From contig NZ_BKCF01000004.1 of NCBI RefSeq assembly GCF_009014635.1, positions 186,001 through 250,000 of the forward strand: DNA of 64,000 nt. Direction: 5' to 3'. Source of the DNA: Patiriisocius marinistellae (GTDB taxonomy: Bacteria; Bacteroidota; Bacteroidia; Flavobacteriales; Flavobacteriaceae). The position numbers and the translations under genes were made by a program. How positions within the stretch are numbered: position 1 is the stretch's first letter; the number at the start of each line of letters is the position of its first letter. This document shows, piece after piece, positions 1-64,000 of the stretch. The notes beneath the pieces are model-generated. The model had not been told where the DNA came from. It searched no databases and saw only the letters and a program-made list of their open reading frames with translations.

Positions 1-408
1 TACTTGTCCAGCAATGTAGCCATCAAATGTATTTTTTATCAATGTTGCTTCTGTACTATTAGCATTAAAAAAATCTTGCGAAGCTGCTACTTTACTTCTT
101 ACACTTTTATCTGAAGCATTTAGATCTGCATCGCTAAAATCATTTGCTCCTTCTACATGTGCAAACATTGATGATATTGAAGCCTCTGTAGCTGTGTCAA
201 AATTTGTGAAAGCTGACACTGTTTCTTGCGCCATTAATATACGTGTAGTTTGCCCTGAGAAAGAAACTGTAGATTGATTATCTCTAGTAAATGTATAATT
301 AGCTGGCGCTTCTACATTATTTTCTTCTAAAACTGCAGCATCATCATCTGACTGGCAAGAAATAAAAGTGGTTGCTGCAATTATTGAAAGGAATGCTAAT
401 TTTTTCAT
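1..408 (-). CDS. DUF4856 lipoprotein, C-terminus cut by window edge
   Basis: The gene reads leftward from ATG at 408 and is still open at base 1, so only the first 136 residues are visible. It starts with a lipoprotein signal (MKKLAFLSIIAATTFISC), so the mature protein is probably lipid-anchored in the envelope. An Asp-rich linker follows, then YTFTRDNQSTVSFSGQT, a stretch I associate with the DUF4856 family, exported proteins common in marine Bacteroidota. Later segments (GANDFSDADLNASDKSVRS) also match what I remember of that family. Some members sit next to imelysin-type iron-uptake proteins; the neighbour that would show this lies outside the window. Function is unknown. Start and lipobox are clear; the family call is from memory. 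Confidence 0.75.
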   Translation of the reverse strand, partial: MKKLAFLSIIAATTFISCQSDDDAAVLEENNVEAPANYTFTRDNQSTVSFSGQTTRILMAQETVSAFTNFDTATEASISSMFAHVEGANDFSDADLNASDKSVRSKVAASQDFFNANSTEATLIKNTFDGYIAGQV

Positions 409-611
409 TTAGTATTTATTTAGACTGAATATAAATAGTTAATTATTTTCAGGTGCAAAAATAAATACAGATTATGGTTTAAGCAAGTTTATTTAGATTA
501 AATCTAGATTAAATTTCTTCGGAAATATTAAACAACTAAAACACAATTTGTTATAACTAAAAAACCACCTTTATTATTAAAAAAAAAGTGGCTTTTCGAA
601 TTTTTAAGATG

Positions 612-1085
612 TTATTTAGACATCTCAGTCATCTCTTTTTGATATTTTAATCGCTGTAATTGTGCCCAGTCTAAAATGGCTTTGGTATCATCATCGCTTA
701 AATCACCGTGTAACCAGGTGTAACTATCTAATGGCATTTCGCCATCTTCTACAAACTCAATAAGCTCATCAAGTTTGTGGTCTTTCTTTTTTGCTGAGTA
801 TGATTCCCAAGCCGAAACATTAAAATGCTTCTTTCCATCTCTTACATGGTCGTCTAACCAAAATGACGCCGGAGCAACCTCAGAATACCAAGGATATATT
901 GTTTGGTCACTATGACAATCGTAACAATTTGTTTTAAAAACAGCAGCAAGTGCTGGTGACACTTGTGCTTCTTGCTCAAAATGGGCTACTGTCTCATAGC
1001 CGCTTTCATTTTTTTCAGGTCTATAGAATTGAATTAAAACCAAGGCTACTAAAGCAAAAATTAAAAAATATTTTACAAATTTCAT
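612..1085 (-). CDS. Haem-binding domain protein (single CxxCH)
   Basis: A 157-residue protein with one N-terminal hydrophobic segment (about residues 5-19) that is either an uncleaved anchor or a signal peptide. One CxxCH haem-attachment motif (NCYDCHSDQTIYPWY) lies near residues 53-57, and downstream comes a W-rich stretch (SEVAPASFWLDDHV). This arrangement fits the small haem-binding-domain family (Pfam Haem_bd) of periplasmic mono-haem proteins in Bacteroidota. The motif and hydrophobic segment are visible; covalent c-type haem is inferred from family knowledge. Redox partner and pathway cannot be told from the neighbours, which are unrelated. It stands alone between two intergenic gaps and is probably transcribed on its own. 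Confidence 0.85.
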   Translation of the reverse strand: MKFVKYFLIFALVALVLIQFYRPEKNESGYETVAHFEQEAQVSPALAAVFKTNCYDCHSDQTIYPWYSEVAPASFWLDDHVRDGKKHFNVSAWESYSAKKKDHKLDELIEFVEDGEMPLDSYTWLHGDLSDDDTKAILDWAQLQRLKYQKEMTEMSK

Positions 1086-1165
1086 AGTTTCAAAATTTAA
1101 AAAACAAAAATAGGTATTAATAAGAATAGCACTAATATATACAGTTTAAAAATTATTAAAACTTT

Positions 1166-2749
1166 TTAAAGTGTTTTCATATACTCAATAATAGCCTTTC
1201 TTATATCACTAGCAGGTTCAGTTGCCTTTGGAATGTAAACACTCTTTACGCCAGGATTTTTTTCGGTTAAAAATGGAATATCAAATCCTTTTAATAAAAA
1301 ATCACTTAATGCAACAGTATAAATTTTAGTATTCTCAATAGGTTTTGATAGCGCTAACCAGTCACCGTTTTCAGATTTAGACAAATTATAACGTTGCAGA
1401 TATGCGCCAGTTCCTGCTCTACTCTCTCCGTAACTTAATATTTCTTTTAATAAAGCTCCCGTCATTTCAACGCGCTGTACATTTCCGCCGAAAGGTAAAA
1501 CTCTAAAAATATCAATGCTCGTAACATCTCCCTCCAGTTTATCATCTAATCTAAAAGAACCTCCATTAACAAAAGCCAATTCTGTTGGAGCATCAAACCC
1601 TTTTGCCATTGCTTCTGTAAAAAATGCCCCTAAATTAGACTGGGTACTTCTCCCTGTTTTATCTGTAGCATCAAGGGGTACTTTTGTAGTATAAATTATT
1701 TCGTCAGGATTGTCGATTACTTGTTTGATTTCGGTATTTAAAATGTTTTCCCATTTATCAACAATGGCTTTAACTCTTGGTAAAGAAGGGACTTTATCAT
1801 TGATATCTACCAACTGAGAAGTTCTTGTTATTTGCTCCGTTTTTTTATTATAAGTAAGTGTGTGTACATAAATAGTTTTTGCATTTGCATCTGCTTTTGC
1901 GACAAAAGTATTTCCTGCTGGCACCATCATATTAACATGTTCATGTCCACCCATTATTAAATCTGTTTCAAGTAAATCTTCGGCAACCAGAATATCTTCC
2001 TCTATGGCAAGGTGTGTTAAACCTATAATAATATCACTTTTTGATTGCTGTAAAGAGGTATAGGCACTGCGAGCTTCTAATGAATAATCTGCGTAATACA
2101 CATAATCCACAGGATTTGAGTCCACAGTAACACTATAAAAACCTAGACGTAAAGGATACTCCTCTCCTATCTCTATGTCGTAAAAAATAGTTTCAGGTAT
2201 TCTAATGGAATCTCCATTTTTTACACGGTAAAAACTTTTAATATTATCACCTTTTTTCTGAAATACGTTTGCTGAAACCCATTCAAAATCTGATTCATTT
2301 AAGCGTTCTTGTAATTCAGACTCTTTTAAATCAAACTCATGATTACCGAAGGTAGCTAAATCAAATTCCATCGCATTCATCACTTCAATCATCTGCTTTC
2401 CTTTGACTCTCTTACCGTCAACTTTTAAAGTTCCCAATAACGATGGATTTAAAAAATCACCCGCCATTACTAAGTATGAATTTGGAAATTGCTTTTTTAT
2501 CGAGTCACTAATATGAGCCACACGTGCCATCCCACCATATTGTCCACCACTCAAGGGCGCAATTTCATAAACGTCATTGACCTGGATTAACTTTATTGTA
2601 GTAATGTCATCATTCTTTACTTCAGGAATTTTAGCAGTTTTACAACCTTGAACTGTTGTTACTAACAAAAAAATTAAAAAAAGTATATGGAGAAAAGAGC
2701 TTTTATTCTTAAAATTAAAAAATGGAATATCTAAAAAGGGCTTTTTCAT
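1166..2749 (-). CDS. 5'-nucleotidase/2',3'-cyclic phosphodiesterase-type lipoprotein
   Basis: A 527-residue exported phosphoesterase. Residues 20-36 are hydrophobic and end in VQGC, a lipobox, so it is probably anchored in the outer envelope. The N-terminal half is a calcineurin-like metallophosphatase domain: QVNDVYEI, AGDFLNPS, GNHEFD (about residue 137) and GGHEHV supply the expected metal-binding Asp, Asn and His residues. The C-terminal half (about 345-510) matches the 5'-nucleotidase C domain, with NGGSFR as the usual substrate-pocket segment. The family hydrolyses extracellular nucleotides to nucleosides and phosphate, and some members also open cyclic nucleotides; which activity this one has cannot be decided. 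Length is normal for UshA-like enzymes. It lies 95 bases upstream of the next minus-strand gene. Confidence 0.88.
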   Translation of the reverse strand: MKKPFLDIPFFNFKNKSSFLHILFLIFLLVTTVQGCKTAKIPEVKNDDITTIKLIQVNDVYEIAPLSGGQYGGMARVAHISDSIKKQFPNSYLVMAGDFLNPSLLGTLKVDGKRVKGKQMIEVMNAMEFDLATFGNHEFDLKESELQERLNESDFEWVSANVFQKKGDNIKSFYRVKNGDSIRIPETIFYDIEIGEEYPLRLGFYSVTVDSNPVDYVYYADYSLEARSAYTSLQQSKSDIIIGLTHLAIEEDILVAEDLLETDLIMGGHEHVNMMVPAGNTFVAKADANAKTIYVHTLTYNKKTEQITRTSQLVDINDKVPSLPRVKAIVDKWENILNTEIKQVIDNPDEIIYTTKVPLDATDKTGRSTQSNLGAFFTEAMAKGFDAPTELAFVNGGSFRLDDKLEGDVTSIDIFRVLPFGGNVQRVEMTGALLKEILSYGESRAGTGAYLQRYNLSKSENGDWLALSKPIENTKIYTVALSDFLLKGFDIPFLTEKNPGVKSVYIPKATEPASDIRKAIIEYMKTL

Positions 2750-2845
2750 TCTATAAATTTGAAATTATATGAATCAATATTATTAAATTAAAATTTCCGA
2801 AGTAAAAAATGTTTAAATTTTAAATCATCACCGAGGAAAATTTAA

Positions 2846-3709
2846 TTAATGATACATATTAAAAATTTTGCTAGCCTCATTATGTGCACTCTCAAAACTC
2901 ATTGTTTTAATGTCGTTGGGTGCTTTTACGGTATTGAAATAGCTAAGCATTTTTTCGGTAGGCATGTTTCCTGTCAAATCATCTTTTGCCATTGGGCAAC
3001 CTCCAAAACCTTGAATGGCACCATCAAATCTACGGCATCCAGCTTTATAGGCAGCATTTACTTTTTCATGCCACGCGGTTGGTGTTGTGTGTAAATGCGC
3101 ACCAAATTCTATCGTAGGATATTTTTCAATCAAATTTGAAAAGAGATAATCAATAATTTCAGGAGTTGAGGAGCCCACTGTATCGCTTAGCGATAAAATT
3201 TTGACTCCCATACTCGCTAATTTTTCTGCCCATTCACCCACTATATCAACATTCCAAGGATCACCATAAGGATTTCCAAAACCCATTGACAAATAAGTTA
3301 CTACCTCCTTATTATTAGCATCAGCAATATTCAAAATTTCTTGCAGCGTCTCAATAGACCTTGCTATAGTTCTATGCGTATTACGCATTTGAAAGTTTTC
3401 TGAAATTGAAAATGGATACCCTAAGTATTGAATTTCTTTATGCACAGAGGCCTCTTGGGCACCACGTACATTTGCCACTATTGCTAACAACTTACTTTTA
3501 GTTGCAGATAAATCAAGTTGAGACAATACCTGGGCTGTATCTACCATTTGCGGGATAGCCTTAGGTGAGACAAAACTTCCGAAGTCTATTGTATCAAAGC
3601 CACAGCGTAATAATGACTGGATATACTGAACTTTTTTTTCAGTAGGTATCCAATCCTTAATTCCCTGCATGGCGTCACGAGGACATTCTATAATTTTTAC
3701 TTTTTGCAT
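2846..3709 (-). CDS. Hydroxymethylglutaryl-CoA lyase family protein
   Basis: A 287-residue cytosolic TIM-barrel enzyme of the HMGL-like family. In leucine degradation the type enzyme splits HMG-CoA into acetyl-CoA and acetoacetate. It begins with IIECPRDAMQG, which replaces the textbook EVGPRDGLQ but keeps the catalytic Arg-Asp pair. The C-terminal loop contains GGCPMAKDDLTGNMPTE, equivalent to the GGCPYAPGASGNVATE loop with its catalytic Cys. HLHTTP supplies the metal-binding His pair. Length is close to that of bacterial HMG-CoA lyases (about 300). The neighbours are not leucine-pathway genes, so the role rests on the motifs alone. A CTTCGGAA-type oligomer occurs inside the gene at 3576-3584. 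Confidence 0.85.
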   Translation of the reverse strand: MQKVKIIECPRDAMQGIKDWIPTEKKVQYIQSLLRCGFDTIDFGSFVSPKAIPQMVDTAQVLSQLDLSATKSKLLAIVANVRGAQEASVHKEIQYLGYPFSISENFQMRNTHRTIARSIETLQEILNIADANNKEVVTYLSMGFGNPYGDPWNVDIVGEWAEKLASMGVKILSLSDTVGSSTPEIIDYLFSNLIEKYPTIEFGAHLHTTPTAWHEKVNAAYKAGCRRFDGAIQGFGGCPMAKDDLTGNMPTEKMLSYFNTVKAPNDIKTMSFESAHNEASKIFNMYH

Positions 3710-3780
3710 TAGTGTAAAGATAATTAGATATGAGCAAAAGTGTGACCTTCTAAGTTAAAAGTAAGTTACAAACGTTGTAA

Positions 3781-4392
3781 TTATAAAAGTATAAATACGC
3801 CAATGCCTATAAAAACGACAATTTGCAACCATTTTAATATCACTCCTATCTTTTTATTTTTTTTTAAATATTTAGATATTCCTCCTGCGAGCAAAGCAAT
3901 TAAACTAAAAATAATAAAGCTTATTGCCATAAAAGTTATTCCTAAAATAAATATTTGGGACACAGTCTCACCTTCTGGATTCCAAATGAAAGCTGGAAAA
4001 AAAGCAAGAAAAAAAATCATTACTTTAGGATTAAGAAGGTTCATAATAAAACCTTGCTTAAATAAAGAACCGTGAGATTTTTTAGGCGCATTTGATTCCA
4101 TATTAATTGAAGCATCACTCTTAAAAACTTTGAAAGCTAAAAAGAACAAGTAAATAGCTCCAAAAACTTTAATTCCATAAAATAAAATCTCTGAAGTTGT
4201 AATTACTGCCGAAATTCCAAATGCTAGTAAACTTGTGTGAACAATACAACCGCTTATCAACCCAGCCGTAGTCGCAATACCGCTTTTTAATCCATTGACT
4301 AATGACTGTGTAAGCACATAAATGTTATCTGGTCCAGGTGATATAGCCAATGCTATGGTTGCAAGTGAGAATGAAAGGAGTGATTCGAGCAT
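3781..4392 (-). CDS. LysE/RhtB-family amino-acid exporter
   Basis: A 203-residue inner-membrane protein with about six hydrophobic segments. It begins MLESLLSFSLATIALAISPGPDNIYVL; the SPGPD motif after the first helix is the signature of the LysE/RhtB family, which exports amino acids or similar small metabolites. NLLNPKVMIFFLAFFPAF, the second family signature, is also present around residue 118. Length is typical (about 205-210). The gene starts 17 bases after the pyrD stop and reads the same way, so the two are probably co-transcribed. Substrate cannot be predicted. Confidence 0.88.
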   Translation of the reverse strand: MLESLLSFSLATIALAISPGPDNIYVLTQSLVNGLKSGIATTAGLISGCIVHTSLLAFGISAVITTSEILFYGIKVFGAIYLFFLAFKVFKSDASINMESNAPKKSHGSLFKQGFIMNLLNPKVMIFFLAFFPAFIWNPEGETVSQIFILGITFMAISFIIFSLIALLAGGISKYLKKNKKIGVILKWLQIVVFIGIGVFILL

Positions 4393-4409
4393 TTGTGAAA
4401 TTGAATTTC

Positions 4410-5444
4410 TTAAGTACTTCTATTCAACAATGCATCATTTATATCCTTTATTAACTTAGGACCTTCGTAGATAAATCCTGTATATACTTGCACTAAATCT
4501 GCTCCAGCATCTAACTTTTCTAAAGCATCTTTTGCGCTGTGAATTCCACCTACTCCTATAATAGGAAACGCTTTATTACTTTTATCGGCTAGATATTTTA
4601 TAACTCGTGTACTTTTATTTTTGATAGGTTGCCCGCTCAATCCTCCGTTGCCTATTTCTTGTAATTTTTCATCTGAAATTTTAAGCCCCGTTCTATCAAT
4701 AGATGTATTACTCGCTATCACTCCGTCAAGTTTAGTTTCTAGAACTAAACCTACGATTTCATCAAGTTGCATATCGTTTAAATCTGGAGCAATTTTTAAG
4801 AGAATGGGTTTTTGCTTATCAAAAGTTTTGTTTGCTTTCTGTACAGCGCCAATTAGTTCTTCTAAATAATCTTTATCATTCAATTTTGCATGACTTCCCA
4901 CATTAGGGCAACTTACATTAAGTACAAAATAATCAACATAGGGATGCAATGCATTGAAGCATGTAAAATAATCTGCTGTGTAATTTTCTGGTAATGTTTG
5001 GGTGTTTTTCCCAATATTTCCCCCTATGATTAATTTGCCTTTATTTTTCTTTAGCTGAAATATAGCGGCATCAAGCCCTTCGTTATTGAAACCCATTCGG
5101 TTAATAATACCTTTGTCATCTTGCAACCGAAATAATCGTTTTTTGGGATTCCCCTCTTGTCCTTTAGGGGTAATTGTTCCTATTTCGATAAAACCAAATC
5201 CAAAATTCGCAAGTTCATTATAAAGCACTGCATTTTTATCAAAACCTGCAGCTAGGCCCACGGGATTAGAAAATGTAAGGCCAAAAAGTTTTCTTTCTAA
5301 TCTAGGATTATTAATTTGATATAAATTTCTGAAAAGTCCCCCTAACCCTATTTTATTTGCAAGCTTGATCATACTAAATGTCGCGTAATGCACTTTTTCT
5401 GGGTCAAATTTAAAAAGTAACGGACGGACAAGTGTTTTATACAT
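4410..5444 (-). CDS. pyrD: Dihydroorotate dehydrogenase, class 2 (quinone) architecture
   Basis: A 344-residue enzyme that oxidises dihydroorotate to orotate in pyrimidine synthesis, passing electrons to membrane quinone. An N-terminal extension of about 45 residues ([20 protein letters not shown]...) is the membrane-docking part found only in class 2 enzymes. FMN-barrel motifs follow: [36 protein letters not shown] and IIGVGGI. At the catalytic-base site the sequence is NVSCPNVG: Cys as in class 1 enzymes, where class 2 enzymes usually have Ser (NISSPNT). See the findings list. It is the first gene of a pair with the LysE exporter. A promoter -7 box (TATTTTTG on the minus strand) lies 18 bases before the start. 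Confidence 0.95.
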
Positions 5445-5462
5445 AAGCTTAAAATCTTAGTG

Positions 5463-5470
5463 CAAAAATA
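5463..5470 (-). promoter_or_regulatory. Bacteroidota -7 promoter box for pyrD
   Basis: On the minus strand this reads TATTTTTG, an exact match to the Bacteroidota sigma-A -7 consensus TAnnTTTG, 18 bases before the pyrD ATG. I see no equally clear -33 element. Confidence 0.6.
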
Positions 5471-5553
5471 CAAATAAAAATTTTCTGAAATTAATTAGTC
5501 AACGTTACAAAAAAAGTACTAATTATCTTTATTTTGTAACTTGATGTTTAATT

Positions 5554-5581
5554 AAAAGATCCCTGCATGCGCGGGCACAAT
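5554..5581 (+). promoter_or_regulatory. GC-rich element directly before pepT
   Basis: Reads TAAAAG, two bases, CCC, then CGCGGGCA within a very AT-rich surrounding, ending just before the pepT ATG at 5582. An element with the same layout lies at 53919-53942 before lptB. The arms CCTGC and GCGGG can pair. It may be a leader hairpin, an operator or a small dispersed repeat. Confidence 0.4.
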
Positions 5582-6826
5582 ATGATAGAAAAAGACAAAC
5601 TTATTAAGAGATTTATTAGTTACGTAACTGTTGATACAGAGAGTGACCCTGAAAGCAACACGACACCAAGTAGTGCTAAACAATGGGATTTAGCAAAAGC
5701 ACTTGTAGAAGAGTTGAAGGAGATTGGACTAGAGGATGTCACTATTGACGAGAACGCATATATTATGGCAACACTCCCTAGTAATGTGGATCACGAGGTA
5801 CCCGTTATTGGCTTTGTTTCGCACTTTGACACTACTCCAGACTTTACTGGAAAAGACGTAAAACCACAAATTGTGGAGAACTACGACGGAAAAGATATTA
5901 TTCTTAATAAAGAACAAAATATTGTCTTATCCCCTGATTATTTTGAAGATCTACTATTATATAAAGGGCAAACCATAATTACAACAGATGGAACTACATT
6001 ATTGGGTGCAGATGATAAAGCTGGTATTGCCGAAATAATTTCGGCAATGGAGTATCTAATAAAACACCCCGAGGTTAAACATGGTAAAATTAGAGTTGGC
6101 TTTACGCCAGATGAAGAAATTGGTCGTGGCGCACATAAATTTGATGTAAAAAAATTTGGCGCTGAGTGGGCATACACAATGGATGGAAGCCAAGTAGGTG
6201 AACTTGAATATGAAAACTTTAACGCTGCAGGTGCAGTTGTAACTATTAAAGGTAAGATTGTTCATCCAGGCTATGCAAAAGGCAAAATGGTAAATAGCAT
6301 GTACATTGCTACAGATTATATTAACTCACTTCCTCGATTAGAAACACCAGAACATACAAGCGATAGAGAAGGTTTTTTCCACCTGTATAGTGTAAATGGA
6401 GAAGTAGATAGCACAAAATTACAGTATATCATTCGTGACCACGACAAAGAACATTTTGATGCACGCAAAGAAATGGTTCAAAAACTTGCTGACGAACTAA
6501 ACCAGCAGTTTGAAAAAGAAGTTATTACTGTTGAGATTAATGATCAGTACTTTAATATGCGCGAAAAGATTGAACCCGTAATGCATATTGTTGATATTGC
6601 TGAAGAAGCAATGAAAAAAGCCGGAATCACACCACTAATTAAACCCATACGAGGAGGGACTGACGGTTCACAATTAAGCTTTATGGGACTTCCCTGCCCC
6701 AATATATTTGCGGGTGGTCACAATTTTCATGGAAGATTTGAATATGTACCTGTTGAATCAATGCAAAAAGCGATCGAGGTAATTGTGAATATTGCACAGT
6801 TGGTTGCTAAAGAAAAGCAACATTAA
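5582..6826 (+). CDS. pepT: Peptidase T (tripeptide aminopeptidase)
   Basis: A 414-residue cytosolic di-zinc aminopeptidase of family M20B that removes the N-terminal residue of tripeptides. Metal and catalytic motifs are in the expected order: [44 protein letters not shown] and [17 protein letters not shown], then [12 protein letters not shown]. The dimerisation domain lies between about 205 and 320. An upstream ATG at 5567 would add MRGHN, but it falls inside the GC-rich element, so I prefer ATG 5582 (MIEKDKL), which fits family length. A downstream NUDIX gene starts 36 bases after the stop and may be co-transcribed. Confidence 0.95.
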
Positions 6827-6862
6827 AGTCAGGAGTTTATACATTCAGAAAATTGAGAAATA

Positions 6863-7453
6863 ATGAATTATAAAATAATCAAAGAGGAAACGGTATTTGA
6901 TGATTTTTTCAAAATAAAAAAAGCTAAAATTGAACATGATTTATTTAACTCAAATGTTATTGAAGTAGATAGACTTAGTTTTGAAAGAGGAGATTCTGTC
7001 GCTATATTAATTTATGAGAAAGATACAGACTCATTATTATTCACAAATCAATTTAGATACCCTACTATCAAAGAAAACAATGGTTGGATAATTGAACTTA
7101 CCGCAGGTACTTTAGAGACTGATGAAGAACCTGAGAAAAGAGTAAAAAAAGAAGTCGAAGAGGAAATAGGCTATCAGGTTAAAGAACTGGAATTCATAAA
7201 TTCTTTTTTTGTTTCGCCAGGAGGGTCATCAGAAAGAATTTTTCTTTACTACTCTGAGGTCAACGCAGCAGATAAAGTTTTTAAAGGCGGAGGTATGAAG
7301 TATGAAAAGGAGGATATTCAGTTAATCAAAATTAAAACTAAAGAGGTAATCGAAGCATTAAATAATAACCTATTTAGAGATGCAAAAACTTTAATTGGAG
7401 TACAATGGTTTTTAGCTAATAAAAAAAATGAATATAAATTTGAAAATTTTTAA
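6863..7453 (+). CDS. NUDIX hydrolase (ADP-ribose/GDP-mannose pyrophosphatase type)
   Basis: A 196-residue cytosolic hydrolase. The NUDIX box starts at GTLETDEEPEKR and ends VEEEIGY, with spacing matching GX5EX7REUXEEXGU, except that the Arg of the RE pair is Lys (KEVEEEIGY). FVSPGGSSERIFLYYSEV after the box is typical of the TrgB/NudF-NudK branch acting on ADP-ribose, GDP-mannose and similar sugar nucleotides. Length and the N-terminal beta-rich dimerisation part (about 1-50) agree with that branch. It follows pepT by 36 bases and is followed by a bidirectional terminator. The exact substrate is not predictable. Confidence 0.88.
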   Translation: MNYKIIKEETVFDDFFKIKKAKIEHDLFNSNVIEVDRLSFERGDSVAILIYEKDTDSLLFTNQFRYPTIKENNGWIIELTAGTLETDEEPEKRVKKEVEEEIGYQVKELEFINSFFVSPGGSSERIFLYYSEVNAADKVFKGGGMKYEKEDIQLIKIKTKEVIEALNNNLFRDAKTLIGVQWFLANKKNEYKFENF

Positions 7454-7538
7454 AACACTTAATAATCAAACGACGCATTAATAATCTCTGCCACATTTTC
7501 GCGTAAGCTAAAATCACTTTATTAAAATATACGTATAA

Positions 7539-7573
7539 AAAAAAACCTTCAGTTCTTACTGAAGGTTTTTTTT
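7539..7573. terminator. Bidirectional intrinsic terminator
   Basis: ACCTTCAG, a five-base loop (TTCTT area) and CTGAAGGT form a perfect stem, flanked by an A-run on the left and a T-run on the right. It separates the plus-strand NUDIX gene from the minus-strand yajC gene and can stop transcription from both. Confidence 0.85.
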
Positions 7574-7587
7574 AAAATGCTAATCAA

Positions 7588-7881
7588 TTATTTTTTGATA
7601 AGCTTATTTTCTTTAATTGGTTTGTTTAAAGCTAAACTCATTTCCATAGAAAGAGCTGAACGTTCAAACTTCATTTTACCAGCACCAGATTCTATTATAC
7701 AGGTACCATCGTCATTAAGACTCATTATTTTACCATGCAATCCACTTTTAGTAACAACCTTATCACCTGTTTTAATTTCTTGAATATACTTTTTTTCTTT
7801 CTTTTGCTTCTGCATTGAAGGTCTTATCAAGAAAAAATACATTACTCCGAAAAGTAAAATTAGGGGAAGGAACTGTTCCAT
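7588..7881 (-). CDS. yajC: Preprotein translocase subunit YajC
   Basis: A 97-residue inner-membrane protein that associates with SecDF in protein export. It has one N-terminal transmembrane helix (LPLILLFGVMYFFLIRPSMQ) followed by the family's basic KKEKKYIQEIKTGDKVVTKSGLHGKI segment. This start and helix, the RP after the helix and the GDKV(V/I)T.GG/SGL pattern are all characteristic. It is the last gene of the nusB-DUF1573-yajC group, a gene order that recurs in flavobacteria, with 27 bases to the DUF1573 gene. In many relatives this group continues with further genes; here a terminator closes it. Confidence 0.95.
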   Translation of the reverse strand: MEQFLPLILLFGVMYFFLIRPSMQKQKKEKKYIQEIKTGDKVVTKSGLHGKIMSLNDDGTCIIESGAGKMKFERSALSMEMSLALNKPIKENKLIKK

Positions 7882-7908
7882 AAAGCTTGGGGAATCTTTG
7901 TTAAAAAT

Positions 7909-8382
7909 TTATTTTGTCGCTGGTACTGCTGCTGCACCTTCTTTAGCTTGTACAAAAGCTTTGATCAACAAAGTCTCTTTTCCACCTTCAGTGTTGGCAG
8001 TAATTGTTACTGTCTTACTTACTTGGTTTTTACCACTACCGTTAAATTTAACTAATAACTCACCTGTCTCACCTGGAGCAACTGGCTTGTCTGTAAATGT
8101 AGGCACTGTACAACCACAACTACTTTTAGCATCAACAATTACTAAATTGCTGCTTCCTGTATTTTTAAATTTAAATATATGCTCAACTGCAGTTCCTTGT
8201 GCAATTTCTCCGAAATCATATTGCTTCTCATCAAAAGTCATTACTGGATATTCACCAGCTTTAGCATCACGATCTGCAGCTGCTGCTACGTTAGTCTCAC
8301 TTACTTTGTCTGCTGCATTATCTTTGCAAGATGTAAATGCTAATAGTGCCATTACAGCTACCATTAAAATTGAATTTTTCAT
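7909..8382 (-). CDS. DUF1573 lipoprotein
   Basis: A 157-residue lipoprotein: MKNSILMVAVMALLAFTSC ends in a lipobox. After an Ala/Asp-rich linker comes a DUF1573 (ASPM/SPD-2-like beta-sandwich) domain, seen in FDEKQYDFGEIAQGTAVEHIFKFKN followed by CGCTVPTFTDKPVAPGETGELLVKF. The CGCT/P motif is the family hallmark. Function is unknown; the position between nusB and yajC is conserved in flavobacteria and argues for co-expression with those housekeeping genes rather than for a shared pathway. Spacing to nusB is 63 bases. Confidence 0.88.
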   Translation of the reverse strand: MKNSILMVAVMALLAFTSCKDNAADKVSETNVAAAADRDAKAGEYPVMTFDEKQYDFGEIAQGTAVEHIFKFKNTGSSNLVIVDAKSSCGCTVPTFTDKPVAPGETGELLVKFNGSGKNQVSKTVTITANTEGGKETLLIKAFVQAKEGAAAVPATK

Positions 8383-8445
8383 AGGAATTAAATTATGGTT
8401 AAAATTTTTGTTTTTCGAGGTGCTAAAATACTTAAAAATTTGCTT

Positions 8446-9390
8446 TTAGCGTAACCCACGACCAATTTTATGAATTTTTTGGGAAGCTTCAAATTCCTTT
8501 ACAAGCTTGTCTAAAATTCCATTTATGAAGATGCTACTTTTAGGAGTTGAATATTCTTTTGCAATTTCTAAATACTCATTGATAGTTGCTCTCACAGGAA
8601 TTGATGGAAAATATAAAAATTCTGAAATTCCTAATTTTAAAATTATCATATCCATTTCGGCAATACGTTCCTTGTCCCAATTTGGGGTTTTTCCTTCTAC
8701 TGCCTCACTCAACACGTCGTCTTTTAGTATCACTTTACGGAATAAATCTAAGGCATATTGACGGTCATCATCATCTTTATAAAGACTTGGCATTAATATA
8801 CTTCGTGCATTTTTCTCTGAAATTTTACCTAGCATTTTTGCAATAGCAGTATTGACAATTGGAAAATCATCAACCCACGTCAAACGTTTGTCTTCAATAT
8901 AATCGTAATATTTTTCGTTTGGGGCTATTACTTTCTTAAACAATTTAGATACAAATTCTTGATCTTGTTTATAACTAACCTCTTTGAGTGAAATGTATTC
9001 CTTATAAAATTCTCGTTTACGTAAATCCTTTAATAAGATGGAGACATACTCATCATCCTGTTTCCAGTAGTTAAGTTTTTTGTTTTCTATGTAAGTCTGG
9101 AGGTCCTCATTACCCGTAATTAATGCAATCACTTCATTATTAATAAAGTTTTTACTGTAATTTTTTTCTTCTGAAGTTGCGAGGTGTTTTTTTTGCGATT
9201 TTATAAGAAAAGTAGCTTCTGCATCACGCATTTCAACTAGCAATTGTAGTGACAATGCATACAAATCCAGCATTTGGTCGATGCTGTAAAACATAAATTT
9301 TTCTTGTTTGTCCAGATCTGGATTTTCACTTTGGTTAAAAGCATATATACTTTGCATTACTTTTACCCTTATGTGTCTTCTTGTTAACAT
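8446..9390 (-). CDS. nusB: Transcription antitermination factor NusB (long Bacteroidota form)
   Basis: A 314-residue protein, about twice the length of Escherichia coli NusB; this long form is normal for Bacteroidota. It starts MLTRRHIRVKVMQSIYAFNQSE, the family's N-terminal RNA-binding patch. The conserved NusB helical domain occupies roughly the last 110 residues, with MDMIILKLGISEFLYFPSIPVRATINEYLEIAKEYS, then the S.FINGILDK motif. It binds the boxA sequence in rRNA leaders with NusE. It is first in the nusB-DUF1573-yajC group. The minus-strand terminator just upstream (9413-9440) separates it from the dehydrogenase gene, and no clear promoter box is visible between, so partial read-through is possible. 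Confidence 0.92.
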   Translation of the reverse strand: MLTRRHIRVKVMQSIYAFNQSENPDLDKQEKFMFYSIDQMLDLYALSLQLLVEMRDAEATFLIKSQKKHLATSEEKNYSKNFINNEVIALITGNEDLQTYIENKKLNYWKQDDEYVSILLKDLRKREFYKEYISLKEVSYKQDQEFVSKLFKKVIAPNEKYYDYIEDKRLTWVDDFPIVNTAIAKMLGKISEKNARSILMPSLYKDDDDRQYALDLFRKVILKDDVLSEAVEGKTPNWDKERIAEMDMIILKLGISEFLYFPSIPVRATINEYLEIAKEYSTPKSSIFINGILDKLVKEFEASQKIHKIGRGLR

Positions 9391-9412
9391 AGTTTGAAAG
9401 AACTTTTTTAAT

Positions 9413-9440
9413 AAAAAACCGCACTAATCTATAGTGCGGT
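9413..9440 (-). terminator. Intrinsic terminator after the amino-acid dehydrogenase
   Basis: ACCGCACTA, a five-base loop and TAGTGCGGT form a perfect nine-pair stem. Read on the minus strand it is followed by a T-run, so it terminates the dehydrogenase transcript 28 bases past its stop. Confidence 0.85.
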
Positions 9441-9467
9441 GTAAAGATATTGTTTTTTAAAAAATGT

Positions 9468-10568
9468 TTATGCTTTTTTTGTTTTTCTTGCATCAATTCT
9501 TGATTGTGCAATAGCTAATGCAGCAGCATGGGTGGTAACATTATTTTTCTCAGCATTTGTTAAAATCTCTAAAGTAGTGTTATAGATATTTTCAGTTTTA
9601 CGAATAATCTCTTGTCTTCCGTAGTTTTCTAACTCTGCATATACATTAATAATACCTCCAGCGTTAATTAAAAAATCTGGTGCATAAACAATACCTCTCT
9701 TCCTTAATAACATACCATGTTTATTTTCTTCGGCTAGTTGATTGTTTGCAGCTCCTGCGATTACTTTAGCTTTTAATTGTGGGATTGATATATCGTTCAC
9801 GGTTGCCCCCATAGCACAAGGTGCATAAATGTCCATCTCTTCTGCATGAAGATTGCTACCTCCATAAATTTCAACACTATATTTATCTCTAACTTCCTCC
9901 AAACGAGCTTGGTTAATGTCAGAAATCATCACCTTAGCACCTTCATTACTTAAATGCTCAACAAGTGCCTCACCTACATTACCTATTCCCTCCACATAGA
10001 TTACTCTATTTTCAAGATCATCACTACCAAATTTGTATTTAGCAGCAGCTTTCATTCCCATAAAAACTCCATATGCAGTAATTGGAGATGGATTTCCAGC
10101 TCCTCCTTTATCTTCACTTATTCCAGTAACGTAAGGTGTAACTGTTCTAACAAGATCCATATCTGCCGTGGTCATTCCTACATCTTCTGCAGTAATATAT
10201 CTTCCACTTAATGAATGTACAAATTCACCAAATTTCAACATTAACTCTGGTGTTTTTTGTGTTTTAGCATCACCTATAATAACGGCTTTCCCACCACCAA
10301 GGTTTAGTCCAGTAATTGCAGACTTAAAGCTCATTCCACGAGATAAACGCAGTACATCGTTTAAAGCTTCCCATTCACTATTATATTGATACATTCTTGT
10401 TCCTCCAAGGGCAGGACCTAATGTAGTATCATGTATACCTATAATTGCTTTTAAACCAGTCTCTTTATCGTTACAAAAAACGATTTGTTCATGGTTATCA
10501 AATGAAAGTTGCCCAAAAACTGGAGCTACTTTCTGTAAATCTTTTGTTGATAAAACTTCAGCTGTCAT
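9468..10568 (-). CDS. Glu/Leu/Phe/Val-type amino-acid dehydrogenase
   Basis: A 366-residue cytosolic NAD-dependent dehydrogenase that would oxidatively deaminate a branched-chain or aromatic amino acid. LNLGGGKAVIIGD contains the catalytic Lys, and YVEGIGNVGEALVEHL is the Rossmann dinucleotide-binding loop. Length and motifs match the leucine/valine dehydrogenase branch, not hexameric glutamate dehydrogenase (about 450). A longer reading from 10607 would place the start inside a promoter -7 box (10605-10612), so I take ATG 10568 (MTAEVLSTKD). It stands alone with its own promoter and terminator. Substrate preference cannot be decided. Confidence 0.9.
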   Translation of the reverse strand: MTAEVLSTKDLQKVAPVFGQLSFDNHEQIVFCNDKETGLKAIIGIHDTTLGPALGGTRMYQYNSEWEALNDVLRLSRGMSFKSAITGLNLGGGKAVIIGDAKTQKTPELMLKFGEFVHSLSGRYITAEDVGMTTADMDLVRTVTPYVTGISEDKGGAGNPSPITAYGVFMGMKAAAKYKFGSDDLENRVIYVEGIGNVGEALVEHLSNEGAKVMISDINQARLEEVRDKYSVEIYGGSNLHAEEMDIYAPCAMGATVNDISIPQLKAKVIAGAANNQLAEENKHGMLLRKRGIVYAPDFLINAGGIINVYAELENYGRQEIIRKTENIYNTTLEILTNAEKNNVTTHAAALAIAQSRIDARKTKKA

Positions 10569-10604
10569 ATTTTTCTCTTTTTTCAAATCCTTAAAAAGGA
10601 CGTA

Positions 10605-10612
10605 CAAAAGTA
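10605..10612 (-). promoter_or_regulatory. -7 promoter box for the amino-acid dehydrogenase
   Basis: On the minus strand this reads TACTTTTG, an exact TAnnTTTG match 36 bases before the chosen ATG at 10568. It overlaps the start of the longer reading frame and so argues against that start. Confidence 0.65.
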
Positions 10613-10801
10613 GTAGAATACTGCATATTCCACAAAAGTAATAACATTAAAACAAGAATTTGTTAATAAGTTGAGTCTCAATTTTTTAAAACCAAACATT
10701 ATAATAATCCATTTAAAAAATTAAATAATATCATCTTTAGAGATGTAACAACTTTGATAATTAGGAGATGATTCAGTTACATTTCAGAATTAAAAACAAT
10801 G

Positions 10802-10809
10802 TATCTTTG
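10802..10809 (+). promoter_or_regulatory. -7 promoter box almost touching the ABC exporter start
   Basis: TATCTTTG matches TAnnTTTG exactly and ends only seven bases before ATG 10817. With a normal -7 to start-site distance, transcription would begin at or very near the ATG, giving a leaderless or nearly leaderless mRNA. Confidence 0.6.
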
Positions 10810-10816
10810 TGCTTCT

Positions 10817-12574
10817 ATGAAAGAGCTAAAATTCCTCAACAAATATTTACATAAATATCGTGGACGCTTACTACTCGGTCTTATAATCACAGTAGTTGCG
10901 GCAGTATTTAAATTAGTTGTCCCTATGAAAATTGGAGACTCGGTAAATATCATTGAGCAAAAAATTAATGGTGAGATCACTGACATGGCATTAGTGTCAT
11001 CCGGAATAATGAAAAATATTTTATTGCTTTTTGGAGCTACAATCCTCGCCGCACTTTTCACATTTGTAATGCGACAAACTATTATTATCGTATCTAGAAA
11101 AGTAGAATTTGACCTCAAAAATGAAATTTACGCACACTATCAAAAACTCTCATTAGGTTTCTACAAACAAAACAGAACTGGAGATTTAATGAACCGCATT
11201 AGTGAAGATGTAGGAAAAGTAAGAATGTACGTAGGGCCAGCAATAATGTATAGCACAACGACAATAACCTTATTTATCGTTGTAATTTCATACATGTTTT
11301 ACAAAGCACCCGTGCTTGCAACTTTTGCCGTTCTACCCTTACCTATTCTTTCAATTATGGTATATAGACTGAGCATTGCCATCCACAAACGAAGTACCGT
11401 CGTGCAACAATACCTCTCAAAACTCACCACATTTACACAGGAAAGTTTTAGTGGAATAGGCGTTATCAAAGCATACGGTATTGAACCAAGAACAAATGCA
11501 GAGTTTGTTGAACTCTCAGACGGCAGCAAACAAAAAAACATAGACCTAGTTAAAGTTAATGCGCTCTTCTTTCCTCTTATGATGCTGCTTATTGGTGTTA
11601 GTAATATTCTTGTTATATATATAGGAGGCACACGTTATATCAATGGAGAGATTCCAGACTTAGGCACCATAGTAGAATTTCTATTCTATGTCAATATGCT
11701 CACATGGCCCGTAGCAATTGTAGGATGGGTGACCTCAATGGTGCAACAAGCAGAAGCATCGCAAAAACGTATCAATGAATTCCTTCAAACAGAACCAGCT
11801 ATTCAAAATAGAGTCTCTTCGGAAATATTAATCAAAGGAAAAATTGAGTTCAAAAACTTATCCTTTACCTACGATGACACAAATATTACAGCACTTAAAA
11901 ATGTATCGTTTGAAGTTAATCCAGGAGAAACGTTAGCAATTGTAGGAAATACAGGATCTGGAAAATCAACCATCCTTGAATTAATAGGAAGATTATACGA
12001 CATTGAAAACGGTAACCTTTTTATAGACAATACAGAAATTAAAGATGTACACCTTAAAAGCCTTAGGAGCGCCATTGGCTACGTGCCACAAGATGCCTTT
12101 TTGTTTTCAGAGAGTATTGAGGATAATATTAAATTTGGTAAAGAAGATGCTACAGACCAGCAGGTCATTGATGCTGCAACATTAGCTTCTGTTCACAATA
12201 ATATAATAGGTTTTACTAATGGGTACAACACCATTTTAGGAGAGCGGGGAATTACATTAAGTGGTGGACAAAAACAACGTGTATCTATCGCAAGGGCATT
12301 AATTAAAAATCCAAAAATTTTATTATTTGATGATTGTCTTTCGGCTGTAGATACTGAGACTGAAGAAGAAATACTTAATAATCTTCATAAAATTTCAGAA
12401 GAAAAAACTACAATAATTGTAAGTCATCGCGTATCATCTACAATCAACGCAGACAAAATAATTGTACTTGAAGAAGGAAAAATCATACAACGAGGAACTC
12501 ACAACCAACTAGTAAACACAGAAGGGTATTACAAAGAATTATATATAAAACAACTCACCGAAAAAGAAATGTAA
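10817..12574 (+). CDS. ABC exporter, fused permease and ATPase (MsbA-like)
   Basis: A 585-residue half-transporter that works as a dimer in the inner membrane. Six transmembrane helices fill about residues 15-310. The ATPase domain follows with Walker A (GNTGSGKST, near 370), signature LSGGQKQRVSIARALI, Walker B ILLFDDCLSAVDTE and switch His (IIVSHRVSS). The sequence resembles the MsbA/lipid and multidrug exporter group common in Bacteroidota. Starting at 10799 would add MYLCAS, but that segment is the promoter itself, so ATG 10817 (MKELKFLNKY) is chosen. The Walker B Glu is Asp (FDDCLS), a variation that occurs in one-sided degenerate sites; whether it weakens hydrolysis is unknown. Substrate unknown. 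Confidence 0.92.
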   Translation: MKELKFLNKYLHKYRGRLLLGLIITVVAAVFKLVVPMKIGDSVNIIEQKINGEITDMALVSSGIMKNILLLFGATILAALFTFVMRQTIIIVSRKVEFDLKNEIYAHYQKLSLGFYKQNRTGDLMNRISEDVGKVRMYVGPAIMYSTTTITLFIVVISYMFYKAPVLATFAVLPLPILSIMVYRLSIAIHKRSTVVQQYLSKLTTFTQESFSGIGVIKAYGIEPRTNAEFVELSDGSKQKNIDLVKVNALFFPLMMLLIGVSNILVIYIGGTRYINGEIPDLGTIVEFLFYVNMLTWPVAIVGWVTSMVQQAEASQKRINEFLQTEPAIQNRVSSEILIKGKIEFKNLSFTYDDTNITALKNVSFEVNPGETLAIVGNTGSGKSTILELIGRLYDIENGNLFIDNTEIKDVHLKSLRSAIGYVPQDAFLFSESIEDNIKFGKEDATDQQVIDAATLASVHNNIIGFTNGYNTILGERGITLSGGQKQRVSIARALIKNPKILLFDDCLSAVDTETEEEILNNLHKISEEKTTIIVSHRVSSTINADKIIVLEEGKIIQRGTHNQLVNTEGYYKELYIKQLTEKEM

Positions 12575-12639
12575 TTATAGTTGTCGTATTTAGTTTTTTT
12601 TTAGATTTTTGAGGAAAATCAATAACAATATCTATTATT

Positions 12640-13047
12640 ATGGGCGATAATTACGCAATGGAGCAAGAAGAAATATTTAGTAAAGTAATGCGCGCGGGAC
12701 GACGTACTTATTTTTTTGATGTAAGAGCCACTAAGGCAGGAGATTACTATTTAACAATTACTGAGAGTAAAAAGTTCACCAACGATGATGGGTCTTTTCA
12801 CTACAAAAAGCATAAAATTTACTTGTACAAAGAGGATTTCCACGAGTTTAAAGATAGCTTAGAAGAAATGATTAACTACGTACTTAAAGAAAAGGGGGAA
12901 GAAGTTATTAGTGAGCGTCACCAAAAAGATTACAAGCGTGAAGAAAACCCAGCACCTGGGGCACCTGACTCTGCTGCATCTGCTGGAGCAACACTTGATG
13001 AACCGTCAACATCAAACTTTACAGATATTGATTTTGATGATATATAA
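12640..13047 (+). CDS. DUF3276 (PUR-alpha-like) protein
   Basis: A 135-residue cytosolic protein. GRRTYFFDVRATKAGDYYLTITESKKF and KHKIYLYKEDFHEFKDSL form the PUR-repeat-like fold of the DUF3276 family, which in spirochaetes and Bacteroidota binds single-stranded nucleic acid. The tail (about 100-135) is acidic and low in complexity. Two starts are possible, ATG 12640 (MGDNYAMEQEE) or ATG 12658 (MEQEE); the longer is reported. It is the only gene between the ABC exporter and a strong terminator, so it is probably transcribed alone or by read-through. The nucleic-acid role is from family knowledge. Confidence 0.88.
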   Translation: MGDNYAMEQEEIFSKVMRAGRRTYFFDVRATKAGDYYLTITESKKFTNDDGSFHYKKHKIYLYKEDFHEFKDSLEEMINYVLKEKGEEVISERHQKDYKREENPAPGAPDSAASAGATLDEPSTSNFTDIDFDDI

Positions 13048-13071
13048 AGTTAAAATGTAAAACTATAATCA

Positions 13072-13105
13072 AAACCGCTACATAAATTGTAGCGGTTTTT
13101 TTATT
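13072..13105 (+). terminator. Intrinsic terminator after the DUF3276 gene
   Basis: AACCGCTAC and GTAGCGGTT pair around a short ATAAATT loop, with a T-run downstream on the plus strand. Confidence 0.85.
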
Positions 13106-13132
13106 TTTAAAATTCAGCTAAAAAAAGAAAAT

Positions 13133-15649
13133 ATGAAAAAAATACTATTGCTCATTGCTATTTTGTCTATAACAAACACATTTGCTCAAATTGAAAATGT
13201 AGATCTCTCCTACTATCTCCCAACCGATGTTACTTACAATCAAGACATCCCTAAGCCTAAAGATATAATTAAACACGAAGTTGGTGAATGGCACATTACT
13301 CACGATAAACTAGCACAATACATGCTGGCACTTGCAGCTTCTAGTGATCGCATTACTATCGAAGACAGAGGCACAACCTATGAAGGTAGATCACTATTAT
13401 TACTAACCATCACATCACCCTCAAACCATGCAAATATTGAGTCAATAAGAAAAAATCACTTAGACTTAACATCTAAAAATGGAGGAAATATAGATGTTTC
13501 AAACATGCCTATTGTTGTTCAAGAAGGTTTTTCTATACACGGAAATGAGCCAAGTGGTTCAAATGCTGCCCTTGCTGTAGCATATTATTTAGCCGCTGCG
13601 CAGGGGCCAAAAATTGATGAACTATTAAAAAATGTAGTCATCCTTTTTGACCCATCTTACAATCCTGATGGATTACAACGCTTTGCGTATTGGGCAAATA
13701 TGCATAAAAGTAAAAATATAAACCCAGACCCAAACGACAGAGAATATGACGAAGTATGGCCTGGCGGACGTACAAATCATTATTGGTTTGATATGAACCG
13801 TGACTGGCTGCCTGTTCAATTACCAGAGAGTCGTGCACGCATTGCAACATTCCATAAATGGATACCTAATATCCTTACTGACCATCATGAAATGGGCACT
13901 AATAGTTCTTTCTTCTTTCAACCAGGAATTCCTTCAAGAACGCACCCATTAACCCCTCAACAAAATCAAGACTTGACAGGTGAAATTGGCACATATCACG
14001 CAAAGGCTTTTGATAAAATAGGAAGCTTTTATTATACTGAAGAAAATTTTGACGATTTCTATTATGGAAAAGGCTCAACATTTCCAGATGTTAATGGAAG
14101 TATAGGTATTCTTTTTGAACAAGCTTCTTCAAGAGGACATGCGCAAGAAAGTGATAATGGCATTTTAACGTTTCCGTTTACAATACGTAACCAGTTTACA
14201 GCAGCACTTTCAACACTGGAAGCAGCTGTAGGCATGCGAACAAAAATTTTAAAATACCATCAACAATTCTATAAGGATGCTTTTAATGAGGCATCAAAAG
14301 GTGGAGCTATTGTTTTTGGCGATGAAAAAGATGCATCAAAAGCTTATGAGCTTGCGCAAATATTACAACACCACGGTATTAAATTCCACGAAGTTAAAAA
14401 TGACTTTTCATCAAATGGAAAAAACTATAAAAAAGGTGCTAGTTATATAATTCCAAAAAATCAACGCCAAAATCGTTTGATTAACGCCATGTTTGAAAAG
14501 CGCACTACATTTCAAGACAGTCTTTTTTATGATATAAGTGCTTGGACATTTCCTTTGGCTTTTAACTTAGACTATGATGAAAATGCATCACTCAATAATG
14601 CTGGAGCAGAAATTTCAGAATTAAAAAGAGTTACGCCCAAAATGGTTACAACATCACAATATGCATATTTAATGGAATGGCACGATTACTATACGCCAAA
14701 AGCTTTAAATATGATTTTAAGTAAAGGCCTGAGAGCAAGTGTAGGGATGTCACCATTTACAAGTGGTAACACTACTTATGATTATGGAACTATTATGATT
14801 CCTGCAAAAAACCAAAAAATGTCTCCTATAGAAATTGGACAATTTTTACAGCAAATTTCCGAAGAAACAAATGTTACAATTACTCCCGTTACAACAGGTT
14901 CAACAAAAGGAATTGATTTAGGTAGCAATCAATTTAGAGCAATTGAATTGCCTAAAGTAGCATTGTTAGTAGGAGATGGAATGAACCCTTATGATGCTGG
15001 CGAAATTTGGCATTTATTTGACCAGCGTTATGATATGCTCATTACAAAACTGGATGTAAATAATTTAGGACGAACAGATTTAAGCCGTTATACAGATATT
15101 ATTATACCAAATACTTGGGGTGGATTAGATAAAAGTCATTCAGAAAAATTAAAAGACTGGGTCAAAAATGGAGGAACATTAATAGGCTATAAAAATGTAG
15201 GACGTTGGTTTGATTCTAATGAGTTATTAAAAATTAATTTTAAAACCCGAAAAGATACTGCAAATGCTATCAGTTTCGAACAGCGAAGAGATTATCGTGG
15301 AGCTCAGGTAATTGGTGGAGCTATTTTTGAGACAAAATTAGACCGTTCTCACCCTATAGCTTTTGGTTATAAAAATGAAAAACTTCCTACATTTAGAAAT
15401 TCTACATTATTTATGGAAGCAGACAAAAACAGTTATAATAACCCAATTCAATATACTACTACCCCACTATTAAGTGGTTATATTTCAAAGCCTAATCTAG
15501 AAGATTTAAAAAACACTTCTATGTTTAAAGTAGGAAATTTAGGAAGAGGAGAAATTATTTATTTTACAGATAACACTAATTTTAGAGCCTTTTGGTTTGG
15601 CACAAATAAACTATTAATGAATGCCATTTTCTTCGGAAATGAGATGTAA
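13133..15649 (+). CDS. Secreted M14 zinc carboxypeptidase
   Basis: An 838-residue exported metallopeptidase with a signal peptide ending near TFAQ (residue 19). The M14 domain covers about 45-380: FSIHGNEPSGSN gives the zinc-binding His and Glu, LFDPSYNPDGLQRF is the usual substrate-binding loop, and DHHEMG supplies another zinc His. A second half (about 480-835) is a beta-rich or glutamine-amidotransferase-like extension (VALLVGDGMNPYDAGEIWHLFDQRYDM), a pattern seen in large Bacteroidota M14 peptidases. It probably acts outside the inner membrane on peptides. It lies 62 bases before the YHS gene. Substrate is unknown. Confidence 0.9.
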   Translation: MKKILLLIAILSITNTFAQIENVDLSYYLPTDVTYNQDIPKPKDIIKHEVGEWHITHDKLAQYMLALAASSDRITIEDRGTTYEGRSLLLLTITSPSNHANIESIRKNHLDLTSKNGGNIDVSNMPIVVQEGFSIHGNEPSGSNAALAVAYYLAAAQGPKIDELLKNVVILFDPSYNPDGLQRFAYWANMHKSKNINPDPNDREYDEVWPGGRTNHYWFDMNRDWLPVQLPESRARIATFHKWIPNILTDHHEMGTNSSFFFQPGIPSRTHPLTPQQNQDLTGEIGTYHAKAFDKIGSFYYTEENFDDFYYGKGSTFPDVNGSIGILFEQASSRGHAQESDNGILTFPFTIRNQFTAALSTLEAAVGMRTKILKYHQQFYKDAFNEASKGGAIVFGDEKDASKAYELAQILQHHGIKFHEVKNDFSSNGKNYKKGASYIIPKNQRQNRLINAMFEKRTTFQDSLFYDISAWTFPLAFNLDYDENASLNNAGAEISELKRVTPKMVTTSQYAYLMEWHDYYTPKALNMILSKGLRASVGMSPFTSGNTTYDYGTIMIPAKNQKMSPIEIGQFLQQISEETNVTITPVTTGSTKGIDLGSNQFRAIELPKVALLVGDGMNPYDAGEIWHLFDQRYDMLITKLDVNNLGRTDLSRYTDIIIPNTWGGLDKSHSEKLKDWVKNGGTLIGYKNVGRWFDSNELLKINFKTRKDTANAISFEQRRDYRGAQVIGGAIFETKLDRSHPIAFGYKNEKLPTFRNSTLFMEADKNSYNNPIQYTTTPLLSGYISKPNLEDLKNTSMFKVGNLGRGEIIYFTDNTNFRAFWFGTNKLLMNAIFFGNEM

Positions 15650-15711
15650 TTAACATTTTATAAAGAACTTTCTAATGTCGTAATGCGTACATTGAGATAA
15701 AACTAAATTTT

Positions 15712-16167
15712 ATGAAAAAGTTAATCTTAATACTATCATTAGCTTTCGTAGCAATAAGCTGCGGAGCATCAAAAGGAGTTGTTAATACAGACAACAAAGG
15801 TTTTATAGCAGATGGATATGATGTGACTGAATATTTTGAAGGCAATGCCCAAGAGGGAAATAATGCTTACACAAGCACATACAATGGAGCTTCGTATAAG
15901 TTTATGAATGCAGCAAACAAAGCAATGTTTGACAAAAATCCTTCACAGTACGAACCACAATACGGAGGTTTTTGTGCTTATGCCGTAGGAGACAGCAATA
16001 GTAAAATAGGTATTAACCCAGAAAGCTTTATAGTTGAAGACGGGAAACTATATCTTTTTTACGACACTGTATTTTCAGACACAAAAGAAAAATGGTTAAA
16101 TGAAAATCCAGAAAAACTAGAACAACAAGCAGATACAAACTGGAAAACCCTTAAAAATAAAAATTAA
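15712..16167 (+). CDS. YHS-domain lipoprotein
   Basis: A 151-residue lipoprotein with a signal ending in AISC. GYDVTEYFEGNAQEGNNAYTS and YKFMNAANKAMFDKNPSQYEPQYGGFCAYAV match the YHS-like family of exported proteins, in which a conserved Cys (GGFCAYAV) is thought to bind a metal. Function is not established; many members occur near cytochrome or metal-handling genes. The stop TAA overlaps the ATG of the next gene by one base, so the pair is translationally coupled. Confidence 0.85.
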   Translation: MKKLILILSLAFVAISCGASKGVVNTDNKGFIADGYDVTEYFEGNAQEGNNAYTSTYNGASYKFMNAANKAMFDKNPSQYEPQYGGFCAYAVGDSNSKIGINPESFIVEDGKLYLFYDTVFSDTKEKWLNENPEKLEQQADTNWKTLKNKN

Positions 16168-16334
16168 TGTTTGGTCTATTTAAAAAGAAAACCGAAATTG
16201 AAAAATTACAAGAGCAATATTCAAAGTTGATGAATGACTATCATAAACTTTCTACAACTAATAGAAAGGAAAGTGATAAAAAATATGCAGAGGCTAATAT
16301 AATAGCCGAACGAATAGAAAAACTTAATAAATAA
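16167..16334 (+). CDS. Lacal_2735-family small protein (55 aa)
   Basis: A 55-residue ORF running from ATG 16167 to TAA 16332-16334. It begins MFGLFKKKTEIEKLQEQY and continues with TTNRKESDKKYAEAN, which I recognise as the Lacal_2735 family, tiny helical and basic proteins spread through Flavobacteriaceae with no known role. The heptad pattern from residue 9 on predicts a helix or coiled coil. Its ATG overlaps the stop of the YHS gene, so it is probably translated from the same mRNA. A strong terminator follows 20 bases after the stop. Confidence 0.85.
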   Translation: MFGLFKKKTEIEKLQEQYSKLMNDYHKLSTTNRKESDKKYAEANIIAERIEKLNK

Positions 16335-16353
16335 AGTGCATCTATTTTGATAT

Positions 16354-16388
16354 AAAAAGCCTTTTCAAAAATTGAAAAGGCTTTTTTA
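16354..16388 (+). terminator. Intrinsic terminator after the YHS-Lacal_2735 pair
   Basis: AAAAGCCTTTTC, a short AAAAATT loop and GAAAAGGCTTTT form a long stem followed by T-rich sequence. Confidence 0.9.
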
Positions 16389-16540
16389 TGTACGTCAAAT
16401 GTTTCTTTTTATTGAAATCTGGGGCTCAGAAATTTACTTTATGTTTCATTTCACAGTATAAACGTAGGAAAAAATTGTAGGAATCACAAACTTTCATCGA
16501 AAATAAATACAGCTCCACGTAAAAAAGTAGTTCAAAACGG

Positions 16541-16548
16541 TATATTTG
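16541..16548 (+). promoter_or_regulatory. -7 promoter box for the SulP gene
   Basis: TATATTTG matches TAnnTTTG exactly and ends 20 bases before ATG 16569. The remainder of the gap from 16389 shows no ORF. Confidence 0.6.
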
Positions 16549-16568
16549 CCGCTTCTTAAAATTGAACT

Positions 16569-18188
16569 ATGTTACTCCAAAAGACAATTAAAAATTTTAC
16601 GCAAAATCCTAAAAATGATATCCTTTCTGGACTTACCGTTGCACTTGCACTTGTTCCAGAAGCTGTAGCATTTGCATTCGTGGCAGGTATTGATCCACTC
16701 GTAGGTTTATACGGTGCCTTTATGATGGGGATTATCACAGCACTTTTTGGGGGACGCCCTGGAATGATTAGTGGAGCAACTGGTGCTATGGCAGTAGTTA
16801 TGGTTCATCTTATTCAAAAAGGAAACGAGGTAGGCGATGCACTTGCGACACCTATAGAAAACCTTGGTTTACAATGGTTATTTATCACATTACTTTTTGT
16901 AGGGGGTATTCAAATTTTAGCTGGAGTCTTGCGCCTTGGAAAATTTGTTAGGCTTATTCCCCACCCCGTTATGATGGGGTTCGTAAATGGTCTAGCTATT
17001 GTAATTTTTCTATCACAATTAGGTCTTTTTAAAGAGAATGTGGGTGGCGAAATGCAATGGATGAGCGGTAGTAGTTTATGGATGATGTTAGGTCTTATTG
17101 CATTAACAATGGGAATCATGTTTGGACTCCCTAAATTAACTAAAAAAATTCCTGCTGCATTGACAGCTATTGTTGTGGTAGCTGCTATTGTTATCTTCGG
17201 AAATGTAGACGTTTCAACCGTTGGGTCTTTCATTAAAGATGGTGGTGGCGAAGGTTTACAAGGAGGGCTTCCTACATTCCAAGACCAAATATTTACACTA
17301 TTTTACACCATTGGTGACAACTGGAGTCTCATTCTTTCAACAGCTGTAATTCTTGCTGCTGTAGGATTGATTGAATCCTTAATGACACTCAACCTCATCG
17401 ACGAAATGACTGAAACTCGTGGAAGTGGAAATCGAGAATGTGTAGCGCAAGGAAGTGCAAACATTTTAAACGGACTCTTTGGAGGAATGGGAGGTTGTGC
17501 AATGATTGGACAATCAATTATAAATATTAACTCAGGGGGACGCGGAAGATTATCTGGTGCCGTTGCAGCAGTTGCGCTCTTATGTTTTGTACTTTTTGGA
17601 GCACCACTCATTGAACAAATTCCTATTGCTGCACTTGTAGGTGTAATGTTTATGGTAGTTATTGGAACATTTGCATGGAGTAGTTTTAGAATATTACACA
17701 AAATCCCATTGACAGATGCTATTGTATTAATCGCTGTTTCTGCCATTACTGTATGGCAAGACTTAGCCATTGCTGTTATCGCGGGTGTAATTATGAGCGC
17801 ATTAAGCTTTGCCTGGAAAAGCGCAACAATGATTAGAGCTAGAAAAAGACTAAAAGATGATGGTACTAAAGTATACGAAATTTGGGGGCCGCTTTTCTTT
17901 GGTTCAACCACAGCATTTAACAGTAAATTTGACCTTGCAACAGATCCTGAAGCTATTGAGATTGACTTCATAGAATCTAAAGTAGGGGATCACTCTGGTG
18001 TTGAAGCTTTACGAAATATCGCTAATAAATACATGCATGCAGGTAAAAAAGTGACGCTAACACATCTTAGCCCAGATTGTAAAGCAATGTTGTTAAAGTG
18101 GAACCCTGAGTTTGACACTATTATTGAAAACGCCATTGATGACCCCAGATATCATGTTGTTACAGATATGATGGATGCAGAGGTATAA
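16569..18188 (+). CDS. SulP-family anion transporter with STAS domain
   Basis: A 539-residue inner-membrane transporter with 10 or more hydrophobic helices over about residues 18-410. DILSGLTVALALVPEAVAFAFVAGIDPLVGLYGAF is the SulP N-terminal signature, and GGMGGCAMIGQSIININSGGRGRLSG is the conserved central segment. A STAS-like domain closes the C-terminus (about 430-535). The family carries sulfate, bicarbonate or other small anions, often with Na+ or H+. This shape is also shared by marine BicA-like bicarbonate carriers, so bicarbonate is a reasonable alternative to sulfate. It stands alone, with its promoter directly upstream; the next gene is convergent with 11 bases between stops. Confidence 0.92.
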   Translation: MLLQKTIKNFTQNPKNDILSGLTVALALVPEAVAFAFVAGIDPLVGLYGAFMMGIITALFGGRPGMISGATGAMAVVMVHLIQKGNEVGDALATPIENLGLQWLFITLLFVGGIQILAGVLRLGKFVRLIPHPVMMGFVNGLAIVIFLSQLGLFKENVGGEMQWMSGSSLWMMLGLIALTMGIMFGLPKLTKKIPAALTAIVVVAAIVIFGNVDVSTVGSFIKDGGGEGLQGGLPTFQDQIFTLFYTIGDNWSLILSTAVILAAVGLIESLMTLNLIDEMTETRGSGNRECVAQGSANILNGLFGGMGGCAMIGQSIININSGGRGRLSGAVAAVALLCFVLFGAPLIEQIPIAALVGVMFMVVIGTFAWSSFRILHKIPLTDAIVLIAVSAITVWQDLAIAVIAGVIMSALSFAWKSATMIRARKRLKDDGTKVYEIWGPLFFGSTTAFNSKFDLATDPEAIEIDFIESKVGDHSGVEALRNIANKYMHAGKKVTLTHLSPDCKAMLLKWNPEFDTIIENAIDDPRYHVVTDMMDAEV

Positions 18189-18199
18189 CCGTATTCTTC

Positions 18200-19483
18200 T
18201 TAACGCCCCATTACCCACGTACCTAAATGCGTTTTTCCATTGTTGAGCGTATAGCCTAATGTATAATTATCCTCTCCCTTAATTTCCAGAACTTTGCCTG
18301 GTGCTAAAATTACATTTTCTCCTAATAAAACTTTATTAAATAATTTTACTTGAGATGTTGATAAGGATATTCCGTTCTGAATTACAGTATTTCCATTTAA
18401 TTCTAAAATAAGTTTCTCATCATTTTCTGGAATCAATTTTAAAGTACGAAGTGTGAAAAGTAAATTGTCAATATTTGCATTATTATCTACAACTATTACG
18501 TTATTTTTATTCTTATTTAAACTGAAATAATTATCTGTCCTTATATTTGCTTTTTTAAATATTGCATTGTATTTACCATATTGTAGTGTCATTTTTGAAA
18601 TTCTGTTTCCATTAATATACATACCACTTTCTTCATTCAAAATGTTAATATCCTCTCCCGTTTTGATGAACCCATCTTTTTCTAATTGTGACATTAATAA
18701 AGGTAACAACTTGGGCAAAACCCAAGCTGTTCCATTATCTAATCCATCATAATATGTTTTATCTTCCTTCAATAATTCAATTACAACAGCGCTAACGCCT
18801 CCACTGCGACGGGCGTTATCTCCAGCGCGTTCTGCCTCACGAGCTAACCTGTCTGCTTCTCGCTTAATGCGGTCAATATTGCGTTGCTCTTGCTGTTGCA
18901 ATCTATCTGCTTCACGACGCATTCTATCTGCGTCACGTTGAAGTCTATCTGCCTCACGCTGTAATCTTTCAGCTTCGCGGTCTCCCTCTTTTTGACCAGT
19001 AATGATAGTACGAACAGTTTTACCAATCTCTGCAATTTTATTCGCTATGGCTTCAGAAGCAATTTCTTTATCTACATCCATGTTCAATTTCCCTTTACCG
19101 AACTTGATTTCATATACTTCCTCTCCTCCACTTTTAGTAATCCAAACATCTTTACTGCCAGAAGTATCTAAATTATTAGTACCCATTTCTTTATATAGCA
19201 ATTTCTTAATCTGGTCATCCTTGCTACCGTCGTATCGTAATCTAAAAGAGTATGAACCATCATTACTACTGGTTGAAATAGATACATTTCCGCTACTGCC
19301 CTTATTGTCATCATCCTTTATACTATAACTGTAAGAAGTGGATGATTTTGTTTCATCACTATGCACAGAAACATTATTACTAGGCGGCGTTGGTGGCTGA
19401 GGTGGTTGTGTTTGAGCCAATGCTCCTGTAATAGCAAGGCATGTCAAGGTTATTGTCGTTATTGATTTTAATATAGTTTTCAT
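18200..19483 (-). CDS. Secreted coiled-coil protein of unknown function
   Basis: A 427-residue protein with a signal peptide (cleavage near GALAQ, residue 23), then a proline-rich stretch (QTQPPQPPTPPSNN) and a Ser/Asp-rich beta-like segment. From about 165 to 225 a heptad-style coiled coil repeats EADRLQR, DADRMRR and EADRLQQ; its DNA is a run of 21-base near-repeats at about 18840-18980. A folded C-terminal part follows. I do not recognise the family. It is the gene next to a two-component system on the same strand (100 bases after the regulator's stop), so it may be regulated by it or act as a periplasmic partner. Two TTAACCC sites lie upstream in the regulator's 3' end. Confidence 0.75.
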   Translation of the reverse strand: MKTILKSITTITLTCLAITGALAQTQPPQPPTPPSNNVSVHSDETKSSTSYSYSIKDDDNKGSSGNVSISTSSNDGSYSFRLRYDGSKDDQIKKLLYKEMGTNNLDTSGSKDVWITKSGGEEVYEIKFGKGKLNMDVDKEIASEAIANKIAEIGKTVRTIITGQKEGDREAERLQREADRLQRDADRMRREADRLQQQEQRNIDRIKREADRLAREAERAGDNARRSGGVSAVVIELLKEDKTYYDGLDNGTAWVLPKLLPLLMSQLEKDGFIKTGEDINILNEESGMYINGNRISKMTLQYGKYNAIFKKANIRTDNYFSLNKNKNNVIVVDNNANIDNLLFTLRTLKLIPENDEKLILELNGNTVIQNGISLSTSQVKLFNKVLLGENVILAPGKVLEIKGEDNYTLGYTLNNGKTHLGTWVMGR

Positions 19484-19583
19484 AATTATAGTTGCGTGGT
19501 TTATTTAATTCAAATTTCAGAAAAAAACATTCCCACTTTTATTTTTAGATTAATAATAAAACGTTGAGCAGAACTTATAATTC

Positions 19584-20282
19584 TTAACCCATAACTTTAA
19601 AAGTTAACCCCACACCACGCGTACTTTTTATAGCAATGTTTGGGTCTTCTTTAAAATATTTGCGCAGTCGGCTTATAAAAACGTCCATACTGCGACCGGA
19701 GAAGAAATCGTCATTCCCCCACACGTTAATGAGCAAATCATCGCGTTTAATAAGCTCATTTTTATTGCTGTACAAATATTGAATAAGTTGCGCTTCCTTA
19801 TCCGTAATGCGCTGTACAGTTTCATTTAATTTTAAACTGTGATTAACTGGATCAAAGTGATAAGCACCTATCAAAAAATTACCCGCTTTCTTAACTTTAA
19901 CTTGAACCTGTTGCAGTCGTTTTAAAATATTATTCAATCTTAATACTAGTATATCTGCCTCAAAAGGTTTAATAATATAGTCGTCTGCACCTAGTTTTAA
20001 TCCTTTAATTCTATCCTCTTTCATCTTCTTTGCCGTAAGAAATACAAAGGGAATTTCTGGGTTGCAATCCACTACTTTTTCGGCTAATGTAAAACCATCC
20101 ATTTTAGGCATCATTACATCAAATACGCAAATATTGAATGGTTGTTCTGTTTCGGCTTTAAAAATTGATAAAGCTTCTTTTCCATCATGTGCCCAAGTCA
20201 CTTTAAAGTCGTGAATCTCTAGGTATTGTTTTAAAATACTCCCAAAGTCAAAATCATCTTCTGCTAATAAAACGTGCTTCAT
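19584..20282 (-). CDS. OmpR/PhoB-family response regulator
   Basis: A 232-residue cytosolic transcription factor. The receiver domain (about 1-118) has the acidic pocket ED near the start (LLAEDDFDFG), phospho-acceptor Asp in CVFDVMMPKMDG (residue about 54), the Thr in FLTAKK and the Lys in YIIKPFEAD. The C-terminal winged-helix DNA-binding domain (about 135-232) ends in FISRLRKYFKEDPNIAIKSTRGVGLTF. It lies five bases after its kinase gene and was almost certainly made as a pair. OmpR-type proteins bind direct repeats with about 11-base spacing; such an array occurs at 22970-23094. Confidence 0.95.
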   Translation of the reverse strand: MKHVLLAEDDFDFGSILKQYLEIHDFKVTWAHDGKEALSIFKAETEQPFNICVFDVMMPKMDGFTLAEKVVDCNPEIPFVFLTAKKMKEDRIKGLKLGADDYIIKPFEADILVLRLNNILKRLQQVQVKVKKAGNFLIGAYHFDPVNHSLKLNETVQRITDKEAQLIQYLYSNKNELIKRDDLLINVWGNDDFFSGRSMDVFISRLRKYFKEDPNIAIKSTRGVGLTFKVMG

Positions 20283-20287
20283 AATTT

Positions 20288-21682
20288 TTAATTTACAGGT
20301 ATTTTAATATTAAAAGTGGTGCCTTTATTCAATTCGCTTTCTACGATAATGGTACCATTATGAGCTTTAATTATTTGATGTGTATAATACAAACCAAGCC
20401 CCAAGCCTTTAACATCGTGCACATTACCATCACTTACTCTGTAAAATTTATCAAATAGATGCTGTTTGTTTTTTTCTGAAATTCCAATTCCATTATCCAT
20501 AATGCTTATATGATAAGTACCGTTGCGCAACTCTGTCTTTAATACAATATGCGTTTTTTCTTTCCCATACTTAACAGCATTTTCAAGAATATTTAACAAC
20601 GCTGTATTAAAATGAAATTTATCAATACGAAGCATTACCTCAGAACCGTAAACTTGATTGTCTATTGTCAAATCATTGCGCTGTGTTGATAATTTAAAAT
20701 CTTCTAATAATTCCTTGAAATAAACATTATCAATTACATGCTCTTTATGCATTGAGATTGACTCAGACGATAAACTATTTGTCATCACTTGGTCTACTAG
20801 TTTTTGTAAACGGTCACTTTGACGAGTAACAATATTCAAAGTATTTTCAAAAGCCGAAGCATTATTTTTTATTGCATCATTTTTTAAACTCTTTGTTGCA
20901 ATACTTAATGTGGCAAGTGGCGTTTTTAATTCGTGGGTGATGTTGTTGATAAAATCGGTTTTTATTTCGCTGGTCTTTTTTTGAGTAATTAGGTTTTTTA
21001 TGGAATAATAAAAAAGCCCCACAACAATTAAAAATATTAATGCACTAGCTGTAAGTAATAATGCCATACGCCCAAAGACAATTGACTTATAATCCTCAAT
21101 TAAAATGAGCCGTTGTGAGCGAACTTCATAATCAAAAGTACGCGTTACCACAGAATCTTTTGTTTGTAAAATATAATCGTTTTCTTCAAACAGACGGGAA
21201 TTACCAATAACAACACTGTTATCCTCATTAAAGTTTTCACCAAACAAAAAAGTTTTTTTTATGCCTTGATAAGGTAAAATAGTATCAATTTCTTTAGCCT
21301 CAAACACAGTTATACTTGTAATATTCTCTTTGTACTTTACTGCATAATCTAATCCTATATTGTTTATTTCATCCTTGTAATGAACTTGATGCAATCCATT
21401 TAAACTATCTGCTACTTTTGCTAATCTAACTAATATTTCGCCTTTAGAAATTCGTTGGTTTTTATAATCTGAAATAAAATATTCTAACTCCTCGCTCATA
21501 GAATCAAATAACAGCTCAATCTCCTCACGAACATGAATTTTAGACATTGCATCATTTGTCTCATCAATAAAAACATCTTTCTCTAATTGATATGCATTGC
21601 TAATAAGGTATCCTTGGATTGCAGAAAGTCCAAGTACAGCAATTATTGCAGCAATAATTAATAAGGTAGTTTTGTTTTTCAT
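20288..21682 (-). CDS. Sensor histidine kinase (partner of the OmpR-type regulator)
   Basis: A 464-residue membrane kinase. TM1 is at about residues 7-27 and TM2 at about 205-226, enclosing a periplasmic sensing region of roughly 175 residues. Then come the H-box FINNITHELKTPLATL (His near 248), N-box LLNILENAVKYG, and G-boxes DNGIGI and GLGLGLYYTHQIIKAH. No HAMP or PAS is evident. The signal is unknown. It precedes the response regulator with a five-base gap. Confidence 0.95.
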   Translation of the reverse strand: MKNKTTLLIIAAIIAVLGLSAIQGYLISNAYQLEKDVFIDETNDAMSKIHVREEIELLFDSMSEELEYFISDYKNQRISKGEILVRLAKVADSLNGLHQVHYKDEINNIGLDYAVKYKENITSITVFEAKEIDTILPYQGIKKTFLFGENFNEDNSVVIGNSRLFEENDYILQTKDSVVTRTFDYEVRSQRLILIEDYKSIVFGRMALLLTASALIFLIVVGLFYYSIKNLITQKKTSEIKTDFINNITHELKTPLATLSIATKSLKNDAIKNNASAFENTLNIVTRQSDRLQKLVDQVMTNSLSSESISMHKEHVIDNVYFKELLEDFKLSTQRNDLTIDNQVYGSEVMLRIDKFHFNTALLNILENAVKYGKEKTHIVLKTELRNGTYHISIMDNGIGISEKNKQHLFDKFYRVSDGNVHDVKGLGLGLYYTHQIIKAHNGTIIVESELNKGTTFNIKIPVN

Positions 21683-21723
21683 TGTATGCGTTTTGAATCT
21701 AATATTTTACTATTTAAAAAATA

Positions 21724-22836
21724 TTACATCTTAGTTCTATAATATAAATTCCATGCTTGAGAATTTGATTCCATAATGTCGAGTAAGCCATCATTATTTA
21801 TATCCCCTATTTCAATATTATAGGTATCATCTTTTAAATCTTCTCTCAATCCTATTTCTTTGAAAACCCCTTCTTTTGTGCCTAAATAAACATAATTTTG
21901 ATCTTCAGAGTTGCCTTCAACAATATCTAAATACCCATCTTTATTTAAGTCTGCTATTTTAATTGACATTGTATTTCGTTCTGCTTCAAAATCAAAAACT
22001 CTATTGAAAGCTAATTTTTCATCACCATAATATATACTATTCTTAGCGCCCAAATTCCCCATAACAACATCTAAAAACCCATCATTGTCAAAATCTGCAA
22101 TATCTATAGAACGTGTTTGATCATCTTCATGGCCAAACTCAATTGTTTTAGAAAAATTTTGATTTCCGTCATTGAGATATATATTATTTTTAGAACCTCT
22201 TTCGGCAGTTATCAAATCTAAAAATCCATCAGCATTTATGTCTATTACTTTAGTTTGTATTGTTTGGTTTGTCTCATTTCCGAAGAAAATACTAGCTTTA
22301 ATAGTACCATCACCATCGTTTAAACAAATCTCATTTTGTGCTTTTCTATTTGATATAATTAAGTCAAAGTCTCCATCATTATCTATATCTGCAATTTCTA
22401 AATTTCGTGAAGGCGATTTTGAACCAAAGGAAATTCCGTTAGAAAATTCATTTTTATTGGAACCAAAATATAACATATTATCAATGTTATCATTTGCAAC
22501 AACAATATCCATAAAACCATCATTGTTAAAATCTGCACTTTTCATGGCATAGCTAGCATCCAGAAATTTACCTATGGGTTGGGCTAGTTTAAAACCGCCA
22601 TAACCATCATTATAAAATAAGTAATTTTGCTCAGCCCAATGCCTGCCATTAGCAACAAGTGCATCTAAATCTCCATCTTTATCAACATCACACAATGTTA
22701 TTGATGCTGTTCTATTTGTTTGAGTTCCTATTGAAAAAAAACCATCAGCATTAAAAAAAGAAACCTTTTGAGCAACGCCGCTTCCAGAAATCATAAAGAA
22801 GAAAATAAAATATAATTTGTGTAGCATTCTTTTCAT
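21724..22836 (-). CDS. Secreted FG-GAP/VCBS repeat protein
   Basis: A 370-residue exported protein built from repeated FG-GAP/VCBS blades of the pattern D.D.DG..D...N, for example DVDKDGDLDALVAN, DFNNDGFMDIVVAN, DIDNDGDFDLIISN and DINADGFLDLITAE. These are calcium-binding loops of a beta-propeller. The frame opens at 22890, but ATG 22836 (MKRMLHKLYFIFFFMISG) gives a proper signal peptide ending near GVAQ, so I use it. The gene is divergent from the DUF5916 gene at 23149; its own -7 box is at 22925-22932 and the TTAACC array lies between the two promoters. It lies upstream of the kinase gene in the same direction, with 41 bases between. Ligand unknown. Confidence 0.88.
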   Translation of the reverse strand: MKRMLHKLYFIFFFMISGSGVAQKVSFFNADGFFSIGTQTNRTASITLCDVDKDGDLDALVANGRHWAEQNYLFYNDGYGGFKLAQPIGKFLDASYAMKSADFNNDGFMDIVVANDNIDNMLYFGSNKNEFSNGISFGSKSPSRNLEIADIDNDGDFDLIISNRKAQNEICLNDGDGTIKASIFFGNETNQTIQTKVIDINADGFLDLITAERGSKNNIYLNDGNQNFSKTIEFGHEDDQTRSIDIADFDNDGFLDVVMGNLGAKNSIYYGDEKLAFNRVFDFEAERNTMSIKIADLNKDGYLDIVEGNSEDQNYVYLGTKEGVFKEIGLREDLKDDTYNIEIGDINNDGLLDIMESNSQAWNLYYRTKM

Positions 22837-22924
22837 AGCAATTGGCAACTTAATGAATAAATATAACGAGTGATTTAGGCTATTAGTCAATCTTTAAAAT
22901 GCTCATAACCTGAACATCACACTT

Positions 22925-22932
22925 CAAAAGTA
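22925..22932 (-). promoter_or_regulatory. -7 promoter box for the FG-GAP gene
   Basis: On the minus strand it reads TACTTTTG, an exact TAnnTTTG match 88 bases before ATG 22836. The first TTAACC repeat lies about 38 bases upstream of it, a usual activator position. Confidence 0.6.
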
Positions 22933-22969
22933 GGGAACAAGCTGTCTTTTGCCTAAAAAAACAACATCG

Positions 22970-23094
22970 TTAACCCAGCATTAACCTTAGAAAAGCCTGT
23001 AACCCCTTTAAACGCTACAATATACAACCAAGGTTAACCACATTGTTAATCCTCAAAAAACTACATTAACCCAACCTTAACCAAGCTCTTAACT
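22970..23094 (+). promoter_or_regulatory. Array of TTAACC direct repeats, probable regulator-binding region
   Basis: TTAACC occurs on the plus strand at 22970, 22981, 23034, 23066 and 23077. Near-copies are GTAACC at 22999, TTAATC at 23046 and TTAACT at 23089. Neighbours are 11 or 12 bases apart in three groups, so they fall on one helix face, as for OmpR/PhoB half-sites. The array lies between two divergent promoters, and its nearest bound protein may be the response regulator at 19584-20282; that is an inference. Confidence 0.65.
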
Positions 23095-23113
23095 CAACTG
23101 TGCATTATTACAA

Positions 23114-23123
23114 TTCATCTTTG
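23114..23123 (+). promoter_or_regulatory. Probable -7 box of the DUF5916 gene
   Basis: CATCTTTG matches TAnnTTTG except at the first base. It ends 25 bases before ATG 23149, and the last TTAACC-like repeat (23089) falls at about -40, where a class II activator would sit. Confidence 0.5.
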
Positions 23124-23148
23124 CAAGACAATTAAAAACCAAACCAAG

Positions 23149-25599
23149 ATGAAAACCAATCATATAATAACTACCCTATTATCTATCACCACATATATTA
23201 TATCCTTACTTTTCTCTTCGGAAATTTCTGCCCAGAAAACTATTGCTGCCCATGCTACAACCAGTGATATAAAGATAGATGGAGTGCTTACCGAAACAGA
23301 TTGGAATCAAAATTTACAGCCTGGTAATTTTATTCAAATTAGACCAGAAAGTGGAAAACCGTCATTGCGAAAAAGCAATGTTGGAGTTCTTTATAACCAA
23401 AACTATTTGTACGTAGCCGCTGTTTTCTATATAAAAGATAAAAAGGAAATTAATCGTCAACTTACATCACGTGATGATTTAGGAAATTCGGATTATTTTG
23501 GATTACAAATTGATCCCTTTGGCGAAGCGCGAGAAGGCTATGATTTTTCTGTCACTGCCGCCGGAGTGCAAAGTGATGAAAAATTGAGTAGCAATAATGG
23601 CTACGGAAATTTTAATGTAGTTTGGGATAGTGCTGTTGAAATCCATGATGATAAGTGGATTGTTGAAATACGAATCCCTTTTAACAGCATTAGATTTCCG
23701 AAGGAAAACTTGAGTAATTTTAGAATCAATTTTCAACGATTTTCCAGCAAACTCAATGAAGAGTCTTTTTGGAATCCCATAGACCCGCAAGTAGATGGAT
23801 ATTTAAATCAATTTGGAAAACTCACTGGACTTCCAGTTATTGACCCGCCACTCAATTTATCATTTTATCCATTTGTCTCGGTAGTTAACGAAAAAAGCCC
23901 CGAAGGTGATAATCAAACTTCTTTTAACGGTGGGATGGATGTAAAATATGTTCACAATAATGCATACACGCTAGATGTTTCTTTGATACCAGATTTTAGC
24001 CAAGCTCAGAGTGATGACCAGGTTTTTAACCTCACCCCTTTTGAAATTAAATTCAATGAAAACCGTCAATTTTTCATTGAGGGTACTGAGCTTTTTGATA
24101 AAGGTGATTACCTCTACACACGACGTATAGGTGGCGAACCAATCAATAAGAATGACATAGAAATTAATGAAGATGAACTAATAACGAGCAACCCTGTGTC
24201 TGCAAATATTTTGAATTTAGTCAAGTTCACAGGAAAAACAGCCAGCGGACTCTCCATAGGGTTGCTCAATGGTATTACGGCAAAAGCGGAGGCCGAAATA
24301 TTAAATACCGAAACTGGCGTGAGGCGAAAAAAAGTGACTAATCCATTTACAAATTATAATAGCCTAGTCCTCGACCAAGCTTTAAAAAACAACTCATCTG
24401 TTACTTTTATTAACAACTCAGTTATGAGAAATGGAAACTTTTATGATGCCAATCTCACAGCGCTATTAGGTACATTTTATACAAAAAACAGAACCTATTC
24501 TTTTAGATTTAAAAAAGCAGTTTCACAACAATATTTTAGTGCTAATGAGACAGAAATTTTTGAAGAAAAAGACATTTTTGGGCATGAGTATTTTGGGTAT
24601 TTTGGAAAAGTGAGTGGCAACTGGACGGGAGGAGTTTCTGCTAAACTATATGATGAAAACTATGACCCCAATGATTTTGGCTTTCTATCTCGAAACAATC
24701 AGTTAATCTTTAGAGCAGATGTACGGTATTCACAAAATAATCCTAAGAGTAGTCTATCAAGATATAGCCACTTTATTGATGTATATCGTCGTTTTTATTA
24801 CACACTTTTTGAAAAAGAATTAGCCTACTACAAATTGGGGACAAATGGAACGTTCAAAAAAAATAACCATACCTATTTTGCTGAAGCAACCTATATTGAG
24901 AGTGGTAAAAACTTTTTTGAAGCAAGAACTAAAGACCAGCCATTTAAACTCCCTGCGTACACCGAAACATTTTTAGAGTACCAAACAAATAGCAATAAAA
25001 ATCTCTCTGCGGCAGGATATGTAGTACTGGTGAATTTTTTGGACTCTCCTATTTTTAATAATGAGTTTATAGCTGGATACGGCATAAGAGCACGTGTGGG
25101 ACAACATGTGTTTGCATATTTTGGACAGTCTTTTGAGAATAAAAAAGGTAATGCGGGTTATTTGAAGAATATTGATGAGGCAATAATTTTTGGTCAACGA
25201 AATATAAATGAATTAGTTAATAGACTTGAACTTTATTATAGCATTAACTCAAAAATTAACATGAATGTAAGACTACGTCATTACTGGATTCAAGTGGATT
25301 ACAAAGACCAATTTACATTACTGGAAAATGGAGATTTAAAGGATAATGATTTAGATATTGCCGTAGATGAATTTAATGATAATTTTAATCAATTTAATAT
25401 TGATTTTATTGCAAAATGGCAATTTGCACCTGCAAGCGAAATAAGTCTAGGCTACAAATTAGGGGCAAATGCATTTAATAGTAATGTGCGGTCTAGCTAT
25501 TTTGAAAATTTAAAAGATGTTGCGAGTGCAGACAATAGCCAAACGTTATCGTTGAAGATGACTTACTTTCTAGATGCAAATTCATTGAGAAAAAGATAG
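23149..25599 (+). CDS. DUF5916 outer-membrane protein with N-terminal CBM9-like domain
   Basis: An 816-residue exported protein with a signal peptide ending near SAQK (residue 29). Residues about 38-215 form a carbohydrate-binding family 9-like sandwich (IDGVLTETDWNQN..., SRDDLGNSDYFGLQIDPFGEAREGYDF), and the rest is Tyr/Phe-rich beta structure (DUF5916) expected to form an outer-membrane barrel. This is a widespread Bacteroidota architecture of unknown function; some members are thought to handle glycans or lipids. The TTAACC array and a probable promoter are directly upstream. The gene lies divergent to the FG-GAP gene. Two CTTCGGAAA-type oligomers occur in it (23213 and 23694). Confidence 0.88.
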   Translation: MKTNHIITTLLSITTYIISLLFSSEISAQKTIAAHATTSDIKIDGVLTETDWNQNLQPGNFIQIRPESGKPSLRKSNVGVLYNQNYLYVAAVFYIKDKKEINRQLTSRDDLGNSDYFGLQIDPFGEAREGYDFSVTAAGVQSDEKLSSNNGYGNFNVVWDSAVEIHDDKWIVEIRIPFNSIRFPKENLSNFRINFQRFSSKLNEESFWNPIDPQVDGYLNQFGKLTGLPVIDPPLNLSFYPFVSVVNEKSPEGDNQTSFNGGMDVKYVHNNAYTLDVSLIPDFSQAQSDDQVFNLTPFEIKFNENRQFFIEGTELFDKGDYLYTRRIGGEPINKNDIEINEDELITSNPVSANILNLVKFTGKTASGLSIGLLNGITAKAEAEILNTETGVRRKKVTNPFTNYNSLVLDQALKNNSSVTFINNSVMRNGNFYDANLTALLGTFYTKNRTYSFRFKKAVSQQYFSANETEIFEEKDIFGHEYFGYFGKVSGNWTGGVSAKLYDENYDPNDFGFLSRNNQLIFRADVRYSQNNPKSSLSRYSHFIDVYRRFYYTLFEKELAYYKLGTNGTFKKNNHTYFAEATYIESGKNFFEARTKDQPFKLPAYTETFLEYQTNSNKNLSAAGYVVLVNFLDSPIFNNEFIAGYGIRARVGQHVFAYFGQSFENKKGNAGYLKNIDEAIIFGQRNINELVNRLELYYSINSKINMNVRLRHYWIQVDYKDQFTLLENGDLKDNDLDIAVDEFNDNFNQFNIDFIAKWQFAPASEISLGYKLGANAFNSNVRSSYFENLKDVASADNSQTLSLKMTYFLDANSLRKR

Positions 25600-25653
25600 T
25601 TTTCTTAATCATTAAATTTCAAAAAAGTTATGGATATAAAAATGCCAAGAAAC

Positions 25654-26160
25654 CTACTCCTCTACTCTCACAAAATAAAAATCTTGTTTTTGAGGAACAC
25701 TGTCGATAAAACCTGCAACCCAAGCGTGGATTTTTTTCTTCTCAGGGTTTGTGTAAACAATTTGAGAAGGAAATTCATTTCTAGGGTTTTCAAATGTAAA
25801 AGGATGAGTTGCTCCTTCTTTTTGAGTGAAAACAACGGGATTAGGATTATCACCAACGGTTTCAACGTATAAATTTAATATTCCATTTTCCTCATACATT
25901 TTCATTTGCTCGTGAAAAACCGTGTCTTGGTCACGAAGGGTAATGCTATATGCTACTAAGCTTCCGTCATTGCTTTTCTCCCAATGTTCAAAAGATTTTG
26001 TCTCTGTATTTATATTAATCCAGTCACCTAAGAGCCATTCAAAATCTTCAAAAATAGTTTCGGTATTAGCCACAGGTGTTTCTATTTTTGTTTCTTTAAC
26101 TTCATTTTTACAGCTTATTATAAGTAGAGCAAGTAAACTAAAGGCAAGTAATTTTCTCAT
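25654..26160 (-). CDS. DUF6265-family lipoprotein
   Basis: A 168-residue lipoprotein with a signal ending in LLIISC. FEWLLGDWININTETKSFEHWEKSNDGSLVAYS, then RDQDTVFHEQM and NPRNEFPSQIVYTNP, match the DUF6265 family of small exported lipocalin-like proteins. The role is unknown. It is convergent with the DUF5916 gene and is preceded on the minus strand by the terminator at 26201-26233, which separates it from the small-ORF cluster; its own promoter must lie in the short gap (26161-26200). Confidence 0.85.
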   Translation of the reverse strand: MRKLLAFSLLALLIISCKNEVKETKIETPVANTETIFEDFEWLLGDWININTETKSFEHWEKSNDGSLVAYSITLRDQDTVFHEQMKMYEENGILNLYVETVGDNPNPVVFTQKEGATHPFTFENPRNEFPSQIVYTNPEKKKIHAWVAGFIDSVPQKQDFYFVRVEE

Positions 26161-26200
26161 GAGATATATTAATTTGAAAATCCAAATATACCCAAAAAAG

Positions 26201-26233
26201 AAAACCGAATCTTTAAAATTTAGATTCGGTTTT
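26201..26233 (-). terminator. Strong intrinsic terminator closing the small-ORF cluster
   Basis: AAAACCGAATCT (26201-26212) pairs perfectly with AGATTCGGTTTT (26222-26233) across a nine-base A/T loop. Read on the minus strand the second A-rich arm is followed by CTTTTTTGGG, so it ends leftward transcription 33 bases after the third small ORF. Confidence 0.85.
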
Positions 26234-26266
26234 CAGTGGTTGGCTACTTCAAATAGGTTTCTTTTT

Positions 26267-26383
26267 TTATAATACATTTAAAAGGGTGTCTATAGGATTA
26301 CTACGAGGAACTTTATTCAAACATTTTATGATGGGACGTAGATGATGATTCTCTCTAATTCTAATATTTCTATAAATTTTCAT
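26267..26383 (-). CDS. Small ORF 3 of the peptide cluster (38 aa, hypothetical)
   Basis: Reads leftward from ATG 26381-26383 to TAA 26267-26269 and encodes 38 residues, very basic, beginning MKIYRNIRIRENHHLRP. It contains one Cys (PIIKCLNKVPRSNP) and no signal peptide or membrane helix. It does not share the TSK...WN-x-KRRY pattern of the two ORFs upstream, but is in the same strand and position, 36 bases after the second and 33 before the strong terminator. It may be the real third gene of the transcript or a chance ORF; I cannot separate these by sight. Confidence 0.35.
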   Translation of the reverse strand: MKIYRNIRIRENHHLRPIIKCLNKVPRSNPIDTLLNVL

Positions 26384-26419
26384 GGTGGTTGGATTTAAAT
26401 TGTTAAAAAATGTCTACAT

Positions 26420-26509
26420 CTACATTTGTAAGCCGTAGCGTCTTTTTTCGTTCCAAATGGAAATTCTACTTTTTGATGTTCCGTGGTTTTGATTTCTTGA
26501 ATGTTGCAT
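26420..26509 (-). CDS. Small ORF 2 of the peptide cluster (29 aa, TSK...WN-x-KRRY)
   Basis: Reads leftward from ATG 26507-26509 to TAG 26420-26422, giving exactly 29 residues. It begins MQHSRNQNHG, then TSK, five variable residues, and WNEKRRYGLQM. The segment TSK, WN and KRRY recurs in the 29-residue ORF just upstream, although the nucleotide sequences are otherwise different, which suggests selection on the peptide. The product is strongly basic with no hydrophobic segment. I know no family for it. It may be a small regulatory, ribosome-associated or secreted peptide; none of these is shown. Confidence 0.5.
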   Translation of the reverse strand: MQHSRNQNHGTSKSRISIWNEKRRYGLQM

Positions 26510-26564
26510 AATAATATATTTAATTGTTTAAAAATTGAGTTTTGTTTTGCAGGAAAATTGCTAA

Positions 26565-26654
26565 TTAATTTCTGTAACGACGCTTACTATTCCAAGCATA
26601 TGCTTTTGAAGTTGCTACTCTTTCTGTCAAATAATTACTGTCTAATGTTCTCAT
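26565..26654 (-). CDS. Small ORF 1 of the peptide cluster (29 aa, TSK...WN-x-KRRY)
   Basis: Reads leftward from ATG 26652-26654 to TAA 26565-26567, again exactly 29 residues. It starts MRTLDSNYLTERVATSK and ends AWNSKRRYRN. Its end matches ORF 2 in TSK, WN and KRRY with equal spacing from WN to KRRY (one residue). It is nearest to the inverted repeat at 26711-26737, so it would be the first gene of the transcript. It is basic, with no signal peptide. Codon usage cannot be judged at this length. Confidence 0.5.
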   Translation of the reverse strand: MRTLDSNYLTERVATSKAYAWNSKRRYRN

Positions 26655-27066
26655 AATATAAAGTTTTTTATTGTTGTATACTTAATAGACGCATCAATCT
26701 TAATTTTGTTACAGTACTATGCAAAACAAAGTACTGTTAATTTAATAATCATTGATTATCAATCACTTAAAAGACGTGTAAATTTTAAAACTGTTACAAT
26801 TTATAATTAATATACTATTATGTAAACATATTAAGGTTTAAAAAACACCTACGGTTTACCTAAAACACAGCCAGATTTTTTACTATTATTATAGTTATCC
26901 TAATAAGTTAAATTCTAAATTAAAATAAACAGACTTCTATTTCTTCTACATTAATAGACGCTATATTTTGAAAAATGGTTGCCTGAGATTAAAAATTTTA
27001 TATAATCAACTGTAACATTTTTTTAATGTGAAACTCTTTAGTGTAATCCAATTTAAATTTCAGAAA
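26655..27066. other. Gene-free gap between small ORFs and DUF5694 gene
   Basis: About 410 AT-rich bases. Apart from the inverted repeat at 26711-26737 it holds an 11-base direct repeat, TTAATAGACGC, at 26682-26692 and 26951-26961. No further ORF is convincing. The promoter of the plus-strand DUF5694 gene is probably in the right part, near TATATTTTG at about 26962. Confidence 0.5.
26711..26737. promoter_or_regulatory. Inverted repeat upstream of the peptide cluster
   Basis: ACAGTACT (26711-26718) and AGTACTGT (26730-26737) are perfect inverted arms separated by 11 bases. They lie 57 bases upstream of the first small ORF. The minus-strand text AGTACTTTG across the right arm resembles a promoter -7 box (TACTTTG), so this looks like an operator overlapping a promoter. 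Confidence 0.5.
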
Positions 27067-27972
27067 ATGAGAAGAATAATCATCACCACTTTAGTAATAT
27101 TTTCACTTATATCATGTATTGAAAAAACAACTCATGAATCATCAAATGGCAAAGCCGAAATTTTAAATACTGAAGAAAAAGTTACAAATAAAACTATTTT
27201 TAAAAGTCCATCTGAATTTTTCCCAAAGGAAAAAACACAAGTCTTAGTTGTAGGAACATTCCATATGGATTACCCTGGATTAGATGAACACAAAACGACA
27301 AATGAGGACAAAATAGATGTTTTAAAAGATCCTAAAAAAGCTGAAGTTAATGAGCTTGTAGATTACATTAAAAAATTTAATCCTACTAAAATAGCAATTG
27401 AAGCAGGCCCAAGCTGGAGTGCGACTAAAAAAATGAATGAATATATTGCTGGTAAACACCGTGATTCCCGCGATGAAAGATTTCAAATTGCAATGCGAAT
27501 TGCAAATGAGCTAAAGTTAGATACTATATACAGTGTAAATTCTAGGGCATTATCAAATGACTGGTATGTAAAAGATTCAATTTCGCTAGGTAAAATTATT
27601 GGAGATTTAAATTGGGATTATAAGAATACAATGGAAGGAAATTATAAAGAATGGTACGCCTATAATGATAAAATGACTAAAGAATCAAATTTATTAGACT
27701 ATTTTAAATATATGAATAGTCCAGAATCCCATCAGTATGGGTATGGTTCTTATCTTGATGGTTGGTTTAAAAATGAAAATAATCAAGGAGCAGACTATTT
27801 AACAATATGGTGGTACAATCGAAACGCTAGGATTTTTAGAAACATTATAGGTATTACAGAAAGCGCAAAAGATCGCATCATGGTTTTAATGGGAAATGGG
27901 CATGCCGCAATTCTTCGTCAACTTATAGAAGCGTCACCTGAATATGACTTTGTAGAATTTAATAGTCTTTAA
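27067..27972 (+). CDS. DUF5694 lipoprotein (TraB-like)
   Basis: A 301-residue lipoprotein. The frame opens at a GTG at 27028, but ATG 27067 gives a good signal (MRRIIITTLVIFSLISC) ending in a lipobox, so it is preferred. TQVLVVGTFHMDYPGLDEH and FNPTKIAIEAGP match the DUF5694 family, distantly related to TraB/PrgY-like proteins, with GTFH...E.G residues that could bind a metal. A later conserved segment is VLMGNGHAAILRQLIEASP. Function is unknown. It stands alone with its own terminator. Confidence 0.85.
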   Translation: MRRIIITTLVIFSLISCIEKTTHESSNGKAEILNTEEKVTNKTIFKSPSEFFPKEKTQVLVVGTFHMDYPGLDEHKTTNEDKIDVLKDPKKAEVNELVDYIKKFNPTKIAIEAGPSWSATKKMNEYIAGKHRDSRDERFQIAMRIANELKLDTIYSVNSRALSNDWYVKDSISLGKIIGDLNWDYKNTMEGNYKEWYAYNDKMTKESNLLDYFKYMNSPESHQYGYGSYLDGWFKNENNQGADYLTIWWYNRNARIFRNIIGITESAKDRIMVLMGNGHAAILRQLIEASPEYDFVEFNSL

Positions 27973-27978
27973 AAAAAA

Positions 27979-28017
27979 TTAAGCAAAATGACCATCTCTT
28001 TTTCATTTTGCTTAATT
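27979..28017 (+). terminator. Terminator after the DUF5694 gene
   Basis: ATTAAGCAAAATGA and TCATTTTGCTTAAT pair around an 11-base loop; the left flank is A-rich, so it could also act on the minus strand. Confidence 0.75.
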
Positions 28018-28046
28018 AATATAAAACTTTTTAAATTTTGAATATA

Positions 28047-28637
28047 TTATTTTTTTAAAAAAAGTACAAGTCCTAAACATCCAAGAATAATAAAGATAAT
28101 TGTAGAATTCATATTTGCTTTTTCTTCTACAATTTCAACAAATTCATTGTTTTGAATCGCTAAAGACAAACGGTGCTCATTAGCATTATTCATAATAAAT
28201 TTATTTTTAGCAAAGTTTTCTTTCAAAATTACTAATATACTCTGGCTCTTATAAATATCCTCAAATACTTTATTCTCAACGGTAAGACTTTTAAGTTCTG
28301 TAGGAATTCCTGAAATCTCAAAAATAATTTTAGTTTCATGACCTAATTGTACAACTCCGTTATTTAAAGTTAACTTCTCACCATTGTTAAAGCGCATATC
28401 AAAATTATCGTCAATATGTTCTAGTAGCATTTCATTAAACTCTTGGGGAGTTTTATAAGGTGTATCAGCAAAATGTTTTTTTACTTCTTTTTGACATGCC
28501 GTTAAGGAAGCATTTATTTGAAGCACCCATACATTTGGTTCTTTTTCTATTAAGACTGCTGACGATGCCTCTGGTTGATGCGAAAAACCCGACAAAGAAT
28601 ACAACCCTAGTAATAATATTAAAATATACTTTTTCAT
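28047..28637 (-). CDS. Exported protein with C-terminal membrane anchor, unknown
   Basis: A 196-residue protein with an N-terminal signal peptide ending near GFSH (residue 20), a mostly beta-type body (about 21-170) and a C-terminal transmembrane helix (STIIFIILGCLGLVLFLKK). It would sit on the periplasmic side of the inner membrane. I do not recognise a family. It is the last gene of the YHYH-SCO operon, 12 bases after the YHYH stop, so a role in the same process is likely. Its first mature residues (HQPEASS) carry a His that could be at a metal site, but this is only a hint. Confidence 0.6.
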   Translation of the reverse strand: MKKYILILLLGLYSLSGFSHQPEASSAVLIEKEPNVWVLQINASLTACQKEVKKHFADTPYKTPQEFNEMLLEHIDDNFDMRFNNGEKLTLNNGVVQLGHETKIIFEISGIPTELKSLTVENKVFEDIYKSQSILVILKENFAKNKFIMNNANEHRLSLAIQNNEFVEIVEEKANMNSTIIFIILGCLGLVLFLKK

Positions 28638-28649
28638 TATTAAGTTTTT

Positions 28650-29642
28650 TTAATTTGCATAAGCACCTTTAAGACCATTAATAAAATTGTTATTTCCTGC
28701 TGCATCTACATGATAATGGTAACCACGAGTATCATCTGTATGCCCAAGTAATTCGTCTAATTCTGTTGCCGAATTACCATTTACATCATTTAATTCATAA
28801 ATTCCATGACCATCCAGTGCATAACCTATTAATGCCGCATGACCATCAGTTTGTGTTACTTTACTACTAAATCCTGTTGCAGCATGATAATGATATCCTT
28901 GATGCACATTAATGTGTCCCCCAGCATCATCAAAAGGTGCAAGCGTATAAGCTCCCAGAATGTTATCAACTGGTGCGGGTGCAGAAAATTCTATACCATT
29001 AAGAGCTATACCACGGGTTGAGGGAATATTATTCCAAGGACCACCAGGACCTCCTCCGGGCCCTGTAGCAAAAAGTACTGAATTATCTTGAATGACGGGT
29101 GTAATTGGAATTACAAATGTTTGAGATAAATCTGTAATGTAAGATGGTAAACATTCTACACAAAAGTTCTCATATTCTTCGCCAACGTTTGGGTTTGCTG
29201 CATTTATACAATCTTCTTCAGTTGCAGTAATAAATATGTCTCCATTAGCATCATACATTAACCAATTATCATCATTATAAAATGTTGCCATATTTTCTAT
29301 AAAGGCGCCATCTACATCATAAACCTCCCCATTTTCCAGCCATATTCCACCTGCCTCTGCATTGTCAGCAATATTTGTAGGGCACCAAGGTCCCATTTGA
29401 TGGTCACTAGGTGTACTTGTTGTTACTATTTGATAACATTCTGTGGTTGTGCCATCAGAAAGTGTACATGGTATTGTAGTTACTGTTACTGAGTTTGTAA
29501 AATTTGATTCATCAACATTTACTACAATTGAGTTGTTTGCTTCTGTACTTGTGTCGTCGCTTGAACAGGAAACACAACTAAATAAACCCATAGATATGAT
29601 TACTGAGCATAGCATAGATAATTTTAAAAAAAATGTTTTCAT
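28650..29642 (-). CDS. YHYH-domain lipoprotein 1
   Basis: A 330-residue lipoprotein (signal ending SMGLFSC). The YHYH family signature appears twice, at residues 250-253 (HQGYHYHAATGF) and 308-311 (TRGYHYHVDA). Between them is DGHAALIGYALDGHGIYE, a conserved His/Asp-rich family segment. An N-terminal region has four Cys (CTLSDGTTTEC, MGPWC, NFCVEC) that may form disulfides. The function of the family is unknown; the His-rich motif could bind a metal. It is the fifth gene of the operon starting near 31851, 45 bases after the SCO gene. Confidence 0.88.
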   Translation of the reverse strand: MKTFFLKLSMLCSVIISMGLFSCVSCSSDDTSTEANNSIVVNVDESNFTNSVTVTTIPCTLSDGTTTECYQIVTTSTPSDHQMGPWCPTNIADNAEAGGIWLENGEVYDVDGAFIENMATFYNDDNWLMYDANGDIFITATEEDCINAANPNVGEEYENFCVECLPSYITDLSQTFVIPITPVIQDNSVLFATGPGGGPGGPWNNIPSTRGIALNGIEFSAPAPVDNILGAYTLAPFDDAGGHINVHQGYHYHAATGFSSKVTQTDGHAALIGYALDGHGIYELNDVNGNSATELDELLGHTDDTRGYHYHVDAAGNNNFINGLKGAYAN

Positions 29643-29687
29643 GATTCTCCTTTTAATTTAATTGTTAAGATTTGCTTTTTTTGAGGA

Positions 29688-30374
29688 TTAATTTTGCTTT
29701 TCAACCTTTAATGTATTTACATCTAGGATTAACTGTGCAATAGATGCTCTATTTAAACCATTATAAATACCTCTAATATGTTTATTTTTATCAATTAGCA
29801 AAAAGTTTTCAGTGTGTAAAAAATCATTGATATTCTTAGGTTCTCCTAAATCATTTTCAACAAAATAATGATCTCTTCCCAATGTGTAAATATGTTTTTT
29901 ATCTCCTGTTACTAAATGCCATTTATTATCAACCACACCATGAGTTTTAGCATATTCTTTTAAAACAGAAACTGAATCTGTTGAAGGCATTACAGAATGA
30001 GAAAGTAATAGTACATCTGAGTCTTTTTTAAACCCCTCTTGCAATTTATACATGTTATCTGTCATTTGTGGACAAATTCCTGGACAAATTGTAAAAAAGA
30101 AATCTGTTATATAGATTTTATTTTCAAAGGTCTGTTGAGTTATAGTGTCTCCTAATTGATTGATTAATTTAAAATCAGGAATTTTATGAAAATTCTTTTC
30201 CTCTTTACTTCCCGGAGTTAACCAAATTGGTGTAAAAGACTTATTATTATAAAAAGGTAAAAATTCAACTCTACTTGTTTCAACAATTTTTTTATTTTCC
30301 TTTTTATTATTTTTCTTACAATTTGTAAAAGAAATAAGGACTAAAAAAATTAAAAATTTACTACTATATTTCAT
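29688..30374 (-). CDS. SCO1/SenC-family protein
   Basis: A 228-residue lipoprotein of the SCO family, which delivers copper to cytochrome oxidase or acts in thiol redox control. ICPGICPQMTDNMYKLQ carries the CxxxC copper or thiol pair (about residues 107-111), and FLLIDKNKHIRG plus DFLHTENF supply the conserved downstream Asp and His. The frame opens at 30392, but the start at 30374 (MKYSSKFLIFLVL) gives a signal and lipobox (FTNC). This ATG overlaps the end of the MORN gene (30364) by 11 bases, so the two are translationally coupled. The SCO gene inside a YHYH operon suggests copper or redox handling. Confidence 0.9.
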   Translation of the reverse strand: MKYSSKFLIFLVLISFTNCKKNNKKENKKIVETSRVEFLPFYNNKSFTPIWLTPGSKEEKNFHKIPDFKLINQLGDTITQQTFENKIYITDFFFTICPGICPQMTDNMYKLQEGFKKDSDVLLLSHSVMPSTDSVSVLKEYAKTHGVVDNKWHLVTGDKKHIYTLGRDHYFVENDLGEPKNINDFLHTENFLLIDKNKHIRGIYNGLNRASIAQLILDVNTLKVEKQN

Positions 30375-30972
30375 CTTTAATAATTTTTTCACTCTCTAAT
30401 TTATAGCAAGAATTTGCTCTTCGCATGCCAAAAACTCTTCCGTTTTTAGCTTCATAATTAACATACAAAGTTCCATTTTGCAACCAAGCTTTTTGTAAGC
30501 CTTCTTCATTACCATTAACTAGTTGCCTTTGTTTTGCTAGTTCGCCTGTGGGATACCATTCTTTTTCAACTCCTTGTTTTACTCCATTTTTATAATTTGT
30601 TTGTAAAGCTAATGTCCCATTTTCCCACCAGGCTTTATAAACACTATCTAATCTATTGTTTTTATAAAAAGACTGAATACGAAGAACTCCGTTTTCTGAC
30701 CATTTCCTCACGATACCCTTTCTTTTTCCATTTATATAACCAATTTTTTCACCTAAAGTGTCATTAGTATGATATTTAAGAGAATACCCATTGAATGGTT
30801 CATTTTTATAATACCACTTTCCTTCTATTTGATTCAGAATTAAATCATGTTTTAAAATTTCCGAAGCATTAATAACATTTGTATTTTCATCTAATTTAAT
30901 TGTAACATTAGAAGCCTTATTACATGAAATGAAAAAAAACAGTAAAATTGTTATTAATAGAATAGCCCTCAT
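30364..30972 (-). CDS. MORN/YwqK-type repeat lipoprotein
   Basis: A 202-residue protein from ATG 30972 (MRAILLITILLFFFISC, lipobox). The body is a run of about six MORN-type repeats (NGYSLKYHTNDTLGEKIGY, NGKRKGIVRKWSENG, NGVKQGVEKEWYPTG), of the kind annotated as YwqK-family antitoxin. The longer frame from 31044 begins inside the YHYH gene and has no signal. Despite the family name, no toxin gene is present, and a lipoprotein is an unlikely antitoxin; I treat it as an exported repeat protein of unknown role. It lies 10 bases after the YHYH-2 stop and overlaps the SCO start. Confidence 0.75.
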   Translation of the reverse strand: MRAILLITILLFFFISCNKASNVTIKLDENTNVINASEILKHDLILNQIEGKWYYKNEPFNGYSLKYHTNDTLGEKIGYINGKRKGIVRKWSENGVLRIQSFYKNNRLDSVYKAWWENGTLALQTNYKNGVKQGVEKEWYPTGELAKQRQLVNGNEEGLQKAWLQNGTLYVNYEAKNGRVFGMRRANSCYKLESEKIIKDEI

Positions 30973-30982
30973 GTTTTCTAAA

Positions 30983-31726
30983 TTAATACCCTTGATAAGG
31001 ACCTGAAAATGCAATGTATGAACCTGTATTAGAATACAATTCATTTATAATATGATAGTGATATTCTTCTTCACCTAAAGTATATTGGGTAGTCGTTGTA
31101 TGACCCCCAGAAGCATCTAAATCATTAGGATAGCTACCTGTACTATTACATTTTCTACCATAAAGAAAAACTCCATCAAGAAGAATTCCCACAAGATTTT
31201 CATCATCATCTGTAAATGCCTTAGGCTCTAAATGATAATGATAAACGCCTGGTCCTATATGAGCACCAGTCCAATCTAAGCTTGCGGCAGCTTGATCTAA
31301 AGGTCCGCCACCTTCTTGGTCATTAAATATAGAAACACCACTTACAGCAATACCAATGGTATTAAAATTAGTAGAAATGGTATTTCCAGTTAGGTTAGGA
31401 GTTGCATCTACAGTAATGCTAGTTGCATTATTATTACTTGACATAATTGAAGGAGTTAAATCTACATCTGGTTCGTCTCTATAAAGTGGATGCCCCTCTC
31501 CCCAATAAACAGTTTCGTGGTTAGGTAATCCTGTTGTTTCTATAATAACGTTTGTTCCGTCTAAATAAATAGTCGTTGCTTCAGGATTAAAAGCTGAGAA
31601 CGCCGCATGAAGTTCTGTTACAATATCATCGTCCGCTTCTTGTGTTGTTGATTCATCACTTGAACAGGATACAAAAACTGTTATTGTTATTAGAATTAAC
31701 GACAAAATTTTAAATTCGTTTTTCAT
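30983..31726 (-). CDS. YHYH-domain lipoprotein 2
   Basis: A 247-residue lipoprotein with a signal ending FVSC. The YHYH signature occurs at residues 162-165 (GPGVYHYHLEP) and 222-225 (EEYHYHIINE), with GILLDGVFLYGRK in between, the family equivalent of GYALDGHGIYE. An N-terminal segment GLPNHETVYWGEGHPLY is closely similar to ALPNHETGTFPNEGNP in the third YHYH protein at 40622. It starts at an ATG overlapping the stop codon of the 42-residue leader ORF. Function unknown; metal binding is plausible. Confidence 0.9.
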   Translation of the reverse strand: MKNEFKILSLILITITVFVSCSSDESTTQEADDDIVTELHAAFSAFNPEATTIYLDGTNVIIETTGLPNHETVYWGEGHPLYRDEPDVDLTPSIMSSNNNATSITVDATPNLTGNTISTNFNTIGIAVSGVSIFNDQEGGGPLDQAAASLDWTGAHIGPGVYHYHLEPKAFTDDDENLVGILLDGVFLYGRKCNSTGSYPNDLDASGGHTTTTQYTLGEEEYHYHIINELYSNTGSYIAFSGPYQGY

Positions 31727-31851
31727 TTTTTTTCTGTTTTAAAGTTAGTTATTGCTTTTAAAGCACTTATACTAGAATTTATTTCAATTTCAAAACGTGA
31801 TCCTGCTGGAACAAAATGGGAACTTATTGCTTTTGATTTTTTCAATTTCAT
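31723..31851 (-). CDS. Small leader ORF (42 aa) overlapping YHYH-2
   Basis: Reads leftward from ATG 31851 (MKLKKSKAISSHFVPAGSR) to a TGA at 31723-31725 that overlaps the ATG of the YHYH-2 gene, a classic translational-coupling layout. It encodes 42 basic residues, without signal peptide or membrane helix. The frame is open further upstream to 31914, but that part lies at the promoter -7 box. It could be a true small protein or only a leader for ribosome delivery to YHYH-2. I know no family. Confidence 0.5.
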   Translation of the reverse strand: MKLKKSKAISSHFVPAGSRFEIEINSSISALKAITNFKTEKK

Positions 31852-31898
31852 AATCTTTAATTTTTTATAATATTTGATTACTTGCTCGTATTTTACAT

Positions 31899-31906
31899 CA
31901 AATGTA
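31899..31906 (-). promoter_or_regulatory. -7 promoter box for the YHYH-SCO operon
   Basis: On the minus strand this reads TACATTTG, an exact TAnnTTTG match 47 bases before ATG 31851. It is the likely main promoter of the six-gene unit reading to 28047. Confidence 0.6.
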
Positions 31907-32070
31907 ATCAGCATTTACATGCATATTTCATATAATCAATGAGTAACTTTTAACTTTAAGTGAATTGCAGGTTTTATTATGTTAAATGGAATTTGCAAAT
32001 TGTTTGAAAAAATTTAGTTTCTATTTTTTCAGTTTCAGTAATAACTCCTCAATTAATAGCACTAAACAAA

Positions 32071-32098
32071 AAAGCTTCGCAATTACTTACGAAGCCTT
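32071..32098 (-). terminator. Terminator downstream of the DUF6515 gene
   Basis: GCTTCG (32074-32079) pairs with CGAAGC (32090-32095); on the minus strand it is followed by TTTTTTG. Its text is nearly the same as that of the terminator at 40415-40446. Confidence 0.65.
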
Positions 32099-32145
32099 AT
32101 TATAATAATCAATTAATATGAAAACAATTGAATTCTTAAATCACG

Positions 32146-32191
32146 TTTCCTCTATTTTTAATTATACATTACAAAATAAAAATAGAGGAAA
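32146..32191. repeat. 15-base perfect inverted repeat
   Basis: TTTCCTCTATTTTTA (32146-32160) and TAAAAATAGAGGAAA (32177-32191) are exact inverted copies separated by 16 bases. It begins just after the DUF6515 stop and lies before the terminator at 32071. It lacks a T-run, so it may be an RNA-stabilising hairpin or protein-binding site rather than a terminator. Confidence 0.65.
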
Positions 32192-32199
32192 TTATAAGT

Positions 32200-32802
32200 T
32201 TATTCCATTTCAATAATTCCAACAACTTCATAAGCTCTGGCGTCATCTACTTGTATTTTTTCGTATAAAATATTTGCATATTCATAATAGGTCAATTCAT
32301 CTATTGTTACTTTTTCATAATCATCTGGCAACTCATATACTATGGTTCCAATTTCGGGATCAATTACTTCATATTGATTATTTATTTGTATATAGAATAT
32401 TCCGTGGGCATTGTAATAGTTGTTGTTATTATAACGAACTATTTTAAAATTTACAGGTAAGGTTTTAATTCTAAATCCAACTTTTGGTGCAACGGGAATA
32501 TATCGACCTCTGGATTGTGTATAATATGTATTATTTCCATAGTAATAGTTTTGATTATTATGTTTTACTATCGTCTTATTTGGTACACTTCTAACTGAAA
32601 CCACCTTTTTTTGTGGTGTTTTATAGGTTACTCTACTTTTTGGTATACTTCTCTTAGCATTAGCTTTTTTTAAACTAGTATTTGTAATTTTAACAGCTTT
32701 TTCTTTTGCAGTAGAGTTACGATTTATTTGTGCTAAAATTTGTGCTGAAAAAGCTACTATAAATAACGACGGCAAGACAACCTTTTTGATAAATGCTTTC
32801 AT
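32200..32802 (-). CDS. DUF6515-family secreted protein
   Basis: A 200-residue protein with a signal peptide ending near LAQI (residue 25). A basic low-complexity part (KSRVTYKTPQKKVVSVR) is followed by repeats of NNQNYYYGNNTYYTQ and NNNNYYNAHGIFYIQ, then DDYEKVTIDELTYYEYANILYEK. The Tyr/Asn-rich Y(Y)NG-type repeats are the pattern of DUF6515. It is probably a periplasmic or surface protein; function unknown. It lies 174 bases after the LytTR regulator gene, same strand, but with no strong sign of co-transcription. Confidence 0.8.
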   Translation of the reverse strand: MKAFIKKVVLPSLFIVAFSAQILAQINRNSTAKEKAVKITNTSLKKANAKRSIPKSRVTYKTPQKKVVSVRSVPNKTIVKHNNQNYYYGNNTYYTQSRGRYIPVAPKVGFRIKTLPVNFKIVRYNNNNYYNAHGIFYIQINNQYEVIDPEIGTIVYELPDDYEKVTIDELTYYEYANILYEKIQVDDARAYEVVGIIEME

Positions 32803-32976
32803 AATTTTTTTAGTTTTTTAAAGATTATAATTTCTTATTTCTATCAATATATAACATCTTATTTTGTATTGATAAATTAAAAGTATGAAGATTAATTACT
32901 AAAAAATACTGAAATAGACGAACTCCCAGATTGTATCTACCATGATGTAAATTTTATAGAACTGGACAGAAATGTT

Positions 32977-33711
32977 CTAAAAATTAAGCGAATTATTGTT
33001 TATAAAAGCTAAAAATTTTGATTTGTATTGTTCTGAAACTGTAATGCGTTGTTTATTAATTATAATTTGACTACGTTCTATTACTTCAATACTTTTTAAA
33101 GCTACAATAAAAGAACGATGTACACGCATAAATTGGGTTTCAGGTAATTCTTCCTCCAGAGATTTTAGGCTCATCAACGTTAAAATAGGCTTTGGGTTGT
33201 CTTTCAACCATATTTTTATATAGTCTTTAAGCCCTTCAAAATATAAAACATCTGCGAGTTTTATTCTTAATTGTTTGTATTCAGATTTTACAAAAAGGAA
33301 TTCCTTTTCTTCGGAAAGAATACTTTTTCGAACTCCTTTAAACAACTCAAACCATGTGTTTGCTTTATTAGCTGCAGCAAGAAATTCTGCATAATCAAAA
33401 GGTTTTAATAAATAATCTATAGCTTCAACTTTAAAACCTTCTAACGCATAATGATCAAAAGCAGTAGTAAAAATAACACGCGTTTCTTTTGGCAACATTT
33501 TAGAGAATTCAATACCTGTTAAATCAGGCATTTGTATGTCTAAAAACAATAAGTCTACAGGATTGTTTTTAATAAACTCCATAGCTTCAATTGCGCTACT
33601 ACACTTTTGTTTTAGATCTAAAAAAGGTGTTTTCTCCACATAACTTTCTACTAAATTTAAAGCCATAGGCTCATCATCTACAATAACACAAGATATTTTT
33701 AGGTTGCTCAT
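32977..33711 (-). CDS. LytTR-type response regulator (with MacAB operon)
   Basis: A 244-residue regulator. The receiver domain (about 1-125) has VIVDDEPMAL, phospho-Asp in LLFLDIQMPDLTG (residue about 57) and the Lys in YLLKPFDY. The LytTR DNA-binding domain occupies about 140-244 (FVKSEYKQLRIKLADVLYFEGLKDYIKIWL, FMRVHRSFIV). It starts three bases after its kinase gene and is the last gene of the TolC-MacA-MacB-kinase-regulator operon. Such regulators often control their own transport operon. Confidence 0.95.
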   Translation of the reverse strand: MSNLKISCVIVDDEPMALNLVESYVEKTPFLDLKQKCSSAIEAMEFIKNNPVDLLFLDIQMPDLTGIEFSKMLPKETRVIFTTAFDHYALEGFKVEAIDYLLKPFDYAEFLAAANKANTWFELFKGVRKSILSEEKEFLFVKSEYKQLRIKLADVLYFEGLKDYIKIWLKDNPKPILTLMSLKSLEEELPETQFMRVHRSFIVALKSIEVIERSQIIINKQRITVSEQYKSKFLAFINNNSLNF

Positions 33712-33714
33712 AAT

Positions 33715-34752
33715 TTAGTTGGTTTCAATTTCTAATTGGGCTACAAAACGCGATTCTTTTGCAAAGGTTTTAAAACTGTTTTTGTTTGGATACAACAATT
33801 CTAATCGTTTTTTAATATTAGGAAGTCCTATTCCTGAGCCGCTTTTATCTTCGGTTTTCTTCGGAAAGTTATGATTTTCGATAGTAAATAAAACTGTTTG
33901 ATTATCACACGTCATATTAATATCAATAGTACTTGCTTTACTAGCGGAAACACCATGTTTAAAAGCGTTTTCAATTAATGAAATAAATAATAAAGGTGCA
34001 ATTTTAATTCCAGTTTCAGCAGAAGGAAAACTATAATTAACAACTGTTTTGTCAGACACACGAAGCTTCATAAGCTCGATATATTTTTTCATAAAATCTA
34101 TTTCCTTTGATAAAGCAATTGATTCTTCGCTTGTTTCATATAACATATATCGCATCAACTTACTCAAACTATGTATTGATATTTTGGCTTGATCTGGCGA
34201 AATATCTACCATAGCATAAATATTATTCAATGAATTGAAAAAGAAATGCGGTTGTAATTGGTAATGTAAATGTTGTAACTCTGACTGTAATTTAAAATTA
34301 GTAGCTTCCTTACGTTCTGCTTCTGTTTTCACCCAACGTTTTGTTGTTTTTACTGCAATTGAAAACAATAAAGGTGCCATATAAGATACCATTTGAACGT
34401 AAATAAACATCTTAAATGGTGGACCAGAACTATCACTACTATTTGGCCGTTTTTTAGCAATATCTTGAAAAAAAGCACCTTCAAGCGCTTCCTTAAAATA
34501 AATGAATAACGCAATGCAAATCACATTAATACCTACAAACCAAACTGTTTTTTTTGTAAATAAAAACTTATCTATTAGCACAAAATAATTGAGATAAAAT
34601 AATACAGCAGATAGCACTAACGGAATCCAAAAATGAATAACCACTCTATCAATGTCTTGCTCTTGACCGTAAGACAATAAGTAGGGCATACTAAATAGCA
34701 CAAACCAAACTAGAATGTGAGATAACAGTGTTATGTTTTTATTTTTAATCAT
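33715..34752 (-). CDS. LytS-type sensor histidine kinase (with MacAB operon)
   Basis: A 345-residue membrane kinase. Four hydrophobic helices lie within about 1-140, with no large periplasmic domain, so it probably senses the membrane or a membrane-bound ligand. The His-kinase domain has LQPHFFFNSLNNIYAM (phospho-His near 165), LFISLIENAFKHG (N-box) and GIGLPNIKKRLELLYP (G-box), the His_kinase type of LytS/YehU-like proteins. It is seven bases after the permease gene. A signal of antimicrobial or metal stress is plausible but not shown. Confidence 0.93.
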   Translation of the reverse strand: MIKNKNITLLSHILVWFVLFSMPYLLSYGQEQDIDRVVIHFWIPLVLSAVLFYLNYFVLIDKFLFTKKTVWFVGINVICIALFIYFKEALEGAFFQDIAKKRPNSSDSSGPPFKMFIYVQMVSYMAPLLFSIAVKTTKRWVKTEAERKEATNFKLQSELQHLHYQLQPHFFFNSLNNIYAMVDISPDQAKISIHSLSKLMRYMLYETSEESIALSKEIDFMKKYIELMKLRVSDKTVVNYSFPSAETGIKIAPLLFISLIENAFKHGVSASKASTIDINMTCDNQTVLFTIENHNFPKKTEDKSGSGIGLPNIKKRLELLYPNKNSFKTFAKESRFVAQLEIETN

Positions 34753-34759
34753 AAGTTTT

Positions 34760-35980
34760 TTATTCGTAACGTAACGCGGTTATTGGATCTAAAGCTGAAG
34801 CTTTTCTGGCAGGATACCATCCAAAAAAGATACCTGTTATTGCACAGACTGCAAAAGAAATTACTATAGAATACAAAGCTACACTTGTAGGCCAATTTAA
34901 AAAGTTTTCGATAAAAACTGTGGCTCCAAGTCCTAAGATTACACCAAGCAATCCACCAGTGATGCTTATTAAAATAGCTTCGATTAAAAACTGCATTAAA
35001 ATATCCGATCCTTTGCCACCAACAGCCATACGCAAACCAATTTCCTTTGTTCGCTCTTTTACAGAAACGTACATGATATTCATAATACCAATACCACCAA
35101 TTAGTAACGATATACTTGCAACTGCAACTAATAGTACGGTTAGCATTTCGCTAGTAGAACTAAAGGTTGAAATTAATTCTTCCATAGAACGTACACTAAA
35201 ATCATCCTCTTCAGCATCTAATAATTTATGCTCAGTTCTTAAAATTTCTGTAACCTGAGTTACAGCATCAGCAGCATCATCTTCACTAATTGCAGAAGCT
35301 ATAACTTGATTTAAATAGTCTATTGCCAGAATACGTTTTTGAACCGTTGTATAAGGCGCAATAACCACATCATCTTGATCTTGACCAAAGGTATTTTCTC
35401 CTTTTTCTTCTAGAACACCAATAACTTTAAATGGAATATTATTAAAACGAATCATCTGTCCAACAGGCTCTTGACCATCTGAAAATACATTATCGACAAC
35501 CGTTTGCCCTATTACTACAACTTTTGAAGCCGATTGGACATCTACATTCGTAAACATACTACCGCTTTGCAGTCCAACAACTTTAATCTCTAGATAATCT
35601 GGATTAACACCATAAATTGTAGAAGGCCAGTTGTTAGAGCCGTTAATAACTTGTCCACCACCATTTACAACAGGTGTTACATAACTTAATAAATCGGCTT
35701 GCGCTTTTATCACTTCGTAATTTTGAAGCGTTAATGTTTGCACATCTCCTCCACTACCTCTAGCTGGACCTCTATCGTCTGCTCCTGGTTGTATGGTAAT
35801 CATATTTGAACCCATATTTGAAATGGTAGAACGAATACTTTCTTTAGAACCTTCACCAATAGCTAACATAGCAATTACAGACGCTACACCAATGATAATA
35901 CCTAACATAGTCAGCAAGGTTCTCATTTTATTAAGGACAATTGCCTTAAAAGCAATTTTTATTAAATTTAATAGTCTCAT
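34760..35980 (-). CDS. MacB-type ABC transporter permease
   Basis: A 406-residue inner-membrane protein with the MacB topology: one N-terminal helix (MRTLLTMLGIIIGVASVIAM), a periplasmic domain at about 40-265 (MacB_PCD, GSNMITIQPGADDRG), and an FtsX core with three C-terminal helices. MYVSVKERTKEIGLRMAVGGKGSDIL is the FtsX cytosolic loop that contacts the ATPase. In a MacAB pump it works with the ATPase at 35983 and the adaptor at 36732. The ATPase stop and this start are two bases apart, so they are coupled. Substrate unknown; macrolides, peptides and lipids are known for relatives. Confidence 0.92.
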   Translation of the reverse strand: MRLLNLIKIAFKAIVLNKMRTLLTMLGIIIGVASVIAMLAIGEGSKESIRSTISNMGSNMITIQPGADDRGPARGSGGDVQTLTLQNYEVIKAQADLLSYVTPVVNGGGQVINGSNNWPSTIYGVNPDYLEIKVVGLQSGSMFTNVDVQSASKVVVIGQTVVDNVFSDGQEPVGQMIRFNNIPFKVIGVLEEKGENTFGQDQDDVVIAPYTTVQKRILAIDYLNQVIASAISEDDAADAVTQVTEILRTEHKLLDAEEDDFSVRSMEELISTFSSTSEMLTVLLVAVASISLLIGGIGIMNIMYVSVKERTKEIGLRMAVGGKGSDILMQFLIEAILISITGGLLGVILGLGATVFIENFLNWPTSVALYSIVISFAVCAITGIFFGWYPARKASALDPITALRYE

Positions 35981-35982
35981 AA

Positions 35983-36726
35983 TTAATCGTCTTGTTTAGG
36001 CAGTTTAGCTAATTGCTCTGCTGCAGATTGTACTTTATGATTTTTATAGTCTTGCATGATACTTCCATCTTTTAATACAATAGTTCTGCTACTAAAAGTG
36101 GCTATATCAGGCTCGTGTGTAACAAAAGTGATGGTAATCCCTTTTTGATTTAGCTCCTGAAACAGCGACATAATTTCGTACGATGTTCTTGTGTCTAGGT
36201 TTCCTGTAGCTTCATCTGCCAGAATCATTACTGGATTATTTACCAAGGATCTTGCGATAGCAACACGTTGTTGTTGTCCTCCTGAAAGCTGCGAAGGTGT
36301 ATGATGCAATCTATCTCCTAAACCAACCATTTCTAATGCTTTTATAGCACGTTCTCTGCGCTCTTCAGTTGACACTTTACTGTTATATAACAAGGGTAAT
36401 TCTACATTTTCTATTGCAGATGTTCTTGCTAATAAGTTATAAGATTGAAATATGAATCCTATCTTTTCGTTTCTTATGGTTGCTAATTCATTTCGGCTTA
36501 AAGCCTTAACACTTACTCCATCAATTTCATATTCACCAGAGGTTGGTTGATCTAAACACCCTAAAATGTTAAGCATCGTACTTTTTCCAGAACCACTAGA
36601 TCCCATTATGGTAACAAATTCGCCTTCTTTTATATTAAACGAAATTCCTTTTAAGGCATGTACCGTTTCGGTTCCCATGGTAAACTGACGTTTTAAGTCT
36701 TCTATTTTAATAATGTCTTTACTCAT
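35983..36726 (-). CDS. MacB/LolD-type ABC ATPase
   Basis: A 247-residue cytosolic ATPase. Walker [16 protein letters not shown] (near 42), signature [16 protein letters not shown] and Walker [18 protein letters not shown] are intact, and the switch His is in FVTHEPD. This is the MacB/LolD group, separate here from its permease, as is common in Bacteroidota. It lies in the middle of the operon: five bases after the adaptor gene and two before the permease. Confidence 0.95.
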
Positions 36727-36731
36727 GGCTT

Positions 36732-37940
36732 TTATTTTTTCTTGTTTCCTCCTGGACGTTGTGGCATAAACGGACTTTCGTTTGCTCCTGCTGGTCCTGA
36801 AGCTTCTGCTTTTGATACACCTTTTAAACTATATACTAGCTCATCACCTTCATTAACTCCGCTTAACACTTGTACATTTACTCCATCACTAGCGCCTAAT
36901 GTTACTGTTTTTGGTGTTATACTTCTATCTTTTCCTAATACCCAAAGTGTAGTTTCTTTTTTTGAAGCTGTACTAACATTGTTTGATAAGTTATGATGTG
37001 TATTGTAAGACGCTAATGTTTCAGTTTCTGGAGTAAAGTTTATGGCTTTAGCTTCCGCAGTTAACACATCATTTAATTCCAATGTGAAAATTGAAATGGT
37101 TGCTGTTAACCCTGGTTTTAGTTTTAAATCTGGATTGTGTGCCTTAATAACCACTGTGTACGTTACTACGTTTGAGGTAACTGTTGGATCTAAACGAACT
37201 TGTGTGACTTCACCTTCAAAAGTTTCGCCTAAATAAGCATCTACTGTAAAGGTTACACGTTGTCCTTCTTTTACATTTCCAATATCTGCTTCATCTACAT
37301 CTGCTTCTACTTGCATTTCTTTTAAATCTTGAGCAATTGTAAATAAGGTTGGCGTGCTTAAACTTGCTGCAACGGTTTGTCCTTCGTCTATAGCACGAGA
37401 TAATACGACACCATCAATTGGCGAATAAATATTTGCATAACCTAAATTGGTTCTAGCCGATTGTAAGTCTGAATAACGTTGAGTTACTGTACCTTTAGCA
37501 GTTGCATAGTTAAATGCAGCATTATCAAAATCTGATTTACTTATGACTTGATTATCGTATAATGTTTGTTGTCTGTCGTAAATAGTTTTGGTATAATTCC
37601 TTTGGCTTACAGCATTATCGTAAGCTGCTTGTGCTTGTGTTTTTGCAGCATTTAAGTTAGTTTTATCTAATTCTGCAATAAGCTGACCTTCTTTAACAAC
37701 GCTATTATAATCTACATAGATTTTCTCGACAACTCCAGAAACCTGTGTACCAACTTCTACTTGTGTAATTGGCTCAATAGTTCCCGTTGCAGTAACCATA
37801 GTAGTTACATTATTTATTTTTGCTGTAACTGTTTTAGGCTCTATAACAATAGCATCATCAATTTTCATAAAACTGAATGCTATAATAGCAAGTATCACTA
37901 ATACTACGCTTCCTAATATAATTTTCTTTTTAGTTTTCAT
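36732..37940 (-). CDS. MacA-type periplasmic adaptor
   Basis: A 402-residue membrane-fusion protein. An N-terminal anchor helix (KKIILGSVVLVILAIIAFSFMKI) is followed by lipoyl-like halves (VTATGTIEPITQVEVGTQVSGVVEKIYVDY and ANIYSPIDGVVLSRAIDEGQTV) around an alpha-hairpin (about 90-155), then a beta-barrel domain. The tail is rich in Gly/Pro (AGANESPFMPQRPGGNKKK). It joins the MacB-type pump to the TolC-like outer channel. It lies seven bases after the TolC gene. Confidence 0.93.
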   Translation of the reverse strand: MKTKKKIILGSVVLVILAIIAFSFMKIDDAIVIEPKTVTAKINNVTTMVTATGTIEPITQVEVGTQVSGVVEKIYVDYNSVVKEGQLIAELDKTNLNAAKTQAQAAYDNAVSQRNYTKTIYDRQQTLYDNQVISKSDFDNAAFNYATAKGTVTQRYSDLQSARTNLGYANIYSPIDGVVLSRAIDEGQTVAASLSTPTLFTIAQDLKEMQVEADVDEADIGNVKEGQRVTFTVDAYLGETFEGEVTQVRLDPTVTSNVVTYTVVIKAHNPDLKLKPGLTATISIFTLELNDVLTAEAKAINFTPETETLASYNTHHNLSNNVSTASKKETTLWVLGKDRSITPKTVTLGASDGVNVQVLSGVNEGDELVYSLKGVSKAEASGPAGANESPFMPQRPGGNKKK

Positions 37941-37947
37941 AATTCTG

Positions 37948-39282
37948 TTAATTAATTTTAATATCGTTTCCTTGGTAAAATTGTAATAATTGGTGGTATA
38001 AAATATTTAAGTATTTTGCTTGCAAATAGTTTTGTTGAGTATTTGTAAATGTGTTTTGACTTATTACTAAATCGGTTGTACTTAAATCTCCTAATTCATA
38101 CTTTTTTTGTGCTAACTTATAACTTTGCTCTGCTGCTGCTTTAGAAGCTTCTGACGCTACTAATTGCTCTTGAGCAGAAATTGCATTTTGGTAAGCAGTT
38201 TCAACTTTTTTATAAACTTCTTTTTCCGTAGTTTGCTTTTGTATTTGGGCTTTTTCAATATTTATAGTCGCCGTTTGCACCTCTGCTTTTGTTTGGTTTC
38301 TATTAAAAATTGGAATCGTTAACGATAGCCCTAATTTCTGATTAAAATTAACATCAAACTGATCTGAAAATGTGTTATCATTTATACTTGTGTAACCAGA
38401 CCCAATGCTTCCTGTTAATGCTAATGTTGGTAAAAACCCACCTTTAGCAATGTCTAATTCTTTTTCGCTTGCTGCAATATTTAAATTACTAGTTTGTATT
38501 TCTGGCAAAAAGCCTAAGGCATTATTATAGATTTCGTTTTTATTAAGTTCTAAGTTTATTAAATCTATATCATCGTCTATACTTTTAATTTCAATAGTAT
38601 CTAAAGGCGATAATTCTAATAATTGTTTCAATTGAATGATGTATTGCTGGTAATCGTTTTTAGCTGCAATTACATTGTACTTATTTGTTGCTGCTTGACT
38701 TTGAGCTTCTGTATAATCACTTAATGCAATTGTTCCTGCATCTAATCGTGCTTTTGCTCTTAGCACTTCTTTTTCTGAAGCATTTACATTATTTTCTGCA
38801 ATAGCAATACTTTCTTTACTATAAAGCGTTTGTAAATAAATTTCTAAAATACTTAGAGCTATATTATTTTTTTCTACTTCCTCTTGGTAAAGACTCTGCT
38901 CTAGAAACAATTTATTCTGTTCTATTTGATTGCTAATTTGATTACCCTGAAACAAAGTCATTGAACTATTTATCCCAACATTTGTACTGTGAATTTGATC
39001 TGTAACAAAGTTGCTTGTAATTGGATCTATAGTACTTCCGTTAGAAAAGCTCTGCGATGCACTACCAAATAAATTAGGTAGCCTAGACGACTTCGCTTTG
39101 CTATAATCTACCTCTGCGATACTTTTATTTAACGCCGCATCTTTAACAACTATGTTATTTTCTAGAGCATAATCTATAAGCTCTTCTAAAGACCACACTT
39201 TTCCAGTTGTAGTTGGTAAGCTTTCTTGCGCAAACGATAATTGCACAAAAATGAAACTTGCTATGATGATATATAATTTCAT
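37948..39282 (-). CDS. TolC-family outer-membrane efflux protein
   Basis: A 444-residue protein with a signal peptide ending near SFAQ (residue 18). WSLEELIDYALENN starts a typical outer-membrane efflux repeat, and the second repeat (about 255-440) includes KAQIQKQTTEKEVYKKVETAYQNA and LAQKKYELGDLSTTDLV. Long alpha-helical pairs are expected to form the periplasmic tunnel. It is the first gene of the six-gene TolC-MacA-ATPase-permease-LytS-LytTR operon, with gaps of 2-7 bases thereafter. Confidence 0.93.
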   Translation of the reverse strand: MKLYIIIASFIFVQLSFAQESLPTTTGKVWSLEELIDYALENNIVVKDAALNKSIAEVDYSKAKSSRLPNLFGSASQSFSNGSTIDPITSNFVTDQIHSTNVGINSSMTLFQGNQISNQIEQNKLFLEQSLYQEEVEKNNIALSILEIYLQTLYSKESIAIAENNVNASEKEVLRAKARLDAGTIALSDYTEAQSQAATNKYNVIAAKNDYQQYIIQLKQLLELSPLDTIEIKSIDDDIDLINLELNKNEIYNNALGFLPEIQTSNLNIAASEKELDIAKGGFLPTLALTGSIGSGYTSINDNTFSDQFDVNFNQKLGLSLTIPIFNRNQTKAEVQTATINIEKAQIQKQTTEKEVYKKVETAYQNAISAQEQLVASEASKAAAEQSYKLAQKKYELGDLSTTDLVISQNTFTNTQQNYLQAKYLNILYHQLLQFYQGNDIKIN

Positions 39283-39499
39283 TGTATTGAATGTTTTGAT
39301 TTAACACTTCAAAGGTGAAACTATATGATTATCTATAAAAAAGTAATAGATGTACTAGGCTTTTGACTATATGAATGATACAATTTTATCGATGAGAATT
39401 TTATGCATTATTGTTCAAAATAAATCTAGGTATTTTTATTTATAAATTTCTATGTGCATATATTAATATCTTTATTCTTATTTAAAACCAATTCATATT

Positions 39500-40249
39500 T
39501 TATGAAGATAATTCCTGCTTTAGTTTAACAGCAAGTGTTTCAGTCTTTTTACGCAAATCTTTAGCATAATTTAAGAGTATTTCAGTTTGTAATAATCTAT
39601 CGATAATACTATTTTGATATTCCCTACTATTTAATAGCGTTTCATAGTTTGATTGTTGTCCAAATGTTCTAATCTGATTAAAGTTTTCATCAACCTTTGA
39701 CAACATATCTGAAAGCGAAATATGTTTTTCAATAATCGGTTTTAATTTATTTGTAACGATATTCCCTATATTTATTTCTTGACTTTCAAATATTTTAATC
39801 TCGTTAGGATATTCTGCAATTAAAACTTTTAAAGATTCATTTTCAAGAAATTCAAATTTATTTGTATTATTTATAGAATTTAGTGCATCATTTCTCAAAT
39901 TTGTATATCTAAATTTCATTTGTACAATTATATCCTTTGTTTCTTGTGTCAATTTGTTTGATTTTACCCCCACATAATTGAGTGTATTTTGAAGAGATAA
40001 TGTATTTGTATTATACCTAACAATTGAGCTATCTAGAACATTCAAATTTGTACGCAATTCATCATACAAACTTTCGTATATTTTCACCTCAACTATTCTA
40101 TTTTTTCTAATATCATTTAAATTATTAATTTTCCAGGCAATTGAAATACCAATTACTATTAAGAGAATTTCTCCAAGAGCGTATAACAGGTAACTTTTAA
40201 ATTTTCCAGATTCAATTAATTTTCTTCTAACTTTCCTAAACAACTTCAT
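39500..40249 (-). CDS. DUF6090-family membrane protein
   Basis: A 249-residue protein starting MKLFRKVRRKLIESGKFKSYLLYALGEI, a basic N-terminus followed by one transmembrane helix (LLIVIGISIAWKI), then NLNDIRKNR and a long alpha-helical extracytoplasmic part. This N-terminal pattern is characteristic of DUF6090, a family often found in several copies in marine flavobacteria with no known function. It stands alone, 217 bases upstream of the TolC gene start, with its own possible promoter. Confidence 0.85.
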   Translation of the reverse strand: MKLFRKVRRKLIESGKFKSYLLYALGEILLIVIGISIAWKINNLNDIRKNRIVEVKIYESLYDELRTNLNVLDSSIVRYNTNTLSLQNTLNYVGVKSNKLTQETKDIIVQMKFRYTNLRNDALNSINNTNKFEFLENESLKVLIAEYPNEIKIFESQEINIGNIVTNKLKPIIEKHISLSDMLSKVDENFNQIRTFGQQSNYETLLNSREYQNSIIDRLLQTEILLNYAKDLRKKTETLAVKLKQELSS

Positions 40250-40621
40250 AATTAATATTTATTTACATATACTTACTTCATTGAAAAAGTTGGCATGAAA
40301 GATTATCATATTTCTCAGCGTTTTTTTTATCAGGAATATATTTTTTGACTAAATTATAAAACCCAAATAATGAACCTATTAATTAATTTTTAAACTTATA
40401 GTCTTTTACTATCTCAAAAAGCTTCACAATTATTTGTGAAGCTTTTTCCTATTGTAACCTACTCAATATTTTTTTTACTTTTTATAAAAATATGTAAGGT
40501 TTTTACTCGTTAAGTAGAATGGCTAATTCAAATTATGAGTACATCCCAACTTCTTTTTATAAAAATCGCTGTTGAGATAATTTATGATGGTTATTAGTTT
40601 TTCTGAAATATTAAATAATTA
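40250..40621. other. Gene-free gap between DUF6090 and third YHYH gene
   Basis: About 370 AT-rich bases. It holds the strong terminator at 40415-40446 and, presumably, the promoter of the DUF6090 gene in the left half; no clear TAnnTTTG box or ORF was found. Confidence 0.6.
40415..40446 (-). terminator. Strong terminator after the third YHYH gene
   Basis: AAAAAGCTTCACAA and TTGTGAAGCTTTTT form a perfect 14-pair stem with a four-base loop; A- and T-rich flanks let it work in either direction. It lies 175 bases after the YHYH-3 stop. Confidence 0.85.
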
Positions 40622-41584
40622 CTAATTGTGCTTTGGTCTTCCATCTTGTGGCGACCGCCCACCACCTGGAGGTCGTTCTCCAGGTGGTAGTCCATGTCGC
40701 TCTTCTTCAAATTCACCCATTAAACAACGTGGTATATATGGGTAGCTATCTGTAACTAAATAAGCGTAAGTTCCATTTATAGTGGTGCCGTTACAAGCAT
40801 CCAAGTCTCCCAATTTCTCTACATATTCCCAGTCTGAAACAAACGTACCATCTGGATGACTTTCATCTATTTCTACTTCAAATTGATTGCCTGGTCTGCT
40901 ATATTCACAGTCCTCTCCCTCACGATTATTATCGTATAACTTATAACTAGGTGTATAAGCACCACTTTTAGAATAATACATTGCAAACCCATCTTTCGCA
41001 AAACCAATGTGAACAAGATCATTACCCGTATCAAATTTTTCTATAATAGAAGTTGGTGTCCCATGGTAGTGATAAGCACCAGTAGGTTGTACGTGGGCGT
41101 TATTAAAATCCAATCCCATAGCAATAAGCTCTTGTTTTGCCTCAACTCTGTAACGTTCTCCACTTTCACATATAACTACCTCAGCAGTTTCGGGTTCAAA
41201 TTTCACTCCGTTCAAAGCAACACCTGGCTCCCTAACCCATTGTGCTTTGCCAGTAAATTTTGGATTAACAGGCAATAAGTATGATTTATTTTGAGAGGAA
41301 ATTGTATTAGGATTTCCTTCATTAGGAAATGTCCCAGTTTCATGATTAGGTAATGCATTTGTTATTATTTCACGATGACCATCTTTAATTGTAACTACAG
41401 TTCTTGTACCATATTGATTATCATTCAATACGTAAGAACCAAAATAATTTTCTTCAATTTGAGTATGTGTATGGGTATCCTCCCCATGTGTATGTAAAGC
41501 TAGGGTAGTAGGATTTTTACATCCAACAATTAATCCCCAAATTGCTAATAACACTAAAAATTTTATATCTTTTATTAACTCCAT
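40622..41584 (-). CDS. YHYH-domain lipoprotein 3
   Basis: A 320-residue lipoprotein (signal ending GLIVGC). It has one YHYH motif at 171-174 (PTGAYHYHGTP), followed by LVHIGFAKDGFAMYY, the same conserved family segment as in the other two. Just after the lipid site is a His cluster (LHTHGEDTHTHTQ), suggestive of metal binding. ALPNHETGTFPNEGNP is shared with YHYH-2. The tail is rich in Gly/Pro/Arg (PPGERPPGGGRSP). It lies about 115 bases after the EF-hand gene on the same strand, with a terminator-like hairpin between. Confidence 0.9.
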   Translation of the reverse strand: MELIKDIKFLVLLAIWGLIVGCKNPTTLALHTHGEDTHTHTQIEENYFGSYVLNDNQYGTRTVVTIKDGHREIITNALPNHETGTFPNEGNPNTISSQNKSYLLPVNPKFTGKAQWVREPGVALNGVKFEPETAEVVICESGERYRVEAKQELIAMGLDFNNAHVQPTGAYHYHGTPTSIIEKFDTGNDLVHIGFAKDGFAMYYSKSGAYTPSYKLYDNNREGEDCEYSRPGNQFEVEIDESHPDGTFVSDWEYVEKLGDLDACNGTTINGTYAYLVTDSYPYIPRCLMGEFEEERHGLPPGERPPGGGRSPQDGRPKHN

Positions 41585-41607
41585 TTTAAATCTTTTTTTT
41601 TAAAAAT

Positions 41608-41637
41608 TGAAGCCCTGCATTTGTTTACAGGACTTCA
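41608..41637 (-). terminator. Imperfect hairpin between EF-hand and YHYH-3 genes
   Basis: TTGAAG-CCCTG and CAGG-CTTCAA pair with one mismatch around a loop of about eight bases. On the minus strand it is followed by TTTTTAAAAAAAAA. It may attenuate transcription between the EF-hand and YHYH-3 genes. Confidence 0.5.
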
Positions 41638-41698
41638 ACTAACTAAACAACAATGAAAATTAAATTTCTTTTTTATTAATTATTTAAAATAGCTAATA

Positions 41699-41992
41699 TT
41701 AGTTTGAGCGTCTCTCTTTTCTTTTAGGCTTGGGTGCATCTTTGAATTCCTTTTCCGTAATAAAACCGTCTTCATCCGTATCTATTTCTGTAAAATTTTC
41801 TTTAAGTGGTCCTTTAAGTTCATCCTTTGCAAGTTTTCCGTCTTCATTAGCATCTAATTCTTCTACAAGCTCTGCGAATGTTGGAGGCGCTTTTCTATCA
41901 TTACCTCTTTGCTTTTGTGCATTTGAAAACGTTACAAATGCTAAGCAAAATAATGCTACTAATACGCCTCTTTTTAAGTTTATCGATTTCAT
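41699..41992 (-). CDS. Small secreted EF-hand protein
   Basis: A 97-residue protein from ATG 41992 (MKSINLKRGVLVALFCLAF) with a signal peptide ending near SNAQ. Two EF-hand loops follow: DANEDGKLAKDE and DTDEDGFITEKE, both with acidic residues at positions 1, 3, 5 and 12, so calcium binding is likely. The tail is basic (KPKRKERRSN). It is divergent from the LytS gene at 42183 and reads into the YHYH-3 gene. A longer reading starts at 42013 but adds only MNLKFKN. Calcium sensing near a two-component system is an attractive but unproven idea. Confidence 0.88.
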   Translation of the reverse strand: MKSINLKRGVLVALFCLAFVTFSNAQKQRGNDRKAPPTFAELVEELDANEDGKLAKDELKGPLKENFTEIDTDEDGFITEKEFKDAPKPKRKERRSN

Positions 41993-42182
41993 ATTTTTAA
42001 ATTTTAAGTTCATTATTATGACTACAAATATGCATAATGGTTGAATAGAGAAGTTGAAACTTCAATAAATGAACTCTTGTTTTAAGTGAACACCCATTGA
42101 GATACTGCGAACAATTAAATTCACCAGTCTAAAACACTAAAAATTGAGAGTTTACTGAAAAATTATTCACTTTATTTGCAGT

Positions 42183-43193
42183 ATGAACAAACATAAAAGA
42201 TATGTCTCACAGGTCCTGCTTTGGTTAGGAATCTATTGCTTATTATGGGTGTACAGTGGAAATGATGAGATGTTTTTGCAAGCAAACAGCCCTGCATTTA
42301 TATCACAAATTTTCCTGCTTTTTGGATTGATTTATTATGCAGTTCCTATGTTTTTATTTAAAAAAAAATATTTACTGTTTTTTGTTTCAACTATACCTTT
42401 AATATTGATTGCTGCCTTAGTCACATCAGAAATAGGGCCTCAACCTCCGGCTCATTTGCCAAGACTAGAAATAGGTGGTCCACCTAAAAATCTACCATCC
42501 CGTTTTTTTGTAAACTTATTAATTCTTAGCATTTCTTGTGTATCTGCAGTGCTTTTAGAAACGTTTATTTATGCACAACAAAATGAAAAAGCTATTGCCT
42601 TTGCAAAAGCCGAATTAATGGAAAGCGAGTTAAAATTTTTAAAAATGCAAATCAATCCTCACTTTTTATTTAATGCACTTAATAATATTTATGCACTTTC
42701 AGTTATAAATTCTGAAAAAACGCAAGAAAGTATTAGTACACTCTCTGAAATGCTACGATATGTTATCTATGATTGTGAACAACCTAAAGTTCCCCTAAAA
42801 AAAGAATTAAATTATATCATAAATTATATTGAACTTTTTAAATTAAAAAGCAGCAAAAATTTTAATATTTCATTTACTAAAAATGTAATAGATGAAAATG
42901 TAATAGTAGCTCCAATGTTATTTATACCTTACATTGAAAATGCATTTAAACATAGTGGTATCGAGAAAGGAAGAGATAATTTTATTTCTATTTCACTCAC
43001 ACAAAGCGAAAAAAAGATTGAATTTATTGTAGAAAACAGTAACCTATCTTCACAAAGCCCAACAGATACACAAGGAGGAATTGGATTGCCAAATGTTCAA
43101 AAAAGATTAGAAATTTTATATCCTAATAAACATATTTTAGAAATTTCAAGGTTGAATGTTTTTAAGGTTTACCTAAAATTATTTATAGAATGA
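42183..43193 (+). CDS. LytS-type sensor histidine kinase 2
   Basis: A 336-residue kinase with four hydrophobic helices in the first 125 residues. MQINPHFLFNALNNIYALSV holds the phospho-His (about residue 159), then FIPYIENAFKHSG (N-box) and GGIGLPNVQKRLEILYP (G-box). It is a paralogue of the kinase at 33715 in the same arrangement. The start is ATG 42183, preceded by TTTATTTGCAG, a near-match to the TAnnTTTG box only a few bases upstream, so the leader may be very short. Its stop overlaps the regulator's ATG by four bases. Confidence 0.93.
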   Translation: MNKHKRYVSQVLLWLGIYCLLWVYSGNDEMFLQANSPAFISQIFLLFGLIYYAVPMFLFKKKYLLFFVSTIPLILIAALVTSEIGPQPPAHLPRLEIGGPPKNLPSRFFVNLLILSISCVSAVLLETFIYAQQNEKAIAFAKAELMESELKFLKMQINPHFLFNALNNIYALSVINSEKTQESISTLSEMLRYVIYDCEQPKVPLKKELNYIINYIELFKLKSSKNFNISFTKNVIDENVIVAPMLFIPYIENAFKHSGIEKGRDNFISISLTQSEKKIEFIVENSNLSSQSPTDTQGGIGLPNVQKRLEILYPNKHILEISRLNVFKVYLKLFIE

Positions 43194-43864
43194 ATGCCAT
43201 AAAATGTATTATTATAGATGATGAAGAATTAGCTAGAAAGCTTATTGATACTTACGTAGATAAAATAAATTACTTACAATGTGAAGGCACCTTTGAAAAC
43301 CCTGTAGAAGCATTATCATATATAAAAAAAAATACAGTTGACTTAATATTTTTAGACATACAAATGCCTGATTTAAAAGGGACTGATTTTGCCGATTTAA
43401 TTTCAAAATCGAATACACGTATTATATTTACGACTGCATATTCTGAATATGCGTTACAGGGTTTTGAATTAAATGCACTAGACTACTTAGTAAAGCCTAT
43501 AACTTTTAAAAGATTTTTGAGTGCTGTAGAAAAATTTCCAAAATCAGCAAAATTATTAGATGACACTATTACTATTAAATCTGGTTATGATCTTCACAAA
43601 GTAATTACTAAAACAATTATTTTTATTAAGAGTGATAGTGAATATGTCCACTACCATATTGAGGATGGAAAAAAAATTATGGCTAATCAGTCTCTTAGTA
43701 AGTTAGAGGCTTCTTTACCAAATTATTTTTTGCGTGTACATAGGTCATATATAATTAATAAGAATAAAATTACGGGATTAAAGGGAAGGGATTTATTACT
43801 TTCAGATCAAATAATTTCAGTTAGTGATAGTTATATTGACAAGGTTAAAAAATTATTTATTTGA
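43190..43864 (+). CDS. LytTR-type response regulator 2
   Basis: A 224-residue regulator. The receiver has IIIDDEELARKL, phospho-Asp in LIFLDIQMPDLKG (about residue 56), FTTAYSEY and YLVKPI. The LytTR domain is at about 125-224 (IFIKSDSEYVHYHIEDGKK, YFLRVHRSYIIN). It overlaps its kinase by ATGA. It may control the divergent EF-hand/YHYH-3 unit and its own downstream genes. Confidence 0.94.
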   Translation: MNAIKCIIIDDEELARKLIDTYVDKINYLQCEGTFENPVEALSYIKKNTVDLIFLDIQMPDLKGTDFADLISKSNTRIIFTTAYSEYALQGFELNALDYLVKPITFKRFLSAVEKFPKSAKLLDDTITIKSGYDLHKVITKTIIFIKSDSEYVHYHIEDGKKIMANQSLSKLEASLPNYFLRVHRSYIINKNKITGLKGRDLLLSDQIISVSDSYIDKVKKLFI

Positions 43865-43868
43865 AATT

Positions 43869-44108
43869 ATGCTAGAGATAAGGCCCAGCTGTGAGCAATG
43901 CAATAAAGCACTATCCTATAATACGACAGACGCGATGATTTGTACTTTTGAATGTACTTATTGTAAAGAATGTGCTTCAAAAACATTTAAAAATACATGT
44001 CCTAATTGTGGTGGTAATTTTACTCAAAGACCCATTAGACCTAAGCATTTATTAGAAAACTATCCTGCTTCTACAACGATTGTTTTTAAACCAAAACAAA
44101 TCAAATAA
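43869..44108 (+). CDS. DUF1272 zinc-ribbon protein
   Basis: A 79-residue cytosolic protein starting at ATG 43869, five bases after the regulator stop. MLEIRPSCEQCNKAL, CTFECTYCKECA and CPNCGGNFTQRPIRP give eight or so Cys in CxxC pairs, the DUF1272 pattern, a small zinc-binding family. A reading from 43824 adds residues overlapping the regulator and is not preferred. Function is unknown; the family tends to occur next to MFS or regulator genes, as here. Confidence 0.88.
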   Translation: MLEIRPSCEQCNKALSYNTTDAMICTFECTYCKECASKTFKNTCPNCGGNFTQRPIRPKHLLENYPASTTIVFKPKQIK

Positions 44109-44116
44109 ATGGTATT

Positions 44117-45283
44117 TTGAAGGAAACTAATATTAAAGGTTATATACTTCCCTTAATTGTAATTGCTCAATTTTGCTGTACATCATTATGGTTTGCTGGA
44201 AATTCAATTATAGAAAATTTGGTTTCAAATTTTGGGATTTCATTAAATTCTATGGGCATTTTAACCTCAAGTGTTCAGCTAGGGTTTATAATAGGTACAC
44301 TTAGTTTTGCAGCGTTAACTATTGCAGACAGATTTTCTCCTTCTAAAGTATTTTTAACTTGTGCCATAGTAGCCGCACTGTTTAATTTTGGGATTTTATG
44401 GAGTGGCAATACATTAATTACTTTACTGCTATTTAGATTTGGAACAGGGTTTTTTTTAGCTGGCATTTATCCTGTGGGAATGAAAATAGCCGCAGATTAT
44501 TTCAATAAAGGTCTTGGAAAATCATTAGGTTATTTAGTAGGCGCATTAGTTTTGGGTACTGCATTTCCTCATGCATTAAAAAGCTTAGGTGTTTCATTTA
44601 ATTGGGAATATATAATTTTAACCACTTCAACACTTGCAATAATAGGCGGCTTTATAGTAGGCTTTATTGTACCTAACGGTCCCTATCGTCAAACTGGACA
44701 ACGTTTAAAATTGACAGCATTTTTTTCAGTTTTTAAAGATTTAAAATTTAATAAAGCAGCTTTTGGTTATTTTGGACATATGTGGGAGTTATATGCATTT
44801 TGGGCTTTTGTACCGTTTATCATTTCGGCATTCAATGAAACGCAAACGAATGAACTCCATATATATCGCTGGTCATTTTTAGTGATTTCAATAGGTAGTC
44901 TGGGTTGTGTTTTAACAGGATATATTTCAAAACAGATAGGAACAAAAAAAGTAGCGTTTATTACGCTACTAGTGTCAGGAATTTGTTGTGGTCTTTCTCC
45001 TATATTGTTTCATCTTCCCGCTTATATTTTTATACCATTTTTATTACTTTGGGGATTTGTGGTAATTGCAGATTCACCCGTTTTTTCGACAATGGTTGCA
45101 CAAAATGCCATACCAAATTTAAAGGGATCAGCCCTTACAATTGTTAATTGTATAGGTTTTTCAATCTCAATAATAAGCATCCAATTACTGGCTTTTCTTT
45201 CTGAAATTGTACAACCTCAATACCTTTTTCTCATTTTAATACTAGGGCCAATTTTTGGACTCTTTAGCTTGAGAAATAACTAA
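44117..45283 (+). CDS. MFS transporter
   Basis: A 388-residue inner-membrane protein with 12 predicted helices. LTIADRFSPSKVFLTCA is the loop 2-3 motif region and RFGTGFFLAGIYPVGMKI fits the helix 4-5 signature of MFS sugar/metabolite carriers. The start is TTG 44117 (MKETNIKGYILPL), eight bases after the DUF1272 stop; an ATG at 44108 stops after three codons, so it is ruled out. It is the fourth gene of a LytS-LytTR-DUF1272-MFS operon. Substrate unknown. Confidence 0.85.
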   Translation: MKETNIKGYILPLIVIAQFCCTSLWFAGNSIIENLVSNFGISLNSMGILTSSVQLGFIIGTLSFAALTIADRFSPSKVFLTCAIVAALFNFGILWSGNTLITLLLFRFGTGFFLAGIYPVGMKIAADYFNKGLGKSLGYLVGALVLGTAFPHALKSLGVSFNWEYIILTTSTLAIIGGFIVGFIVPNGPYRQTGQRLKLTAFFSVFKDLKFNKAAFGYFGHMWELYAFWAFVPFIISAFNETQTNELHIYRWSFLVISIGSLGCVLTGYISKQIGTKKVAFITLLVSGICCGLSPILFHLPAYIFIPFLLLWGFVVIADSPVFSTMVAQNAIPNLKGSALTIVNCIGFSISIISIQLLAFLSEIVQPQYLFLILILGPIFGLFSLRNN

Positions 45284-45288
45284 AAAAT

Positions 45289-45630
45289 TTAATAAATTTT
45301 GAGCCCATTTTCAACTTTGAAATTGGGGTTTAATAATGTAACATCCTTTCCATTTACCGCTCCAAGAACTAAACACTCACTCATAAACTTACCTATTTGT
45401 TTCTTCGGAAAATTTATAACAGCAACAATTTGGCTGCCCAATAAATCCTCTTTAGTATACAAAGAGGTTATTTGCGCAGAGGACTTTTTAATGCCTAGCT
45501 CTTTTCCGAAGTCAATATGTAATTGATATGCAGGATTACGAGCTTCTGGGAAATCATTTATAGTAATAATAGTTCCTACGCGTAAATCTATTTTTTCAAA
45601 ATCACTCCAAGAAATCTCACTATTTTTCAT
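45289..45630 (-). CDS. csaA: tRNA-binding/chaperone-like CsaA protein
   Basis: A 113-residue cytosolic protein made of a single tRNA-binding (EMAP-II/TRBP) OB fold. FEKIDLRVGTIITINDFPEARNPAYQLHIDFGKELGIKKSSAQIT is typical of CsaA, and VINFPKKQIGKFMSECLVLGA covers the C-terminal part. CsaA was described as an export-linked chaperone in bacilli. It is coupled to the gene at 45620 by an 11-base overlap. Two CTTCGGAA-type oligomers fall inside it (45401 and 45502). Confidence 0.92.
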   Translation of the reverse strand: MKNSEISWSDFEKIDLRVGTIITINDFPEARNPAYQLHIDFGKELGIKKSSAQITSLYTKEDLLGSQIVAVINFPKKQIGKFMSECLVLGAVNGKDVTLLNPNFKVENGLKIY

Positions 45631-45931
45631 GTGTTATTTTCAATTTCTCTAACATCTCTGGCGATATTGCAACTCCATTTGCACTATAATTGTCAACAAG
45701 TAATCCTTTTTCATTGCTTTTTGTTTCAATAACATATAAGATTGAGCTGTCTCCAGGGTTTGTCATACCTTCAAAACGATAGTATTTTACAACTTCAAGC
45801 TCTCCTGCCTTCCATTGTTTTTTTAATCCTTTTGATTCTATTCCCTCCTCTACAAGGTTGAAATCTGTAGTGTAACCATCATTTTGTAAATCTGCTATTG
45901 CAGCAGTTAATGTATCATATCCATTTTCCAT
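45620..45931 (-). CDS. Small protein commonly labelled 'phosphoribosylpyrophosphate synthetase'
   Basis: A 103-residue protein starting MENGYDTLTAAIADLQNDGYTTDFNLVEEGIE. This matches a flavobacterial family that databases name phosphoribosylpyrophosphate synthetase, but it lacks the PRPP-binding loop and is a third of the usual length, so the name is almost certainly wrong. I see alpha/beta structure and no signal peptide. It precedes csaA with an 11-base overlap, and both share a promoter at 45947-45977. Function unknown. Confidence 0.75.
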   Translation of the reverse strand: MENGYDTLTAAIADLQNDGYTTDFNLVEEGIESKGLKKQWKAGELEVVKYYRFEGMTNPGDSSILYVIETKSNEKGLLVDNYSANGVAISPEMLEKLKITHEK

Positions 45932-45946
45932 AGTAGTTGTTTTGAT

Positions 45947-45977
45947 TAAAGATACGAGTCAATGGTGTAATGCAAAA
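45947..45977 (-). promoter_or_regulatory. Promoter of the csaA pair
   Basis: On the minus strand a TTTTG -33 element (45973-45977) and TATCTTTA -7 element (45947-45954, one base off TAnnTTTG) lie 18 bases apart, a good Bacteroidota spacing, just before ATG 45931. Confidence 0.6.
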
Positions 45978-46061
45978 GAATTTATAAAATGTTTAGCATT
46001 TAAAAACAGCTCGAAAAGTGTAACTTTAACCTATAAATGTCAACTTATTTTAATTAAAATT

Positions 46062-46616
46062 ATGTCTCTCACTCCTTCTACAATGTTACCATTAAATACG
46101 CTAGCTCCAAATTTTGCATTACTTGATACTGTTACAATGAATCCTGTGACGCTACAGGGTATTCGTGGAAAAAAAGGTACTGTTATAATGTTTATTTGTA
46201 ATCATTGTCCTTTTGTTAAGCATGTAAATGAAGAACTTGTTCGTTTATGCAATGACTATAGGGTAACAGGATTTGGTTTTGTAGCGATAAGTAGTAATGA
46301 TGCAGAAAAATATCCTCAAGATAATCCTGAAAAAATGTGGAAAACTGCTCGTGAAGAAGGGTATCCATTTCCATACCTCTATGATGAAACACAGGAAGTT
46401 GCTAAAGAATATAAAGCAGCATGTACGCCAGATTTTTATCTTTTTGATGAGGATTTAAAATTAGTGTATCGAGGACAATTGGACAATTCTCGTCCTGGAA
46501 ATGGAATTCCAGTAAACGGAAGAGATTTGAGAGAAGCTATGGATGCAATATTAAATAATAGTCCACAGAGAAAAGACCAAAAACCAAGTGTGGGCTGTAA
46601 TATTAAATGGAAGTAA
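46062..46616 (+). CDS. Thioredoxin-like protein (CNHCPF active site)
   Basis: A 184-residue protein with a thioredoxin/AhpC-TSA fold. FICNHCPFVKHV is the active-site segment with CxxC near residue 45, and ACTPDFYLFD is the following cis-Pro motif. GTVIMF and GFVAISSND complete the fold. The frame is open from 45942, but the ATG at 46062 (MSLTPSTMLPLNTLAP) fits family length and lacks a signal peptide, so it is cytosolic. It probably reduces peroxides or disulfides. A CTTCGGAAAT oligomer begins at its stop codon. Confidence 0.88.
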   Translation: MSLTPSTMLPLNTLAPNFALLDTVTMNPVTLQGIRGKKGTVIMFICNHCPFVKHVNEELVRLCNDYRVTGFGFVAISSNDAEKYPQDNPEKMWKTAREEGYPFPYLYDETQEVAKEYKAACTPDFYLFDEDLKLVYRGQLDNSRPGNGIPVNGRDLREAMDAILNNSPQRKDQKPSVGCNIKWK

Positions 46617-46690
46617 TTTCTTCGGAAATGAGGTTTTATGATATTAAATTTATTTCATTAATAGAAAGCTAAACTAACTTTATAGAAATA

Positions 46691-46719
46691 AAAACGCCTT
46701 CAAAAATTGAAGGCGTTTT
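46691..46719. terminator. Bidirectional terminator between thioredoxin-like and PPIase genes
   Basis: AAAACGCCTTCAA, AAA loop and TTGAAGGCGTTTT form a perfect 13-pair stem between the convergent genes. Confidence 0.9.
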
Positions 46720-46744
46720 GCTAGTTACTTCTTAAAAGAAAATA

Positions 46745-47677
46745 TTAACCTTTAACTTCCATTAATTCTACATCAAATACTAAAGTTGCATTTGGAGGTA
46801 TAACACCACCAGCTCCTTGAGCTCCGTACCCTAAGTCACTAGGAATTACAAAACGAGCTTTATCACCTGTATTTAAAAGCATAATACCTTCATCCCATCC
46901 AGCAATTACATGCCCCATTCCAATAGGGAATTCGATTGGATTTCCTCTTTTATATGAGGAATCAAATTCTTTTCCATCTGGCAACATACCCTTATAATGT
47001 ACTGCAACAGTTTGACCTGCACTTGGCTTTGCTCCATCACCTTTTTGAATAATTTTATAATGAAGACCACTATCTGTTTTATCAAATCCAGCAGTTAAAT
47101 CTTTCATGGCTTCTTCTTGCGCCTTTTTTCCTGCTGCCTCTCTTTCTAGTTTGGCTCCAGTAAATTTTCTAAAGGTTTCAACAGCATTAAAAGCTTCAGC
47201 ATCTGCTCCTACTCTTAAAATTTCTATATTCATTGTATCACCCTGTGCAATAGTATCTACTACATCTTGTCCTTCAATAACATTACCAAAAACAGTATGC
47301 TTATTGTCTAGCCAGTCTGTTGCTACATGAGTAATAAAAAATTGACTTCCGTTTGTTCCAGGTCCTGCATTTGCCATTGAAAAAACACCTGGCTTATCAT
47401 GTTTCAATTCTGGATGAAATTCATCATCAAATTTATAACCTGGTCCACCTGCACCAGTACCTGCAGGATCTCCACCTTGTACCATAAAACCTGGAATTAC
47501 ACGGTGAAATGTAAGTCCATCATAATATTTGGTCCCTTGTGGTTTTGCTTTATTTTCTAAATTTCCTTCTGCGAGTGCAACAAAATTTGCTACCGTCCCA
47601 GGAGTTCTTTTATATGTTAATTGGCCTAAAATTTCGCCTTTTTCAGTAGTGATTTTTGCGTAAATACCGTCTTGCAT
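46745..47677 (-). CDS. Dual peptidyl-prolyl isomerase: cyclophilin plus FKBP
   Basis: A 310-residue fusion. The N-terminal part (about 1-160) is a cyclophilin domain ([43 protein letters not shown]); the C-terminal part (about 205-310) is an FKBP domain ([57 protein letters not shown]). Both active sites look intact. It has no signal peptide, so it works in the cytosol as a folding catalyst. Two-domain isomerases of this order are known in Bacteroidota. Its promoter -7 box (TACCTTTG) is at 47734-47741. Confidence 0.93.
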
Positions 47678-47733
47678 TGTTCTGTTTTTTAAAGTATTAC
47701 GTCAATGCTTTTGCGCCTTGACTTTTGAGAGTG

Positions 47734-47741
47734 CAAAGGTA
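47734..47741 (-). promoter_or_regulatory. -7 promoter box for the dual isomerase
   Basis: On the minus strand TACCTTTG, an exact TAnnTTTG match 56 bases before ATG 47677. Confidence 0.6.
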
Positions 47742-47859
47742 AAAAATTGTTATTGAACTATCTTAAAAATACATCTTAAAGTAACCTTAAGTTATCGTAA
47801 AGTACTATAATTTCAGAAAAAATTAAGATTAATAGTATCATGCATTCAAAATAACCGTT

Positions 47860-47867
47860 TAGATTTG
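47860..47867 (+). promoter_or_regulatory. -7 promoter box for lysA
   Basis: TAGATTTG is an exact TAnnTTTG match ending 21 bases before ATG 47889. It overlaps the TTG at 47865, which therefore cannot be the start codon. Confidence 0.65.
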
Positions 47868-47888
47868 CTAGTTAAATTTTTAACGAAA

Positions 47889-49094
47889 ATGAAAGAAAAA
47901 GACCTTTTACAAGCAGTCGCTTCTTACGGGAGCCCACTTTATGTTTATGACGCCTCAAAAATTGAGTCACAGTACAAACGTTTAACAGCTGCATTTAAAA
48001 AGGTCAAACAGGTAAAGTTTTATTACGCTGTTAAAGCTTTGTCTAATATTTCAGTATTAAAATTAATGAAAAAATTAGGTGCTGGTCTAGATACTGTTTC
48101 TATTCAAGAAGTTCGTTTAGGATTAGCAGCTGGATTTGATCCTTTATCAATTATTTATACTCCTAATGGAGTTTCAATGGAAGAACTTGAAGTTGCTAAA
48201 AAGTTAGGTATACAAATTAATATTGACAACTTATCGATTTTAGAACTTTTTGGTTCAAGATACCCTAATCATCCTGTTTGCATACGTATTAACCCACATG
48301 TTATGGCTGGAGGTAATACTAATATTTCTGTAGGACACATTGATAGTAAATTTGGAATTTCGATTCACCAAATGCCTCATATTGAACGTATAGTAGCGAA
48401 TACAAAAATGAACATAAACGGTATTCACATGCACACTGGTAGTGATATTCTAGATATAGATGTGTTTTTATATGCTTCTGAAATATTATTTGAAGCAGCT
48501 ACTCATTTTGATACATTAGAGTTTATTGACTTTGGAAGCGGTTTTAAAGTTCCGTACAAAGAGGGTGATGTAGAAACTAATATTGAAGAATTAGGTGAAA
48601 AATTAAGCGAACGTTTTATTACTTTTTGTAAAGAACATAACAAAAATCTTACACTTGCGTTTGAACCTGGAAAGTTTTTAGTAAGTGAAGCTGGGCAGTT
48701 TTTAGCAAAAGTAAATGTAATTAAACAAACTACCTCAACTGTTTTTGCTCATGTTGATAGCGGTTTTAATCATTTAATACGACCTATGCTTTATGGATCA
48801 CAACACGTAATTAAGAATATATCTAATCCGGAAGGTAGAGAACGTTTTTATTCTGTAGTAGGTTACATTTGTGAGACAGACACATTTGCTACTAATAGAA
48901 GGATTTCTGAAATTAGGGAACATGATATTCTTGCTATGCATAATGCGGGAGCGTATTGTTATAGTATGTCAAGTAACTATAATTCAAGGTATCGTCCTGC
49001 CGAAGTATTATTCCATAAAGGAAATTATTCTTTAATACGGAAACGAGAAACGTTTGAAGATTTAATACAAAATCAAATTGAAATAGATATTTAA
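47889..49094 (+). CDS. lysA: Diaminopimelate decarboxylase
   Basis: A 401-residue PLP enzyme that converts meso-diaminopimelate to lysine, the last step of lysine synthesis. FYYAVKALSNISVL supplies the PLP-binding Lys (about residue 46), GIHMHTGSDI and FIDFGSGFKVPY follow, FEPGKFLVSEAG is the phosphate-site loop, and HNAGAYCYSMSSNYNSRYRPAEVLFH is the LysA C-terminal signature. A longer reading from TTG 47865 would begin within the promoter, so ATG 47889 (MKEKDLLQAV) is used. Own promoter and terminator; single gene. Confidence 0.95.
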   Translation: MKEKDLLQAVASYGSPLYVYDASKIESQYKRLTAAFKKVKQVKFYYAVKALSNISVLKLMKKLGAGLDTVSIQEVRLGLAAGFDPLSIIYTPNGVSMEELEVAKKLGIQINIDNLSILELFGSRYPNHPVCIRINPHVMAGGNTNISVGHIDSKFGISIHQMPHIERIVANTKMNINGIHMHTGSDILDIDVFLYASEILFEAATHFDTLEFIDFGSGFKVPYKEGDVETNIEELGEKLSERFITFCKEHNKNLTLAFEPGKFLVSEAGQFLAKVNVIKQTTSTVFAHVDSGFNHLIRPMLYGSQHVIKNISNPEGRERFYSVVGYICETDTFATNRRISEIREHDILAMHNAGAYCYSMSSNYNSRYRPAEVLFHKGNYSLIRKRETFEDLIQNQIEIDI

Positions 49095-49132
49095 AAAAAA
49101 GAGCAATGATTTTAATTTCATTGCTCTTTTTT
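49095..49132. terminator. Bidirectional terminator between lysA and recQ
   Basis: AAAAAAGAGCAATGA and TCATTGCTCTTTTTT pair across an eight-base loop (49095-49109 with 49118-49132), between convergent genes. Confidence 0.9.
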
Positions 49133-49133
49133 A

Positions 49134-51329
49134 TTAATTTCCTACTTCGCTGATAAATTTAAGACGGTACAACCTGAGCTCTTCATGATCATAATCCCCG
49201 TCAAATTCTTCTAGGGCGTCTTCAATTTTATCACTCTCTGCCTCTAAAAAATATTCATGAATTTCTTCTTGTTGTTCATCATCTAATATCTCATCTATCC
49301 AATAACTAATATTAAGTTTTGTTCCACTAAAAACAATAGCTTCCATCTCTTTAATAAGTTCTGGCATTTCTAAACCTTTTGAATCTGCTATATCTGTCAA
49401 AGGTAATTTACGATCCACATTTTGAATAATGTACAGCTTATTTGCACTATTACTACCCGTCGATTTCACCACAAAATCATCTGGTCTTTCTATATCATTG
49501 TCCGCAACATATTGATTAATAAGCTTAACAAAAGGCTTTCCATACTTTTTAGCTTTTCCATCTCCTACTCCGTGTACATTGGAAAGTTCTTCAATGGTAA
49601 TAGGATATTTAAGAGCCATATCCTCAAGTGAAGGTTCTTGAAATATAACAAACGGTGGAAGCGATAATTTATCTGCTGTTTTTTTCAGTTCAGCTTTCAA
49701 AAGTTTGAATAAATTTTCATCTGCTACTGCACCACCTCCTTTTTGAGATATAATAATCGAGTCATCATTTGCTTCTTTAAAAGAGTGATCTTCGGTCATC
49801 ATAAAAGATTCGGGATTTTGTAAAAATGCTTTTCCTTCATCTGTCAATTTAATGACGCCATAGGTTTCAATATCTTTTTTAAGAAATCCTGCAACAAGTA
49901 ATTGTCTCAATAATGCCATCCAGTAGGAATCATCTTTATCTTTTCCGCAGCCAAAAACCGAAATTTGATCTGTACGATGCGACTTAATCATCGCATTTGC
50001 TTTACCTATTAGCACGTTTACTACTTCTTTACTTTTATATTGTTCGTTAGTTTGATTAACTACATCTAGTAGCATTTTTGCTTGTTCTTTTGCTTCTTCC
50101 TTTTTCTTTGGATAACGCATATTGTCATCCATATCACCACCTTCTCCAGTTTCATTATCAAATTCTTCACCAAAATAATGAAGAATAAATTTTCTGCGAG
50201 ACATGGAAGTTTCGGCAAATCCTACAACTTCTTGTAAAAGTGCATGACCTATTTCCTGCTCTGCGACAGGCTTTCCACTCATAAATTTCTCAAGCTTTTC
50301 AATATCCTTATAACTGTAATAAGCTAAACAGTGTCCTTCTCCTCCATCACGTCCTGCCCGACCTGTTTCTTGGTAATAACTTTCAATACTTTTAGGAATA
50401 TCATTGTGAATTACAAAACGTACATCTGGCTTATCTATTCCCATCCCAAAAGCAATTGTTGCAACAACTATATCTGCATCTTCCATCAAAAACATATCTT
50501 GATGTTTTACTCTTGTTTTTGCATCTAAACCTGCATGATATGGTACTGCATTGAGACCGTTTACTTGTAAGATTTGAGCTAGTTCTTCTACACGTTTTCT
50601 ACTCAAACAGTAAATAATCCCACTCTTACCTTCGTGCCCTTTTACAAAACGTGTGATGTCTGTATCAACATTTTTTGTTTTAGGTCTAATCTCGTAATAA
50701 AGATTAGGTCTATTGAAAGAAGCTTTAAATGTATTTGCATCACTCATCCCTAGATTTTTCAAAATATCTTCTTGAACTTTAGGGGTAGCCGTTGCAGTAA
50801 GACCAATTATAGGTATATTATCTCCTATACGTTGTATAATAGCACGAAGATTTCGATACTCTGGCCTAAAATCATGTCCCCACTCACTAATGCAATGAGC
50901 TTCATCAATGGCGACAAACGATATAGTTTGGGCTTGTAAAAAATCTACATATTCTTCTTTTGTTAGGGATTCTGGAGCAACATAAAGAAGCTTTGTGATA
51001 CCATTGGAGATATCACTCTTTACTTGCTTGACTTCGGTTTTGTTAAGAGAGGAGTTTAAAACGTGTGCGATACCTTCTTGATCAGAAAGTGCTCGCAGTG
51101 CGTCCACTTGATTTTTCATAAGTGCAATCAACGGTGATACTACTATAGCAGTACCCTCTTGCATCAGAGCGGGGAGTTGATAGCATAAGGATTTCCCTCC
51201 GCCCGTAGGCATTATAACAAAGGTGTTTTGTTTATCGAGTATGCTTTTTACGACTTGCTCTTGTAACCCCTTGAACTTGGTGAATCCAAAAAAATGTTTT
51301 AGTGATGCGTATAATTCTGTATCGCTCAC
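49134..51329 (-). CDS. recQ: ATP-dependent DNA helicase RecQ
   Basis: A 731-residue 3'-5' DNA helicase in recombination repair. IMPTGGGKSLCYQLPALM is Walker A (about residue 45), AIDEAHCISEWGHDFRPEY is the DEAH plus RecQ aromatic loop, ATIAFGMGIDKPDVRFVIH and YYQETGRAGRDGG complete the core. RQC follows, then an HRDC domain (about 530-605, PPFVIFQEPSLEDMALKYP, HGVGDGKAKKYG). A further acidic C-terminal tail of roughly 100 residues is typical of Bacteroidota RecQ. Divergent from the KpsF-like gene. Confidence 0.95.
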   Translation of the reverse strand: MSDTELYASLKHFFGFTKFKGLQEQVVKSILDKQNTFVIMPTGGGKSLCYQLPALMQEGTAIVVSPLIALMKNQVDALRALSDQEGIAHVLNSSLNKTEVKQVKSDISNGITKLLYVAPESLTKEEYVDFLQAQTISFVAIDEAHCISEWGHDFRPEYRNLRAIIQRIGDNIPIIGLTATATPKVQEDILKNLGMSDANTFKASFNRPNLYYEIRPKTKNVDTDITRFVKGHEGKSGIIYCLSRKRVEELAQILQVNGLNAVPYHAGLDAKTRVKHQDMFLMEDADIVVATIAFGMGIDKPDVRFVIHNDIPKSIESYYQETGRAGRDGGEGHCLAYYSYKDIEKLEKFMSGKPVAEQEIGHALLQEVVGFAETSMSRRKFILHYFGEEFDNETGEGGDMDDNMRYPKKKEEAKEQAKMLLDVVNQTNEQYKSKEVVNVLIGKANAMIKSHRTDQISVFGCGKDKDDSYWMALLRQLLVAGFLKKDIETYGVIKLTDEGKAFLQNPESFMMTEDHSFKEANDDSIIISQKGGGAVADENLFKLLKAELKKTADKLSLPPFVIFQEPSLEDMALKYPITIEELSNVHGVGDGKAKKYGKPFVKLINQYVADNDIERPDDFVVKSTGSNSANKLYIIQNVDRKLPLTDIADSKGLEMPELIKEMEAIVFSGTKLNISYWIDEILDDEQQEEIHEYFLEAESDKIEDALEEFDGDYDHEELRLYRLKFISEVGN

Positions 51330-51439
51330 GATATGTTTGTTTTTACTGAACTAACATTTACTAGCTCAAATTATTTACTCTTTAATAATTGCGGCAACAG
51401 AATTACAATTGTAATTTTGTAACGCTCAAAGCACAACAC

Positions 51440-51447
51440 TATTTTTG
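51440..51447 (+). promoter_or_regulatory. -7 promoter box for the KpsF-tatC-lptB operon
   Basis: TATTTTTG matches TAnnTTTG exactly, with TTTTG at 51415-51419 as a -33 element 20 bases upstream. It lies about 93 bases before the start at 51540. Confidence 0.65.
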
Positions 51448-51539
51448 TACTAAAATCAATATGTAACTAAAAGGTTGTTTTTTCGATTATTAAATATAGT
51501 AATTAATCGAAGAGTAACAAACTTTGTAAAGCTTAAAAA

Positions 51540-52505
51540 TTGAACAACGAAGACCGAATTATTTCAGTAGCAAAAAAAACCATTGAAACTGAAAGCCAAG
51601 CAATTAGAAATTTAATTCCATTAGTTGATGCTGCATTTGCTGGTGCGGTAAACTATATTTTTAATAGTAATGGCCGCGTTATTGTCACTGGAATAGGAAA
51701 AAGTGCGAATATAGCCACAAAAATTGTTGCTACTTTAAATTCTACAGGAACACCTGCAATCTTCATGCATGCAGCAGACGCAATTCACGGGGACCTTGGG
51801 ACTGTTCAAGAAAATGATAGCGTTATTTGTATTTCAAAAAGCGGTAACACTCCAGAAATTAAAGTACTTGTTCCACTCATTAAAGCGGCTGGAAATAAAT
51901 TAATTGCAATTACATCGAACACAAAAAGCTTTTTAGGGACACAAGCAGATTATATTTTAAATGCATATGTTGAAAAAGAAGCTTGTCCTAATAATTTAGC
52001 GCCAACATCAAGTACCACCGCACAATTAGTAATTGGTGATGCTTTAGCAATGAGCTTGCTAGATTTACGTGGCTTTTCAAGTAAAGATTTTGCTAAATTC
52101 CACCCAGGTGGATCGCTTGGAAAACAACTTTACTTAAGAGTAAGCAATCTTACCGAACTAAATGAAAAACCTCAAGTTTCGCCAGATACAGATATAAAAA
52201 ATGTTATTCTTGAAATTAGCAAAAAAATGCTTGGAGTAACAGCAGTAATTGAGAATGATAAAATTGTTGGAATAATAACTGATGGCGATTTGAGAAGAAT
52301 GCTCGCAACTACTGATAGTTTTGTTGGGCTTACTGCAAAAGATATCATGAGCAAAAACCCCAAAACAATTGACAATGATGCAATGGCAGTTCAAGCTATG
52401 GAAGTGATGGATACAAATGGTATCACACAAGTATTAGCCCAGAAAAATGGGAAATATACAGGTGTAGTTCACATTCATAATTTGACTAAAGAGGGAATTA
52501 TTTAA
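51540..52505 (+). CDS. KpsF/GutQ-type sugar-phosphate isomerase (SIS plus two CBS)
   Basis: A 321-residue enzyme with a SIS domain (about 35-170: VIVTGIGKSANIATKIVATLNSTGTPAIFMHAADAIHGDLG, CISKSGNTPEIKVL) and two C-terminal CBS domains (about 205-320). This is the arabinose-5-phosphate isomerase (KdsD-like) architecture, feeding KDO for lipopolysaccharide. The start is TTG 51540 (MNNEDRIISV). It leads the operon with tatC, a carboxymuconolactone decarboxylase-like gene and lptB, a gene order seen in flavobacteria; the lipopolysaccharide link with lptB is consistent. Confidence 0.92.
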   Translation: MNNEDRIISVAKKTIETESQAIRNLIPLVDAAFAGAVNYIFNSNGRVIVTGIGKSANIATKIVATLNSTGTPAIFMHAADAIHGDLGTVQENDSVICISKSGNTPEIKVLVPLIKAAGNKLIAITSNTKSFLGTQADYILNAYVEKEACPNNLAPTSSTTAQLVIGDALAMSLLDLRGFSSKDFAKFHPGGSLGKQLYLRVSNLTELNEKPQVSPDTDIKNVILEISKKMLGVTAVIENDKIVGIITDGDLRRMLATTDSFVGLTAKDIMSKNPKTIDNDAMAVQAMEVMDTNGITQVLAQKNGKYTGVVHIHNLTKEGII

Positions 52506-52572
52506 AAAAGTAAGTGACTATTAATGGATGTCAGTTTTTTATGACATTCTATAATATCTAGGTTTACATATA

Positions 52573-53424
52573 ATGAACAGAAATAAACAAATAGGCAAAC
52601 CACAACAAAACACTGAAAAGGAAATGTCCTTCTTAGACCATCTTGAAGAATTAAGGTGGCATTTAATACGTGCAACAATAGCTGTTGTACTAGTTGCTTG
52701 TGTTGCATTCTTAATGAAGAGTTTTATTTTTGACACGTTATTATTTGGGCCTAAAAATCCAGATTTCCCTACATACAAATTACTTTGTAAAATTTCAAAC
52801 TTTATGGGTCTCGAAGAAAGCTTTTGTTTTAAAGATGAAGCTTTTAGAATTCAAAGTAGAACAATGGCCGGGCAATTTTCTGCTCACATTTGGACCTCAA
52901 TCACTCTTGGATTTGTAGCCGCTTTCCCTTATATTTTATGGGAATTCTGGCGATTTATCAGTCCAGGGTTACAAAAAAATGAACGCAGAAACAGTCGCGG
53001 TTTTATTTTTATCGCATCATTTTTGTTTTTCACTGGAGTCCTTTTTGGTTATTATGTAGTAACACCGCTTTCTATCAACTTTTTAGGTAGTTATCAAGTA
53101 AGTGAGCAAGTATTCAATGATTTTGATTTATCAAGTTACACAGGATTGGTTAGAGCATCTGTGATAGCTAGTGGTCTCATTTTTGAGCTCCCAATTATAA
53201 TTTATTTCTTGACAAAAATAGGAATTGTCACCCCGCAGTTTCTTAAAACATATCGTAAATACGCACTTGTTTTGGTATTAATACTTTCAGCAATTATTAC
53301 CCCGCCAGACATTGCAAGCCAAGTTATCGTAGCAGTACCAGTACTTATATTATACGAAATAAGCATTTTTATTTCAAAAGGAGTATTACGCAAACAACGT
53401 AAACTCGAAAAAGCGCAACGCTAA
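52573..53424 (+). CDS. tatC: Twin-arginine translocase subunit TatC
   Basis: A 283-residue inner-membrane protein with six helices; it recognises twin-arginine signals and, with TatA, exports folded proteins. KEMSFLDHLEELRWHLIRATIAV is the N-terminal signature (residues about 16-38), and FLFFTGVLFGYYVVTPLSINFL and IYFLTKIGIVTPQFLKTYRKYALV are conserved later segments. Slightly long loop between helices 1 and 2 is usual for Bacteroidota. Second gene of the operon, 67 bases after the KpsF-like gene. Confidence 0.95.
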   Translation: MNRNKQIGKPQQNTEKEMSFLDHLEELRWHLIRATIAVVLVACVAFLMKSFIFDTLLFGPKNPDFPTYKLLCKISNFMGLEESFCFKDEAFRIQSRTMAGQFSAHIWTSITLGFVAAFPYILWEFWRFISPGLQKNERRNSRGFIFIASFLFFTGVLFGYYVVTPLSINFLGSYQVSEQVFNDFDLSSYTGLVRASVIASGLIFELPIIIYFLTKIGIVTPQFLKTYRKYALVLVLILSAIITPPDIASQVIVAVPVLILYEISIFISKGVLRKQRKLEKAQR

Positions 53425-53474
53425 TTATCATCAAACAAAATAGTTGTAATCCCCTTAAAATTTCAGAAGCTATT

Positions 53475-53825
53475 ATGAGTAATCCTGTAGAAGAATTTAA
53501 TGCGTATCGCGCAAAAATGAACGATAAAATGATGGCTGACAATAATAAGATTGTCAAGCGCATATTTAATCTAGACACAAATGCATTTGCAGAAGGTGCC
53601 CTTTCAAAACAAACTAAAGAAGTTCTTGGATTGGGGAACTCACTGGTTTTAAGATGTGATGATTGTGTAAAATATCACTTAGAAGAATGCTATAAACTAG
53701 GCATGAATAAAGCAGAAGTTGTTGAAGCTATGAGTGTTTCATTGCTTATAGGCGGTACTATTGTAATTCCACATTTGCGCCGTGCTTATGAATATTGGGA
53801 AGCTTTAGAACAAAACAAATCTTAA
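53475..53825 (+). CDS. Carboxymuconolactone decarboxylase/AhpD-like protein
   Basis: A 116-residue helical protein of the CMD/AhpD superfamily. LVLRCDDCVKYHLEECYKLGMNKAEVVEAM has the CxxC plus following His that is typical of AhpD-like redox proteins. This suggests a thiol-peroxidase-type function rather than lactone decarboxylation. It lies third in the operon, 50 bases after tatC; the gene order with tatC and lptB is conserved, for unclear reasons. A CTTCGGAAAT-type site begins six bases past its stop (53831). Confidence 0.9.
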   Translation: MSNPVEEFNAYRAKMNDKMMADNNKIVKRIFNLDTNAFAEGALSKQTKEVLGLGNSLVLRCDDCVKYHLEECYKLGMNKAEVVEAMSVSLLIGGTIVIPHLRRAYEYWEALEQNKS

Positions 53826-53918
53826 AATTTTCTCTTCGGAAATATTAAATGTATTTTTAACGTTGAGACAATAGAAATATTTGTAATTAAATAAACCTAT
53901 TTAGCGTGAGCTAGATGT

Positions 53919-53942
53919 AAAAGTTACCCACCTACGCGGGCA
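53919..53942 (+). promoter_or_regulatory. GC-rich element directly before lptB
   Basis: TAAAAG, three bases, CCC...CTACGCGGGCA, ending at the lptB ATG. Same layout as the element before pepT (5554-5581). Confidence 0.4.
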
Positions 53943-54698
53943 ATGAATATGAAACTACGTGCCGAAAATTTAATGAAACAATACAAAGGCCGCAAGGTGG
54001 TGAAAGGAATTTCGGTTGAAGTTAATCAAGGTGAAATTGTGGGACTTCTTGGACCCAACGGTGCTGGAAAAACTACTTCTTTCTACATGATTGTAGGTTT
54101 GATAAAACCCAACGGAGGAAACATTTATCTCGAAGGGACAGATATTACAAACTTCCCTATGTATAAAAGAGCTCAAAACGGAATTGGATATTTAGCGCAA
54201 GAAGCATCGGTCTTTAGAAAACTGAGCATTGAGGATAATATATTAAGTGTATTACAATTGACTAAACTTTCAAAAAAAGAACAACTCATGAAAATGGAGT
54301 CGCTTATTGAAGAGTTTGGTTTAGGTCACATTCGTAAAAGTCGTGGCGATTTATTGAGTGGTGGTGAACGCCGCCGTACCGAAATTGCCCGCGCATTAGC
54401 AACAGATCCACATTTTATTTTACTTGATGAACCTTTTGCAGGAGTTGACCCTGTTGCCGTTGAAGATATTCAACGAATTGTGGCACAATTAAAAGATAAA
54501 AACATAGGTATTCTTATTACTGATCATAACGTACAAGAAACCTTAGCCATTACAGACCGCACCTATTTAATGTTTGAAGGTAGTATTTTAAAACATGGCG
54601 AACCTGAAGAACTTGCAAATGATGAGATGGTGCGTAAGGTTTATTTAGGACAGAATTTTGAGTTACGTAAAAAGAAGCTTGACTTTAAAAGTGAATAA
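53943..54698 (+). CDS. lptB: LPS export ABC ATPase LptB
   Basis: A 251-residue cytosolic ATPase that powers lipopolysaccharide transport with LptF/G. GLLGPNGAGKTTSFYMIVGL is Walker A, LLSGGERRRTEIARALA the signature, HFILLDEPFAGVDPVAVEDI Walker B with the LptB-type FAGVDP extension, and ITDHNVQETLAI the switch His. The start may be 53943 or 53949 (MKLRAENL). Last gene of the operon, with a GC-rich element immediately upstream. Confidence 0.95.
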   Translation: MNMKLRAENLMKQYKGRKVVKGISVEVNQGEIVGLLGPNGAGKTTSFYMIVGLIKPNGGNIYLEGTDITNFPMYKRAQNGIGYLAQEASVFRKLSIEDNILSVLQLTKLSKKEQLMKMESLIEEFGLGHIRKSRGDLLSGGERRRTEIARALATDPHFILLDEPFAGVDPVAVEDIQRIVAQLKDKNIGILITDHNVQETLAITDRTYLMFEGSILKHGEPEELANDEMVRKVYLGQNFELRKKKLDFKSE

Positions 54699-54747
54699 AA
54701 ATTGGACTTGACTGTGCTTAGCTAGACACACTAGTTATTTAAATTAT

Positions 54748-54776
54748 AAAAACCGCTATTAATTAAAATAGCGGTT
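54748..54776. terminator. Bidirectional terminator after lptB
   Basis: AAAACCGCTATT and AATAGCGGTTTT pair around a five- to seven-base loop between lptB and the convergent alcohol dehydrogenase. Confidence 0.9.
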
Positions 54777-54803
54777 TTTTATTTTTCTAATATTTATAAA
54801 GCC

Positions 54804-55856
54804 TTACGACTCTTTTAAAGATTTCATATCAATAACAAATCTATATTTTACATCGCTATCTTTTATTCTATCAAATGCGGTATTGATATCCTGCATATCT
54901 ATCATTTCAACATCACATGTAATATTATGCTCTCCACAAAAATCAAGCATTTCTTGGGTTTCTTTAATTCCGCCAATTAGTGAACCTGCCATTCTCTTTC
55001 TTCCCAAAATTAAATTACCACCATGAACATCTTTTAAAGGCTCAATTGCTCCAACTAATACCATTGTAGCATCAACTTTAAGTAGCTCTAAATAAGGATT
55101 TACATCATGACCTACCGGAATGGTATTTAATAAAAAGTCGAAGGTACCTTTATGCTCTTTCATAGCATCTTCGTCTTTTGAAATTAAAACTGAATCTGCG
55201 CCAAGTGATTTAGCGTCTTCAGTTTTAGACTTAGAGGTTGTAATCATAACAGTTTCGGCTTTTAGTGCGTGGGCAAATTTAATACCCATATGTCCTAAAC
55301 CTCCTAAACCTATAACACCTACCTTATCTCCTTCTTTTACGCCCCATGTTTTTAATGGTGACCATGTAGTAATACCAGCACATAATAGTGGTGCTGCAGC
55401 TGCGGCATCAATATTTTCTGGCACACTTAAAACAAATTCTTTATTCACTACAACTTTTTCTGAATAACCACCAAAAGTATGTCCTCCCAAGTGCTTATCC
55501 TCTCCATTATAAGTCATCGTAGCACCATTTTCACAAAATTGCTCTAAATCGTTTTTACACGATTCGCATGTTTGACAAGAATCAACCATACACCCTACGC
55601 CTACTAAATCTCCTTCATTAAAATTACTTACGTCTTTTCCTATTGCAGTTACTTTTCCAATAATTTCATGTCCAGGAACTACTGGATATTTACTTCCGCC
55701 CCAATCATTTTGCACTTGATGAATATCACTGTGACAAACACCACAATATAAAATTTCAATCTCTACATCATCATTTGTAAAATCTCTTCTTTCAATCTTC
55801 ATTGACTCTAAATTAGCCGACTCTTTTTTTGCCCCGTATGCTTTTACTTCGCTCAT
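54804..55856 (-). CDS. Zinc-dependent NADP alcohol dehydrogenase (cinnamyl-alcohol type)
   Basis: A 350-residue cytosolic dehydrogenase. CGVCHSDIHQVQNDWG and GHEIIGKV supply catalytic zinc ligands, CMVDSCQTCESCKNDLEQFC the four structural-zinc Cys, and VGVIGLGGLGHMGIKFAHAL the Rossmann loop. The sequence is of the YahK/AdhC cinnamyl-alcohol branch, reducing a range of aldehydes with NADPH. A TATCTTTA -7 box lies at 55878-55885 on the minus strand. Single gene. Confidence 0.93.
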   Translation of the reverse strand: MSEVKAYGAKKESANLESMKIERRDFTNDDVEIEILYCGVCHSDIHQVQNDWGGSKYPVVPGHEIIGKVTAIGKDVSNFNEGDLVGVGCMVDSCQTCESCKNDLEQFCENGATMTYNGEDKHLGGHTFGGYSEKVVVNKEFVLSVPENIDAAAAAPLLCAGITTWSPLKTWGVKEGDKVGVIGLGGLGHMGIKFAHALKAETVMITTSKSKTEDAKSLGADSVLISKDEDAMKEHKGTFDFLLNTIPVGHDVNPYLELLKVDATMVLVGAIEPLKDVHGGNLILGRKRMAGSLIGGIKETQEMLDFCGEHNITCDVEMIDMQDINTAFDRIKDSDVKYRFVIDMKSLKES

Positions 55857-56045
55857 TATTTTTTTTTTGGATTCAATTAAAGATACAACGCTATTAGGGC
55901 AAAGCCGAAATATTAATTGTGGTTTATATTTAGTTTAACATCAAGTGTTATAAGAGTGTGAAAAAGAGAAGCCATTTTATTTCTTAAATTTTAAATGGTT
56001 ATAATATTTCCGAAGTTCTGCTACTTTATCATTTAAACTTTAAAC

Positions 56046-57800
56046 TTACTCCTTATTAATAGAATCAATTACTTCAAAAGTTTCCCTTAATGAGATGGGA
56101 ACACCGTGATTTGTATAACCTTCTACAACAATTTCATAAATTCCAGGAATATCTGAACTATATAGTATTGCGTGCGTTTCTCGCATCGTCAAATTTATCA
56201 TTGGATTCCACATCAATTGTAATCTATAATCTGGAATTCGTTTGTTAACCTCAGCAGCGCCTTTATTATAGGTTTGTGAAAAATAACGTTTTGATGGCTG
56301 AGGCAAGAATAAGGTTTTTTGGATTAGCGATGTCGAGAACTCACTGGGAATAAAATTTCCCTTTTTAGTATTCACTACGACAACACCTTGGTATTCATTT
56401 TCACCAAAATAGTAACCTTTACGTATAATTTTAATATCCTTTACTTGCAACGCATTTATGTTTAAAAACTCTTCGTGATCTTCCATAAACACACCATCAA
56501 CAAAAAGCAATGGTAAAAACTTAGTGGGCGCACTCATCTCTCTTTCAAGCACTTTTACTACTCGCTTATTATTTTCTGTTGTTGTCCAAGCCAGTTTAAC
56601 GATTTCAGTTAATACCTCCTTCATTGTGTTGAACCTCGTATAATCATCAAGTTCATAAGTGATGCCCTTTTCATAACGAACAAATGAAAGCGCAGATTGT
56701 TTTTCTTCAATGGTGTCTGGTTTTAAATTGTAGTATCCATTTTCAATTTGGTTATAAATACTGCGCTCCACAATCTTATCTTTGAAAGATTTATCAATTG
56801 AAAATTTAGGAAAATCTAGTTTTGAATAATCTAGATATTTTTCGTCTTGCAAGTTAATTTCATAATCCTCTTTTTTATCTTCAAGTATTTGAATAATGGC
56901 TTGCTCTCCTTGAAAATTTGGGTCTATTTCAAAACTAAATTCACCAGCAGCATTTGTAGTAACAACAGTAAATAAAAAGTTTTCTCCAGGAATTGATACT
57001 GCTACATCCACTGATTGCGCTGGTAGTTTAGATATCCTTTTTATTACTTCTCCTTTCAATAAATAACCGTCAGTTTCTGCTTTTTGATTAGAGTTACCCA
57101 TGAAAATTATATTGACTCCCTCTTTTTTTGACATTGCTTGGGTTGCGGTTTTTCTTGGAAATCCTTCAATATCATCCAATTTTCTTACTGACATGGAATA
57201 ATCTCCATTTCCCAATGGTCCCATGTTGTTTTGTATAATGATGTTGATTTTTTCTCGTATGGAAAGTTGCTTTTTATCTAAGATTATTTGAATGTTTAAA
57301 TCTTCTGGTAATTTTAAATTTTTATCTTGTTGGGAGGCTGACTTCGGAAATGCAATGGACTCAATTTCTTGGGTGTTGTTTATTTCGGCTATATAAGGAT
57401 TGATAATTTTCAAAGAAGTTTCAAAAAATTTATCCACTGGGTTATTTTGCATCCATTGTGTATATGCCACGAGCTTGTAACTGCCCGAAGCAATTGTGGA
57501 TGGGACAAAAAAATCACTATTTCCCAATCCATCTTCTAAAACAATTTTATGATTAAAAACAGTTTTTCCGTTTGAATCAACAAAATCAACATAAACGATG
57601 TTACTCAGCTTGGTTTTTTGATGCGTTTGAGCATTTAAACAGTATAATTTATAATATAAATACTCGCCACTAAACAATAAACTAGAGTTTATATGCACAA
57701 AGATTTCTTCTTGCGCTGTAGTATTCGTAGGTGTGTTTTGAGAGTTACTGCTAAAAAAAGTAGCCAACAAAAAGAAGATATAAAGTATTTTATTTTTCAT
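56046..57800 (-). CDS. Exported MG2-like protein of a TonB-receptor trio
   Basis: A 584-residue protein with a signal peptide ending near SNSQ (residue 20). The front (about 32-150) resembles an alpha-2-macroglobulin MG2-type beta domain (EIFVHINSSLLFSGEYLYYKLYCLN, GSYKLVAYTQWMQNN). The remainder includes carboxypeptidase-regulatory-like and TonB-plug-like segments (GEVIKRISKLPAQSVDVAVS, VLEREMSAPTKFLPLLFVDGVFMED). I do not know a function; this protein type commonly follows a TonB receptor and DUF4249 gene, as here. It is 18 bases after the DUF4249 gene. Confidence 0.75.
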   Translation of the reverse strand: MKNKILYIFFLLATFFSSNSQNTPTNTTAQEEIFVHINSSLLFSGEYLYYKLYCLNAQTHQKTKLSNIVYVDFVDSNGKTVFNHKIVLEDGLGNSDFFVPSTIASGSYKLVAYTQWMQNNPVDKFFETSLKIINPYIAEINNTQEIESIAFPKSASQQDKNLKLPEDLNIQIILDKKQLSIREKINIIIQNNMGPLGNGDYSMSVRKLDDIEGFPRKTATQAMSKKEGVNIIFMGNSNQKAETDGYLLKGEVIKRISKLPAQSVDVAVSIPGENFLFTVVTTNAAGEFSFEIDPNFQGEQAIIQILEDKKEDYEINLQDEKYLDYSKLDFPKFSIDKSFKDKIVERSIYNQIENGYYNLKPDTIEEKQSALSFVRYEKGITYELDDYTRFNTMKEVLTEIVKLAWTTTENNKRVVKVLEREMSAPTKFLPLLFVDGVFMEDHEEFLNINALQVKDIKIIRKGYYFGENEYQGVVVVNTKKGNFIPSEFSTSLIQKTLFLPQPSKRYFSQTYNKGAAEVNKRIPDYRLQLMWNPMINLTMRETHAILYSSDIPGIYEIVVEGYTNHGVPISLRETFEVIDSINKE

Positions 57801-57818
57801 CTTTATTTTATTTAAATT

Positions 57819-59090
57819 TTATTCAACCCAAAAGCTAGGTGGTTCGGGTTCGCCTAATGCTGTGCAATCGCCACAGGCTCTAGGCACCATTAACCACGGG
57901 CCTAAAGGTGGGTCAGCAGGTCCTACATAAAATGGAGGGTCTCCTGTATATTCTTCGAGATAGACTCTAATACGATTAGTAATAAAATTCAATTGAGAAC
58001 TGCAAATAAAAATTTCTTCATCACCGTCTTGAAACAACTGAGCAACATCTGGTGCCCTTAAATCACAAGAGGTAATAAAGGGTGGGAGATTGGTATTAGG
58101 ATAAAAGTCTATAAAATTAAAAAAGAGTCTTTGAGTTGTCACAGAAGAGACATCAAAAATGCCAATTACTTTTTTATTTGGATTTACAGTTGATGAAATA
58201 TTACCCATAACAAAACCTGTTTGTACTTGTGAGAATAAACTTCCTTGACTTGTAAATGATTGAATGGTCTCTAAATAATTAAACGCCTCTTCTGAAATTA
58301 CAAATTGCTTTACCAAAGCGCTATAGCGATGTGAAATTTTAAAGTCATCACTTGGTAAAAAATTAACCAAATAACCTTCTACCAGATCCTCGTTCAGTCC
58401 AGAGGTTAAAGTAATTTTAATTTTATTTGAAAACTCTGTTTTATAACAAGCCTTTTGTTCTTCTGGACGCTGCCTAATCTTAACTACGCAAACGGGTATG
58501 CTATCCAAGATGTACGTGTCTAAATATAAATCTTCTTGACGCCACATAGGAGCAACAATTTTGTAGGTTTCCTCAAATGTATACCTATAAAAATTTGCTG
58601 TATTTGTAGGATCAAAACTATCAACCTTAATCGCAACTCCATCAACGCCATCATCATTTGTTATTCTTTCAGCATATAGATTATCAATTTGCGTGGCTGT
58701 AGTCAATTTCATTTCTGAGGAGCTATAGCGCTCACCATCTGCTGTAGTAATTTCTAAGTGATAAACAACATTGGGTTGCGCATTAAATGGTTGAATAGAC
58801 TGATATTTTCCTGTTTCTGTGTGCTGAAATATGTATTCAACACCATCTCCTACTACTTTTACTTGAGCACCGCTTTCTATGTTGTCATTGTCTTCTCCAA
58901 ATTCAAAAGTTCTACTCAACGTAATTTCTTGCGTCTTTAATTCATTAGTGATAGTAGCATCCACTACAAGTAAACTCTCAAAATTATCAGTTTCAAAATC
59001 AATTTCTTCTAGACAAGAATTAAATAGTACTAAATAACAAAGTACTAATGCTCTATATGAAAATCCTATGTTCATCTTAAAGTGTCTCAT
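57819..59090 (-). CDS. DUF4249 lipoprotein
   Basis: A 423-residue lipoprotein; the signal with lipobox is VLCYLVLFNSCLEE. SLLVVDATITNELKTQEITLSRTF, then VVYHLEITTADGERYSSSE and later ERYSS-type beta segments, match DUF4249, exported partner proteins of TonB-dependent receptors. Two starts occur close together (59090 and 59075); the first is reported because it leaves only two bases to the receptor stop. It probably helps the receptor at the cell surface, by analogy with SusD-like proteins. Confidence 0.88.
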   Translation of the reverse strand: MRHFKMNIGFSYRALVLCYLVLFNSCLEEIDFETDNFESLLVVDATITNELKTQEITLSRTFEFGEDNDNIESGAQVKVVGDGVEYIFQHTETGKYQSIQPFNAQPNVVYHLEITTADGERYSSSEMKLTTATQIDNLYAERITNDDGVDGVAIKVDSFDPTNTANFYRYTFEETYKIVAPMWRQEDLYLDTYILDSIPVCVVKIRQRPEEQKACYKTEFSNKIKITLTSGLNEDLVEGYLVNFLPSDDFKISHRYSALVKQFVISEEAFNYLETIQSFTSQGSLFSQVQTGFVMGNISSTVNPNKKVIGIFDVSSVTTQRLFFNFIDFYPNTNLPPFITSCDLRAPDVAQLFQDGDEEIFICSSQLNFITNRIRVYLEEYTGDPPFYVGPADPPLGPWLMVPRACGDCTALGEPEPPSFWVE

Positions 59091-59092
59091 AA

Positions 59093-61861
59093 TTAAAATT
59101 TTAAATTATAACTGATCGTGGGAACGGGTATCGTAAATATGGATGTTTGATAGGCTTTAATATCGCCATCGTCAGCTACAAAAAATACAGAATATGGATT
59201 GTTCCTCCCTAGTACATTATAAATAGAGAACGTCCAAAAACTATGAGCTAATTTTTTGAGCTTATGATTTCCCTCTACATTCACGCCTATGTCAAGCCTG
59301 TAATAATCTGGAATTCTAAATTCATTTCTATCACTAAATACAACTAGCTCTGTATTGTCTATTACATAATTTCCTACCGGTACAGTCACAGGTCTTCCCG
59401 TTTGATATACAAAGTTGCTGGAAAAACTCACGCGACGGGTCAATTTGTAATTCCCAACAAAACTAAAATCATGTGGTTTGTCATAATTTGAGGGAAAATA
59501 ATCTCCATTATTGATTCTTTCCTGCGGAAATTCGCTTTCAAATTTCATTAAAGACCTTGAATATGTATATCCCAACCAACCATTAAATTTTCCTTTTGTC
59601 TTTTTTATCAAAAATTCAACACCATAGGATTTCCCTTCACCCTGCAACACTTCTTGCTCTAAGTTTTCATTAAAAAGTAACGTTGCACCTGTTTTGTAAT
59701 CCAAAATATCTTGCGATTTTTTATAATATCCTTCAATACTCAATTCGTAAATATTTGAATCAAAATTCTTAAAAAAGCCAAGCGAATATTGATTTCCGCG
59801 TTGTGGTTTAATGTTTATATCAGACAACTTCCAAGTATCTACGGGCGATGCCGTTGTGTTTGTGGATAATCGATGAATATATTGCACAGCATTATTAAAA
59901 CTTGCTTTTACTGAAAAATCTGGAAAAAGTAAATAGCGAGACGATAATCGTACCTCGGGATATGCATACGACTCAATGGCTTCACCACTCTCAAAGGATT
60001 TCGATTCAATCAAACTACTTCCATTTTTTGGAAAACCATCTTGATAAATATTTTGATTGCTGGGTCCTAAAAAAGTAAAGAACGAAAACCGAAGTCCAGC
60101 CTCAACACTCAACTTCTCTGTAATCTTATAATTATCTGAAATATACAACGCCGATTCATTTGCTTGCTCATCGGCAATCGTAACTGGAATTATCTGCGAA
60201 TTATCCCCTAAAGGATTTTTAAAACCTGGTTCAACCCCATAAAATTTAGTAGCTAGTCCATATATAAATCTGTGGTTTTCAAAACTACGATTACTTAAAT
60301 CAAGTTTTATTTCGGTTTCATTGATAGTATATCCAGATTCAAAATTTAAATTAGTCTGTCCTTCAAAATCTAAGTTAAATTGATATTGGCTATTTGTTAT
60401 TATTAAAGCCCCATCATTCCTATCATTAAATGTATGGTCCCAGCGCAATGAAGCCATGCGATTGCTATAACCAATGAGCGAATCTGTTGTAACATTAAAC
60501 TTGTCTTTGCTGTAATATCCCGTGGCTTTAATTTTATCTTTCTCACTAAATGTATGGTTGTATTTTAAAATACCATCATAAAAAGACGCCGTGCTTTTCT
60601 TGAGTTCTTCCTCTTCAAGATTACGCAAAATATAATCTGAATATGTTGCTCGCCCTCCTATTAAAACCCCAGCTTTGTCTTCAATTACTGGGACTTCTAA
60701 CAAAATATTACTTGTAACGAGCCCTAAAGAAGCTTCGCCAGAAAAGTTATTGACAATGGCATCTTTTGATTTAATATCAAATACTGATGACAACCTTCCT
60801 CCATAATTTGCTGGAACATGTCCTTTGTAAATAGACACTTCACTTGTAGAAAAAGGGTTTATTGCTGAAAAAATGCCAAAAAAATGAGCTGGATTATAAA
60901 CTACACCATCGTCTAATAGTATTAAATTCTGGTCTGTTTTTCCACCTCTCACATTATATCCATTAGCTCCTTCACCTGCTGATGAGATTCCCGGCATTGT
61001 TGCAGCCACCTTAAAAATATCACGTTCTCCTAAAACTAACGGTATATTTTTAGAATCCTCAACATCAACTTTAGTCACTCCCCCAGTAACTTCTTTTACA
61101 GCAATATTTGCATTTCCTTCTAAAAGCACTTCATCCAGCCCCTCAAACTTTTCTTGTAACTTTATTGAAAAAGCCCCATTATCAAAAAGCACTACACGTT
61201 GCTCAACCTCTTGAAAAGACAACGATTTTGTTTTTAATATATGTACTCCAGCAAGTAGCCGTAAAGAAAATGAACCATCACTATTAGAAACGGCTCCCTT
61301 TTTTCCACCATCAACAATAACACTCACATTTGCCGCAGGTGTATTATTTGTAGCATTCATTATTATACCAGATAATTGGTATTCATTTGCCACATTATCC
61401 TTGCGCTGCTTCCCTATTCTAACAGTCTTTAATTTGTTTGATTGCACAAATTTTGACTCTTTATAGAAAACTGCTTTAGGCGCTTCTACAATTTCTTCGT
61501 CTTTTTTTTCAATTTCATTTTTAGATTGAAAAAAGCCATTTGGGAGCGTATTGTATATTTGATTGTATTGTGTTAGCATCACTTTCAAATCTTTTGTTAC
61601 ATAAAAATTTAAAGGTGTGTCTTGAAATATAATTTCACATATTTGGGTTATGCTGGTATTTTGAAAATTTCCAGTAACCCGAATTTCTTTTAACCAATCA
61701 TTTTGATAATAAAATCTATAAGGAGATTTGTCTTCTAAAACTAAAATTGCATCTTCGATAGAAATATTATCGAACGCAACCGTAATTAAAGCATCATTTT
61801 GTTGTGCTACAGAAACGTAACTAATCATACAAAAAGCGAGAGAAAGTATTTTTTTGACCAT
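59093..61861 (-). CDS. TonB-dependent receptor with STN and carboxypeptidase-like domains
   Basis: A 922-residue outer-membrane transporter. After the signal peptide (ending near SVAQ) come an STN secretin/TonB short N-terminal domain (about 25-75, VAFDNISIEDAILVLEDKSPYRFYY), a carboxypeptidase regulatory-like domain (about 160-245, LSGIIMNATNNTPAANVSVIV), a plug (about 275-380, GERDIFKVAATMPGIS, GYNVRGGKTDQNLILLDDG) and a 22-strand barrel. STN domains usually couple such receptors to FecR/sigma regulation, but no such pair is in the window. It leads the trio with DUF4249 and MG2-like genes. Substrate unknown. Confidence 0.92.
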   Translation of the reverse strand: MVKKILSLAFCMISYVSVAQQNDALITVAFDNISIEDAILVLEDKSPYRFYYQNDWLKEIRVTGNFQNTSITQICEIIFQDTPLNFYVTKDLKVMLTQYNQIYNTLPNGFFQSKNEIEKKDEEIVEAPKAVFYKESKFVQSNKLKTVRIGKQRKDNVANEYQLSGIIMNATNNTPAANVSVIVDGGKKGAVSNSDGSFSLRLLAGVHILKTKSLSFQEVEQRVVLFDNGAFSIKLQEKFEGLDEVLLEGNANIAVKEVTGGVTKVDVEDSKNIPLVLGERDIFKVAATMPGISSAGEGANGYNVRGGKTDQNLILLDDGVVYNPAHFFGIFSAINPFSTSEVSIYKGHVPANYGGRLSSVFDIKSKDAIVNNFSGEASLGLVTSNILLEVPVIEDKAGVLIGGRATYSDYILRNLEEEELKKSTASFYDGILKYNHTFSEKDKIKATGYYSKDKFNVTTDSLIGYSNRMASLRWDHTFNDRNDGALIITNSQYQFNLDFEGQTNLNFESGYTINETEIKLDLSNRSFENHRFIYGLATKFYGVEPGFKNPLGDNSQIIPVTIADEQANESALYISDNYKITEKLSVEAGLRFSFFTFLGPSNQNIYQDGFPKNGSSLIESKSFESGEAIESYAYPEVRLSSRYLLFPDFSVKASFNNAVQYIHRLSTNTTASPVDTWKLSDINIKPQRGNQYSLGFFKNFDSNIYELSIEGYYKKSQDILDYKTGATLLFNENLEQEVLQGEGKSYGVEFLIKKTKGKFNGWLGYTYSRSLMKFESEFPQERINNGDYFPSNYDKPHDFSFVGNYKLTRRVSFSSNFVYQTGRPVTVPVGNYVIDNTELVVFSDRNEFRIPDYYRLDIGVNVEGNHKLKKLAHSFWTFSIYNVLGRNNPYSVFFVADDGDIKAYQTSIFTIPVPTISYNLKF

Positions 61862-62121
61862 AATACCACTTTAATTATTCTGTAAGAATTAAGAATAGTT
61901 TTTATTAAAGATAGCGGTAAAGACAAATGTTTTCAAAACAAAGACCATCGTCTTTTATAAATTACAGGTATTTATTTATTAATTGAATTATACTATATTA
62001 TTTAAAAAAAGAGGCTAAAATATTGATTATCAATAACTTTAAACAATGTTATCATTTTTTCAACCTAAGTTGCGTATTGACAAGGTGGTCACTTGATATG
62101 TAAAGAAAGTAATGGTAATTT

Positions 62122-62159
62122 TTCTTCGGAAATTTTAAATTGTTGTTATATTTCCGAAG
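62122..62159. repeat. Inverted pair of CTTCGGAAAT oligomers at the end of pssA
   Basis: CTTCGGAAAT at 62124-62133 and its complement ATTTCCGAAG at 62150-62159 face each other across 16 bases and span the stop codon. It could form a hairpin acting as a terminator of pssA, and it is one of about 20 copies of the oligomer in the window. Confidence 0.6.
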
Positions 62160-62889
62160 GTTTCCAAAAGATTGAAATAAGGATATACAAGGCGATGATA
62201 ATTGGAATTGCAATAAACTTAAGCAATAAAATCAAAGCGAAACAAACTATTAAAAACACATACCGAATGCTGTTTTTCTTTACTCCCCATGTTTTAAATT
62301 TTAAGGCAAAGAGTGGCAATTCTGCATTTAATAGAATGCAACTTACAAGGGTTAAAATTATTAATAACCATTTATTAAGTATGATTTCTTCAATTTGAAT
62401 AGAATTTTGAAATGCAAGAACAAGTGGTAAACTTAAAATTAGCAATGTATTTGCAGGAGTAGGTAATCCTATAAAACTGGAAGTTTGCCTTGTGTCAACA
62501 TTAAATTTTGCTAAACGATATGCAGAACCCACCGTGATTAGTAACCCAATAAATGGAATGTAACTTATGATTGAGGTGTTCCAGCCGTCTTCTGCAAAAA
62601 CATTAATGATGTCTAATGTGTGTCCTGTGATTGCTTGACTTAGTAATTGTACCATTACAATCCCTGGTACTACACCACTTGTAACCATATCTGCCAATGA
62701 GTCTAGCTGTAATCCTACATCACTATGCGCATTGAGTGCTCGCGCGGCAAGCCCATCAAAAAAATCAAAGAAAATTCCTGCAAATGCAAAAAATGCTGCT
62801 GAAACTAAATCCCCAGACACTGCAAAAATCATCGCGACACACCCACATAAAAGATTGAGTGAAGTTATAATGTTAGGTATTTGTTTCAT
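62146..62889 (-). CDS. pssA: CDP-diacylglycerol-serine O-phosphatidyltransferase
   Basis: A 247-residue inner-membrane enzyme that makes phosphatidylserine from CDP-diacylglycerol and serine. The family signature D-G-x2-A-R-x8-G-x3-D-x3-D is exact in FFDGLAARALNAHSDVGLQL followed by DSLAD. Six or more hydrophobic segments follow. Length is near that of short Bacillus-type PssA. The last codons before its stop contain the oligomer CTTCGGAAAT on the minus strand, and an inverted copy lies just downstream (62122). Confidence 0.94.
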   Translation of the reverse strand: MKQIPNIITSLNLLCGCVAMIFAVSGDLVSAAFFAFAGIFFDFFDGLAARALNAHSDVGLQLDSLADMVTSGVVPGIVMVQLLSQAITGHTLDIINVFAEDGWNTSIISYIPFIGLLITVGSAYRLAKFNVDTRQTSSFIGLPTPANTLLILSLPLVLAFQNSIQIEEIILNKWLLIILTLVSCILLNAELPLFALKFKTWGVKKNSIRYVFLIVCFALILLLKFIAIPIIIALYILISIFWKPSEI

Positions 62890-63070
62890 GTCTTTAAAAT
62901 TTCAGAAATTACAAAAAATTATTAAAAAATTACACTTTGCAAATTTTAACAGATGGCTTTTGTAAAAATAGCAAAGTATTTTCGTCTAACTACTGCAGCG
63001 TACAATATGTATGCAAAATAACAGTTTAATATCTTGTAAAATAGTAAGATATTTGCCAAAAATTACAAGC

Positions 63071-64000
63071 TTGAAGAAGACCTTATTTTTATTCCTTTCT
63101 ATCTCCATTTTTTCTCTGGTAGCATCTGCTCAAACCGTACGAAAATATTCTAACGAATTTTTAAATATTGGGGTTGATGCAGCAGCGTTTGGTATGGCAA
63201 ATTCTGTCGTTGCTTCAACGGGTGATGTAAATTCTGGATATTGGAATCCTGCAGGACTTGTTAATCTTGAAGATAAAGAACTTTCTTTGATGCACGCTTC
63301 ATATTTTGCAAATATTGCTAACTATGATTATGCGGCTTTTGCAATGCCACTTGATGACCAGAGTGCGGTTGCCTTATCTGTTATACGATTTGGTGTAGAT
63401 GATATTTTGAACACCACTCAATTAATAGATGACCAAGGTCAAATAAATTATGATCGTATTAGTCTTTTCTCAACGGCTGATTATGCATTTACTTTTTCGT
63501 ATGCAAAAAGATTACCGTTAGATGGCTTAAACATTGGTGTCAATGCCAAGGTAGTACGCCGCATTATTGGAGATTTTGCATCTTCTTGGGGATTTGGTCT
63601 AGATGCTGGATTACAATTTAAACGTGGTAATTGGAATTTTGGATTAATGGCGAGAGATATTACAACGACCTATAATGCATGGTCTATTGATGAAGAACAG
63701 TTTGCTGAAATACAAGGTGCTGTTGAAGGACAAAATCAAGATTTACCAGAAACTACTGAAATTACTATCCCAAAACTTCAAATAGGGATGTCTCGTAAAT
63801 TTGTACATCATTATGATTATTCTCTTCTTGCAGAAGTGGATATGAATGTAAGATTTGCACAAACTAATGATATTATTTCTAGCTCATCTGTAAGTGTTAC
63901 TCCTTCTCTGGGGCTACAGTTTGGTTACATCGATATGATTTACTTACGCGGTGGTGTTGGTAATTTTCAAAATATTGAGCAACTAGATGGTGAAGATTCT
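63071..64000 (+). CDS. PorV/PorQ-family outer-membrane protein, 3' end cut
   Basis: The reading frame opens at TTG 63071 and runs to the window end without a stop: 310 residues visible. The start codon is TTG because the first ATG in frame lies far inside the fold. MKKTLFLFLSISIFSLVASAQ is a signal peptide. SNEFLNIGVDAAAFGMANSVVASTGDVNSGYWNPAGL is the N-terminal signature of PorV/PorQ (UPF0164), beta-barrel proteins that in PorV shuttle type IX secretion substrates and in PorQ sit with the surface-attachment complex. Which branch it belongs to is not certain from this part. Confidence 0.85.
   Translation, partial: MKKTLFLFLSISIFSLVASAQTVRKYSNEFLNIGVDAAAFGMANSVVASTGDVNSGYWNPAGLVNLEDKELSLMHASYFANIANYDYAAFAMPLDDQSAVALSVIRFGVDDILNTTQLIDDQGQINYDRISLFSTADYAFTFSYAKRLPLDGLNIGVNAKVVRRIIGDFASSWGFGLDAGLQFKRGNWNFGLMARDITTTYNAWSIDEEQFAEIQGAVEGQNQDLPETTEITIPKLQIGMSRKFVHHYDYSLLAEVDMNVRFAQTNDIISSSSVSVTPSLGLQFGYIDMIYLRGGVGNFQNIEQLDGEDS

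Follow-up and report, generated by a model that had tools for sequence, protein, structure and literature searches.

Tandem micropeptide genes behind a stress-type promoter

Many marine flavobacteria seem to carry previously undescribed genes for tiny basic peptides, arranged in tandem behind a promoter that appears wired to a cell-envelope stress system. One such array lies at positions 26,201–26,737 of a 64,000-nucleotide stretch of the Patiriisocius marinistellae genome (contig NZ_BKCF01000004.1, positions 186,001–250,000; hereafter the window). We propose, with a probability of roughly 55%, that the array is the effector arm of an envelope-stress response under PadR/ECF control.

The three minus-strand ORFs of 29, 29 and 38 residues listed in a sequence-only reading of the block were all confirmed. 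ORF A (26565–26654; MRTLDSNYLTERVATSKAYAWNSKRRYRN) is a class I micropeptide (the class labels I–V used here are our own) and ORF B (26420–26509; MQHSRNQNHGTSKSRISIWNEKRRYGLQM) is a diverged class I copy that retains WN-x-KRRY at the C-terminus and has a diverged N-terminus. Both contain TSK and WN-x-KRRY, as that reading had it, and their sequences place them in a conserved micropeptide family (MRTL[ND]xNQ...WNxKRRYR) that is usually tandem and spans many Flavobacteriaceae genera. ORF C (26267–26383, 38 amino acids) is probably a class III peptide, the type found in last position. Its N-terminus (MK..RNIRIR) resembles that of the last ORF of sister arrays (MKKNANIRIRKW, MKKNMNIRIRKW) and its C-terminus is not conserved; with a likeness limited to the N-terminus, it is the least certain of the three.

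The inverted repeats reported on either side of the ORFs are both present. Downstream, a terminator-like perfect 12-bp inverted repeat (26201–26233) lies 33 bases past the ORF C stop codon, in a 61-base stretch with a folding energy of -20.6 kcal/mol (z -4.75); it is missing from the results of a simple terminator scan, whose loop limit of 8 is below the 9 of this repeat. Rfam (at gathering scores) and tRNA searches gave zero matches within the 64-kb window. Upstream is a palindromic putative operator (AGTACTTTGTTTTGCATAGTACT, 26713–26735, extending to 26711–26737) with perfect 8-bp ends (ACAGTACT...AGTACTGT). It is touched by a minus-strand -35-like TGTAAC (26708–26713), followed on the same strand by a -10-like CGTCTA (26686–26691), a pair that we take to resemble an ECF-sigma promoter. 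The housekeeping -7 element described for the phylum is TAnnTTTG (PMC7366714), which argues that TGTAAC/CGTCTA is not a housekeeping promoter. These conserved elements move the transcript start to near 26680 from the position near 26730 suggested earlier. The inverted repeat at 26711–26737 would then precede the start and function as a DNA operator. A second exact TGTAAC-N16-CGTCTW match (26771–26798, minus strand) lies farther upstream in the same direction, 85 bases from the array promoter, and may be a tandem promoter. The array is followed by a gene for a DUF6265 lipoprotein (25654–26160, minus strand). A look-alike follows the arrays of two same-genus genomes (L003, L004), so the locus seems orthologous in them.

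Classes and range of the peptides

Counting this one, 4 of 11 genomes of the genus had a match to ORF A; among the 5 with a completeness of 90% or more and a contamination of 5% or less, the figure was also 4. Some loci hold two or three tandem copies. The block DNA matched 29 of 98 relatives, many of the matches being limited to the DNA that immediately precedes ORF A. Homologues with a WN-x-KRRY-type motif were found in many Flavobacteriaceae genera and their substitutions fit coding selection, which bears out the claim of a resemblance beyond chance. The 'peptide pair' of the sequence-only reading is part of one array of a wide, multi-class family with one conserved promoter.

Class I peptides (28–29 amino acids, ending in WNSKRRYR) align to MRTLNxNQ.T......K...WNSKRRYR. 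Class II peptides have 36–37 amino acids (for example, MKASITKTATESKTGQYFSSFRNSKRAQWAQYRNYNR), and class III peptides have 43–44 and are often last in the array (for example, one ending in LWKGTKRYAH). Class IV is exemplified by METIHPHQLRPRIYYKIGTGWNTDRLYD... and class V, from Gramella and a Christiangramia record, by MTTLVRNTKSRKSFMNTEANSIQSSFLKRRFV. The mean net charge is +5.8 in class I, +6.7 in class II and +5.7 in class III. Across several classes, most peptides have a tryptophan and a basic-aromatic C-terminus. Among 130 first ORFs, 125 contain W and 94 have a basic pair plus an aromatic residue near the C-terminus (compared with 8% of shuffles); the 36 without such a C-terminus are mostly class II and IV. 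Classes I and II were picked by a motif containing W and RR, so the invariance of these residues is partly by choice. A pattern count in 79 named arrays, with class III taken as any other ORF of 41–46 amino acids, gave no class I/II-like ORF in 7 arrays, one in 21 and two or more in 51.

All confirmed class I matches fall within Flavobacteriaceae. A class I profile matched few genomes in the order and phylum samples (7 of 296 and 9 of 296, this genome included), many of whose genomes belong to genera without a match (for example, g74). Four of the nine matching phylum-sample genomes lie outside Flavobacteriaceae; one of these four (L302) has a fitting ORF, without the promoter, and no confirmed unit outside the family was found in either sample of 296 genomes. 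Plasmid and phage records gave zero matches at E 1 to one composed class I query and viral contigs held zero exact promoter copies, so the genes look chromosomal.

A promoter that predicts peptide genes

The units have a near-invariant promoter in which an AGTACT-N11-AGTACT palindrome overlaps or touches TGTAAC, followed after 16 bp by CGTCTA. Before most arrays the order is a pair of T(T/A)AA elements spaced by about 10 bp, a palindrome (for example, TACTTTGTTATACATAGTACT), TGTAAC, 16 bp and CGTCTA. The two T(T/A)AA elements, located 20–34 bases before AGTACTG in 79 named promoters, are conserved nearly as well as the palindrome and might bind a third regulator. A first ORF of 20–50 amino acids begins 20–79 bases past CGTCTA in 130 of 144 arrays.

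We scanned named genomes with the promoter alone (AGTACTGTAACA-N15-CGTCTA, a 33-base pattern that holds no peptide information) and obtained at least 118 loci. Among the matches listed, 110 of the 118 precede tiny basic peptides, five precede other proteins (L092, L093, L116, L128 and L158) and three end too early to judge (L103, L180 and L187), or 110 of 115 judgeable loci. These loci were read by eye, 80 as 75 with peptides (two cut by the locus end), four with other proteins and one too short, and a further 38 as 35, one and two, respectively. The 80 titled loci come from Winogradskyella, Algibacter, Aquimarina, Maribacter, Eudoraea, Gramella, Hyunsoonleella, Lutibacter and other Flavobacteriaceae genera, or from records whose titles go no further than Flavobacteriia, Flavobacteriales, Bacteroidia or Bacteroidetes. 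In 100 Flavobacteriaceae genomes, the promoter at up to one mismatch occurred in 46 places spread over 39 genomes: 41 of these places, from 36 genomes, led to peptides, four to a secreted-looking protein of 134–188 amino acids and one to nothing evident. The promoter can thus serve as a finding tool for tiny peptide genes. The secreted-looking protein replaces the peptides behind the palindrome and ECF-type promoter at L093, L128, L158, L310, L325, L333 and L349. At L092 and L116, in records from Eudoraea and Muriicola, a hydrophobic protein of 71 amino acids follows the promoter; a 70-residue copy of this protein had no NCBIfam or Pfam match.

The ECF-type pattern TGTAACA-N15-CGTCTA occurred in 28 of 41 Flavobacteriaceae genomes (48 matches vs 4 for the reversed control). 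The 29 new loci that we read comprise 12 arrays that have the palindrome, 2 that lack it (L250, L254) and 15 loci of another kind, including genes for Pmp3-type proteins (L245, L256), rhodaneses (L244, L246, L252) and an ABC ATPase (L240); the other non-array loci may be chance. In this genome, TGTAAC-N16-CGTCTW has four exact matches in total. With one mismatch there are 41 matches, and reversing the pattern still gives 29, which makes most of the 41 chance; they include sites before an ABC ATPase and a MacB-type permease, at near chance level. The other genes with the promoter give at most a hint of an envelope-stress regulon. Two of the 17 sigma genes examined (of 19), both of the ECF type, have a promoter match with two mismatches upstream (in this genome, C4:293375–293575, L266; C2:179508–179693, L268), which makes them candidates for the sigma factor that would drive the array. 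The second is followed by a gene for a DUF4252 protein.

Selection and start context

The peptides show the excess of synonymous change expected of coding sequence. Pairs with 75–97% DNA identity, drawn from 152 arrays and not independent of each other, gave pN/pS values of 0.35 for class I (1854 pairs) and 0.20 for class II (632 pairs); the class III estimate is based on 12 pairs. The other two frames of the class I DNA gave 1.72 and 0.84, and first ORFs picked by position rather than by motif gave 0.32. In first ORFs of 28–29 amino acids, the last eight columns (21–28) had a pN/pS of 0.14 compared with 0.45 for the remainder. Furthermore, 249 of 264 starts have an A at -3, against 52% A across the 40 bases upstream. 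In Flavobacterium johnsoniae, A at -3 is described as a positive determinant of initiation (PMC6847099). The codon statistics and the A at -3 thus indicate that the peptides are translated and under selection. A block of chance ORFs, or an element that acts as RNA or DNA alone, would account for a promoter conserved in its own right, but frame-specific selection and start context rule it out, and we give it next to no weight.

A putative operator in common with a PadR-PspC-Toastrack operon

The palindrome pattern has a single zero-mismatch site in this genome, at the array, and three sites with two mismatches. One of the latter precedes a DUF4870-PadR-PspC-DUF2807 operon, another is at the head of an operon encoding an HTH_34 winged-helix protein and the third is at L193. 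The array and the PadR operon therefore have a common putative operator, perfect at the former and with two mismatches at the latter. PadR is encoded here beside a PspC-LiaI-LiaF-TM-Toastrack protein and a DUF2807 protein; the PadR, PspC, LiaI-LiaF-TM and Toast-rack domains score above cut-off and HAAS, at 24.7 bits, below its cut-off of 27. The palindrome was found at 29 of 30 PadR loci, always on the upstream side of PadR and with one to three mismatches, never perfect. At up to four mismatches these loci gave 90 matches on both strands vs 15.4 in shuffled sequence on one strand, a fair ratio of about 90:31. PadR was found in 40 of 41 Flavobacteriaceae genomes, far more than carry arrays, so it does not need the peptides.

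The palindrome could instead be bound by the HTH_34 protein, the match at the PadR operon being secondary. Two sites, AGTACTTTGAAATACAAAGTAAA (two mismatches) and AGTACTTTGTTTTTCAAAGTGAA (three mismatches), flank the HTH_34 operon in this genome, at its head and at the next gene but one (C7:46102 and C7:47081; L203, L194). Each retains the outer AGTACT at just one of its two sides, and the presence of the site at nearly all PadR loci also argues against this assignment, which we judge improbable. Binding by PadR is the preferred reading.

PspA was not found in this genome. Among 41 Flavobacteriaceae genomes it scored above cut-off in six: none of the 18 with box-driven arrays and 6 of the 23 others (Fisher p 0.027, not corrected for kinship), 17 genomes having neither. 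Two genomes were counted as lacking an array although they encode a peptide, G020 (with PspA; peptide without palindrome, L254) and G050 (degenerate promoter, L041).

Proposed role and rival functions

Putting together the peptides, the coding selection on them, their promoter and the like palindrome before the PadR operon, all read from the DNA, the block would be a stress-inducible transcription unit that yields several cytoplasmic cationic micropeptides at once. Envelope stress would be the inducer, an ECF sigma factor would start transcription at TGTAAC-N16-CGTCTA, and PadR would act at the putative operator touching the -35 element. The operator in common with the DUF4870-PadR-PspC/Toastrack-DUF2807 operon makes the array a likely effector arm of that envelope-stress system. 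In the most speculative step, the conserved basic-aromatic C-terminus might let the peptides work in place of PspA, either at the cytoplasmic face of the inner membrane or on a partner in membrane stress; among the modes of action considered we take this to be the likeliest.

The effector-arm reading is favored by the power of the promoter by itself to predict peptides (110 of 118 among the matches listed; 41 of 46 places in the 100 Flavobacteriaceae genomes), by the coding selection and the A at -3, by the palindrome at PadR loci, that of this genome included, and by the contrast between PspA and arrays. Against it stand the near-universal PadR, its imperfect operon sites, the rival HTH_34 sites, the arrays with the promoter and no palindrome (L250, L254) and the lack of helical amphipathicity in class I peptides. 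In class II, the C-terminal half is amphipathic (helical moment 0.40 vs 0.26 shuffled). AlphaFold returned low-confidence helices, with a mean pLDDT of 66.4 for a class II peptide of 37 amino acids and 73.5 for a class I peptide of 31. The more general proposal of a one-promoter effector class, in which several micropeptide classes with a common basic-aromatic C-terminus are the PadR/PspC output and do the work of PspA in Flavobacteriaceae, where it is mostly missing, is offered tentatively, as we consider it rather doubtful.

The main rival is that the peptides are stress-induced ribosome or RNA binders whose conserved W and R contact rRNA or other RNA and adjust translation. The strong basic charge, the tight constraint on the C-terminal columns and the non-amphipathic class I peptides would suit such a role, but the control elements and the other promoter-bearing genes (Pmp3-type, ABC transporter) point to the envelope, and one class I query found no relative of solved structure (best E 0.28); we regard it as unlikely, if the strongest of the competing functions. 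Short, cationic peptides in tandem copies, identical in 6 of 79 named arrays, also recall exported antimicrobial or toxin-like peptides of the bacteriocin or type I toxin kind, multiplied for dose. No leader or hydrophobic stretch is visible by eye, and the lack of matches in plasmid and phage records at E 1 with one query also speaks against this option. Nor is there a constant partner: clustering 584 neighboring ORFs (those of at least 100 amino acids) from 80 loci revealed no constant transporter, immunity or regulated gene, the largest cluster covering 26 of 80 loci. We see little prospect for this option. A leader or arrest peptide whose translation controls a downstream gene is less probable still: the constrained residues do adjoin the stop codon, but the genes downstream vary by lineage, the array in this genome is followed by a terminator-like repeat and a leader would hardly be expected in several tandem copies. 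The effector-arm reading remains our preference among these functions.

Novelty and comparison with known systems

The sequence-only reading knew no family for these tiny basic peptides, and no family model matched them: Pfam and NCBIfam gave no match to 13 sequences, PHROGs none to 10 (best E 0.057 and 0.27) and the PADLOC defence models none to four. The strings WNSKRRYR, WNTKRRYR, KRVQWAQYRN and MRTLNNNQ were absent from the open-licence literature searched, in which no description of the peptides was found as judged by titles and the starts of abstracts. The peptides appear to be new in the sense that they fit no family or mechanism tested, which is not a claim of a new mechanism. They form an unnamed gene class behind the promoter in 36 of 100 Flavobacteriaceae genomes, unmatched by any family library searched. 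Where PspA is lacking, they are candidates for the output of PadR-PspC-Toastrack systems, and if the C-terminal motif has a binding partner they would amount to a new type of stress effector.

The peptides could hold a place analogous to that of PspA/Vipp1 as the output of a PspC-linked stress system. They differ from it in size, as the PspA_IM30 model has 220 positions and the array peptides have 28–44 amino acids and no Pfam match; a Pfam scan of 13 sequences, the peptides and short proteins related to them, did not reveal the domain. The control circuit, in turn, belongs to a type already known. Dyads of HAAS and PadR, accompanied by PspC and Toastrack, have been described in neighborhoods without pspA and proposed as an alternative to two-component control (PMC11237479). 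The PadR operon described here has such genes and a palindrome in common with the array, whereas the account of those systems used here mentions no tiny peptides among the outputs. The array is also not linked to the operon, and its promoter includes a second element, of the ECF type. In Listeria, the PadR repressor LstR is combined with sigma-C at an envelope-linked operon (PMC6624303). Its target, as described there, is a RodA/FtsW-like membrane protein and not micropeptides, but the combination of a PadR repressor with a sigma factor provides a precedent for the circuit proposed for the array.
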